Shown piece after piece: positions 1-36,150 of a stretch of 36,150 nucleotides of DNA. The stretch is from contig CASGHD010000050.1 of assembly GCA_949319575.1 (NCBI GenBank), forward strand, positions 1-36,150. Direction: 5' to 3'. The position numbers and the translations under genes are program-made. A model generated the notes under the pieces. It was given only the letters and a program-made list of their open reading frames with translations. It had not been told where the DNA came from and ran no database searches. Position 1 is the stretch's first letter, and every line of letters begins with the position of its first letter. This DNA comes from an uncultured Anaerolineales bacterium (GTDB taxonomy: Bacteria; Chloroflexota; Anaerolineae; Anaerolineales; Villigracilaceae).

Positions 1-106
1 CCGTGTGCCTGCGGATGTCTTTCAATCGTCGCCTGCGAACGGGGAAGCTGGTTAGTTTACACACAACCGCCCCAGCGATTCCAACTGCTGAGGCAGAAGC
101 GGGCAG

Positions 107-135
107 ATTATACATGCGGGGCGGGGATGTGTCAA
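107..135 (-). promoter_or_regulatory. consensus sigma-70 promoter reading leftward out of the window
   Basis: On the minus strand there is TTGACA (130-135), a 17-bp spacer and TATAAT (107-112), a perfect match to the housekeeping consensus. Transcription would start near 100 and run off the left edge. No start codon with a ribosome binding site is convincing in the 100 bp downstream, so the target could be a stable RNA or a gene beyond the window. Confidence 0.7.
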
Positions 136-146
136 CAGAAAGTTTT

Positions 147-283
147 ATGTCGTTGCGAGGAGCGCTCTTGTTCGCCTGCCCCGATGCTATTTCGGGGTCG
201 CAACGAAGCAATCTCCACCACGTTGAGGAGATTGCTTCGTCAGCCGCTCGCCGTTTAAGGCTCGGGCTTCCTCGCAATGACGG
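147..283. repeat. dispersed inverted repeat (TGTCGTTGCGAGG ends)
   Basis: The ends are inverted copies: GTCGTTGCGAGGA at the left and CCTCGCAATGACGG at the right. Inside are smaller dyads, including CCCCGATG/TTTCGGGG and two inverted GAAGCAATCTCC arms. About 60 bp match, in inverted orientation, the interior of the mobile element at 8936-9090. A long open frame runs through it, but the peptide is only translated repeat. I see no clear target duplication for this copy. Confidence 0.75.
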
Positions 284-323
284 AGAAAACCGAACCAACC
301 GTCCCGACGCGCGAAGCGGGTTT

Positions 324-794
324 TTATCCCTTCGGCAGAATCGAAGTCAGAGTCCTCGTCACGTTTTGCAACGCGCCCGCGTGACCCTTGATCTTGTTCA
401 CGTCGCCCGTCTTCAATCCCGACTGCACTTCGGTGATCGTCTTCGATGTGGCTGCTTGATTGTCAATGATCTTTTGCGTGATGGCTTCGAGATTGATGAG
501 CAGTTGCAAAATATTTTTCGGGATGATCGGCAGACCTTTCGCGATGGGAAGCAAGCCGTCGAGGATGTTGTTGGCGATGCCCGCGTATTTCACCGTGAGC
601 GTGTGAAGCGAACCGATGGAGTTGGTCAGTTCAAGCGCGATCTCTTGAATCGCATCTATCATGTTCTTGTGGTCTTGGATCATCCTGCCGATATCGTTAA
701 ACGAGTCAGTCAGCTTGTCTGAAAATTTCACGTACGAAACGGGCTTGGCTGTGGCAACGCCTACTCTGGCTGTGGGACGGATGGTGGTGGGCAT
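324..794 (-). CDS. hypothetical helical protein
   Basis: A 156-residue protein that I do not recognise. The start at 794 is chosen because AAGGAG lies 8 bases upstream; a longer frame to 860 would run through two hairpins. It is predicted from composition to be largely alpha-helical, with many Ile/Leu/Asn/Gln heptad-like stretches from about residue 25 to 130. It has no signal peptide, transmembrane segment or cysteine. A short Pro-rich patch sits near residue 90 (GLPIIPKN). It is transcribed divergently from the helicase gene at 978. The pattern could suit a coiled-coil scaffold or phage/gas-vesicle-like helical protein, but nothing in the sequence decides this. Confidence 0.7.
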   Translation of the reverse strand: MPTTIRPTARVGVATAKPVSYVKFSDKLTDSFNDIGRMIQDHKNMIDAIQEIALELTNSIGSLHTLTVKYAGIANNILDGLLPIAKGLPIIPKNILQLLINLEAITQKIIDNQAATSKTITEVQSGLKTGDVNKIKGHAGALQNVTRTLTSILPKG

Positions 795-830
795 AAATAA
801 TCTCCTTGGGTTTGGATTGTCAGTACGTTC

Positions 831-880
831 GGGCGACAGTTGTACTGTCGCCCGCCACAAGGCAGTGCAACTGCCTTGTG
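831..880. repeat. two tandem perfect hairpins in the leader of the 324-794 gene
   Basis: Hairpin 1 (831-853) has a 10-bp perfect stem around a TGT loop; hairpin 2 (856-880) has an 11-bp perfect stem around a GCA loop. Both lie between the minus-strand promoter at 910-938 and the start codon at 794, so they would be in the 5' untranslated RNA. Neither is followed by a T-run on the minus strand. A similar GGCAGT-TGT-ACTGCC hairpin recurs at 24861-24875. Confidence 0.75.
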
Positions 881-909
881 AACAATTTTTTCAACTACTG
901 ATTTTCGCA

Positions 910-938
910 ACTATACTTTAGTTTGGATTTGAACACAA
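910..938 (-). promoter_or_regulatory. promoter for the 324-794 gene
   Basis: The minus strand has TTGTGT (933-938), 17 bp, TATAGT (910-915). Transcription would start near 903, giving a leader of about 110 nt that contains the two tandem hairpins. Confidence 0.5.
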
Positions 939-942
939 CACA

Positions 943-971
943 TTGACAAACCCTCATGACTACTGTACCCT
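943..971 (+). promoter_or_regulatory. possible promoter for the degenerate helicase gene
   Basis: TTGACA (943-948) with a 17-bp spacer to TACCCT (966-971). Start of transcription would fall at or just before the ATG at 978, so the message would be almost leaderless; no Shine-Dalgarno is visible upstream of 978, which agrees. The weak -10 keeps confidence low. Confidence 0.35.
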
Positions 972-977
972 CGCCTC

Positions 978-3056
978 ATGCTTGACTTGAATTTGAATCA
1001 ACGTCAAATTATCGAATCCCCCCTCGACTCGAAACTCTTCGTCAGCGGTCCCGCGGGGACGGGCAAAACCACCGCAGGCGTCGAGCGGATGCGTCACTTG
1101 CTCGCGCAGGGTGTGCCAGGCGAATCGATTCTCATGCTCACGCCTCAGCGGACTCTGCAAGAGCCATATCTCGATTTGCTGTACAGTCCCGAACGGCGCG
1201 CAGGTGGCGAAGTAACCCCCGCCACGGTCGGCGGTCTCGCGCGGCGCATGTGCGATCTGTTCTGGCCCCTCGCAGGTGAAGCGGCGGGATTTGCGAACCC
1301 GAGTGAGCCGCCTGTTTTTCTCACGCTCGAAACCGCGCAATATTACATGGCGCATCTCGTCCGCCCGTTGTTGGATGAAGGTTATTTTGAATCGGTCACG
1401 ATTGACCGCAATCGTTTGTATTCGCAGATTATTGATAACCTCAACAAAGCCGCGGTGATTGGATTCAACCATACTGAAATCGGTTCGAAACTCGACTTGT
1501 CGTATTTCGGCGACCCCGCCCAACGCCGCGTTTACGCAGACGCGCAGGATTGTGCAAATCGTTTTCGTCAATATTGCCTCGCCCATAATCTTTTGGACTT
1601 TTCACTGCAACTCGAAATTTTTGCAAATGTATTGTGGAAGCAAGATATTGTCCGCGAATATTTGACGAAGAATTATCGCCACCTGATCTACGACAACGTG
1701 GAAGAGGACGGTCCGCGCGCGCACGATCTTCTCCGCGCTTGGACTGCGGACTTCCAGTCCGCTTTACTGATCTACGATGAAGGCGCAGGCTTCCGCTACT
1801 TCCTCGGCGCGGATGTGCAAACAGGCTGGGCATTACGCGAACTATGCGATGAATATATTCAATTGCAAGAAAGTTTTGTGATGTCGGAGAGTGTGGCGCA
1901 ATTGAGTGAGAGATTGGTTGATGCGATTGTTCCGAATCTTGAGTCGAAGGTCGAAAGTCAAGGGTCAAATGACAACTCGCTGTCCATCATTCAATCCCAT
2001 TTTTATCCCGAATTGCTTGATGCTGTTGTAAACGAAATCAATTCTCTAATCTCTAATTCTCTAATCTCTCCCTCCAAAATCGTCATCCTCGCCCCCTACC
2101 TCTCCGATGCTTTGCGTTTCTCCATCACACACAGACTCGAAGCCAAAAACATTCCCTGGCGTTCACACAGACCCTCACGCTCGCTGAAAGACGAACCCGC
2201 CTCTCATGCGTTGATCACACTTGCCGCGCTGGCGCATCCGCATTGGAATATCCACCCGCCAAAATTTGACGTGGCATACGCGCTGATGCAGTCCATTGAC
2301 GGACTCGATCTCGTCCGCGCGCAGTTGCTGACAGACATTGTGTATCGTCACCGCGACCTTCAACTTTCAACCTTTGATCAAATTAAACCCGATGTGCAAG
2401 AACGAATTACTTTTTCAGTTGGTAATCGCTATTCGACTCTTCGAAATTGGATTGAAGAATATCGAACATCGAGTATCCTGCCTCTCGATCATTTTCTCCG
2501 AAAATTATTTGGCGAAGTCCTGTCGCAAGCGGGATTTGGTTATCATCGCAACTTTGACTCAGTCCGCGTGGCGGCGAGTTTGGTCGAGTCGGTGAAGAAG
2601 TTCCGCCTCGCGCTAGACCTAACAGGTCTCCAAGACCTGTTAGGTCTTGGACGCGAATATATCCAAATGCTTCACGATGGCGTGATCGCCGCGTCGTATC
2701 TCGAAGGCTGGCAGAATGAAGATAAAGATGCGGTGTTGGTCGCGCCCGCGCATACGTTCTTGATGATGAACCGTCCTGTCACGATTCAATTCTGGCTCGA
2801 CCCTGGTTCCAGCGGATGGTACGAACGCCTCTCGCAGCCGCTCACGCATCCGTATGTGTTGAGCCGTGAATGGGGGGAGGGTCGCCAATGGTCAGATGCG
2901 GACGATGTCCAATACAGTAAAGAGGCGATGGCGCGGTTGGTGTCGGGACTGCTTCACCGATGCCGCGAACGCGTCTATCTCGGTTTATCTGAATTAGGCG
3001 AAAGCGGATTTGAGGGACGCGGCGAATTGTTGCGCGCGTTTCAAAAGGTTTTATGA
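978..3056 (+). CDS. UvrD-fold SF1 helicase-like protein with degenerate motif II
   Basis: A 692-residue protein with the architecture of a superfamily 1A helicase. A Q-motif-like LNLNQRQII is at residues 4-12 and Walker A GPAGTGKTT at 24-32. The DExx box is replaced by DNVEED (239-244), so the usual catalytic Glu is Asn. Motif III is altered to YDEGAGFRYFLGAD (266-279), lacking the usual Gln. A motif VI-like RCRERVYLGL lies near the C-terminus. No PD-(D/E)XK nuclease domain or iron-sulfur cysteine set is seen. The pattern of kept P-loop and eroded other motifs recalls AddB-type partner subunits, and a canonical helicase lies at 5155, but a direct partnership is inference. Repeats are embedded in frame: a hairpin at residues 256-262, simple repeats near 320-367 and a 33-bp palindrome at about residues 546-557. 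Confidence 0.85.
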   Translation: MLDLNLNQRQIIESPLDSKLFVSGPAGTGKTTAGVERMRHLLAQGVPGESILMLTPQRTLQEPYLDLLYSPERRAGGEVTPATVGGLARRMCDLFWPLAGEAAGFANPSEPPVFLTLETAQYYMAHLVRPLLDEGYFESVTIDRNRLYSQIIDNLNKAAVIGFNHTEIGSKLDLSYFGDPAQRRVYADAQDCANRFRQYCLAHNLLDFSLQLEIFANVLWKQDIVREYLTKNYRHLIYDNVEEDGPRAHDLLRAWTADFQSALLIYDEGAGFRYFLGADVQTGWALRELCDEYIQLQESFVMSESVAQLSERLVDAIVPNLESKVESQGSNDNSLSIIQSHFYPELLDAVVNEINSLISNSLISPSKIVILAPYLSDALRFSITHRLEAKNIPWRSHRPSRSLKDEPASHALITLAALAHPHWNIHPPKFDVAYALMQSIDGLDLVRAQLLTDIVYRHRDLQLSTFDQIKPDVQERITFSVGNRYSTLRNWIEEYRTSSILPLDHFLRKLFGEVLSQAGFGYHRNFDSVRVAASLVESVKKFRLALDLTGLQDLLGLGREYIQMLHDGVIAASYLEGWQNEDKDAVLVAPAHTFLMMNRPVTIQFWLDPGSSGWYERLSQPLTHPYVLSREWGEGRQWSDADDVQYSKEAMARLVSGLLHRCRERVYLGLSELGESGFEGRGELLRAFQKVL
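1746..1762. repeat. in-frame hairpin inside the helicase-like gene
   Basis: GCGGACT, loop TCC, AGTCCGC; perfect 7-bp stem lying between the motif II and motif III codons. Confidence 0.5.
2615..2647. repeat. in-frame palindrome of the AGACCT family
   Basis: Two perfect 15-bp arms (2615-2629 and 2633-2647) around CCA. It is translated as LDLTGLQDLLGL in the helicase-like protein. Close relatives lie at 34517-34549 (intergenic) and 9281-9312 (terminator). Confidence 0.85.
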
Positions 3057-3061
3057 AATTC

Positions 3062-3094
3062 AGGTGACAGTCACGTTAAACGTGACTGTCACCT
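3062..3094. repeat. perfect hairpin between helicase-like and lipoprotein genes
   Basis: Two perfect 16-bp arms (3062-3077, 3079-3094) separated by one base, starting 6 bp after the helicase stop. There is no T-run on the plus strand, so it is not a typical intrinsic terminator, though it could slow polymerase or protect RNA ends. It lies just upstream of the ribosome binding site of the gene at 3108. Confidence 0.8.
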
Positions 3095-3107
3095 TTGAGG
3101 AAAATAA

Positions 3108-4121
3108 ATGAACAAAAAATACTTGCTCGCGATCATTTCGATTCTTTTGTTGGCTTGCGCCGCAGTTGGAACACCCACGATCATTCCTCCTGTTGAGCCA
3201 AGCGCGACACCAATCACACCGCCCGTAGATTCAACGTCCACGCCGCCTCCTTCAACAGGCGGACCGACAATCGCCAACTGTCCGATGTTCCCTGCGAATA
3301 ATTATTGGAACACGCCGATTGACTCGCTTCCAATTCACTCTCAATCTGATGCGTGGATCAACAGCATCGGGCGCGATGAACTCCTTCACATGGACTTCGG
3401 CTCGGGCGAGTGGGATGGCGGTCCGATTGGGATTCCGTTTAACGTCGTGGCTGGATCAACTGTCCCTGCGTATGACGCGGAGTTTTATTATCCCGAAGAA
3501 TCCGACGCGGGACCGTATCCGATTCCCGATAATCCAAACATCGAATGGGGGAGCGATCATCACATTTTGGTTGTGGATACGGAAACGTGTATGTTGTATG
3601 AAACATACGACATGAGTTTCGATAATGGCGTGTGGAGCGGCGGCTCGGGCGCCATCTGGGATTTGAACTCGAATGCCCTGCGTCCCGACACGTGGACATC
3701 CGCCGACGCGGCAGGTTTGCCGATTTTGCCAGGGCTGGTTCGTTATGATGAAATTGTTGCGGGCGAGATTCAACACGCACTGCGATTCACTGTTGAAGAT
3801 ACGGCGGGATACATCTGGCCCGCGCGTCATCAAACGTCTGATCCGCAAAACGGAGTCCCGCCGATGGGCGCGCGATTCCGCTTGAAAGCGGATTACGACA
3901 TCTCGGGTTTCCCGCCTGAGATGCAGGTGTTGTTGCGAGCGATGAAAGAGTATGGAATTGTTCTGGCGGACAACGGCTCGAATTGGTACGTGAGTGGAAG
4001 TCCCGACGAACGCTGGGACAACGATATGTTGCATCTGCTCGATGTGCTGACAGGAAATGATTTTGAAGCGGTGGATACGTCTGTGTTGATGGTGGATGTG
4101 AATTCGGGTGAAACGAAATAA
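3108..4121 (+). CDS. secreted lipoprotein of an uncharacterised conserved family
   Basis: A 337-residue protein with a lipoprotein signal: MNKK, a hydrophobic stretch, then LLACA with the acylated Cys at residue 17. A Pro/Thr/Ser-rich linker follows to about residue 52. The mature domain begins NCPMFPANNYWNTPID and carries the conserved segments DESD-like ESDAGPYPIP, HILVVDTETCMLYE, LRPDTWTSADAAGLPILPG, YIWPARH and DISGFPPE. I know these blocks from an uncharacterised secreted family common in actinobacteria and acidobacteria; no catalytic activity is established to my knowledge. GAGG lies 12 bases before the ATG. It stands between the two helicase genes but, as an exported protein, is unlikely to share their task. 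Confidence 0.85.
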   Translation: MNKKYLLAIISILLLACAAVGTPTIIPPVEPSATPITPPVDSTSTPPPSTGGPTIANCPMFPANNYWNTPIDSLPIHSQSDAWINSIGRDELLHMDFGSGEWDGGPIGIPFNVVAGSTVPAYDAEFYYPEESDAGPYPIPDNPNIEWGSDHHILVVDTETCMLYETYDMSFDNGVWSGGSGAIWDLNSNALRPDTWTSADAAGLPILPGLVRYDEIVAGEIQHALRFTVEDTAGYIWPARHQTSDPQNGVPPMGARFRLKADYDISGFPPEMQVLLRAMKEYGIVLADNGSNWYVSGSPDERWDNDMLHLLDVLTGNDFEAVDTSVLMVDVNSGETK

Positions 4122-4125
4122 AATT

Positions 4126-4246
4126 AACCGCTAAGAGCGCAAGGAACGCTAAGAAAACTAAGAAAACCTTTTTTGAACTTCGCGGTCTTGGCGCGCTTCG
4201 CGGTTTACAGAATTTCTCACCGCTAAGAGCGCGAAGCGCGCAAAGG
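4126..4246. repeat. degenerate palindromic repeat units upstream of the GxxExxY gene
   Basis: One unit runs from AACCGCTAAGAGCGC (4126) to its inverted end CGCGGTT (4205). A second, truncated unit starts at CACCGCTAAGAGCGCG (4218). The ends match the 62-bp array downstream of the gene, so the gene is flanked by the same repeat family. The AAAAGGAG at 4254-4261 next to the second unit supplies the ribosome binding site of the gene at 4268. Confidence 0.75.
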
Positions 4247-4267
4247 AAAAACCAAAAGGAGTTTAAG

Positions 4268-4690
4268 ATGAGCGCAGATATTGAGGCGATTGGGAAAGAC
4301 ATTGTTGATGCCGCTTATTCAATTCACAAGCAATTTGGTCCTGGTTTGCTGGAGTCTGCATATCAGGAATGTCACGTGTATGAACTTCGGAAACGTGGAA
4401 GAATTGTGCAGGCAGAATTAATTTTGCCTATTGAATATGATGGTCAACAATTTGACAAGGGGTATCGAATAGATGAATTGGTAGACGATAGGGTCATCGT
4501 GGAAAACAAAGCCGTAGACGAAGTCCATCCGATCCACATGGCGCAACTCCTCACATACATGAAGCTCAAGAATATCAAACTCGGCTTTCTGATAAACTGG
4601 AACGTGAAGTTGATCAAAAACGGAATCCAGAGAGTCGTTCTTGGTCTTGATGAGCCGCCCGCTCGCGCAGGATTTATCCAAAAACCATGA
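4268..4690 (+). CDS. GxxExxY protein (PD-(D/E)XK nuclease fold)
   Basis: A 140-residue protein of the GxxExxY family. The signature G26-x-x-E29-x-x-Y32 sits in FGPGLLESAY. A PD-(D/E)XK-like core follows: D69 in YRIDEL and E79-N-K81 in VIVENKAV, then the helix AQLLTYMKL and the strand KLGFLINWN typical of the family. Length is normal. An AAAAGGAG lies 6 bases before the ATG. The family is widespread and its function is not established; the fold predicts a DNA endonuclease. The gene is embedded in its own repeat family on both sides, which suggests that it could bind or cut these repeats or help them spread (inference). Confidence 0.9.
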   Translation: MSADIEAIGKDIVDAAYSIHKQFGPGLLESAYQECHVYELRKRGRIVQAELILPIEYDGQQFDKGYRIDELVDDRVIVENKAVDEVHPIHMAQLLTYMKLKNIKLGFLINWNVKLIKNGIQRVVLGLDEPPARAGFIQKP

Positions 4691-4699
4691 CGAGCAATT

Positions 4700-5151
4700 T
4701 TTACCGCCAAGGAAACCAATTAAAAACTTAGCGACCTTTGCAGTCTTAGCGGTTCAAAAACTTTACCGCCAAGGAAACCAATTAAAAACTTAGCGATCTT
4801 TGCGATCTTAGCGGTTCAAAAATTTTACCGCCAAGAAAACCAAATAAAAACTTAGCAATCTTTGCGATCTTAGCGGTTAAAGAACTTTACCGCCAAGGAA
4901 ACCAATTAAAAACTTAGCGGCCTTTGCGATCTTAGCGGTTAAAGAACTTTACCGCCAAGCGCGCGAAGTGCGCCAAGAAAACCAATTAAAAACTTAGCGA
5001 CCTTTGCGGTCTTAGCGGTTCAAAAATTTTACCGCCAAGGAAACCAATTAAAAACTTAGCGATCTTTGCGGTCTTAGCGGTTCAAGAACTTTACCGCCAA
5101 GGAAACCAATTAAAAACTTAGCGGCCTTTGCGATCTTAGCGGTTCAAAAAA
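4700..5151. repeat. seven-unit 62-bp tandem repeat array
   Basis: Seven head-to-tail units start at 4700, 4762, 4824, 4886, 4948, 5028 and 5090. Six are exactly 62 bp; unit five is 80 bp because of an 18-bp insertion resembling the GCGCGAAGCGCGC part of the upstream repeat. Each unit begins TTTACCGCCAAGG and ends CTTTGCGATCTTAGCGGTT, so it is itself an imperfect inverted repeat around an AT-rich centre (CCAATTAAAAACTTAG). Units differ by a few substitutions. The array ends 3 bp before the start codon of the helicase gene at 5155 and must form its 5' leader or promoter region. Confidence 0.95.
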
Positions 5152-5154
5152 AGA

Positions 5155-7686
5155 ATGTATAACTTCACCCCTCGCCCCTCCCAACAAGACATCCTTCGCT
5201 ACACAGGCGGACGCCTCGGCATTGCCGCTGTCCCTGGCGCGGGCAAGACGCACATCCTTTCCGCGTTGGCGGCGCAGATCATTCACAGCGGCGTGTTGCA
5301 AGACGATCAGGAAGTCCTCATCGTCACGCTCGTCAACTCGGCGGTGGATAATTTCGAAGCGCGCATCAAACGCTTTTTTGATAATCCCATTCACGCCCTC
5401 TACAAATATCGCGTCCGCACACTGCATGGGCTGGCGCATGACATCGTCCGCGAGAAGCCTGCCAGCGTGGGACTCGAAAATCGCTTCAGCATCATTGACG
5501 AGCGCGAGGCGGCTTTCATCCGCCGCGAGTCGGTCAATGCGTGGTTAGCGAATCACGCGCTCGATGAATATCTTGACCCAAGCCTCGATCAATCCAAAAT
5601 GGATTGGGTCAAACGCGATCAACTTCCCAATTTACTGGATTCCCTCGCCTTAGCCTTCATCCGCTCCTCGAAAGATCGCCTCATCACTCCCGTCAGCCTG
5701 CGCGCCAAACTCGACTCGTCTCCCACGCCCCTGCCTCTCGCCGAACTCGGTTACAGCATCTACGCGGACTATCAACGCGCCCTCGCCTATCGCGGCGCGG
5801 TGGACTTTGACGATTTGATTCGATTGGCATTGACTTTGCTCGAAAACGATGAAGAGTATCTCGCGCGCCTGCAATATCGCTATCCATTTATTTTGGAGGA
5901 CGAGGCGCAGGATTCGAGTCTGACACAGGAGAGGATACTTTCATTATTAAGTGGTGGTCGAGTAGGTCGAGGCGATAGCCGAGACCGTATCGAGATCACA
6001 ACGACTGGCTCCAATGTAGCCTCTGGTCTCGATACGCTCGCAACGAACGCTCGCTACTCGACCAGCGAGGTGGGAGGTAACTGGGTCCGCGTCGGTGACC
6101 CGAACCAAGCCATCTTCGAAACATTCACAACCGCATCCCCTGAACTTTTGCGCGCGTTCATCCAAAATAATCCAAGCATAGACATGCCCGAGTCGGGACG
6201 TTCGCAACCATCCATACTCGCATTGGCGAATCATCTCATTGACTGGGTGATGACATCCCATCCCATCTCCGAAGCGCGGACGGCGTTGTCGGTGCCGCAT
6301 ATTGTCCCTGTGCCAGAGGATGACCCGCAACAAAATCCGCCCGATGACCCAGAGGGTATCAAGTTCATTAGCAAGCGATATACGCCTGACGAAGAACTCG
6401 AAGCGGTGGTCAAGTCGGTGAAGGGATATGTTGACTCGATTTGGGATTTTCCCGATGACGATAAGCCGACGATTGCGATTCTTGTTCCGCGTAACCAGCG
6501 CGGCGTGGATGTGGTCAATGCGTTGCGTCAAAAAGGAATCGAGCCGATCGAGTTAATCTCATCCACATCTGAAACGCGCGCGGCGGCGGGATCGCTGAGT
6601 CATTTGTTGGGGTATCTGGCGGATCCAAGTTCGGCGCGGAAGTTGTCGAAGGCGTATGAAGTGTGGAGGAGGGATTGGAGAGAGCAGAGAGTAGAGAATA
6701 GAGGATTAGAGAATAGAGAAGTAGAGAATAGTGGAGTAGAGAATAGAGGAGAAGAGAGTAGAGAGGTAGAGAGTAGTGGATTAGAGAAGGGAGACTTATC
6801 AACTACTCAACTGCTTAACTATTCATCTGTTCTCTTGCGTAAGGTGGTGGATGTGGAAAACTTCGTCGCGCCGCAAAATGCCGACGACTGGCGATCAGCT
6901 GTCGGTGAGAATGAAGCAGAGCAAGTCATCCAAGAGTTGAGCGCGTTCCGAGTCGTCATCCAGAGATGGTTGAGCGCGGTGACACTTCCGATTGATCAAC
7001 TGGTGTTGACGCTGGCGCAGGATGTGTTCACCGAAGCGCATGATCTGGCGTTGGCGCATAAACTGGCATTGGTGTTGCGGAGCGCGGCGGACGATCACGC
7101 GGATTGGCGCCTGCCTGAGTTGACGGCGGAACTAGCGGTGATCGCCAAGAACGAAAGAAAATTTATAGGATTCTCCGACAACGATTCGGGTTTTGATCCC
7201 GAACGCCATCGCGGACGGGTGGTGGTGACGACGATGCACAAGGCGAAGGGGCTGGAGTGGGACCGCGTCTATTTGATGTCGGTCAATAATTATGACTTCC
7301 CTTCAGCGATGCCGAACGACCGTTTTATTTCGGAGAAGTGGTTTGTGCGCAGCGGATTGGATTTATCGGCGGAGGCACTGGCGCAGTTAACTGCATTGGG
7401 AGTCGGGTCTCCCCCTTCGGGGACTTCGCGATACGCGCCGCCAACGAACGGCGGCGCTACTCGACCACCATCGAATGAGTATGACTTCTACGAAGAAGGC
7501 GCGGCAACGTTGCGCTCGCGCTTGGATTATGTGAAGGAACGCCTGCGCCTGTTCTACGTTGGCATCACGCGCGCGAAACGAGATTTGATCGTGACGTGGA
7601 ATTCAGGCAGGCAGGGCGATGCGACGCCGTCCCTAGCGATGAGTGAGTTGATGGGGTGGTGGGAGTCGGAAGGCAGTAATCAGTGA
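5155..7686 (+). CDS. UvrD/PcrA-like SF1 DNA helicase
   Basis: An 843-residue ATP-dependent DNA helicase. Motifs in order: Walker A AVPGAGKTH (25-33), DExx box LEDEAQD (247-253), motif III VGDPNQAIFETF (from about 313), motif IV region ILVPRNQRG, motif V TTMHKAKGLEWDRVY (about 689-703) and motif VI RLFYVGITRAKRDL (about 799-812). The protein ends soon after motif VI, so there is no AddA-type C-terminal nuclease. Three stretches look foreign: a palindromic element at residues 267-304 between motifs II and III, a Glu/Arg/Asn-rich simple repeat at about 506-547, and a second palindrome at about 751-774. The start has no clear Shine-Dalgarno and directly follows the 62-bp array. The C-terminal residues come from an AGTTATCAGT-type simple repeat. 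Confidence 0.93.
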   Translation: MYNFTPRPSQQDILRYTGGRLGIAAVPGAGKTHILSALAAQIIHSGVLQDDQEVLIVTLVNSAVDNFEARIKRFFDNPIHALYKYRVRTLHGLAHDIVREKPASVGLENRFSIIDEREAAFIRRESVNAWLANHALDEYLDPSLDQSKMDWVKRDQLPNLLDSLALAFIRSSKDRLITPVSLRAKLDSSPTPLPLAELGYSIYADYQRALAYRGAVDFDDLIRLALTLLENDEEYLARLQYRYPFILEDEAQDSSLTQERILSLLSGGRVGRGDSRDRIEITTTGSNVASGLDTLATNARYSTSEVGGNWVRVGDPNQAIFETFTTASPELLRAFIQNNPSIDMPESGRSQPSILALANHLIDWVMTSHPISEARTALSVPHIVPVPEDDPQQNPPDDPEGIKFISKRYTPDEELEAVVKSVKGYVDSIWDFPDDDKPTIAILVPRNQRGVDVVNALRQKGIEPIELISSTSETRAAAGSLSHLLGYLADPSSARKLSKAYEVWRRDWREQRVENRGLENREVENSGVENRGEESREVESSGLEKGDLSTTQLLNYSSVLLRKVVDVENFVAPQNADDWRSAVGENEAEQVIQELSAFRVVIQRWLSAVTLPIDQLVLTLAQDVFTEAHDLALAHKLALVLRSAADDHADWRLPELTAELAVIAKNERKFIGFSDNDSGFDPERHRGRVVVTTMHKAKGLEWDRVYLMSVNNYDFPSAMPNDRFISEKWFVRSGLDLSAEALAQLTALGVGSPPSGTSRYAPPTNGGATRPPSNEYDFYEEGAATLRSRLDYVKERLRLFYVGITRAKRDLIVTWNSGRQGDATPSLAMSELMGWWESEGSNQ
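5955..6064. repeat. in-frame palindromic element in the helicase gene
   Basis: The ends are TGGTCGAGTAG and its exact inverse CTACTCGACCA. Subterminal arms GAGACCGTATCGAGA and TCTCGATACGC are also inverted. The element is read through in frame and adds about 37 residues between motif II and motif III, where family members are normally continuous. Confidence 0.85.
6671..6795. repeat. in-frame degenerate 18-bp simple repeat
   Basis: Imperfect purine-rich units of the kind GTAGAGAATAGAGGA repeat across 6691-6786 and are translated as ENR/VENSG/VESSG peptides. The unit length is a multiple of three, so copy changes would preserve frame. A reverse-complement relative (TCTCTAATTCTCTAATCTC) is at 2043-2070 in the other helicase-like gene. 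Confidence 0.8.
7405..7475. repeat. second in-frame palindromic fragment in the helicase gene
   Basis: It contains CGCCGCC/GGCGGCG arms around AACGAA and ends GCTACTCGACCA, matching the right half of the element at 5955-6064. An adjoining CCCCCTTCGGGGA hairpin is present. It encodes a Ser/Pro/Gly-rich insert before motif VI. Confidence 0.75.
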
Positions 7687-7729
7687 GTAGTTATCAGTTA
7701 TCAGTATGTTCATAGACTAAAATTGAGTT

Positions 7730-8551
7730 ATGACAAAACGCGGCGAAGTTTTAGTAGCAATAATCAATAACCTAAATGATTTCGCTGACCTGCGAGACCG
7801 TCACTGGTATCGTATTCCTGTTGCCAGCGCTGAAAAATGGCTCAAAAAACGTTTTCCGCCTGAGTGGATTGCTTTTTATCAAACGAAGAAATTTGGCGCA
7901 GAGGCTCATGCCATAAATTATGTTGCAAAAGTACTTGAAGTAAAGCAAGTTTATCGGCATGAGATTTTTCCTGATGAGCCGATTAGCGAGAAAACAAACA
8001 AGAGATATTACCAACTTTTTCTTTCACCTCTAAAACCGCTTCGTCATCCAATAATCAGCAGGCGTAAGCGTAGAATCATATTTATTTCAACGACTATAGA
8101 GAAAGTGAAAGAAGCAAAAGAGATTAATGACCTTTACGACGACAGTAAACTTGAAGATATGCTTTGGGCAGAATTGAAAAGACTAGTAATTCCTGCTGAA
8201 CGCCAAGAGTTTATAGAGGTGAGCGAGCAAGAATATGCTCTTGACTTCTCGATCTATTGTATTGATGGAAAAGTTGATGTTGAAACTGACGGTGATTTTT
8301 GGCATCGCCATCCTGAGAAGAAAGAAGAAGACACTCGACGTTCCAATGACTTACAGACAAAAGGTTGGCATGTTATAAGATTTACCAGCCGCCAAATCCG
8401 AAAAGAAATGGAATCGTACTGTATTGATAAAATCAAAAAGATGATTGATAGATTGGGCGGTTTAGATGTTGGCAAATTCAAGCCGATGAAGTTTGGCGAC
8501 CCAATAGGAACTTATCAGCCGTCACTTTTTGACCCACCAGGAGACAATTGA
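7730..8551 (+). CDS. Vsr/DUF559-like PD-(D/E)XK endonuclease
   Basis: A 273-residue protein. The C-terminal half has the core of Vsr-like very short endonucleases: YALDFSIYCIDGKVDVETDG with Asp and an E-x-D pair, a His-rich turn (DFWHRHPEKK), then NDLQTKGWHVIRFTSRQI, the classic last strand and helix of DUF559 proteins. The N-terminal 130 residues carry WYRIPV and KKFGAEAHAINYVAKV and are not assigned; they may bind substrate. The base composition is more AT-rich than the flanking genes, suggesting separate acquisition. It starts 43 bp after the helicase stop, separated by AGTTATCAGT-type repeats, without a clear Shine-Dalgarno. It could supply nuclease activity to the nearby helicases (inference). 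Confidence 0.87.
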   Translation: MTKRGEVLVAIINNLNDFADLRDRHWYRIPVASAEKWLKKRFPPEWIAFYQTKKFGAEAHAINYVAKVLEVKQVYRHEIFPDEPISEKTNKRYYQLFLSPLKPLRHPIISRRKRRIIFISTTIEKVKEAKEINDLYDDSKLEDMLWAELKRLVIPAERQEFIEVSEQEYALDFSIYCIDGKVDVETDGDFWHRHPEKKEEDTRRSNDLQTKGWHVIRFTSRQIRKEMESYCIDKIKKMIDRLGGLDVGKFKPMKFGDPIGTYQPSLFDPPGDN

Positions 8552-8927
8552 TCGGCATGTCGGCTTGACCTCACCCAGACAACCGTAATGATCGGCACAT
8601 CGGCTTGCCCCTCTCCAAATGGAGAGGGCATGGGGTTGACTTCTTTTCAGTGTGAGGAGGTGTTGAGTTTCCAAGGCAAAGTTTCGTTTGACAACAATCA
8701 AGCGAGCGAGATTTACGGATGATGAAAGTCATGCAAAAAGTCTCAGGTTGTTTTCGATCTGTAGAAGGCGTTGAAATCTTTTGTCCGATCCGCGCTTATC
8801 TTTCCACAGCTCGCAAGAATGCGACAGATGGCGCTCTCCGTTTTGCGTCTCGCTTTTATCGGCGCCCCTTACTTGCCTGCTATTGTCTCACCCTTAGCGG
8901 TGTAGTTACAAATGGTTTGATATTATT
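8552..8927. other. gene-free stretch with short repeats
   Basis: Holds two copies of TGATCGGCA(T/C)(G/A)TCGGCTTG (8549-8615 area), a CCCTCTCC-AAAT-GGAGAGGG hairpin near 8611-8630, and a 30-codon frame from about 8631 to 8721 ending [11 protein letters not shown] that may be a gene remnant. No convincing gene is seen. Confidence 0.5.
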
Positions 8928-8935
8928 GAATCAGT

Positions 8936-9090
8936 GTAACTGCTCAGCCTCGGAACATGTCGCTGCGAGGCGCTCTTGGTTTTGCCGAAGCAGTCTCCCA
9001 ATACCGAGAGATTGCTTCGGCGGGACCCCGAAAAAACATCGGGGCAGGCGAGCAAGAGCCCTCCTCGCAACGACATGCCTGAGCAGTTAC
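8936..9090. mobile_element. 155-bp MITE-like element with 8-bp target duplication
   Basis: Perfect 12-bp terminal inverted repeats GTAACTGCTCAG / CTGAGCAGTTAC bound the element. The direct repeat GAATCAGT flanks it exactly (8928-8935 and 9091-9098). The interior is palindromic and matches the repeat at 147-283. It has no coding capacity. GTAA termini and 8-bp duplications are known for IS66-family elements, so mobilisation by an IS66-type transposase is an inference; none is in the window. Confidence 0.9.
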
Positions 9091-9274
9091 GAATCAGTGA
9101 AGGCAAAATTTAATAAATCTCAGTGGTTCGATTTTTGCTCGATTAATTTTGAAAAGCACAATAGTCGCTTTTTCGCCGCGCAATAAACGACTGAAGTCGT
9201 TACTACGGTAAACCAATCGCGCTACCTGTATCGAAACGTTTTTTGTTTTCCCGCTACGAAAAGAGGACCAAATC

Positions 9275-9312
9275 AAAAAAAGACCTCGCAGGTTTCGGAA
9301 CCTGCGAGGTCT
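9275..9312 (-). terminator. intrinsic terminator of the ygg cluster
   Basis: A 14-bp perfect stem (9281-9294 with 9299-9312) has a four-base loop and is followed on the minus strand by seven T. It lies 19 bp beyond the stop of the gene at 9332. Its AGACCTCGCAGGTT arm is a variant of the dispersed AGACCT palindrome family. Confidence 0.92.
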
Positions 9313-9331
9313 GAATAAGAAGTCTGCTCGT

Positions 9332-9643
9332 TTATCCCAAGTGCGCCACAATGCGCGAGTGGGCGGTTTCGGTATCCATGTCGAACACGGTGATCAACTT
9401 GTCGCGCCCCGAGGAGCCTGCCACAATATCGAGGCGTGATTTTGCGACCCCCAGAATATCGGAGAGGAACTCGATCAGCGCCTCGTTGGCTTCGTTGTCG
9501 GCGGGTGGCGCGGCGATACGTACTTTGATCGTCCCATCGTCCAACAGTTCCACGATCTCGTTGCGGCTGGCGCGCGGCGTGACGCGCACCGCCAGCGCGG
9601 AGCCTCTTTTTCCATCGTGCAATTTTATTTTCAGATCGGTCAT
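9332..9643 (-). CDS. yggU: YggU family protein (DUF167)
   Basis: A 103-residue protein with the DUF167 hallmarks VRVTPRASRNEI (about 20-30), VRIAAPPADNEAN (41-53) and a C-terminal VAGSSGRDK. Function is not established; the family is a small alpha/beta protein, often next to yggT and yggS. The start at 9643 has GAGGT five bases upstream; a longer frame to 9916 overlaps yggT and is not used. The yggT stop lies 2 bp upstream, so the two are probably translated together. Confidence 0.93.
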   Translation of the reverse strand: MTDLKIKLHDGKRGSALAVRVTPRASRNEIVELLDDGTIKVRIAAPPADNEANEALIEFLSDILGVAKSRLDIVAGSSGRDKLITVFDMDTETAHSRIVAHLG

Positions 9644-9645
9644 GG

Positions 9646-9906
9646 CTACCTCAGCGAAGAGAGTACGGCAATGATGAAGCGTGACAGGAATTGGACCAGG
9701 ATCATCAGGATCATCGGGCTGAAATCGAACATCCCGGCGGTGGGCGCCACGCGGCGGATGGGCATGAGCATCGGTTCGATGATGTTGTCGATGCCGCGCC
9801 TCACTGGGTTGTACGGATCCATAACATAAGACAGGATGACGGACACAAAAATAAGCAAGGTCAAAAGTTGGGATAACAAACTGACGATATCGATCAGGAA
9901 GTCCAT
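9646..9906 (-). CDS. yggT: YggT family membrane protein
   Basis: An 86-residue protein with two hydrophobic segments (about 5-28 and 62-82) and the typical connecting loop VMDPYNPVRRGIDNIIEPMLMPIRR of a single YggT domain. YggT proteins are integral membrane proteins linked to osmotic or cell-division functions, without a settled mechanism. It starts 6 bp after the yggS stop and ends 2 bp before yggU, forming one transcription unit. Confidence 0.93.
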   Translation of the reverse strand: MDFLIDIVSLLSQLLTLLIFVSVILSYVMDPYNPVRRGIDNIIEPMLMPIRRVAPTAGMFDFSPMILMILVQFLSRFIIAVLSSLR

Positions 9907-9912
9907 TACGCG

Positions 9913-10659
9913 TCATTCCTCCGGTGTATGCCTGCGCTTGCTACGCTCGCCCACGATAGCCGTCCCCACGCGGACGAGGGTGGCGCCCTCCTCCACTGCC
10001 ACGGCGTAGTCCAGGCTGGTACCCATGGAGAGTTCGCGCCAATCTCCGCCGGGGAGTTGGTCGGCCAGCCGCTCGCGGAGCCGCCGCACTTGATAAAAGA
10101 AGCGGCGCGAGTCTTCCGCATCGTTCCCCAGCGGGGGCATGCTCATCAATCCGCGAATCTGCACATGGGGCAGATCCAAAATTGTGGAAACGTCGGGCAG
10201 GAGGGAGTCCCAGGTGGATTCATCCGAGGCGTCCCAGCCCCCTTTGGATTCTTCGCCGCCCACGTTGAATTCGAGCAGGATGGGCAGGATGCGGTTCGCT
10301 TCGCCGGCAAAGCGGTTGAGGCGTTGGGCGAGGTTGAGGCTATCGAGCGAGTGTAAAAGTGCGAAGTGATCTGCCACGAGGCGGGCTTTGCGGCTCTGCA
10401 CATGACCGATCATGTGCCATTCTACACCAGTTTGATTGCCGAGGGATTGAATTTTCGTGACACCTTCTTCGGGATAATTCTCGCCGAGGATGCGCGCTCC
10501 CGCTTCGATGGCGGCTTGCGCAACTTCGAGCGGCTGCGACTTGGTGACCACCACCAGGCGGACTTCGTTCGGGTCGCGGTTGCTTTTGCGCGCGGCTGTG
10601 GCGATCTGATCGAGCGCGTGGAGGTATTTTTCGCGGATGGAGGAAACAAGTAAATTCAT
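9913..10659 (-). CDS. yggS: YggS/PLPBP family PLP homeostasis protein
   Basis: A 248-residue fold-type III PLP-binding protein. The PLP lysine is K40 in VVVTKSQP. Other family marks are GENYPEEG, WHMIGHVQSRKA, the phosphate-binding LSMGTSLDY and the final VRVGTAIVGER. Members lack enzyme activity and buffer pyridoxal phosphate and amino-acid levels. Length matches the family. The start lacks an obvious Shine-Dalgarno. It is first in the yggS-yggT-yggU cluster. Confidence 0.95.
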   Translation of the reverse strand: MNLLVSSIREKYLHALDQIATAARKSNRDPNEVRLVVVTKSQPLEVAQAAIEAGARILGENYPEEGVTKIQSLGNQTGVEWHMIGHVQSRKARLVADHFALLHSLDSLNLAQRLNRFAGEANRILPILLEFNVGGEESKGGWDASDESTWDSLLPDVSTILDLPHVQIRGLMSMPPLGNDAEDSRRFFYQVRRLRERLADQLPGGDWRELSMGTSLDYAVAVEEGATLVRVGTAIVGERSKRRHTPEE

Positions 10660-10683
10660 TTTTATTTTAGACTTTATTGGTAA

Positions 10684-10733
10684 TCAGCGAAGAACATTTT
10701 TGGGACGCTGAAAAACGCTGAGGTTCGCTGATT
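10684..10733. repeat. single imperfect palindromic unit
   Basis: AATCAGCGAA at the left and TTCGCTGATT at the right with ACGCTGA copies between. Same style as the units around the GxxExxY gene and at 23441-23500. It lies in the yggS upstream region. Confidence 0.6.
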
Positions 10734-10817
10734 CAAAAAAGAAAAATCTGCGTTTCACCTGCCCTGGCGGGCGGCGCAAGGGTGAGGTGGATAAGACTCT
10801 TTGGAGTTGAAAAAGGG

Positions 10818-11699
10818 TTAGTTTAAGGTGGAGTGATTTGTTAAGGTTGAGTCTACTGCAAGTGCATGGGGCTTGCAAGCCCCATGCACTTGCGCGGGCG
10901 TCAGGTAATCCAGCGCCTGGTGGGGACGGTCAAAATTGTAAAAGCGAATGTAATCGGCTAGCTGGCGATAAGCCTCCTTTGGGCTGGCATATTCATGCAA
11001 ATAGACTTCTTCGTACTTGATGGTGCGCCACAAGCGTTCTGTGAAAATATTGTCCAGGGCGCGCCCACGTCCATCCATGCTGATCTTGATTTCTTCACGC
11101 TGAAGGCGTTCCAGATATTTCGGGCTGGTAAAGTGGCTACCCTGATCGCTATTCCAGATTTCGGGCTTGGCTTGGAACAAGGCATTGTCCACCGCGGACA
11201 ACACGAACTCCATCTCCAAGGTTTGGCTGAGCGCCCAACTCACCACATAGCGAGAGTACCAATCCAGAACTGCGGTGAGATACAGCCACCCATGCTGAAG
11301 GCGAATGTAGGTAATGTCGATGCCCCAGATGTGATTGGGATGCGCGGCGGTCACGTTTCGTAGCAGGTACGGATAAATCTGATGTTGTGGGGCGGGTTTA
11401 CTCGTGTGAGGACCTGGAACCAGGGCAAAAATGCCCATTTCACGCATATAGGCTTGCACGGTGGGGCGCGCAACACCAAACTCGGGGCGCAACTGAACTG
11501 CGATTTTGCGCGAGCCGTAAAACGGGCAGGCGGTGTAGATTTCATCAATGCGCCGCTTGATCGCCAATTCTCGCGCAGAGGGCGGCACAGGCTCATAGAA
11601 CAGGCTCGAGTAACTGATCCCAAGTAGATCTGCCTGCGTTTTTAGCGGCATTTCTGGGTTGTTTTCTTCCAACATTTCCAGTCGCTCTGCTCTACTCAA
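10818..11699 (-). CDS. IS3-family transposase OrfB (DDE integrase domain)
   Basis: A 293-residue frame. An HTH_21-like N-terminal part (LLGISYSSLFY, then IDEIYTACPFYGSRKIA) precedes an rve integrase core with D in WGIDITYI, D in NSDQGSHF and E in FTERLWRTIKYE. The end HQALDYLTPAQVH is typical. The first codon of the frame is TTG at 11699; expression probably comes by -1 frameshift from orfA at a run of nine A (minus strand, about 11712-11720), giving an OrfAB fusion. The last 20 or so residues extend beyond the usual end and are encoded in part by a 36-bp palindrome. Confidence 0.93.
   Translation of the reverse strand: MSRAERLEMLEENNPEMPLKTQADLLGISYSSLFYEPVPPSARELAIKRRIDEIYTACPFYGSRKIAVQLRPEFGVARPTVQAYMREMGIFALVPGPHTSKPAPQHQIYPYLLRNVTAAHPNHIWGIDITYIRLQHGWLYLTAVLDWYSRYVVSWALSQTLEMEFVLSAVDNALFQAKPEIWNSDQGSHFTSPKYLERLQREEIKISMDGRGRALDNIFTERLWRTIKYEEVYLHEYASPKEAYRQLADYIRFYNFDRPHQALDYLTPAQVHGACKPHALAVDSTLTNHSTLN
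10858..10893. repeat. 36-bp perfect palindrome in the 3' end of orfB
   Basis: Both 18-bp halves (10858-10875 and 10876-10893) are exact reverse complements. It encodes QVHGACKPHALA, extending the transposase beyond its normal C-terminus. Probably an inserted palindrome rather than part of the IS. Confidence 0.85.
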
Positions 11700-11991
11700 A
11701 TTTGAAGCCAGATTTTTTTTTCAGCCAGGATAAGTGAGCACTCAATCGCCCAATCTCGGCATACAGTTCGTTGATCTGTTTTTCATGCTCGGCTTCGCGA
11801 ACGCGTTCCCCTTTGCGATCATCCTCGAAAAGCTGGGCAAAGTCTTCCAGGGCTTGCCTTTTCCATTTGTGAATTTGATTTGGGTGGACGCTGTTTTCGG
11901 TCGCTATTTGAGCGACGCTCTTGTCTTCTCGGATGGCTTCCAGCACAATCTGTGCTTTTTGATTAGCGGACAGACGTTTTCTTTTGGGCAT
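11692..11991 (-). CDS. IS3-family transposase OrfA
   Basis: A 99-residue protein with the HTH_Tnp_1 domain: LSANQKAQIVLEAIREDKS, VAQIATENSVHPNQIHKWK, followed by a leucine-zipper-like helix INELYAEIGRLSAHLSWLKKK. The stop at 11692-11694 lies inside the start of orfB. The Lys-Lys-Lys codons form the A9 slippery run used for frameshifting in this family. Confidence 0.93.
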   Translation of the reverse strand: MPKRKRLSANQKAQIVLEAIREDKSVAQIATENSVHPNQIHKWKRQALEDFAQLFEDDRKGERVREAEHEKQINELYAEIGRLSAHLSWLKKKSGFKFE

Positions 11992-12118
11992 GGTCTTTTC
12001 TCCGGAAACTGCACCTTAATTATGCCCGTTTTCGTGTCTAAATTTCCTTATCCACTATAGGGTCTGCGTGAATCATGCGTCCCGATTTAGTTTTCGATAA
12101 AGTCTATTGTACTGTCTT

Positions 12119-12380
12119 AACCGCTGAGACAGCGAGGCATTGAGATTCTTTGGTTCTATCGTTTTTAACGGGAATCTTTTTTTTCAAACACAAAGGCTTG
12201 CATTGACGGTTCGTCTTTCGCTCACCGTGTCGAAATGATACGACGGTCACGTGGGAAAAACACTAGGAATCTAATCTCTTTTTTTCCTTTGTGTCCTTCG
12301 CGGCGAGGCGCTTTCCCGTTAATTACGGGAGACCCGATTCTTTTTTCTCCGTGACCCCGCGCCTCAGTGGCGATGTTAAC
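12119..12380. repeat. older palindromic unit split by a MITE
   Basis: AACCGCTGAG...GCGAGG (12119-12137) on the left and CCTCAGTGGC (12362-12371) on the right are inverted arms of one unit of the ACCGCTRAG type. Removing 12152-12335 and one copy of GATTCTTT joins them with normal spacing. Confidence 0.7.
12152..12335. mobile_element. 184-bp MITE (copy A) with 8-bp target duplication
   Basis: The ends GGTTCTATCGTTTTTAACGG (12152) and, inverted, GGGTCTCCCGTAATTAACGG (from 12335) form about 23-bp imperfect terminal inverted repeats. The direct repeat GATTCTTT flanks it exactly (12144-12151, 12336-12343). Nearly the same element occurs at 26795-26983. No coding capacity. GG termini and 8-bp duplications fit ISL3-family ends (inference). 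Confidence 0.92.
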
Positions 12381-12388
12381 AGAATCCG

Positions 12389-13159
12389 TTACAGCGAGAT
12401 CAACGCGCCAAAGCGACCGGTGCGCCCTTTTTCGGCGCGATGCGAGAACCAATCGTCGGTGTGGCAGGCGGTGCAAATGCCGGCGATCTCGATCTTGCCC
12501 ACGCCAGCCTGCTCGAGCAGGGTCTGGTTCGTCTTCCACAGGTCGAAATGGATTTTGCCGTTGACGGAGCGCAATACTTTTTCTGAATCGTCGCCGAATT
12601 TTTGCATCACTTGCAGGATCACGTCAGCGCCGATTTCGTAGTGATCGGGTCCGATGGAAGGTCCGATGCAGGCGACGATGTCGGCGGGGTTCGAGTTGTA
12701 ATTGGTTTTCATGGCTTTCACCATCGAGCCAGCCACGTCGCGCAGGGTTCCCATCCAGCCGGCATGGGCGACGCCAACCACACCCCGGCGCGGGTCGTGC
12801 GCAAGGATGGGCGCGCAGTCGGCGAAGCGCATGAACAGGCTGACTTCCGGTTTGTCGGTGAGGATCACATCCGCCTGCCGAACCGATTCGCCTTCCGGGC
12901 GCGGGGCTCGGGCGCACACCACGTCGGCGCTGTGCACCTGCCACACATCGAAAATGGATTCGGGCGGGCGGTTCAGGGCGCGGAAGGACAAATGGCGATT
13001 CTTGCGGACCCGGTCGAGATCGTCGCCTACCGTTCCGCCCACGTTGAGTGAAGCCCACGGCGAAGGGCTGGCGCCTCCGTGACGCGTGAATATGGCGTGA
13101 CGGGTCTGGAGGGAATCGAATTGAAAATAGCGAAGTCCGTTATGGACGGCGAAAGGCAT
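12389..13159 (-). CDS. pgeF: PgeF/YfiH family protein (polyphenol oxidase / purine nucleoside phosphorylase fold)
   Basis: A 256-residue member of the LACC1/YfiH family. Metal and active-site residues are present: H76 in WQVHSADV, C115 in RFADCAPI, H132 in VAHAGWMG, then CIGPSIG and the C-terminal CTACHTDDWFSHR. E. coli YfiH acts in peptidoglycan precursor quality control, and other members act on purine nucleosides; the substrate cannot be read from sequence. A GGGAGGGGAG lies about 9 bases before the ATG. It is last of four co-directional genes with ccdA and an L,D-transpeptidase. Confidence 0.95.
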   Translation of the reverse strand: MPFAVHNGLRYFQFDSLQTRHAIFTRHGGASPSPWASLNVGGTVGDDLDRVRKNRHLSFRALNRPPESIFDVWQVHSADVVCARAPRPEGESVRQADVILTDKPEVSLFMRFADCAPILAHDPRRGVVGVAHAGWMGTLRDVAGSMVKAMKTNYNSNPADIVACIGPSIGPDHYEIGADVILQVMQKFGDDSEKVLRSVNGKIHFDLWKTNQTLLEQAGVGKIEIAGICTACHTDDWFSHRAEKGRTGRFGALISL

Positions 13160-13197
13160 GGCGAATCACTCCCCTCCCAATATCTCTTGCAGGGTGG

Positions 13198-14211
13198 TCA
13201 TGTCTGCGACTGTTCGATCGAGGTGAATTTTTTGATGAAGAATTGCCGCGTTTCAGCCATCGACTCTTCCATGTAGGGATAGGCGAACCAGGCGGTCATC
13301 AGACCGAACAATGCGCCGGTGAGAATGCGAAGCAAAGGCGTGCTTTCGCGGTACGGCAGAAGATTTGCAAGCCATTGCCACTCGATCTGGCTGAAGAGTT
13401 GCGAGAAGCCGTCCAACCCGATGGGTCCCATGCCGATGAGAATCCACACGATCCAGTGGATGGGCTTGATGCGGCGACCCGTTGCGGAGTAGGCAATGCC
13501 GAATAAAAAGATCGCGCCGTAGATGGCCACGTCGCGCTCGCATAGCGCCACCTTGTAGCCGACCTCTTGGTTTCCAATGTATGCGCGCGCATCGTAGCGG
13601 GCGTAGCTGGTCGCGTCGCGCAAGCCCACGATGCCGGTGACTTCCTCGAAGTTTTTGATGTCGGACATCCCCGCCTCTGCCAGCGGATAGTACGGCTGTT
13701 CGCCAAACAGGAAGAAGGATCGAAACCCGAATTGGTGGCACAGCGGTTTGTACATTGTGTAAATCACTTTTGCCGGCACAGGCGCGCCGATTTTCATCAG
13801 CGTGGGGGCAAGGAAGGGCAAGCCCACGTATAACAGGATTAATACATTCAGCATCGCCAGGTAATGTTGCGATATCCAGTACATCACCCGGTCGGCGCCG
13901 CTGATGGATTGTCCGCGGCGGAGGCGGTCGTGGTGGTCTTCGCGTCCAAGCCGGTCTAGTTGTCCCCGTCGGTCTGAGGCGGCGCCGAGGGTCATGCTGA
14001 GTTTTTGCTTGTCGAAGGGAGGTTTCAAACTGTAGGGACCCACTTCAACGACCGGCGCGTTTTCTCCGAATTTTTTTTGGAGGGCGGGGTCGGAATCCAC
14101 GTCCACTTCCACGAGGCGGTGCGGGAATTTTTCCTGGAGCGACAGCAAATCGGCTTTTGCCGATTTGCTGTGTTCGTCGTCTTTGCGAAAGTAAAGGGTG
14201 ATTGTGAGCAT
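13198..14211 (-). CDS. thioredoxin-like domain fused to DUF2085 membrane protein
   Basis: A 337-residue fusion. Residues 1-80 look like a DUF836/glutaredoxin-like domain (LTITLYFRKDD, VEVDVDSDPALQKKFGENAPVVEVG) but where the CxxC belongs there is DDEHS, so no redox cysteine. After a charged Arg/Asp-rich linker, a DUF2085 part begins with a membrane segment and carries YKPLCHQFGFRSFFLFGEQ and LCERDVAIYGAIFLFG, with four or five further hydrophobic segments. The start at 14211 follows the first in-frame ATG after ccdA; upstream frame is the ccdA gene read out of phase. The gene lies 11 bp after ccdA, a thiol-electron carrier, pointing to a common envelope redox function (inference). Confidence 0.85.
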   Translation of the reverse strand: MLTITLYFRKDDEHSKSAKADLLSLQEKFPHRLVEVDVDSDPALQKKFGENAPVVEVGPYSLKPPFDKQKLSMTLGAASDRRGQLDRLGREDHHDRLRRGQSISGADRVMYWISQHYLAMLNVLILLYVGLPFLAPTLMKIGAPVPAKVIYTMYKPLCHQFGFRSFFLFGEQPYYPLAEAGMSDIKNFEEVTGIVGLRDATSYARYDARAYIGNQEVGYKVALCERDVAIYGAIFLFGIAYSATGRRIKPIHWIVWILIGMGPIGLDGFSQLFSQIEWQWLANLLPYRESTPLLRILTGALFGLMTAWFAYPYMEESMAETRQFFIKKFTSIEQSQT

Positions 14212-14222
14212 GAATGAAATCT

Positions 14223-14948
14223 CTATAAACCGAAATCGATCCAGAAGAATTGCCCCGCCGCGGCGATGCGTTCGAAGATGCCGAAGAAGAGCATAATGCC
14301 AACGGTAATGAGGAGGATACCCATTGCCACTTCCACATAACGCATCACTTTGCCGTATTTTCGCAGTGTGAGCGAAACCCAGCCAACGCCGAGCGCGGCG
14401 AGCAAAAACGGAATACCCAGCCCGGCGGAGTACGCGCTTAATAATGGCACGCCTTGCGAGGGCGATCCGCCGTTGATCACGAGGGTGAGGATCGACCCCA
14501 GCACAGGTCCTACGCATGGAGACCAGCCCGCTGAAAAGAACACGCCCATCAAGGCGGAGGAGAGATAGCCCCATTTTCGGTTGGGCAATTGCTGGACGCG
14601 CGTATCATATTCCAAAAACGGGATGCGAAAGACGCCGATCATATGCAAGCCAAAGATGATGACAACAGCCCCGCCCACTTTAGAAAGGATGAATCGCAGG
14701 TCGAACAACAGCCTGCTCAATTCGGTGGCGGCGACTCCCAGCGTGATAAAGACCGCGCTAAAGCCGAGAACGAAAGCCAGTCCATGCGTAAACGTTATGA
14801 AGCGATTATTTTCTGTCGTTTCGCCGCCGGCAGCGCGCCCGCCCAAATAGCCGACGTATGCCGGCACCAGCGAAAATACGCACGGCGAAAGGAAGGATGC
14901 CAGTCCGGCGAGGAATGCCAGCCCCAATGAGATTTGTGTGAATTCCAT
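14223..14948 (-). CDS. ccdA: CcdA/DsbD-type cytochrome c biogenesis membrane protein
   Basis: A 241-residue six-helix protein of the DsbD transmembrane family, which carries electrons from cytoplasmic thioredoxin to outside thiols. The cysteine pair is present: C23 in FLSPCVFSLVP and C145 in GWSPCVGPVLG. Length is normal for CcdA. An AGGGA sits just before the ATG, 17 bp after the stop of the L,D-transpeptidase. No cytochrome c maturation genes are nearby, so it may serve other extracytoplasmic disulfides. Confidence 0.94.
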   Translation of the reverse strand: MEFTQISLGLAFLAGLASFLSPCVFSLVPAYVGYLGGRAAGGETTENNRFITFTHGLAFVLGFSAVFITLGVAATELSRLLFDLRFILSKVGGAVVIIFGLHMIGVFRIPFLEYDTRVQQLPNRKWGYLSSALMGVFFSAGWSPCVGPVLGSILTLVINGGSPSQGVPLLSAYSAGLGIPFLLAALGVGWVSLTLRKYGKVMRYVEVAMGILLITVGIMLFFGIFERIAAAGQFFWIDFGL

Positions 14949-14965
14949 TTAATTCCCTGGTTGGT

Positions 14966-16132
14966 TCAGAATGTTAATTTTGTGGTGACTACGATCGTTC
15001 CGTGATCGGGAAGCGAAAGTCGTTGTTCGCTTTGCGCGAGCGACACGTGCGGCGTCGTCCAGCGGAAGATCCACTTCGCGTTTTCGGGTGTGACGTTGAT
15101 ACAGCCATGCGAGCGTTTTTCGCCAAACGAGTTATGCCAGAACGCGCCGTGGATGGCGATGCCGTCGCCGCTGATCATGGTGGACCAGGGGACCGCCGGC
15201 GTGGAGTAGCCCGATTGGAAACTGCCCGCCGTCATATTCAACGAGATGATCTTCCAATGCGTGAGCAGGTTGCCGACCGGCGTTGCCAGTTTATCGCTGA
15301 TCTGCCCGGTCTCCGGGTCGAAGGCGATCCCTGTGGAAACACGGCAGTAGAAAACTTCCGTAGCGCCTTCGTAGCAGGATAGTGTCTGCCGGTCTAGATC
15401 CACGTCAATCCGCTTCTGGTCCGGCGCAACGTCCGGGCTAATGGGGGAGACATCCTCGTCTGTGAGAATCTTGAACGCCGCGCCATCTCCCCAGAAAAAC
15501 TCGCCGTAGGCGCCGTAGCCGTAACCATGACCGTTCGCGTCTTCGTTCCAGCGATATTCGGCAAATCCATTGCTGGTTCGAACCTGGTCGATCCACACCA
15601 CTTGCCCATAATACAAACGCGGGGGAAAGTTATAGGCAATATGATCGTTCAACCATGGCGAGGCGACAGCCCCTTCGTGGGCAAGCTCAACGTAGGGCAC
15701 GGTCACTTCCGCCCAAAATCCGTTTTGCCCGGCGGGCATTTGAGTAATAGGCGTGTTGGGAACGTTGCGGGTTGGTTGAAGCACGGAGGCGTAAATGTAT
15801 CCGTTCGGCGTTTCAACGTACCGCTGGTTGTTCAGCCCGCCGATCACATTCCCGATCACTTCACGATTCCACTCGACGAGCGTATCCGCGCCGAGTTTGG
15901 CAATGGAGGAGTTCAAGTTTGGGTCGTTCGTGGGGCGGCTTCGCAGATCGATGTCTGGGTCTACCACCCTGCCAATGATCGCGCTGGCGGGAAATTGCGG
16001 CAACCGTTTGGGTTTGGAGAGTTCGTCAAAAAGCACGTCGAAAGGAAAGCCTTTCGCGGGCATAAACGCCAACGCGCCCAAGCCTGCGCCGGACAATTTG
16101 AGAAAATCGCGTCGTGACATTTTTCGGGTCAT
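14966..16132 (-). CDS. Tat-exported L,D-transpeptidase (YkuD domain)
   Basis: A 388-residue protein with a twin-arginine signal (SRRDFLKLSGAGLGALAF at about 6-23). An SH3-like region (IDLRSRPTNDPN and following) precedes a YkuD catalytic domain starting at QKRIDVDLDRQTLSCYEG. The active-site motif is IHGAFWHNSFGEKRSHGCINV with catalytic C344. Such enzymes make 3-3 peptidoglycan cross-links or anchor proteins. Paralogous to the protein at 29256-30296. First gene of the block with ccdA, the DUF2085 fusion and pgeF. Confidence 0.95.
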   Translation of the reverse strand: MTRKMSRRDFLKLSGAGLGALAFMPAKGFPFDVLFDELSKPKRLPQFPASAIIGRVVDPDIDLRSRPTNDPNLNSSIAKLGADTLVEWNREVIGNVIGGLNNQRYVETPNGYIYASVLQPTRNVPNTPITQMPAGQNGFWAEVTVPYVELAHEGAVASPWLNDHIAYNFPPRLYYGQVVWIDQVRTSNGFAEYRWNEDANGHGYGYGAYGEFFWGDGAAFKILTDEDVSPISPDVAPDQKRIDVDLDRQTLSCYEGATEVFYCRVSTGIAFDPETGQISDKLATPVGNLLTHWKIISLNMTAGSFQSGYSTPAVPWSTMISGDGIAIHGAFWHNSFGEKRSHGCINVTPENAKWIFRWTTPHVSLAQSEQRLSLPDHGTIVVTTKLTF

Positions 16133-16147
16133 TTGTTTTATTTACTC

Positions 16148-16238
16148 ACCTTACGCACCTTTACGCTCTCGCAGGGTCTGTGACCCTGCGAAATACGGCG
16201 GTCTCAGACCGCCTTTGAGCGTTACTGCGTAAGGTCAC
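16148..16238. repeat. composite palindromic element with flanking direct repeats
   Basis: Outer inverted arms ACCTTACGCA / TGCGTAAGGT enclose two perfect hairpins (16170-16190, 9-bp stem; 16197-16213, 8-bp stem). The 10-bp direct repeat TTATTTACTC lies at both borders (16138-16147, 16239-16248), as expected after insertion. The left copy overlaps the leader of the transpeptidase gene. Confidence 0.7.
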
Positions 16239-16327
16239 TTATTTACTCTTTCAGCAAGGATACTCACAAAGGAAAACATCGTCAACAGGCAGATGAGAGA
16301 TGATTAAGCCGGGCGTACCCTTACCGT

Positions 16328-17023
16328 TCAATCTCTGAAGAAATTCTTAAGCGCAATCACGCAATGAGCGCTGACCTTATGCCCGACCTCATCTTCGCAA
16401 TAGGTCACGCGCGCGCCAGCCTGTTCGAGCAACACCACCGAATGGCGCGCGCGATCGATGGTCACGGTTTCATCCTTCGTGCCGTGCGCCACAAAAAATT
16501 CTTTCCCTTCCAACGGGCGCTTCGGAACCAACTCTTCCAGCCCGCTGGGGATGAAGCCGGCGAGGATTCCCACCTTGCGGATTCTCCGCGGATACAAGAA
16601 CGACAGGATGTTGCACATCACCGCGCCCTGACTGAACCCCATCACGTCGATCGTTTGTCTTTCGTCAGAATTCGCGTCGATCCACGTGGAGGCTTGATAC
16701 TCGTCCACCAGCCGCATCAACCCCTCAGCAGACGGGCGGAGTTGCTCGAGGCTGGGCTTGCCGAAATCCTGCCCTGAGTCGAGCGAAGAGTCGGGGCTGT
16801 GAAGGGGCCGCCACGTGTACCCAGACGTCCCGGCGGAGAGAGGCGCGCGCGGAGCGATCATCCAGTAATCGAACGACAGACTGCGGGCGAAGACCCACAT
16901 CGAGTTTTCGTCGCCGGTGAATCCGTGAATCAACAACAGCAGGCGCTTTGGCTTTTTCGGCTGGCGGACGCGCATCATCCAGCCTTGAAATTTGATCAGT
17001 TCGGTATCAATCAGGGTTTGCAC
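16328..17023 (-). CDS. alpha/beta hydrolase, phospholipase/carboxylesterase type
   Basis: A 231-residue serine hydrolase. The triad is visible: S131 in GFSQGA, D184 in GTKDETV and H215 in GHKVSAH; the oxyanion region is LLLLIHGFTGDEN. This fits the AB hydrolase 2 family (carboxylesterases and lysophospholipases). The start is taken as GTG at 17023, which overlaps the previous gene by 17 bp; ATG at 16978 is an alternative and would remove an N-terminal strand. A frame extending to 17128 only shadows the previous gene. It ends a unit with two patatin phospholipases, suggesting lipid turnover. Confidence 0.88.
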   Translation of the reverse strand: MQTLIDTELIKFQGWMMRVRQPKKPKRLLLLIHGFTGDENSMWVFARSLSFDYWMIAPRAPLSAGTSGYTWRPLHSPDSSLDSGQDFGKPSLEQLRPSAEGLMRLVDEYQASTWIDANSDERQTIDVMGFSQGAVMCNILSFLYPRRIRKVGILAGFIPSGLEELVPKRPLEGKEFFVAHGTKDETVTIDRARHSVVLLEQAGARVTYCEDEVGHKVSAHCVIALKNFFRD

Positions 17024-17234
17024 GTTTTTGAATCCACTCCAAAATCCAAAGGGATAAAAAGATAAGCGCGATGGGAACGAGCGCGCCGAGCAGGCAGGTG
17101 AGCGCCATGAGCGCCCCGCCCGCGCCATAGATGAAATAAATCAAGCCGACGCCAACGACAACAAGCAGGAGGAACGCGCCGACACTCAATCGGATGTTGG
17201 TTTGTTTTGCATACTTACGCAGGTCGCGGCTCAT
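17007..17234 (-). CDS. small two-helix membrane protein
   Basis: A 75-residue protein with basic N-terminus (MSRDLRKYAKQTNIR) and two hydrophobic segments (about 17-38 and 42-66) ending in WIQKRANPD. No family recognised. It overlaps the patatin gene upstream by 20 bp and the hydrolase gene downstream by 17 bp, so it is probably translated by coupling. It might anchor or regulate the soluble lipases encoded around it (inference). Confidence 0.75.
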   Translation of the reverse strand: MSRDLRKYAKQTNIRLSVGAFLLLVVVGVGLIYFIYGAGGALMALTCLLGALVPIALIFLSLWILEWIQKRANPD

Positions 17235-18108
17235 GTTGCATTGCCTCCTCTGCGGAGTTGGGAAACAGTTTCAACAAGTCCGGCAGGGCGCGGCGCACTG
17301 CCTGGTCGCCCTCGAGGGCGATCTCGGTCACGTAGCCGGTGTCGAGCGTGTACAAATGAGTCACGTTCGGTCGAATGATAATGTCGGGTTGTGAACGGTC
17401 GAGGTTGTGCGTCGTGATCGCGCGGTTGAGCATATCTTGTGAAAGCAGAAAAATATCGATGGCTTGAATGAACCGCAAGTTTTTGATCCGCTGAGCCAGC
17501 CAACGCGGGATGAATCGCGGCAGGACGATGCGCTCCATCGTGGCGGGGACGCCCAACGGAGCGGTCAACACAACCGCCGCCACCGGGGTCTTTGCATCGA
17601 CCAGTGATCGCGCCGCCTCGACCGGTACCGGGTTTAACACGCCTCCGTCCACAAGGTCCATGTCCATCATGCGCCGGGCGGGGAAGATGCCGGGCAAAGC
17701 AACGGAGGCAAGTAACGCTTCCACCAGCAAACCCTCGCGGATGAAGATTTCGCGCCCGTGTTCGATTTCGGTAGCGGTGACGATCAGCGGGGTTTTCAAA
17801 TCATGAAAAGTTTTTTTGCCGAAAAACCCGCGGACAAATTTCTCGAACCTGCGCAGCCCAAGAAACGCCGGTTCGCTTTGTTTGTCTCGTCCCGAATATC
17901 CTGTCCGCTTGAGGCAATGGAACACCTGCTCCATTTCGTCGGGTGAATGCCCCAGCCCAAACAACACGCCCACCAACGCGCCCATGCTCGTCGCGCCAAT
18001 GGCTTGAATATCGAAACCGTTGCGCGTCAACGCGCGCAGGACGCCGATGTGCGAAACTCCTTTGACGCCCCCGCCTCCCAAAGCAACCGCGATGCCCTTA
18101 TGCGTCAC
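17215..18108 (-). CDS. patatin-like phospholipase
   Basis: A 297-residue patatin-domain lipid acyl hydrolase. The oxyanion loop is GGGGVKG (11-17), the nucleophile S41 lies in GATSMGAL (the first Gly of GxSxG is Thr-Ala shifted: A-T-S-M-G), and the dyad Asp is D154 in DLVDGG. The start is GTG at 18108, with GGAG seven bases upstream, and it overlaps the preceding stop by 4 bp (GTGA). It is about 40% alike by eye to the product of the upstream gene, implying tandem duplication. Confidence 0.93.
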   Translation of the reverse strand: MTHKGIAVALGGGGVKGVSHIGVLRALTRNGFDIQAIGATSMGALVGVLFGLGHSPDEMEQVFHCLKRTGYSGRDKQSEPAFLGLRRFEKFVRGFFGKKTFHDLKTPLIVTATEIEHGREIFIREGLLVEALLASVALPGIFPARRMMDMDLVDGGVLNPVPVEAARSLVDAKTPVAAVVLTAPLGVPATMERIVLPRFIPRWLAQRIKNLRFIQAIDIFLLSQDMLNRAITTHNLDRSQPDIIIRPNVTHLYTLDTGYVTEIALEGDQAVRRALPDLLKLFPNSAEEAMQHEPRPA

Positions 18109-18989
18109 CGCTGGCTCCAGGAATTCAACGTTCGCGCCAGTCGTTTATGCCAGAGGAACAGGCTCATCAATTCGGGCAGGATTTCGTCGAACGCCTGCTC
18201 GCCGCGTTTTGCAATTTCGCCAACGCTCACCTGCTCCAGCGTTTCCACATCCGACACGGCGGGGCGGATCAGAATCTCCGGCTTGTCCACCTCGAGGCGA
18301 TATTCGCTAACCGCGCGGTTCATGATATCCACCGAGCGGAGGACAACATCAATGGCTTGCGCGTATCGCATTTTACTCAATCGCTCTGTGATCGAGTGCG
18401 GGACGTATTTCGGGCGCGGCAGACTCCACGACTGGGCTGGTTCGCCCATCGGAACATTCAACGCCACTGCGACCACCGGCAAATTTGGCGCGAGCGCGCG
18501 GGCTGGCGCAACCGGAACGGGATCGAGAGTCCCCCCATCGACCAATTCCATGTCGTTGATGCGACGCGCCGGAAAAATACCGGGGATTGCCGCAGAGGCG
18601 AGCACGGCGTCCAACAAGTCTCCTTCAGAGAGCAAAACTTCCTTCGCTGAGTTTAAGTCTACGGCGGTGAGCGCAGTGGGAATTTTCAAATCGGCGAAGG
18701 TTTTGCCTCCCAGCCAGGTCTCCAGCCATGCCGCCGCGCCCGCGATCCCCATGAACGACGGTTCATCATCGGGCGCGTGACCGTACACTTTCGTTTGATC
18801 GAAGGAGGAAAAGATCGATTCGATCTCATCCGGCGGATAGCCCAACGCGTAAAAGGCGGTTACCAATGCGCCGAAACTTGTCCCCGCAATGGCGCGAATT
18901 TTGAATCCGTGCTGGTCTAACCGGCGGAGGACTCCGATGTGGGCGTTCCCTTTTGAGCCGCCGCCGCCAAGCGCAAGTGAAATTTCCAT
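18105..18989 (-). CDS. patatin-like phospholipase
   Basis: A 294-residue protein with the full patatin signature: GGGGSKG (8-14), S38 in AGTSFGAL and D151 in ELVDGG. The start is taken as ATG at 18989, giving the usual short N-terminus directly before the first strand; a GTG at 19013 would add eight residues. It leads a four-gene overlapping unit (two patatins, membrane protein, esterase). Cytosolic; no signal peptide. Confidence 0.93.
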   Translation of the reverse strand: MEISLALGGGGSKGNAHIGVLRRLDQHGFKIRAIAGTSFGALVTAFYALGYPPDEIESIFSSFDQTKVYGHAPDDEPSFMGIAGAAAWLETWLGGKTFADLKIPTALTAVDLNSAKEVLLSEGDLLDAVLASAAIPGIFPARRINDMELVDGGTLDPVPVAPARALAPNLPVVAVALNVPMGEPAQSWSLPRPKYVPHSITERLSKMRYAQAIDVVLRSVDIMNRAVSEYRLEVDKPEILIRPAVSDVETLEQVSVGEIAKRGEQAFDEILPELMSLFLWHKRLARTLNSWSQR

Positions 18990-19011
18990 GTTGATCACGC
19001 CTTCATTATAC

Positions 19012-19165
19012 ACAGGGACGACCCGCCGGGTCGTCCCTGTTGATGGACGTATTACGCTTAATCAGGGCTTTCGCTTGTCATTCTGAGCGAAGCAAAGAAT
19101 CTCTGAGGCTATCGTAGAGACCCTTCGGGATGCGGGACGTCCCGAAGGACGACATGAAAAAAAGG
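19012..19165. repeat. hairpin and dispersed inverted repeat between convergently spaced genes
   Basis: A perfect 13-bp stem hairpin (19012-19024 with 19028-19040) is followed by a second repeat whose ends TGTCATTCTGAGCG (19077) and GAAGGACGACATG (19153-19165) are roughly inverted, with CTTCGGGATGCGGGACGTCCCGAAG-type dyads inside. Same class as the repeat at 147-283. No gene seen between 18990 and 19238. Confidence 0.65.
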
Positions 19166-19238
19166 ATTTGAGCGAGAGTCCTGTTAATGAGTTTCGCTAA
19201 CACGAAAGCGCAAAGTGAACTTTGCGGTACAGCCTAAA

Positions 19239-20069
19239 CTATGGAGGCGCTACCGTCGTTAGCGTGATTATTTCCGTTGGCGGAATCGGGGTCTCTGTGA
19301 ACGTGGATGTCGGCGGCGCCACTGTAAATGTCGAAGTGGGAGGCTGTGTATTCGTCGGCGGGAGAGGCGTGTTGATCGGCGCGGCAACCACAATGGAGAC
19401 AGTGAGCGTCGATCCAAACACGGTCCCGGTTTGGGTGGAGAGTTGCCATGATCCGGTATACGCGCCGGGCTTTTTCGGGGCGACCAGCGCGACAGAGAGT
19501 TGAGTCCATTTTTGCGGAGCGATCACCTTCCCCAACCCGCTGGGGTTGCCGTCCATTTGGCTCCCCCCGGCAAACACCAGCCTGAATTGGAGCGCCCAGT
19601 CGCAGGTCCCATTGTTTTGAACCTTCCATGTTTTTGTGAACGGCTCGCTGGGCTTCACCACTGTGCCGGCAGGGATGCTCACATCACTGATCAACAGCAA
19701 ATTATTGCATCCCGACCCCAGGGTCGATGGGTTTGGCGTGGGCGTGAACAGCGTGCCTGTCGGCGTAGGCGAGCCGGTGGAAAGCGCCGGCACAAACACC
19801 AGTCCCTGCGTGGAGGATGGAGCCGGTGATGGAAGCGGCAAGGCGGTGTTCGTGGTAGTGGCGGTGGACGGCAGGGATGTTTCAGTTGAAGTGGGCGCGA
19901 GCGCGGTTTGCGTTTCAAAGATCGACGCGGCGAGCGTCCCCACCCCGGCGGTTAGGATGGCGTTCACATCCGCCTCCCCGCCTTCCTCTGTGGCGGTTCC
20001 ACCACAGGAAACGAGCAACAATCCGCACAACATCACAATGGGAAATAGTCTTTTTCGTACAGAAGCCAT
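19239..20069 (-). CDS. lipoprotein with NBR1-type FW (Ig-like) domain
   Basis: A 276-residue lipoprotein. The signal ends LLLVSCGG with the acylated Cys near residue 22. A Thr/Ser/Pro-rich spacer runs to about 115. The domain from about 125 to 220 (FTKTWKVQNNGTCDWALQFRLVFAGG, then VALVAPKKPGAYTGSWQL) matches the NBR1 FW fold with its paired Trp. A second Pro/Thr tail ends the protein. The start at 20069 has AGAGAGG before it; the longer frame to 20147 is rejected. In bacteria this domain occurs in surface proteins of Chloroflexota; the ligand is unknown. The second tail lacks the usual anchor motif. Confidence 0.88.
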   Translation of the reverse strand: MASVRKRLFPIVMLCGLLLVSCGGTATEEGGEADVNAILTAGVGTLAASIFETQTALAPTSTETSLPSTATTTNTALPLPSPAPSSTQGLVFVPALSTGSPTPTGTLFTPTPNPSTLGSGCNNLLLISDVSIPAGTVVKPSEPFTKTWKVQNNGTCDWALQFRLVFAGGSQMDGNPSGLGKVIAPQKWTQLSVALVAPKKPGAYTGSWQLSTQTGTVFGSTLTVSIVVAAPINTPLPPTNTQPPTSTFTVAPPTSTFTETPIPPTEIITLTTVAPP

Positions 20070-20176
20070 GAAACCTCTCTCTAATTTTAATTTTTTACGG
20101 GACAGCCCAATTATATCCATGATCGGTTTCATCCGATCAGCCTGCAACCCACAATGCCCCTACGCTGACCATACGA

Positions 20177-20761
20177 TCAACGAGATGGGGGAGGCAACAG
20201 CATTTCCGAGGTGTCGCGGGCAAGGATCGCGTTCAGCATATCGAACGACGGTCCCGCCGGATAATCGACGCGAACAATACTGCCGCCCGCCACGCGCACG
20301 ATAACGCTGGAACCATCCGCGCGGATGAGCGCGATCCCATATTCCCCGGCGGGGTAATAGGCATCGGAATACGCGCTTTCGGAAATCTCAAAGACGGCAT
20401 ACAGGCTTTCCGCATCCAAGCCTTGCCAGTTGGAAATTTCATCTTTTCGAAAATAACTGCCCTCCGAAAATAGAGCAGGCAACACTTCTAGCGGAGTATT
20501 TTCCGCTTCACCCGCGCGGCATTGCGGAGGTCCGCCCAGCGCGACGATCGTCGCGCATGGAATTGTGGAATACCTGAATAACGCAGTCACATTCGACGCG
20601 ACACCGCTTTCGATAGCGCCCAACACCACATCTACATCGTTCACGCCGACGCGCGTGGCAAGCGGGTAATATCCCTGTTCGTTTAATTCCACCGTGTTCG
20701 ATGGCTGGCAGGCAGAAAGCAAAACAACCGCCATCAGAAGCGACGCGATCCTGAAATTCAT
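20177..20761 (-). CDS. hypothetical lipoprotein
   Basis: A 194-residue protein with a lipoprotein signal MNFRIASLLMAVVLLSACQ (Cys at 18). The mature part has YYPLATRVGVNDVD, VTALFRYSTIPCATI and a C-terminal strand-rich IALIRADGSSVIVRV. No family recognised. ATG overlaps the TGA of the aminotransferase gene (ATGA), so the two are coupled, although the products act in different compartments. Confidence 0.85.
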   Translation of the reverse strand: MNFRIASLLMAVVLLSACQPSNTVELNEQGYYPLATRVGVNDVDVVLGAIESGVASNVTALFRYSTIPCATIVALGGPPQCRAGEAENTPLEVLPALFSEGSYFRKDEISNWQGLDAESLYAVFEISESAYSDAYYPAGEYGIALIRADGSSVIVRVAGGSIVRVDYPAGPSFDMLNAILARDTSEMLLPPPSR

Positions 20762-21921
20762 ATTTTGTTTCCTCGCGCAAGAAGCGACGCTAACGCGCGA
20801 AGAAGGACATCCACATCCTTGTCCGTGTTGTATCCCTGAACGGAAACGCGGATCAATTTGTTCCCGCTCCACTCCAAGATGGGAACCTCGATTCGGAATT
20901 CCCCGTACAGTTGATTCTTCAACTCAGCCGCATCCACCCATGCGGGGAGCGGCGCGGCGAACAGCTGGCGAAACCAGTTCCCCGTCGGAGGGTGAAGCGG
21001 GGCAAGCCCGGTCAGTTCGCAGATCCGCCGTTGGGCATCCCTGGCAAGTTCGTGGCACGCGTCGCGGACAACCTCCCAGTTGTGTTTTTCTTGAAAGTCG
21101 ATCGCCGCCGGCACAGCCAAAAACGCGGCATGGTCGCGCGTGCCCCACCATTCATGATGATCGATAAACTCAGAGCCGCCTGGCGTTTCCGATTCGTAGC
21201 CCCACGAAACCACCAGAGGCTTCAGCAAATGCTGAACGCTGGGAGCGGCATACAAAAAGCCCGCGCCCTTCGGAGCGCACAACCATTTATGCAGGTTGCC
21301 TCCATAAAAATCCGCGCCCAGCGAATCGAGATGCAGTGGAATCTGCCCCGGCGCGTGAGCGCCATCCACAATGGTGAGAATGCCGCGTTCGCGCGCGCGA
21401 CGGACGATCTTGCTGACAGGCAGAAGGATCGCCGTCGGCGATGTGATGTGACTCACACAGATCACCCGCGTGTTCGGCGTCACGCCTGCAAAAAACTCTT
21501 CGAGAAATTTTTCTTCGGAAACAATGGGAACGGAAGTTGGCTGGTTGATATAGTTGAATCCGCGTTCCTTCGCAAGAAAACGCCACGTACGATCGACCGC
21601 GCCATATTCATGATTTGTGGTCAGCGCTTCATCGCCAACACCCAATTCGAGCGAACGGGCAATAATGTTCAAGGAGACCGTCACGTTTTGGGTATATACA
21701 AGATTGTCGGCATGAGTACCCAGATAATTTCCAAGTCGCTTGCGAGACTCTGCCAACAACGAGGGAATCCTCCTCCCCAAAAATTCGACCGGCTGTTTCT
21801 CCATCTCATTCTGCCAGCGTTGGTAATCGCTCATCACTGGCTTCGGGGTGGCTCCGAATGATCCATGATTAAGGAATGTCACCGAAGGGTCAAGCTGAAA
21901 GTGGGTTTCGAGATTATTCAT
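20758..21921 (-). CDS. class V aminotransferase, isopenicillin-N-epimerase-like
   Basis: A 387-residue fold-type I PLP enzyme. The PLP lysine is K212 in GGNLHKWLCAPKG; D186 and H189 in VDGAHAPGQ hold the cofactor ring. FLNHGSFGATPKPV at the N-terminus is typical of CefD-like proteins, which include epimerases and cysteine-desulfurase relatives. Substrate cannot be told. The start at 21921 gives the family's usual N-terminus; ATG-like start at 21954 is possible. No strong Shine-Dalgarno is visible. Confidence 0.9.
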   Translation of the reverse strand: MNNLETHFQLDPSVTFLNHGSFGATPKPVMSDYQRWQNEMEKQPVEFLGRRIPSLLAESRKRLGNYLGTHADNLVYTQNVTVSLNIIARSLELGVGDEALTTNHEYGAVDRTWRFLAKERGFNYINQPTSVPIVSEEKFLEEFFAGVTPNTRVICVSHITSPTAILLPVSKIVRRARERGILTIVDGAHAPGQIPLHLDSLGADFYGGNLHKWLCAPKGAGFLYAAPSVQHLLKPLVVSWGYESETPGGSEFIDHHEWWGTRDHAAFLAVPAAIDFQEKHNWEVVRDACHELARDAQRRICELTGLAPLHPPTGNWFRQLFAAPLPAWVDAAELKNQLYGEFRIEVPILEWSGNKLIRVSVQGYNTDKDVDVLLRALASLLARGNKI

Positions 21922-22150
21922 GGGACAATCGTACCCGAAAACGTCTTTTCGCATCGCGCAAATCTGTAGGGCTAGCGCATTTAGGTTTTATCCGCTCATC
22001 TTCGCTAACCTGCGCGAATTTTTAAGAGCGGAGCAGATTCTCTGATCAGGTTTCGGCGCCGGCAGGAACAAAATCTTTCAAATGCAATTGCCCTAACACA
22101 CAGGACGCGGCGCCCCGTTTCCGAATCCGTGTGATAATCTGAGAAACCTC

Positions 22151-23407
22151 ATGCTGAACCAAATTTTCCGCCTCAACGGCATCCCCTCTCAACACCATTC
22201 AAACTTTAAGCATCTGTATTTCGACATCGCCTGGTTTGGGGTGCTCAGCGGCTCAGCGGTCAACTTCCTCAGTGTGTACATCACGCGCATCGGCGGCACG
22301 GGCTTCGAAATCGGTTTAATCAGCGCCATATCTGCGGTGGTGAACCTCGCCCTCGCCCTTCCAGCGGGAAGATGGCTTGAAAAGCAGAATACCAGTAAAG
22401 CCATCTTCTGGACTTCCGTTGTATATCGCCTTGGGTTCTTCCCATTCATCATCCTTCCCATTGCATTATCGAAAGAAAGCCAGATCGTAGCATTCATCCT
22501 GTTGACATTTTTCATGTCAATCCCACTAACGCCCCTTGGCGTAGGCTTCAACGTCCTGTTTGCCGAAGTCGTCCCTGTTGACTACCGCGCCCATGTGGCT
22601 GGCATCCGTAACGTAATGTTCGCCCTCGCCTATATGCTCTCCTCGGTCGCAAGCGGATACCTCCTCGATACCGTTTCATTTCCGCTTGGATACCAGATCG
22701 TCTTCGCCGCCGGCGCCATCGGAGCGGCGATGAGCAGTTACCACTTGTATTTTGTCGCGCCAGTCGTCAATGGACAATCCCCGCTTCTCCCTCCAAGTCA
22801 GCCTGTTTCTCCAACCCCGGCGCGCTCCGCCGCCCGGAATTTCCTCTCCGCCCTGCGTTTCGATATCTGGAGGTCGCCGTTTCGAAACGTGCTCATCGGC
22901 TTGTTTGCATTTCACGCTTCGCAATACCTGCCAACGCCGTTATTCCCACTCTACAATATCCGCGTGCTGGGGTTGAACGACAACAACATCGGAATTGGCA
23001 CCGCGCTTTTCTACTTAACCGTCCTTCTGGGGTCTACACAGCTACGAAGAATGGCGCATCGCCTCGGGAACAAAATATTAACCGGCTGGAGCGCCGCCTT
23101 GATGGCGCTGTATCCGCTTTTGCTGGCAGGCTCGACGAACGTCTGGCAATATTACGGAATCTCCCTGATCGGCGGGCTAAATTTTGCCATGGTATCCGGC
23201 GTATACGCCAACTACATGCTCGACCATATTCCTCCAGACGACCGGCAGGCGCACCTGGCATGGTACAACATCATCCTCAACGCGTCGATCCTGATCGGCT
23301 CCCTGGGAGGTCCCCTGTTGGGCGAACTCATGGGTCTATCCTCCGCCCTGCTGTTGATCGCCGCGCTACGCTTTCTGGCAGGGATATTGATCTTGAAGTG
23401 GGGATGA
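22151..23407 (+). CDS. MFS transporter
   Basis: A 418-residue major-facilitator protein with about 12 hydrophobic segments in two halves split by a loop at residues 210-240 (Pro/Ser-rich). AGRWLEKQNTSK between helices 2 and 3 is the usual positively charged motif A position. Substrate unknown. Located divergent to the aminotransferase gene. A GATAAT at 22133-22138 could be a -10, giving a very short leader, but no -35 is clear. Confidence 0.9.
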   Translation: MLNQIFRLNGIPSQHHSNFKHLYFDIAWFGVLSGSAVNFLSVYITRIGGTGFEIGLISAISAVVNLALALPAGRWLEKQNTSKAIFWTSVVYRLGFFPFIILPIALSKESQIVAFILLTFFMSIPLTPLGVGFNVLFAEVVPVDYRAHVAGIRNVMFALAYMLSSVASGYLLDTVSFPLGYQIVFAAGAIGAAMSSYHLYFVAPVVNGQSPLLPPSQPVSPTPARSAARNFLSALRFDIWRSPFRNVLIGLFAFHASQYLPTPLFPLYNIRVLGLNDNNIGIGTALFYLTVLLGSTQLRRMAHRLGNKILTGWSAALMALYPLLLAGSTNVWQYYGISLIGGLNFAMVSGVYANYMLDHIPPDDRQAHLAWYNIILNASILIGSLGGPLLGELMGLSSALLLIAALRFLAGILILKWG

Positions 23408-23440
23408 TAGCGGCGAAACCTGTGCGTAAAAGTTCCCTTC

Positions 23441-23500
23441 GCCACAGAGATCACTGAAATCATAGAGAGAAAACCTCAAAATCTCTGCGTTCTCTGTGGC
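23441..23500. repeat. single palindromic unit upstream of smpB
   Basis: GCCACAGAGA at the left and the exact inverse TCTCTGTGGC at the right, with an A-rich centre. Same architecture as the 62-bp units around the GxxExxY gene. Confidence 0.75.
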
Positions 23501-23569
23501 TTCATACACTGTAGTCGTCCCCGTCCGGCGATCAAAAAACCGCGCCGGGGATTGTGGTAACATCCACCC

Positions 23570-24028
23570 ATGACTGATGACGTCAAAATAGTTGCCAACA
23601 ACCGTAAGGCAAGTTTTGAATACTTTCTGCTTGAAAAGTTCGAGGCGGGACTCGTCCTCCAGGGAAGTGAGATCAAATCGATACGGGCGGGGCAAATGAG
23701 CATACAAGAATCGTATGTAGATATTGAAAATGGCGAACAAGCCTGGCTGGTCGAAGCGCATATCGCGCCATACGAACAGGCAAACCGCTTCAATCACGAG
23801 CCGAAGCGCAAGCGCAAACTCCTACTCCACAAAAAGCAGATCCGCGAACTCTGGAACAATGTCCGCATCAAAGGCATGACGGTGGTGCCGACGCGCGTCT
23901 ATCTCAAGAACGGGCGCGCCAAGATCGAGATCGCCCTTGCCAAAGGGAAAAAAGCATACGATAAGCGCGCCACCATTGCCAAGCGAGACGAAGCGCGTAG
24001 CGCCGAACGCCAAACCAGAGTTAGATAG
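23570..24028 (+). CDS. smpB: SsrA-binding protein SmpB
   Basis: A 152-residue protein that binds tmRNA and brings it to stalled ribosomes in trans-translation. Conserved blocks: IVANNRKASFEYFLLEKFEAGLVLQGSEIKS at the start, ESYVDIENGEQAWLVEAHI, NHEPKRKRKLLLHK, and the basic tail KGKKAYDKRATIAKRDE. Length is normal. No tmRNA gene is seen in the window. Confidence 0.97.
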   Translation: MTDDVKIVANNRKASFEYFLLEKFEAGLVLQGSEIKSIRAGQMSIQESYVDIENGEQAWLVEAHIAPYEQANRFNHEPKRKRKLLLHKKQIRELWNNVRIKGMTVVPTRVYLKNGRAKIEIALAKGKKAYDKRATIAKRDEARSAERQTRVR

Positions 24029-24049
24029 TCTAGTAGTTCACGGGCAACC

Positions 24050-24826
24050 ATGCAACCATTTACCATCGGCGGTATTAACAAACTTCCTGAGGCTGAAAAG
24101 CGGAAAATGTACTCCCGCTATATTCCATCGGAACTAACCGAAAAATTCCAGGTTGAGAACGTGGCAGAAAACCGCGACCTATTGCGCTTCCGGTTTGCCG
24201 AAGGCTCGAGCGACGTGGAAATGATGCTGTTTCACGAGGTCGGCTTCCCTGACCCGATTCTCTACGCCCATCTGGCAGATTCAATGAACGGGCAGATTTT
24301 CATCCTGCTTTACATTTTGAACGACCCCGCCTCTCCGCGTTTCGACGTGGACAAAATGCCCGATGGAAGCCCAACCGGCTTTGGGATTCAAAAACGAAAC
24401 CTGGATGCCGAACGATCTGCCATGGAGGCGGGACTCGCGCCGGGTCAGATCCGGCGCGGCTTGCGTTCCCTTCGTTCGGCGATTCACGCCTTCGAAGACT
24501 TCATGACCTATCTCAAGCATGACATGTATTACATCGAGCCGTTGTATTACCACAACGCGGTCATCTTTGAACGGTATGGGTTCAGTTATCAGTCGGGGAA
24601 AAAATTGATGAGCCAGATCCACGATGGGTTTGCGGAAGGAGGCGTTCTCCGCGAGCGGTTGAATAATTCAAGTCCGTTTCGTTCCCCTAGCGCGGCAAAC
24701 AGCATACGGCTTCGCTCATGGGCGATCCACGATGGAATCCTCGGGGAACCGTTTACAAAAGTCACCATGTACAAACGCGTGGGGGTTTCCGCAAACATCA
24801 GCACCACGCCGGGTTGCGAGTGGTAA
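24050..24826 (+). CDS. conserved hypothetical protein
   Basis: A 258-residue soluble protein that I do not recognise by name. It follows smpB by 21 bp on the same strand. Notable segments: VEMMLFHEVGFPDPILYAHL, ILLYILNDPASPRFDVD, an Arg-rich helix GQIRRGLRSLRSAIHAFEDF, and MYYIEPLYYHNAVIFERYGFSY, the last reminiscent of the substrate-binding end of GNAT acetyltransferases (N-A-x-x-x-Y-x-x-x-G-F), though no acetyl-CoA P-loop is visible. No signal or membrane segment. Confidence 0.8.
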   Translation: MQPFTIGGINKLPEAEKRKMYSRYIPSELTEKFQVENVAENRDLLRFRFAEGSSDVEMMLFHEVGFPDPILYAHLADSMNGQIFILLYILNDPASPRFDVDKMPDGSPTGFGIQKRNLDAERSAMEAGLAPGQIRRGLRSLRSAIHAFEDFMTYLKHDMYYIEPLYYHNAVIFERYGFSYQSGKKLMSQIHDGFAEGGVLRERLNNSSPFRSPSAANSIRLRSWAIHDGILGEPFTKVTMYKRVGVSANISTTPGCEW

Positions 24827-24848
24827 ATTTCGATTAATAATATAACTT

Positions 24849-24919
24849 ACGCAGTTGGCGGGCAGTTGTACTGCCGCCGTTATAGCGCGCCTTCAACGAA
24901 ACCGGCTCAACTGGGTAAC
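24849..24919. repeat. palindromic element with TTACGCAGTTG ends
   Basis: TTACGCAGTTG (about 24847-24857) and CAACTGGGTAA at the right are inverted with one mismatch; a GGCAGT-TGT-ACTGCC hairpin (24861-24875) lies inside. Farther right, GCGAGCG/CGCTCGC arms near 24977-24992 and repeated CTCTACT reach into the HxlR stop codon. No gene between 24827 and 25006. Confidence 0.55.
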
Positions 24920-25006
24920 TCCTAAAGCGGCTTGGTATTCAGACGCCCGCGCTGATTCTAATGGCGTACTATCCAGCGAGCGCGAACGCTCGCTACTCGC
25001 TCTACT

Positions 25007-25402
25007 CTACTCGTCCCCGTTCTTTCTAAGCGAGGAGTGAGCGTCGTAGACAGATTGCGCGCTGACAATATCGGTGATATTGGTCTCTGCCCAATTGCGA
25101 ATAGCGGCAATCGGTTCGCGCAGGGTTTGTCCGAGCGGGGTCAATTGATATTCAACACGCGGCGGAATCTGCGCGTACACCGTGCGAGTGACCAAGCCAT
25201 CGCGCTCCAAGCCGCGTAGGGTTTGAGTCAACATCTTTTGCGATATCCCCTCGATCTCGCGTTTTAATTCGGAAAAACGCCGCGGATGGCTTTCAAGCAT
25301 ACCGACGATCAACGTTGTCCACTTGTCAGCGATGCGATCGAGAGCCAGGCGAGTGGGACAGGCTTTTTTGTACACATTCCCACGAATAGGATTGGTTTCC
25401 AT
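25007..25402 (-). CDS. HxlR-family redox-type transcriptional regulator
   Basis: A 131-residue winged-helix protein of the HxlR/MarR-like class. Conserved C15 in KKACPTRLALDRIADKWTTLI is the sensing cysteine position of YodB/HypR-type regulators, and FSELKREIEGISQKMLTQTLRGLERDGLVTR is the recognition helix and wing. It is divergent from an oxidoreductase and a cupin that it probably controls. The last codons and the TAG lie in a CTCTACT repeat, so the C-terminus may have been altered. Confidence 0.93.
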   Translation of the reverse strand: METNPIRGNVYKKACPTRLALDRIADKWTTLIVGMLESHPRRFSELKREIEGISQKMLTQTLRGLERDGLVTRTVYAQIPPRVEYQLTPLGQTLREPIAAIRNWAETNITDIVSAQSVYDAHSSLRKNGDE

Positions 25403-25404
25403 GC

Positions 25405-25461
25405 GGTGAGTATATCACCTCAAAGTGCCTGATTGAAAAAAGAGAGTTGGTATATTATAGT
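25405..25461. promoter_or_regulatory. divergent promoter and possible HxlR operator
   Basis: Plus strand: TTGAAA (25433-25438), 17 bp, TATAGT (25456-25461), driving the oxidoreductase gene. On the minus strand the same AT-rich block reads TATAAT (25453-25458), a -10 for the HxlR gene. The inverted repeat GGTGA-N5-TCACC (25405-25419) lies just before the HxlR start codon and is a candidate operator. Confidence 0.5.
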
Positions 25462-25492
25462 GACCAAAATCCCATAAAGGAGAACAAGAAAC

Positions 25493-26131
25493 ATGAAGAT
25501 AGCCTTATTTGGCGCGACCGGAAACATCGGAAAAATTATTGCCCAAGAAGCCCTGTTCCGCGGACATTCTGTGACCGGGCTGGTGCGTCACCCCGAACGC
25601 GGTGTTCTTACGCACCCCAACTTCATTCTTCGGCAAACTAATATTCTGGAGACACATCTAGTTACAACAGAAGTAACGGAACATGATGTGGTCGTCAGCG
25701 CGTTCGCCCCTGAGTTTTCAACCCCCAACACATTATCGAGCGCCGCCGCTTCCTTGATTCAAGGGTTACAAGCGGCTCAGGTTAACCGCCTGTTGGTAGT
25801 GGGCGGAGCGGGAAGCCTGGAAGTATCGCCGGGTCTTCAATTAATGGATAGTCCCCAGTTCCCGCCAGATTGGAGACCGCTCGCCAGCGCGCATGGCGAC
25901 GCGCTGAAAGTGTATCGCCAGAACGACACCCTGTATTGGACCTACTTCAGCCCGGCAGACAGGATTTCCCCCGGAAGCCGCACCGGCGCCTTCCGCATCG
26001 GTAACGATAATCGTTTACTGGTAGACGAGCAGGGAAATAGCATCATCTCCATCGAAGACTTTGCCCTGGCGCTGGTCAATGAAATCGAGACGCCACGTTT
26101 CATCCGACAGCGCGTTACTGTGGCTTACTAA
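25493..26131 (+). CDS. NAD(P)-binding oxidoreductase (YwnB-like)
   Basis: A 212-residue Rossmann protein of the atypical short-chain dehydrogenase NAD(P)H-binding family. GATGNIG at residues 8-14 is the nucleotide loop; LLVVGGAGSLEVSPG and the C-terminal SIISIEDFALALVNEIE are family marks. Relatives are controlled by HxlR-type regulators and serve in electrophile or quinone stress. AAAGGAG lies 10 bases before the ATG. Confidence 0.92.
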   Translation: MKIALFGATGNIGKIIAQEALFRGHSVTGLVRHPERGVLTHPNFILRQTNILETHLVTTEVTEHDVVVSAFAPEFSTPNTLSSAAASLIQGLQAAQVNRLLVVGGAGSLEVSPGLQLMDSPQFPPDWRPLASAHGDALKVYRQNDTLYWTYFSPADRISPGSRTGAFRIGNDNRLLVDEQGNSIISIEDFALALVNEIETPRFIRQRVTVAY

Positions 26132-26146
26132 ATGCGGAGGAAAAAT

Positions 26147-26593
26147 ATGAGCGCAAAACATGTTTTTTCCATGGCGGGCAAACGTCCATCTTTTGAAGAA
26201 GATGGCGTGGCAGATATGGAATTGATTGTCACAAAAGAACAGAGTGAGAGGCGTTACACGATCATGGTCTCACGCTGGCTGTCCACTTTTGAGGTCCCGC
26301 CTCATTTCCACAAGGAACACTCAGAAACCTTTTACGTGTTAGACGGGCAGGTGGAATGGACAGTCGAAGGCGAAACCCACATCCTTCGCGCGGGCGATGC
26401 GCTTTACGTCCCGCCGAACACCGTTCACAGTGTGCGCGTGGTAGGAGGCGCGGACAGTCACAATATGCTGATCTATGAACCGGGCGGCTATGAAGAACAG
26501 GTTGATTACAAGATGAATTACACTGCCGAAGAACTAAAAAGCCCGGAGATAAGAGATCGCATTCGCCAGATGAGCGATTTCAATGTGGTGTAG
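26147..26593 (+). CDS. cupin-domain protein
   Basis: A 148-residue single-cupin protein. Metal-binding motif 1 is PPHFHKEHSETFYVLDG and motif 2 GDALYVPPNTVHSV. The start at 26147 is chosen because GGAGG (26136-26140) lies 6 bases upstream; an ATG at 26132 would put the Shine-Dalgarno inside the gene. It follows the oxidoreductase stop by 15 bp and should be co-transcribed. The reaction is unknown; such cupins often act on quinone-like or small carbonyl compounds. Confidence 0.9.
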   Translation: MSAKHVFSMAGKRPSFEEDGVADMELIVTKEQSERRYTIMVSRWLSTFEVPPHFHKEHSETFYVLDGQVEWTVEGETHILRAGDALYVPPNTVHSVRVVGGADSHNMLIYEPGGYEEQVDYKMNYTAEELKSPEIRDRIRQMSDFNVV

Positions 26594-26609
26594 CGGCTTG
26601 TAAGACATA

Positions 26610-26736
26610 GTAACTGGTGTTACACAATCGAAATCAATTTGGCTTCTGTAACGCGACATTCATGTCGCTCTTGCGCAAGGGCAGCCTGAAGGGCGAGATA
26701 CATCTCGCGTTACTGCTATCACTGCGCAAGGTAAGA
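26610..26736. repeat. cluster of nested palindromes
   Basis: GTAAC-TGGT-GTTAC (26610-26623), then an outer pair GTAACGCGA / TCGCGTTAC (26648-26656, 26705-26713) enclosing GCGACAT-TC-ATGTCGC, CTTGCGCAAG and GCGAGAT-AC-ATCTCGC. It resembles the element at 16148-16238. A separate 14-bp-stem hairpin is at 26750-26782. No gene in 26594-27079. Confidence 0.65.
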
Positions 26737-26794
26737 TAGCAAGAAATTTAACAACGGTCGTCCAGGCAGGACGACCGTTGTTCTTAAGGTGGTA

Positions 26795-26983
26795 GGCTCT
26801 ACCGTTTTTAACGGGAAACCCTTTTCAAACACAAAGGCTTGCATTGACGGTTCGTCTTTCGCTCACCGTGTCGAAATGACACGACGGTCACAAAGGAAAA
26901 ACCCAGGGAATTTCGGCTTTTCCCCCTTTGTGTGCTTTGTGTCCTTCGTGGTGAGGCTCTTTCCCGTTAATTACGGAAGACCC
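26795..26983. mobile_element. 189-bp MITE (copy B) with 8-bp target duplication
   Basis: Ends GGCTCTACCGTTTTTAACGG and, inverted, GGGTCTTCCGTAATTAACGG; flanked exactly by AGGTGGTA (26787-26794 and 26984-26991). The sequence is closely similar along its whole length to copy A at 12152-12335, including a shared interior block CAAAGGCTTGCATTGACGG. Confidence 0.93.
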
Positions 26984-27079
26984 AGGTGGTATAAATTGAC
27001 ATCTCGTAGCGGGACAGGGTTTGCACACAGCGCGCAGAGATTAAATACGAAGACCATGAACGCATCATGGTCTTGTTAG

Positions 27080-27151
27080 TAGCGGGGGCAGGACTTGAAC
27101 CTGCGACCTTCGGGTTATGAGCCCGACGAGCTGCCACTGCTCCACCCCGCA
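27080..27151 (-). tRNA. initiator tRNA-Met (CAT)
   Basis: A 72-nt cloverleaf with anticodon CAT in GGGCTCATAACCC. The three G-C pairs of the anticodon stem and the unpaired first acceptor position (T1 against T72, with GCGGGG/CCCCGC pairing after it) are marks of the initiator. T-arm GCAGG-TTCAAGT-CCTGC is intact. The CCA end is not encoded. Confidence 0.95.
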
Positions 27152-27171
27152 TCGGGTATCAAAGCCCGCCG

Positions 27172-27200
27172 ATAGTACCACAAGCAACAATCAACGTCAA
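27172..27200 (-). promoter_or_regulatory. promoter of the initiator tRNA
   Basis: TTGACG (27195-27200), 17 bp, TACTAT (27172-27177) on the minus strand; transcription would start about 14 bases before the tRNA. Confidence 0.65.
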
Positions 27201-27380
27201 GCGAGATAAGAAGCGCTTGGTCTGACAATCCCTTTGCGCAAAAAAATTGCATCTTGATAAGATGACAAAGTTGTAGTTTAATCGGCGCTACCTTAAAAGA
27301 CCAAAGGCAACTTTTTTTAAGATTAAGGTATAATAACTCTATTACTGCGCGACTCTTTTTGAAATTATCATCCATATTAT

Positions 27381-28037
27381 ATGAAAAAGGCGACACTTCT
27401 CGTGATCGAAGGACGACACACAGAAATCCCTTCTTTTGCAAGCGACTTGCAAAAGAAGGGATTTGATATTCGTTCGTTTCAAAACGGAAGCCAAGCCGCA
27501 TCCAAGCTAAAACAAATCAACCCTGTTGTGGTTATCGTCAACGCCGCATCCCTGAGAAGCACAGGCGTGCGCATCTGTCTTTCCCTGCGCAAGAAAGATC
27601 AAAAAGTTCCAATCATCCTTATCCTGACAAAAGAAAAGCCTGTCGATAAAAACCTCGCCGACTCAGTGCTTGCGCTTCCGTTTACCGCGCAAAAGCTGGT
27701 CAACCGAGTCAAGGCGCTTATGCCCGATGACGGCAACAATCTTGTCAGCGTGGGACCCATCCGCCTCGACATCGAACATCGCCGGGTAAGATGCCTCGGA
27801 AAAAGCGCCAAGCTAACCCCGCGCCTCATCACCCTGCTTCACATTTTGATGGACAAACACGGCGAGGTGGTGGAACGCGAATCGTTATTCAAAAAAGTGT
27901 GGGAAACAAATTACACCGGCGATACGCGCACACTGGATGTCCACATTTCGTGGTTGCGCCGCGCCATTGAACTTGACCCCAATAACCCCAAATTCTTGAA
28001 AACCATTCGTGGTGTTGGGTATCGGCTAGACGTTTAA
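27381..28037 (+). CDS. OmpR-type response regulator with non-phosphorylatable receiver
   Basis: A 218-residue protein. Residues 1-115 have the receiver fold but key residues are lost: the phospho-Asp position is N54 (VIVNAASLRS), the acidic pocket is EG instead of two acidic residues, and Lys of the KPF motif is L99 (LPF). T83-K84 remains in LILTKEK. The C-terminal winged helix is complete (LTPRLITLLHILMDKHGEVV to TIRGVGYRLDV). No histidine kinase is adjacent, so it is an orphan probably acting without phosphorylation. TATAAT at 27329-27334 may be its -10. A perfect 41-bp hairpin lies in codons 15-28. Its 3' end overlaps the convergent methyltransferase gene by 12 bp. Confidence 0.92.
   Translation: MKKATLLVIEGRHTEIPSFASDLQKKGFDIRSFQNGSQAASKLKQINPVVVIVNAASLRSTGVRICLSLRKKDQKVPIILILTKEKPVDKNLADSVLALPFTAQKLVNRVKALMPDDGNNLVSVGPIRLDIEHRRVRCLGKSAKLTPRLITLLHILMDKHGEVVERESLFKKVWETNYTGDTRTLDVHISWLRRAIELDPNNPKFLKTIRGVGYRLDV
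27424..27464. repeat. perfect 19-bp-stem hairpin inside the regulator gene
   Basis: Arms 27424-27442 and 27446-27464 are exact reverse complements around CGA. It spans codons for IPSFASDLQKKGF, and in mRNA would form a very stable hairpin about 45 nt after the start codon. Confidence 0.9.
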
Positions 28038-29252
28038 CTGAATCAGTTTGCCTGTTACGCTTACTACTCGGACGCAAGCCTTGCGCCCGAGTTTTATTTT
28101 AATTTCTTTGGAAATTTCCGCGCCTCGATTCGGTAGCACAGCCTGCTTTACGCTCTTAAAAACCGAGCCGCTCCAATTCGGGTCTACTTCCCAGTAGTCA
28201 ACATTTGACCGTGTTTCCAACCGCAAAGTATCGTTTTGCAATTTAACCTTAACCTCAGATGTGGCGCTACCTTCAGATTGGCGCTTCGCCTGATTTGTTT
28301 TGTCCAATGAAAAGGGACCCGCGATCGCTATCAGCCGTTTCCGGGCGGCATGAACTGCGCGGAACGATTCGTCACAAGTAATAAATTTTCGCCCATGACG
28401 CGCCGCAACAACAGAGGTTGTCCCAGAACCGCAAAAGAAATCCGCAACGATGTCGCCCGGGTTCGAAGAGGCGAGGATAACCCTCTCCAGCAAGGCTTCA
28501 GGCTTTTGTGTAGGATACCCTGTGCGTTCATTGTGCAGTCGCGCCACGACAGGAAAGTACCACCAATCTTCCGGGACCTTGCCACGCGCTAAATTGGGAA
28601 CTTTTCCAAACCCCGCCTTGCGCGATAATCTAAACGTATTCACCGTATTTTGATTGTACGGTTCACGCACGGCATCCGCATTGAATGTGTAATCTCCCCC
28701 TTTGACATACGACAGGATCGTGTCATGCTTGCGGTTAAACGCCCGTTTGATCGGCGAGGGACCGTGATACGTCCAGATGATTTCGTTCAAGAACTGTCCG
28801 GCGCCGAAAATTTCATCGAGCAGTAGGCGGGCGTAAGAATCGGCATGCCAATCCAAATGGAGGTAGAGCGTCCCCTTTGGAGCAAGAAGCCGGTGCATGA
28901 GGAAAAGTCGCTGGTAGAGGAAATCCAGATACGAATCCAGGTTCTTCCAGGAATCATGATAGCCTTCTGCCAGTTTCCAGTCTTGCGGTTTACGCGAATC
29001 TTCTCCCCTGCCTATACGAGTCTGGAATTTTTTATTCGTAAAAAAGGGCGGGTCGGCATAAATCAGGTTGATTTTGCCTTCACAGTCAGAAAGAAGCGAG
29101 GACATCACGGTCAGGTTATCGCCCCAAATTAATCGATTTTCAACTTTCGCAGTCGGGTATCCGTTGCCGCCTGGGTAAATAATCGAGTCTGTTACCAGCG
29201 ATTCGGGTTCTGGAGTTGCGAGTTGCTTGCCCTGCCAAATTAGTTCAGGCAT
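28026..29252 (-). CDS. beta-class DNA methyltransferase (N4-C or N6-A)
   Basis: A 408-residue site-specific methyltransferase. Motif order is that of the beta class: catalytic DPPF (67-70) first, a variable target-recognition region, then GYPTQKP (245-251) and the SAM-binding DFFCGSGTT (271-279). A C-terminal extension of about 100 residues after the catalytic domain (from about 310) is unassigned. No restriction enzyme lies beside it, so it is an orphan in this window. The start codon is 3 bp after the stop of the second L,D-transpeptidase, implying co-transcription. Confidence 0.93.
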   Translation of the reverse strand: MPELIWQGKQLATPEPESLVTDSIIYPGGNGYPTAKVENRLIWGDNLTVMSSLLSDCEGKINLIYADPPFFTNKKFQTRIGRGEDSRKPQDWKLAEGYHDSWKNLDSYLDFLYQRLFLMHRLLAPKGTLYLHLDWHADSYARLLLDEIFGAGQFLNEIIWTYHGPSPIKRAFNRKHDTILSYVKGGDYTFNADAVREPYNQNTVNTFRLSRKAGFGKVPNLARGKVPEDWWYFPVVARLHNERTGYPTQKPEALLERVILASSNPGDIVADFFCGSGTTSVVAARHGRKFITCDESFRAVHAARKRLIAIAGPFSLDKTNQAKRQSEGSATSEVKVKLQNDTLRLETRSNVDYWEVDPNWSGSVFKSVKQAVLPNRGAEISKEIKIKLGRKACVRVVSVTGKLIQLNV

Positions 29253-29255
29253 GGT

Positions 29256-30296
29256 TTAGTAGTAAATCCGCACGAGCGTGCCAAAGCCGCGATTATAGGT
29301 TTTACCGATCTGATGATCTGGCTTTGCCCAACGGAACAACCACTTCGCTTCCTCGGTGCGCATGTTGATACAGCCGCGACTCATTGGCACGCCATAGTTT
29401 TCATGCCAGTAAGTGCCATGGAACGCATGACCTTTGTCGGTAAAGAAACATGTCCAAGGCACGCCGGGGAGTTCATAGTCGGTGAAATCGGCGAAGAGGT
29501 TGCCGTTGCCCATATGTTTGTTGGGCATTTTATCCATGATACGGAATTCACCAGCGGGTGTTTTGGTGGGGATGCCATTCGCGTCGCGTGCGCCGTTGGG
29601 GATGCCAGAACAAATACTAGTCTTCAATATCTGTTTGTCGTATTCAAATGCCATCAGGGTTTGGGTGGTCAGGTTCACTTCGATACGCTTGTGCTCAACG
29701 GGGGTTTCCGGCGTGATCGGCGCCAATTCCTCCAGCGGTATGGGCTTCAGGTGCTTCGCGTCTACGTAGTACGGGAAGCCTGTCAGATCGTCATAGATTC
29801 GATACCAAAGATCGCCGGTTGGACCCGGCTCAATGGCTTCGATCCAATGAACGGAGCCGTAGTAAAGTCGGAATCCCAGCTGTTGCCAGCCAAACGCCTG
29901 ACTCGTGCGCCATGGCTGGGAATATGGGACTGTGACTTCAGCCAGCCGCGGCGCGCCTTCCTCCATGGAAAGGAGTGTTTTGTTGAATAAAACCTTGACT
30001 TTTTGAAGCCTCGCCCGGTGAATATAGCCACCCCATACGCGATACCAGACCGGGTTATGTTCGGGTTCCCTGGCGATCACCTCGCCAAGACTGTGAAGTA
30101 ATTCATCTCGATACCACGTGGAAACGATCGAGCTTTCATCGCTGGGTTTTGAATACACGCTGACGGAGGTGGTTGCAACGCGGATCAGGTTGCTGTCGTC
30201 GAAGTCGAACAGCCCGCCAAGCGCGGGAGAGAATGCGAAAGCGCTGAGGCTCGCGCCGCTGAGTTTGAGGAAATCGCGCCGTGAAATTTTTTGCAT
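29256..30296 (-). CDS. Tat-exported L,D-transpeptidase (YkuD domain), paralogue
   Basis: A 346-residue protein with signal SRRDFLKLSGASLSAFAF. An SH3-like N-terminal part (VSVYSKPSDESSIVSTWYRDE) leads to a YkuD domain from HKRIEVNLTTQTLMAFEYD. The catalytic motif is FHGTYWHENYGVPMSRGCINM with C309. Layout matches the protein at 14966-16132, but sequence similarity is moderate, so the duplication is old. Downstream neighbour is a DNA methyltransferase. Confidence 0.95.
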   Translation of the reverse strand: MQKISRRDFLKLSGASLSAFAFSPALGGLFDFDDSNLIRVATTSVSVYSKPSDESSIVSTWYRDELLHSLGEVIAREPEHNPVWYRVWGGYIHRARLQKVKVLFNKTLLSMEEGAPRLAEVTVPYSQPWRTSQAFGWQQLGFRLYYGSVHWIEAIEPGPTGDLWYRIYDDLTGFPYYVDAKHLKPIPLEELAPITPETPVEHKRIEVNLTTQTLMAFEYDKQILKTSICSGIPNGARDANGIPTKTPAGEFRIMDKMPNKHMGNGNLFADFTDYELPGVPWTCFFTDKGHAFHGTYWHENYGVPMSRGCINMRTEEAKWLFRWAKPDHQIGKTYNRGFGTLVRIYY

Positions 30297-30410
30297 GTAA
30301 AAATTTTAATCGAAAACGCTTGTTTTTAAAAACCTCTTATTAAATTTTCAGGTCAGCTAGCGCGAGCGGCTTTGTCTTTGACGGGCTCGGGGAGACCACC
30401 CTTACGAGAC

Positions 30411-30440
30411 AAAAAACCGCCCTCCAGGGGTGGAGGGCGG
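30411..30440 (-). terminator. intrinsic terminator after the SWIM gene
   Basis: Perfect 10-bp G/C stem (30417-30426 with 30431-30440), four-base loop, and six T on the minus strand. It lies 25 bp after the stop at 30465. Confidence 0.93.
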
Positions 30441-30464
30441 CAGGGTTGTGGGATCAGGCGGAAA

Positions 30465-30707
30465 TCAGGATTCGACCGTTTCCGGCGCCATATCCTTCAA
30501 CAGGATTTCGAGCGCCATCGTGTGGGCGCATCGGTGATGGGTGACGAAAAATTCGCAATCGCAGGAATACGTGCCGCCGTCAAATTTCACAAAGTGATTG
30601 TTATTGTCGCCGTGAAAAGTCACTTCAAATTTGTTGAAGAGGAACCGTTGGCGCTCCTCAGCGTACCTGAGCGCTTTCTCGCGTTTGCCGATCATTCCAT
30701 AGTCCAT
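30465..30707 (-). CDS. small SWIM-type zinc-finger protein
   Basis: An 80-residue protein with a SWIM zinc finger C49-x-C51-x8-C60-x-H62 in YSCDCEFFVTHHRCAHTMALE. SWIM fingers bind DNA or proteins and are usually part of larger proteins; here it is nearly the whole product, with a basic N-terminal helix (KREKALRYAEERQRFLFNKF). AAAGGAG lies 6 bases before the ATG. It has its own terminator and is separated from the MFS gene by another. Confidence 0.88.
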   Translation of the reverse strand: MDYGMIGKREKALRYAEERQRFLFNKFEVTFHGDNNNHFVKFDGGTYSCDCEFFVTHHRCAHTMALEILLKDMAPETVES

Positions 30708-30737
30708 TTTTATCTCCTTTCAGGGTTTGAAATTTGA

Positions 30738-30770
30738 AATAAAAAAGCACGCGAACACGTCGCGTGCTTT
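30738..30770 (-). terminator. intrinsic terminator after the MFS gene
   Basis: Perfect 11-bp stem (30744-30754 with 30760-30770), five-base loop, then a T-rich tract on the minus strand (complement of 30738-30746). Confidence 0.85.
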
Positions 30771-30909
30771 CGGTTGATCTTTTTTGCCTCGCAAACATCT
30801 GCTCGCATAGGGCATTTACCTCGTTACCCGCAGTATAGCCCTATTCAAAATGTAAGTCAACACCTAAATGGTTGATTTGGCAAATCGTATAGGAATCGCA
30901 AGGTAGCCG

Positions 30910-32160
30910 TCAGTCTGCTGGCGCAACGGCAAGGGAATGTGGCTCGTCGCCGTTATACGAAATAAGTTGGGGCCACTTCCAAAGGATGAGCGCCATGCCC
31001 GCGATGCACCCGATGCCCCCGCTGACAATGGCAAACGGGACGCCAAACAAGGATGCAACAACGCCCGCTTCGACCTCCCCTAACTGGGGACCGCCCATGA
31101 AGAAAATCTGATTCACGCTCGTCATCCTGCCTCGGATGTGGTCTGGGGTTTGGAGTTGACGGATGGTGTTGCGGATCACTGTGCTGACCGTGTCCCCTGC
31201 CCCGATGAACAACAACGCGACCATCGCAGGGACGAAGGTTTTGCTCAACCCGAACCAAACCGTCGCCAGCCCAAATAGGGAGACTGCGGCGATGAACAAA
31301 GGTCCCTGCCTGCGTAGTTCTTTGAACTGGGAAACGATGATGCCAGCCACAACAGAACCGACCGCTTGGGATGAAACAAGCCAGGCATAACCGGTCTTGC
31401 CCACAGACAAGATGTCGCGGGCGACAATGGGTAGCATTGTGTTCGCTGAGGCGAAAAAAGTGGCAACGAAATCCATCATCATCGTGGAGAGGATCAATGG
31501 GCGGGAGAAGATGAATTTCACGCCATCCAACATCGACCGCGCATTGACGCCGCCCGCGCGATTCAGATCCTGTTGGACGTTGCCCATCAAAATCAGGGCG
31601 AGAATTACAGCGAGGAAGGAGATCGAATTGAACAGGTAGGCAAACCCCTGCCCGCCTTCAGGAATCACGCCAAATAACAACGGCCCGACAATCGCTCCGG
31701 AATTAAATGCCACCGAACTCATGCTGAACGCCGAGGGCAAATGTTCGCGAGAAACCAAGTTGGGCACCATTGCCTGCCGGGCAGGCAAATCGAACGCCAT
31801 CGTTGCGGCTTGGATGGCTGTCAGCAGATAGATATGCCAAATCGTAATTTGGTTTGTAAATGTGAGGTAGGCAAGCGCCGCCGCCTGCAATGCCGCCACC
31901 GACTGGGTTAGGAATAATATTTTTCGGCGGTTGAAGTTATCTGCCACCGCGCCGCCGATGATTGAAAATACTATCACAGGCAGGATGCGCGCCAAGCCGA
32001 TGCCCCCCAGCGCCAGCGGATCAGGCTCGCCGGTCAATTCACGGACGTGCCAGTGGATCGCCGCAAACTGCATTTGGGAGCCTGCCACAGAGATCAGCAA
32101 CCCCAGCCACAAGTAAAAATATTTTCGATGAGTTAACGCGGGTGGAAGATAGAACTTCAT
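30910..32160 (-). CDS. MFS transporter, EntS/multidrug-exporter-like
   Basis: A 416-residue protein with about 12 membrane segments. GGAVADNFNRRKIL after helix 2 is MFS motif A; DLPARQAMVPNLVSREHLPSAF and TPDHIRGRMTSVNQIFFMG are typical of the EntS-like exporter family. Substrate unknown. The start at 32160 overlaps the nadE stop (ATGA), and a longer frame is rejected as it shadows nadE. It is last in the nitrilase-vapBC-nadE unit. Confidence 0.92.
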   Translation of the reverse strand: MKFYLPPALTHRKYFYLWLGLLISVAGSQMQFAAIHWHVRELTGEPDPLALGGIGLARILPVIVFSIIGGAVADNFNRRKILFLTQSVAALQAAALAYLTFTNQITIWHIYLLTAIQAATMAFDLPARQAMVPNLVSREHLPSAFSMSSVAFNSGAIVGPLLFGVIPEGGQGFAYLFNSISFLAVILALILMGNVQQDLNRAGGVNARSMLDGVKFIFSRPLILSTMMMDFVATFFASANTMLPIVARDILSVGKTGYAWLVSSQAVGSVVAGIIVSQFKELRRQGPLFIAAVSLFGLATVWFGLSKTFVPAMVALLFIGAGDTVSTVIRNTIRQLQTPDHIRGRMTSVNQIFFMGGPQLGEVEAGVVASLFGVPFAIVSGGIGCIAGMALILWKWPQLISYNGDEPHSLAVAPAD

Positions 32161-32978
32161 GTGCCCCAATCCCGCAGGTATAAAAAGTCGTAACCGATCG
32201 TGCGGTTGCTTAATTTTGCAATCGGCGGCTGCATCCGCTTGTATTGCATCCGTTGGATGCGCTTCACGATTTGGCTTACAAATTTCTCGTCGAAGCCCGC
32301 ATCCACACATTCCTTCGGGCTGTAGCGTTGATCGACGAGAAGATATAACAATCGATCCGCTTCTTCATAGGTGAAGCCGAGTTCACCCTCGTCAGTTTGA
32401 CCATCCCACAAATCGGCGGAGGGAGCCTTGTCAACGATTGGCGCGGGGATGTTCAACGCGCGCGACAACTGCCTGATCTGTGTCTTGTATAAGTCGCCAA
32501 TCGGGTTCATCGCCGACGCGGCGTCGCCGAACTGCGTGCTATAACCAAGCAGGATTTCGGTCTTGTTGCTCGTGCCGATGACCAATCCCTTGAACACTTC
32601 GGACTGGTCGTATAAGACGATCATCCGCTCGCGCGCCATGATGTTGCCTTTGCGAAGTTTTGTGATTTCTTTATCCTTCGCAAACAAAGGGTCAACCATT
32701 TCTGTGATTTCAATGGTCTTACTAGGAATTTCCAACTGTTCGATCAATAACTCAGCGTGAGCCAGCGAGTCGGGGTTGGATGATTTATAGGGCATCCGCA
32801 CTGCCAACACGTTCTCACGTCCCAGCGCTTCGACGGCAAGGACACACGATAACGCCGAATCGATTCCACCGGATAAGCCAACCACCGCGCGAGAGAATCC
32901 CACGCGAGTCACTTCGCTTTTGATGAAGCCGGTCAGAATTTGGCGAGCGACATCGGTGTTGATGTTCAGGTCAATCAT
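32157..32978 (-). CDS. nadE: NAD synthetase, synthetase domain
   Basis: A 273-residue enzyme that amidates deamido-NAD to NAD in the cytosol. The N-type PP-loop SGGIDS is at 36-41; GTSNKTEILLGY, STQFGDAASAMNPIGDL and PSADLWDGQTDEGELGF are family marks. It has only the synthetase domain, like ammonia-dependent enzymes. The start ATG overlaps the vapC stop (ATGA). A nitrilase with NAD-synthetase-glutaminase features lies just upstream of the toxin-antitoxin pair. Confidence 0.97.
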   Translation of the reverse strand: MIDLNINTDVARQILTGFIKSEVTRVGFSRAVVGLSGGIDSALSCVLAVEALGRENVLAVRMPYKSSNPDSLAHAELLIEQLEIPSKTIEITEMVDPLFAKDKEITKLRKGNIMARERMIVLYDQSEVFKGLVIGTSNKTEILLGYSTQFGDAASAMNPIGDLYKTQIRQLSRALNIPAPIVDKAPSADLWDGQTDEGELGFTYEEADRLLYLLVDQRYSPKECVDAGFDEKFVSQIVKRIQRMQYKRMQPPIAKLSNRTIGYDFLYLRDWGT

Positions 32979-33367
32979 GTTTTATAAGGGAGGGCTTCCA
33001 TTTCCACCTGCCCCGCCAGTTCGTCATACTCAGGATCTTTGTGGACCAGTATTGCCCCCTGTTGAATTGCAATCGCGGCAATCATAGAATCGGCAAAAGA
33101 TATCCGATTCGCCGCCTTCAATCTCGCCGCAGTCAACGTGGTCTGCTCGTCAAACTGCCAGAAAGCTGGATAACGCCTGAACGCAGCGTATCGTTCGTCT
33201 GCCACTGTTTGACCTTGTTCCTGTAAACTGATGTAGTACAGTTTCATCAAAGAGATGAATGGCAAAATTACCTCCTCAGCAGTAAGGACATCTTCCACCC
33301 TATCGGAACCCTCTTCCGCTTCGAGATAAGCCATTAACGCCGATGTATCAAGAACGTACTTTTTCAT
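32975..33367 (-). CDS. vapC: PIN-domain toxin (VapC family)
   Basis: A 130-residue PIN-domain RNase. D7 in YVLDTSALMAYL, D93 in SFADSMIAA and D111 in VHKDPEY occupy active-site positions, but the usual Glu in the second helix is K42 (ISLMKLYY), one base change from Glu. That may weaken metal binding and activity. It overlaps vapB by 20 bp upstream and nadE by 4 bp downstream. Confidence 0.92.
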   Translation of the reverse strand: MKKYVLDTSALMAYLEAEEGSDRVEDVLTAEEVILPFISLMKLYYISLQEQGQTVADERYAAFRRYPAFWQFDEQTTLTAARLKAANRISFADSMIAAIAIQQGAILVHKDPEYDELAGQVEMEALPYKT

Positions 33368-33587
33368 ACTTGTATTCCGCCCTGCGCTCGGCGAGTAACC
33401 GTTCTGTCAATTTATGTCCCTTGCCAGAACCTTTTAACGCTTTCACCGGCTCAGCAGGAAGAAATACCACTCGAATTGTCTTTCCGTCATCAATCCAAGC
33501 CAAAGTATCTCCCTCTTTCAGTTTATATCGTTTTCGAATTTCCGCCGGAACGGCAGTTTGCCCGCGTTTCGTAAGCGTAGTTTCCAT
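33348..33587 (-). CDS. vapB: AbrB/SpoVT-type antitoxin (VapB)
   Basis: A 79-residue protein with a swapped-hairpin AbrB domain: TTLTKRGQTAVPAEIRKRYKLKEGDTLAWI. The C-terminal KGHKLTERLLAERRAEYKYE helix is the expected toxin-binding tail. GAGG lies 8 bases before the ATG. Such proteins repress their own operon, which here would include nadE. Confidence 0.93.
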   Translation of the reverse strand: METTLTKRGQTAVPAEIRKRYKLKEGDTLAWIDDGKTIRVVFLPAEPVKALKGSGKGHKLTERLLAERRAEYKYEKVRS

Positions 33588-33641
33588 AATTAACCTCGAT
33601 AGCGATTATACAAGGTGTATTCGGGTTTTACAAATTCAAGT

Positions 33642-34490
33642 TCATTTTTGCAGGATTCTCTGTAACTCTGAAACAGTCAGGTTTGTGCGTTCATCGCGCA
33701 GAAGCGGCAGGCGCGCTCGCGTGCGGCGCAATTGATTGAGGTCAAGTTCGCGTACGATCAGCGCTTCTTCAAAGTATGGACCTTGCGCGAGTAATTCGCC
33801 GTTCGGGTCGTTGATGGTCGCTCCGCCCCAAAACAGCAATCCATCCTCAAAGCCGACGCGGTTGCAATGCGCGACGAATGAAGTGAACATGCTGGCGTAG
33901 GCTTTACTCACACGTTCCACCCAGCGCGCAGACTCGAGTTTTTCATTATCGTTCAAGCCGCGACCGGGCGAGGCGGAGGTAAACAACATCACGTCCGCGC
34001 CGTCGAGCCAGAGCAAATACGGGGGCGAGGCGTGCCAGAAATCTTCGCAAATCAACATGCCGACCCGTCCGAATCGCGTATCGAAGGCGCGCACAGCATC
34101 CCCCCAGGCAAAGAAGCGTCCTTCGTCGAAGAGACCATAGGTTGGAAGATACACTTTATGGTGGACGTGAATCACGCGTCCGCCGGAGAGATACGCGGAG
34201 GCGATGAAAAAACGATGGCGGGAATCCTCGTCAACAAAACCGATCACAAGATCGAGGTCGTTCGACGCCTTGAGGAGATGCTTGAAGACTGGGTCGTCGT
34301 CGGTTGGGCAATGGGCAACCGAGGCGACCAGATCCTGCAAAACATACCCGGTCAGCGAAAGTTCGGGGAAGACAAGGATGTCGGCTTTTTGTTCTTTTGC
34401 CTGTTTAATAAAATCGAGGTGCTTTTCAAGATTCGCTTCGACATCCCCCAGTTTGGTAGCGATTTGGGCAAGCGCGAGGTTGAGTTTCAT
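33642..34490 (-). CDS. nitrilase-family amidohydrolase, likely NAD synthetase glutaminase
   Basis: A 282-residue carbon-nitrogen hydrolase. The Glu-Lys-Cys triad is E43 (FPELSLTGY), K112 (HHKVYLPTYGLFDEGRFF) and C148 (LICEDFWH). The block KVYLPTYGLFDEGRFF and ICEDFW are close to those of the glutaminase domain of fused glutamine-dependent NAD synthetases. With NadE (273 aa) the sum is 555 residues, close to a fused enzyme. A role as ammonia donor to NadE is inference; an independent amidase is the alternative. Confidence 0.9.
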   Translation of the reverse strand: MKLNLALAQIATKLGDVEANLEKHLDFIKQAKEQKADILVFPELSLTGYVLQDLVASVAHCPTDDDPVFKHLLKASNDLDLVIGFVDEDSRHRFFIASAYLSGGRVIHVHHKVYLPTYGLFDEGRFFAWGDAVRAFDTRFGRVGMLICEDFWHASPPYLLWLDGADVMLFTSASPGRGLNDNEKLESARWVERVSKAYASMFTSFVAHCNRVGFEDGLLFWGGATINDPNGELLAQGPYFEEALIVRELDLNQLRRTRARLPLLRDERTNLTVSELQRILQK

Positions 34491-34516
34491 TGCGGGAATC
34501 TTACCACTAGAAATTA

Positions 34517-34549
34517 AGACCTAACAGGTTTCTGAAACCTGTTAGGTCT
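34517..34549. repeat. AGACCT-family palindrome after tRNA-Ser
   Basis: Perfect 15-bp arms (34517-34531, 34535-34549) around CTG. On the minus strand it follows the tRNA by 7 bases; the downstream T content is weak (TAATTT), so termination is uncertain. Confidence 0.85.
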
Positions 34550-34555
34550 AGGTAG

Positions 34556-34642
34556 CGGGAAGGGAGGGATTCGAACCCTCGGTGGACCGGAGCCCACAAC
34601 AGTTTTCGAGACTGTCCCATTCAACCACTCTGGCACCTTCCC
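34556..34642 (-). tRNA. tRNA-Ser (CGA)
   Basis: An 87-nt class II tRNA. The acceptor stem GGGAAGG/CCTTCCC is perfect with G73, the anticodon loop is CTCGAAA (anticodon CGA), and the long variable arm and T-arm GAGGG-TTCGAAT-CCCTC are intact. CCA not encoded. A TATAAT at 34661-34666 (minus) may be its -10. Confidence 0.96.
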
Positions 34643-34668
34643 ATATTTCTTGCGGCGGAGATTATAAC

Positions 34669-36063
34669 TTATAAATCGGCGCTGTCGTGCAGGTCGGGGT
34701 AATAAACTTCGTGCATCCCTTGCTTTGAAAGTATGTCCATGAAAGGCACAGCGGATTTTTCCTCGCCATGCACAAGGAAAATCTTTTTCGCTGTCTTCTT
34801 CACTGTGGTTGCATATTTCACCAACAAATCCTGCCCTGCGTGACCGGACAATCCGCCGATCGTCGCCACTTCGGCATTGACTGAATACGGCTCGCCAAAA
34901 ATTTTGATCTGCTTCTCCCGATCAGCGATTCGGCGACCCAACGTATACGGAGCCTGCCACGAGACGATGCACACGGTATTTTTGGGGTCTTCGATATTGT
35001 TGCGAAGATGATGCAAGATGCGCCCGGTCTCTGCCATACCCGAAGCGGAGATGATCACCATCGGATCGGTTCGTTTATTCAATGCCTTCGATTCCTCCAC
35101 CGAGCGGGTGTAGGTCAGCATCTCGAAATTGAGCGCGGGATGTCGCGCTTCTTCGACAAACTTGCGCGTCTCCGAGTCGAAAACTTCCGGGTGACGCATG
35201 AATACTTCCGAGGCATTTACCGCCAGCGGACTGTCCACAAAGACCGGCACGCGCGGCACGTCGCCGTCTTGCATCATCATGTTCAGGTTATAAACAAGTT
35301 CCTGTGTGCGCCCCACTGCGAACGCCGGGATGATCACTTTACCGCCGCGCTTGATCGTCCGCTTGACCACGTCGCGGAATTCCTCGAACGCGGCGGACGG
35401 GTCGTTATGTTTCTTGTCGCCGTAGGTACATTCCATCAATAAATAATCCACCGGATCAGGCATGACAGGGTCGCGCAATAACGGAAGACCGAATCGCCCA
35501 ATATCGCCGGAAAACCAGAAGCGAATTTTCTTTCCCTTTTCCTCGATCTCCAGAGAAATTGCGGCAGAGCCAAGGATGTGTCCCGCCTCCACAAATTTCG
35601 CAACCACGCCGGGAATCGGCTCGAACGGCTCGCCGTACTTCACGCCGCGAAAAAGATCAGCCGCGTGTTGCGCGTCCACTTCGGTATAGAGCGGCTCGAT
35701 CAACGGCTTGCCGCGCTCTGAATTTTTTCTGTTCACAAACTCCGCGTCCGATTCTTGGATGCGCCCCGAATCCGCCATCATCAATGTCCCCAAGTCAACG
35801 GTTGCGAGAGTCGCGTAGATCGGTCCCTCGTAACCATTCTTCACCAGATTGGGCAGGTTGCCGCAATGATCAATGTGCGCGTGAGACAGAATCACCGCAT
35901 CCACCGTGCGCGGATCGTATGCGAAATTCAAATTACGCGAGTACGACTCATCCCTCCGCCCTTGATACAGCCCGCAATCGAGAAGGAGGCGATGCCCGTT
36001 GATCTCCAACAAATGCTGGCTTCCCGTCACCGTATGCGCCGCGCCATGAAAATGAATTTGCAT
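34669..36063 (-). CDS. metallo-beta-lactamase/beta-CASP ribonuclease
   Basis: A 464-residue RNA-processing nuclease of the beta-CASP family. Zinc-binding HAHIDHCG (61-68) follows the N-terminal GAAHTVTGS block; further ligands are in GHILGSA and FSGDIGR. The beta-CASP part has PAFAVGRTQE, SPLAV and a final GLSGHAGQ and LVHGEE, giving the His of motif C. Length matches the bacterial YSH1-like group. GGAGG lies 6 bases upstream, inside the 3' end of the previous gene. Confidence 0.95.
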   Translation of the reverse strand: MQIHFHGAAHTVTGSQHLLEINGHRLLLDCGLYQGRRDESYSRNLNFAYDPRTVDAVILSHAHIDHCGNLPNLVKNGYEGPIYATLATVDLGTLMMADSGRIQESDAEFVNRKNSERGKPLIEPLYTEVDAQHAADLFRGVKYGEPFEPIPGVVAKFVEAGHILGSAAISLEIEEKGKKIRFWFSGDIGRFGLPLLRDPVMPDPVDYLLMECTYGDKKHNDPSAAFEEFRDVVKRTIKRGGKVIIPAFAVGRTQELVYNLNMMMQDGDVPRVPVFVDSPLAVNASEVFMRHPEVFDSETRKFVEEARHPALNFEMLTYTRSVEESKALNKRTDPMVIISASGMAETGRILHHLRNNIEDPKNTVCIVSWQAPYTLGRRIADREKQIKIFGEPYSVNAEVATIGGLSGHAGQDLLVKYATTVKKTAKKIFLVHGEEKSAVPFMDILSKQGMHEVYYPDLHDSADL

Positions 36064-36064
36064 T

Positions 36065-36150
36065 TCAGCCTCCGAACAATCCTAAAATTTGCGAGCCGTA
36101 CATTTGGAATCGCCGCGGTGAATCCTTCATCGCCTCTTCGAGTTCGCCCA
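36065..36150 (-). CDS. 3' end of an unidentified gene
   Basis: The last 27 or so codons of a frame that enters from the right edge, ending ELEEAMKDSPRRF and QILGLFGG before TGA, 1 bp from the beta-CASP start codon. Too short to assign. It supplies the GGAGG for the next gene, so the two are probably in one operon. Confidence 0.6.
   Translation of the reverse strand, partial: GELEEAMKDSPRRFQMYGSQILGLFGG

Follow-up and report, generated by a model that had tools for sequence, protein, structure and literature searches.

Two related short elements in an Anaerolineales contig

The window (the whole stretch of DNA analysed, 36,150 nucleotides) is one entire contig from an uncultured Anaerolineales bacterium, whose assembly, hereafter the own assembly, amounts to 3.65 Mb in 227 contigs and is 91% complete. 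Two short elements lie in it on the plus strand, copy 1 at positions 12152-12335 (184 bp) and copy 2 at 26795-26983 (189 bp). Copy 1 has frames with HTH_Tnp_1 and rve domains on one side (10818-11991), which we take to be IS3-like, and a Cu-oxidase_4 gene on the other (12389-13159). Copy 2 has on one side a 14-pair hairpin (26750-26782) that lies downstream of a cupin gene, and on the other a tRNA gene (27080-27151).

The two copies align end to end with 84% identity (BLAST), and their flanks are unrelated. Both begin and end with the same imperfect terminal inverted repeats, at 12152-12174 (plus) and 12313-12335 (minus) in copy 1 and at 26795-26817 (plus) and 26961-26983 (minus) in copy 2. 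Each is bordered by its own exact 8-bp target duplication, features to which no strand is assigned: GATTCTTT at 12144-12151 and 12336-12343 for copy 1, and AGGTGGTA at 26787-26794 and 26984-26991 for copy 2. A first-pass annotation, made from the letters of the window alone, had described the pair as alike over their full length, with common imperfect inverted ends and a different exact duplication at each copy, and all three observations are borne out.

Searches of reference collections with the window added little. Rfam returned no family at either copy, the only gathering-level matches in the window being two tRNAs; a search of solved structures gave two weak matches only; and among the 5000 records listed in a plasmid search, all fell, by band, below 60% identity.

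Other repeats are present in the window. A repeat array at 4643-5212 advances in 62-nt steps, with one step of 80 nt. A 69-nt inverted repeat pair (147-215 and 9008-9076), 90% complementary and 8.8 kb apart, is possibly another dispersed element, and a palindromic repeat, AGACCTAACAGGT..., occurs in two copies (2613-2655 and 34516-34557).

A dispersed family with 8-bp target duplications

The first-pass annotation had spoken of a two-copy family and had proposed searching the host genome for more copies. The count of two holds for the window and fails for the genome: a BLAST search of the own assembly with copy 2 gave 47 matching stretches, including fragments and core-only matches, and 24 near-complete copies could be delimited. 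A pattern for the terminal inverted repeats (at most three mismatches) matched the own assembly 61 times, as against 0 matches for the reversed control pattern. The 21 copies that were aligned show 79-97% identity to copy 2 at aligned positions (copy 2 itself excluded). Flanks vary from copy to copy, and the likeness ends at the element termini.

The same assembly contains four copies (L103, L056, L044 and L046, on contigs C14, C55, C89 and C113) of a sister family, whose ends are related and whose interior is different.

Ends for the 28 elements of both families were set from end-pattern matches and by eye. Among the 24 copies of the main family, 13 have an exact 8-bp duplication, four have one at 7/8 positions, one (L011) has one at 6/8, and six (L003, L004, L022, L099, L100 and L105) have no recognisable duplication; all four sister copies have exact ones. 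Over the 28 elements, the duplication is thus exact in 17, at least 7/8 in 21 and at least 6/8 in 22. By comparison, 756 mismatched pairs of left and right flanks contained no exact match, none at 7/8 or better and 14 at 6/8. Flanks common to the copies, or duplications generally missing, were named in the first-pass annotation as outcomes that would speak against transposition, and neither was seen.

ISL3-family insertion sequences with matching ends in relatives

The end pattern (at most two mismatches) is present in 32 of 101 genomes, own included. Among the matches listed, two end pairs lie 1295 bp apart, one in a genome of the same genus (G008) and one in a genome of the same order (G063). 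Each pair bounds an IS of 1295 bp with matching ends and an exact 8-bp duplication (GATTCTTC in G008, CAAATTGC in G063). The G008 contig corresponds, in the named genome set, to DYID01000003.1 of Anaerolinea sp. isolate TT109_57_62. Both IS encode an OrfA with Zn_ribbon_ISL3 and HTH_Tnp_ISL3 domains and an OrfB with a DDE_Tnp_ISL3 domain (Pfam); PF14690, PF13542 and PF01610 are all above cut-off in both, as the ISL3 family demands, with E 7e-78 for the DDE domain in G008, and OrfB is also above the cut-off for NCBIfam transpos_ISL3. We examined two further IS, one of 1291 bp on contig C204 of G004, with an exact 8-bp duplication (GTATATAT), and one of 1313 bp at L112 (JADGQF010000039.1); the ends of both resemble those of the MITE in the GGCTCT core and little more. 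The 8-bp duplication, which is of the same length as that of the MITE, is therefore exact in three of the four IS examined and 6/8 in L112.

The G008 IS appears to have landed inside a gene: by eye, the frames to its left and right, L087 452-1054 and 2325-2951, look like parts of one membrane-protein gene.

The MITE shares its terminal inverted repeats with these autonomous IS. The 5′ end of copy 2 differs at one of 24 bases from the right IS ends in G008 and on contig C29 of G013, and its 3′ end at one of 24 from the left IS end on contig C219 of G004, the C29 and C219 ends being single ends at contig edges. For copy 1 the corresponding counts against G008, C29 and C219 are 4, 4 and 2 mismatches; its left repeat is similar to the right IS end in G008 and G013, and its right repeat to the left IS end (the orfA side) in G008 and G004. 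When the sides are compared with G008, the correspondence is clear at the 5′ end (1 against 4 mismatches) and weak at the 3′ end (3 and 4); with G063 it is absent, the 5′ end of the MITE being nearer to the left IS end (1) than to the right (3). Beyond the ends, no likeness between the MITE interior and the IS was seen, and both window copies, at 184 and 189 bp, fall short of the length of OrfA as well as of OrfB in the partner IS and are too short for a transposase. The first-pass annotation had also proposed searching the host genome for an ISL3 IS with the same ends; IS with matching ends were found in relatives (G008 and G063), and no ISL3 transposase was found in the own assembly.

Two overlapping transposase frames in the partner

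A single transposase frame is usual in the ISL3 family, although not strictly defining. Such a single frame, open over 418-441 aa, is found in three ISL3 relatives that are more distant, whereas all four partner IS examined have two overlapping frames and so depart from the family's usual arrangement. OrfB identity to G008 within the group ranges from 52 to 80%. In all four, an A_AAA_AAA heptamer lies between orfA and orfB in the OrfA register (L087 1491-1497; L088 1799-1805, minus strand; L112 2968-2974; L119 703-709), and the OrfB frame, at -1 relative to it, stays open through the heptamer. OrfA stops 27, 27, 27 and 36 nt past the heptamer, and no ATG, GTG or TTG occurs in the -1 frame from the point at which it opens to 27, 57, 33 and 36 nt past the slip. 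The stretch of -1 frame that precedes any start codon encodes RGYP.V in three of the IS and has diverged in G004. Translated with the slip included, each of the four aligns with three single-frame relatives on both sides of the junction and through it, at 27-35% identity over 387-414 positions. A fold after the slip site that might act as a stimulatory RNA structure beats shuffled sequences in one of three cases (3 of 200 shuffles as good), and in the others 142 of 200 and 56 of 200 shuffles are as good.

The comparison of the four IS is good evidence, and suggests that the partner IS uses programmed -1 frameshifting. In the openly available literature, of which our coverage was partial, no report of frameshifting in ISL3 was found, and the helper IS offers a testable case of it in this family.

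Distribution of helper and MITE

No ISL3 transposase was detected in the own assembly by searches with the PF01610 DDE domain, OrfB or OrfA, in an assembly that is 91% complete and in 227 contigs. The PF01610 search was positive in 4 of 14 control genomes, and the OrfA search was run on the own assembly without a positive control. Sensitivity of the OrfB search was fair, because fragments of 25-37 residues were found in relatives, several of them at contig edges. The helper has therefore been lost from this genome, was not assembled or was never fixed there. More widely, 17 of 101 genomes contain an OrfB relative, and 24 of the 150 genomes searched in the family, the own genome among them, contain a MITE relative; IS and MITE were detected together in only four relatives (G008, G013, G017 and G042). 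A scan of the phylum for close OrfB relatives returned 2 of 400 genomes, both previously known.

A MITE family probably mobilised in trans

The elements have ends of about 24 bp that match the ISL3 IS ends of relatives, duplicate 8 bp on insertion and are dispersed in many copies. On sequence grounds, we consider it very likely that they form a MITE family, in an uncultivated lineage of Chloroflexota (Anaerolineales), and that an ISL3-family IS mobilises it in trans. The first-pass annotation had likewise pointed to an ISL3-type transposase that acts in trans on a non-coding element, and this is still the best reading. According to the mechanism that we propose, OrfAB of the partner, probably made via -1 frameshifting, would bind the MITE ends, move the element and leave the 8-bp duplication behind; the helper would then have been lost from, or be missing in, the own assembly. 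The interior, predicted to fold as a long imperfect hairpin, has in turn acquired a short dispersed repeat, and some few copies contain a second MITE as well.

A low probability attaches to the idea, compatible with this mechanism, that the MITE was once mobile and is today retained between genes for its structure, for instance as a terminator or an RNA hairpin. Both window copies are intergenic, and both are predicted to fold as RNA into a long imperfect hairpin better than nearly all shuffled sequences (0 of 200 as good for copy 2, 1 of 200 for copy 1). Inverted repeats, however, would lead any element to fold in this way, the copies have diverged to the extent given above, and two scans for terminator-like sites placed none wholly inside a copy, one weak site overlapping the left end of copy 2.

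Considerably less probable is movement by a transposase of another family with the same hallmarks; IS1595- or IS6-type elements, for example, have GG ends and 8-bp duplications. The lack of an ISL3 transposase in the own assembly makes room for an unseen helper of this sort, the searches having covered ISL3 only. Against it stand the ISL3 IS of relatives, with ends at most one base in 24 from those of the MITE and exact 8-bp duplications. That the copies are parts of larger duplicated segments, as the six copies without a duplication might hint, is most improbable, as flanks differ, no likeness extends past the ends, and exact duplications border 17 of 28 elements when no control pair reaches 7/8; for both window copies, their different exact duplications rule it out. 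Mobilisation in trans by an ISL3-family IS is thus the reading that we retain.

Insertions within the MITE

Three copies of the MITE, L096, L097 and L099 (contigs C172 and C17), are each split by a GTAAC-ended element, 177, 155 and 235 bp long, respectively. By eye, these nested elements are flanked by duplications of 7/8, 8/8 and 7/8, the last of them in a T run. A fourth GTAAC-ended element, L101 (176 bp), lies beside a truncated copy and has no duplication. GTAAC ends recall, we presume, those of IS66.

A much shorter insert occurs in most of the other copies. In the 21-copy alignment, which excludes the three copies with a nested MITE, one internal site is empty in two copies (L105 and L107), holds 23 bp in five and holds 41 bp in 14, such that 19 of 21 have the 23-bp or the 41-bp version. 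Both window copies belong to the 14, with the 41-bp insert on the minus strand at 12196-12236 in copy 1 and at 26837-26877 in copy 2. In two of the 21, L018 and L100, the opposite arm contains the 23-bp unit as well, and the local sequence there is identical, GTGTC^CTTYGTG. In the sister family, one of four copies has a 23-bp insert and the other three lack it.

The 23-bp unit is dispersed over several repeat families (L012, L013, L015, L018, L020, L022, L100, L056 and other loci). A core pattern for it (at most one mismatch) occurs 135 times in the own assembly, against one occurrence for the control, and many of the 135 end as in the nested GTAAC-ended MITE. The exact core pattern is found in 28 of 201 genomes of the phylum.

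Removal of exactly 23 bp restores an exact 7+7-base empty site at 12 of 37 distinct unit sites among the loci examined, whereas removal of 20, 21, 22, 24, 25 or 26 bp does so at 0, 0, 1, 3, 0 and 0 sites. Shifting the 23-bp removal by -1 gives 11 empty sites (the boundary base is often common), by -2 and by -3 two each, and by -5 one; shifts of +1, +2 and +3 give none, and +5 gives one. Because 6 of the 12 empty sites have the target GTGTC^CTTTGTG, they represent approximately three independent hosts. Within the unit, bases 1-2 and bases 16-17 are exactly complementary at 33 of 42 sites, whereas 2000 shuffles average 9.4 such sites and reach 20 at most. The same complementarity holds at 13 of 19, 20 of 27 and 21 of 23 sites in three genomes of other families (shuffled maxima 12, 15 and 19), counts that come from 17, 17 and 18 regions examined out of 56, 93 and 158 matches, chosen by a pattern that already restricts bases 2, 16 and 17. 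Sites in G187 share their flanks and are therefore not independent. In G130 and G170, where a larger palindrome often encloses the motif, the unit cannot be taken to measure 23 bp.

It is possible, though we hold it only tentatively, that the 23-bp unit is a mobile micro-element, ultrashort and hairpin-like, which some undescribed machinery inserts with precision into other repeats (at GTGTC^CTTYGTG, for instance) and which the MITE carries along when it moves. Part of the pattern could also stem from gene conversion or from recombination among repeats. A Y1/RAYT transposase as the mover is unsupported, the unit being found at 0 of 6 Y1 loci of the own assembly (3.2-3.4 kb each). No report of the unit was found in the openly available literature, covered in part, including by a search for its letters. 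Because stacked inserts record the order of insertion, the behaviour of this dispersed repeat can be tested by comparing filled with empty sites.

Comparison with known systems

REP elements inserted in palindromes have been described, also in a Chloroflexi species (PMC3733652). The 23-bp unit resembles the GTAG and CGTC families of REP elements treated there (PMC3733652) in being short and dispersed, in having complementary segments and in lying inside other repeats. Unlike those REPs, it shows no GTAG tag that we could see, and it does not flank a Y1 transposase gene as a REP of a RAYT system would, being absent from all six such loci.

The MITE itself is like ISL3-family IS in its ends and 8-bp duplication, and its partner IS has the Zn-ribbon, HTH and DDE domains of that family. 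It is unlike them in having no transposase, and the partner differs in its two overlapping frames, compared with one in distant relatives.

The closest parallel is a MITE of Microcystis aeruginosa, which is 187 bp long with GGCTCTTCG ends and 8-nt direct repeats and is ascribed to ISL3-family transposases (PMC11448079). The two are alike in size, in imperfect inverted ends starting GGCTCT and in 8-nt direct repeats, as well as in stem-loop folding, a matching ISL3 IS and a copy number of about 30 (PMC11448079). In Microcystis, identical copies are reported and isolates differ in their insertions, which demonstrates recent movement there (PMC11448079). By contrast, the family described here belongs to another phylum, its copies have diverged and its helper is seen only in relatives; moreover, the matching ends extend over approximately 24 bp here against nine in Microcystis, and the interior contains a dispersed insert. 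Because the Microcystis MITE has been published (PMC11448079), an ISL3-type MITE is a kind of element already known. What the present analysis adds is a well-supported ISL3-type MITE family in Chloroflexota, with a likely helper identified in relatives, as a second lineage beside Microcystis.
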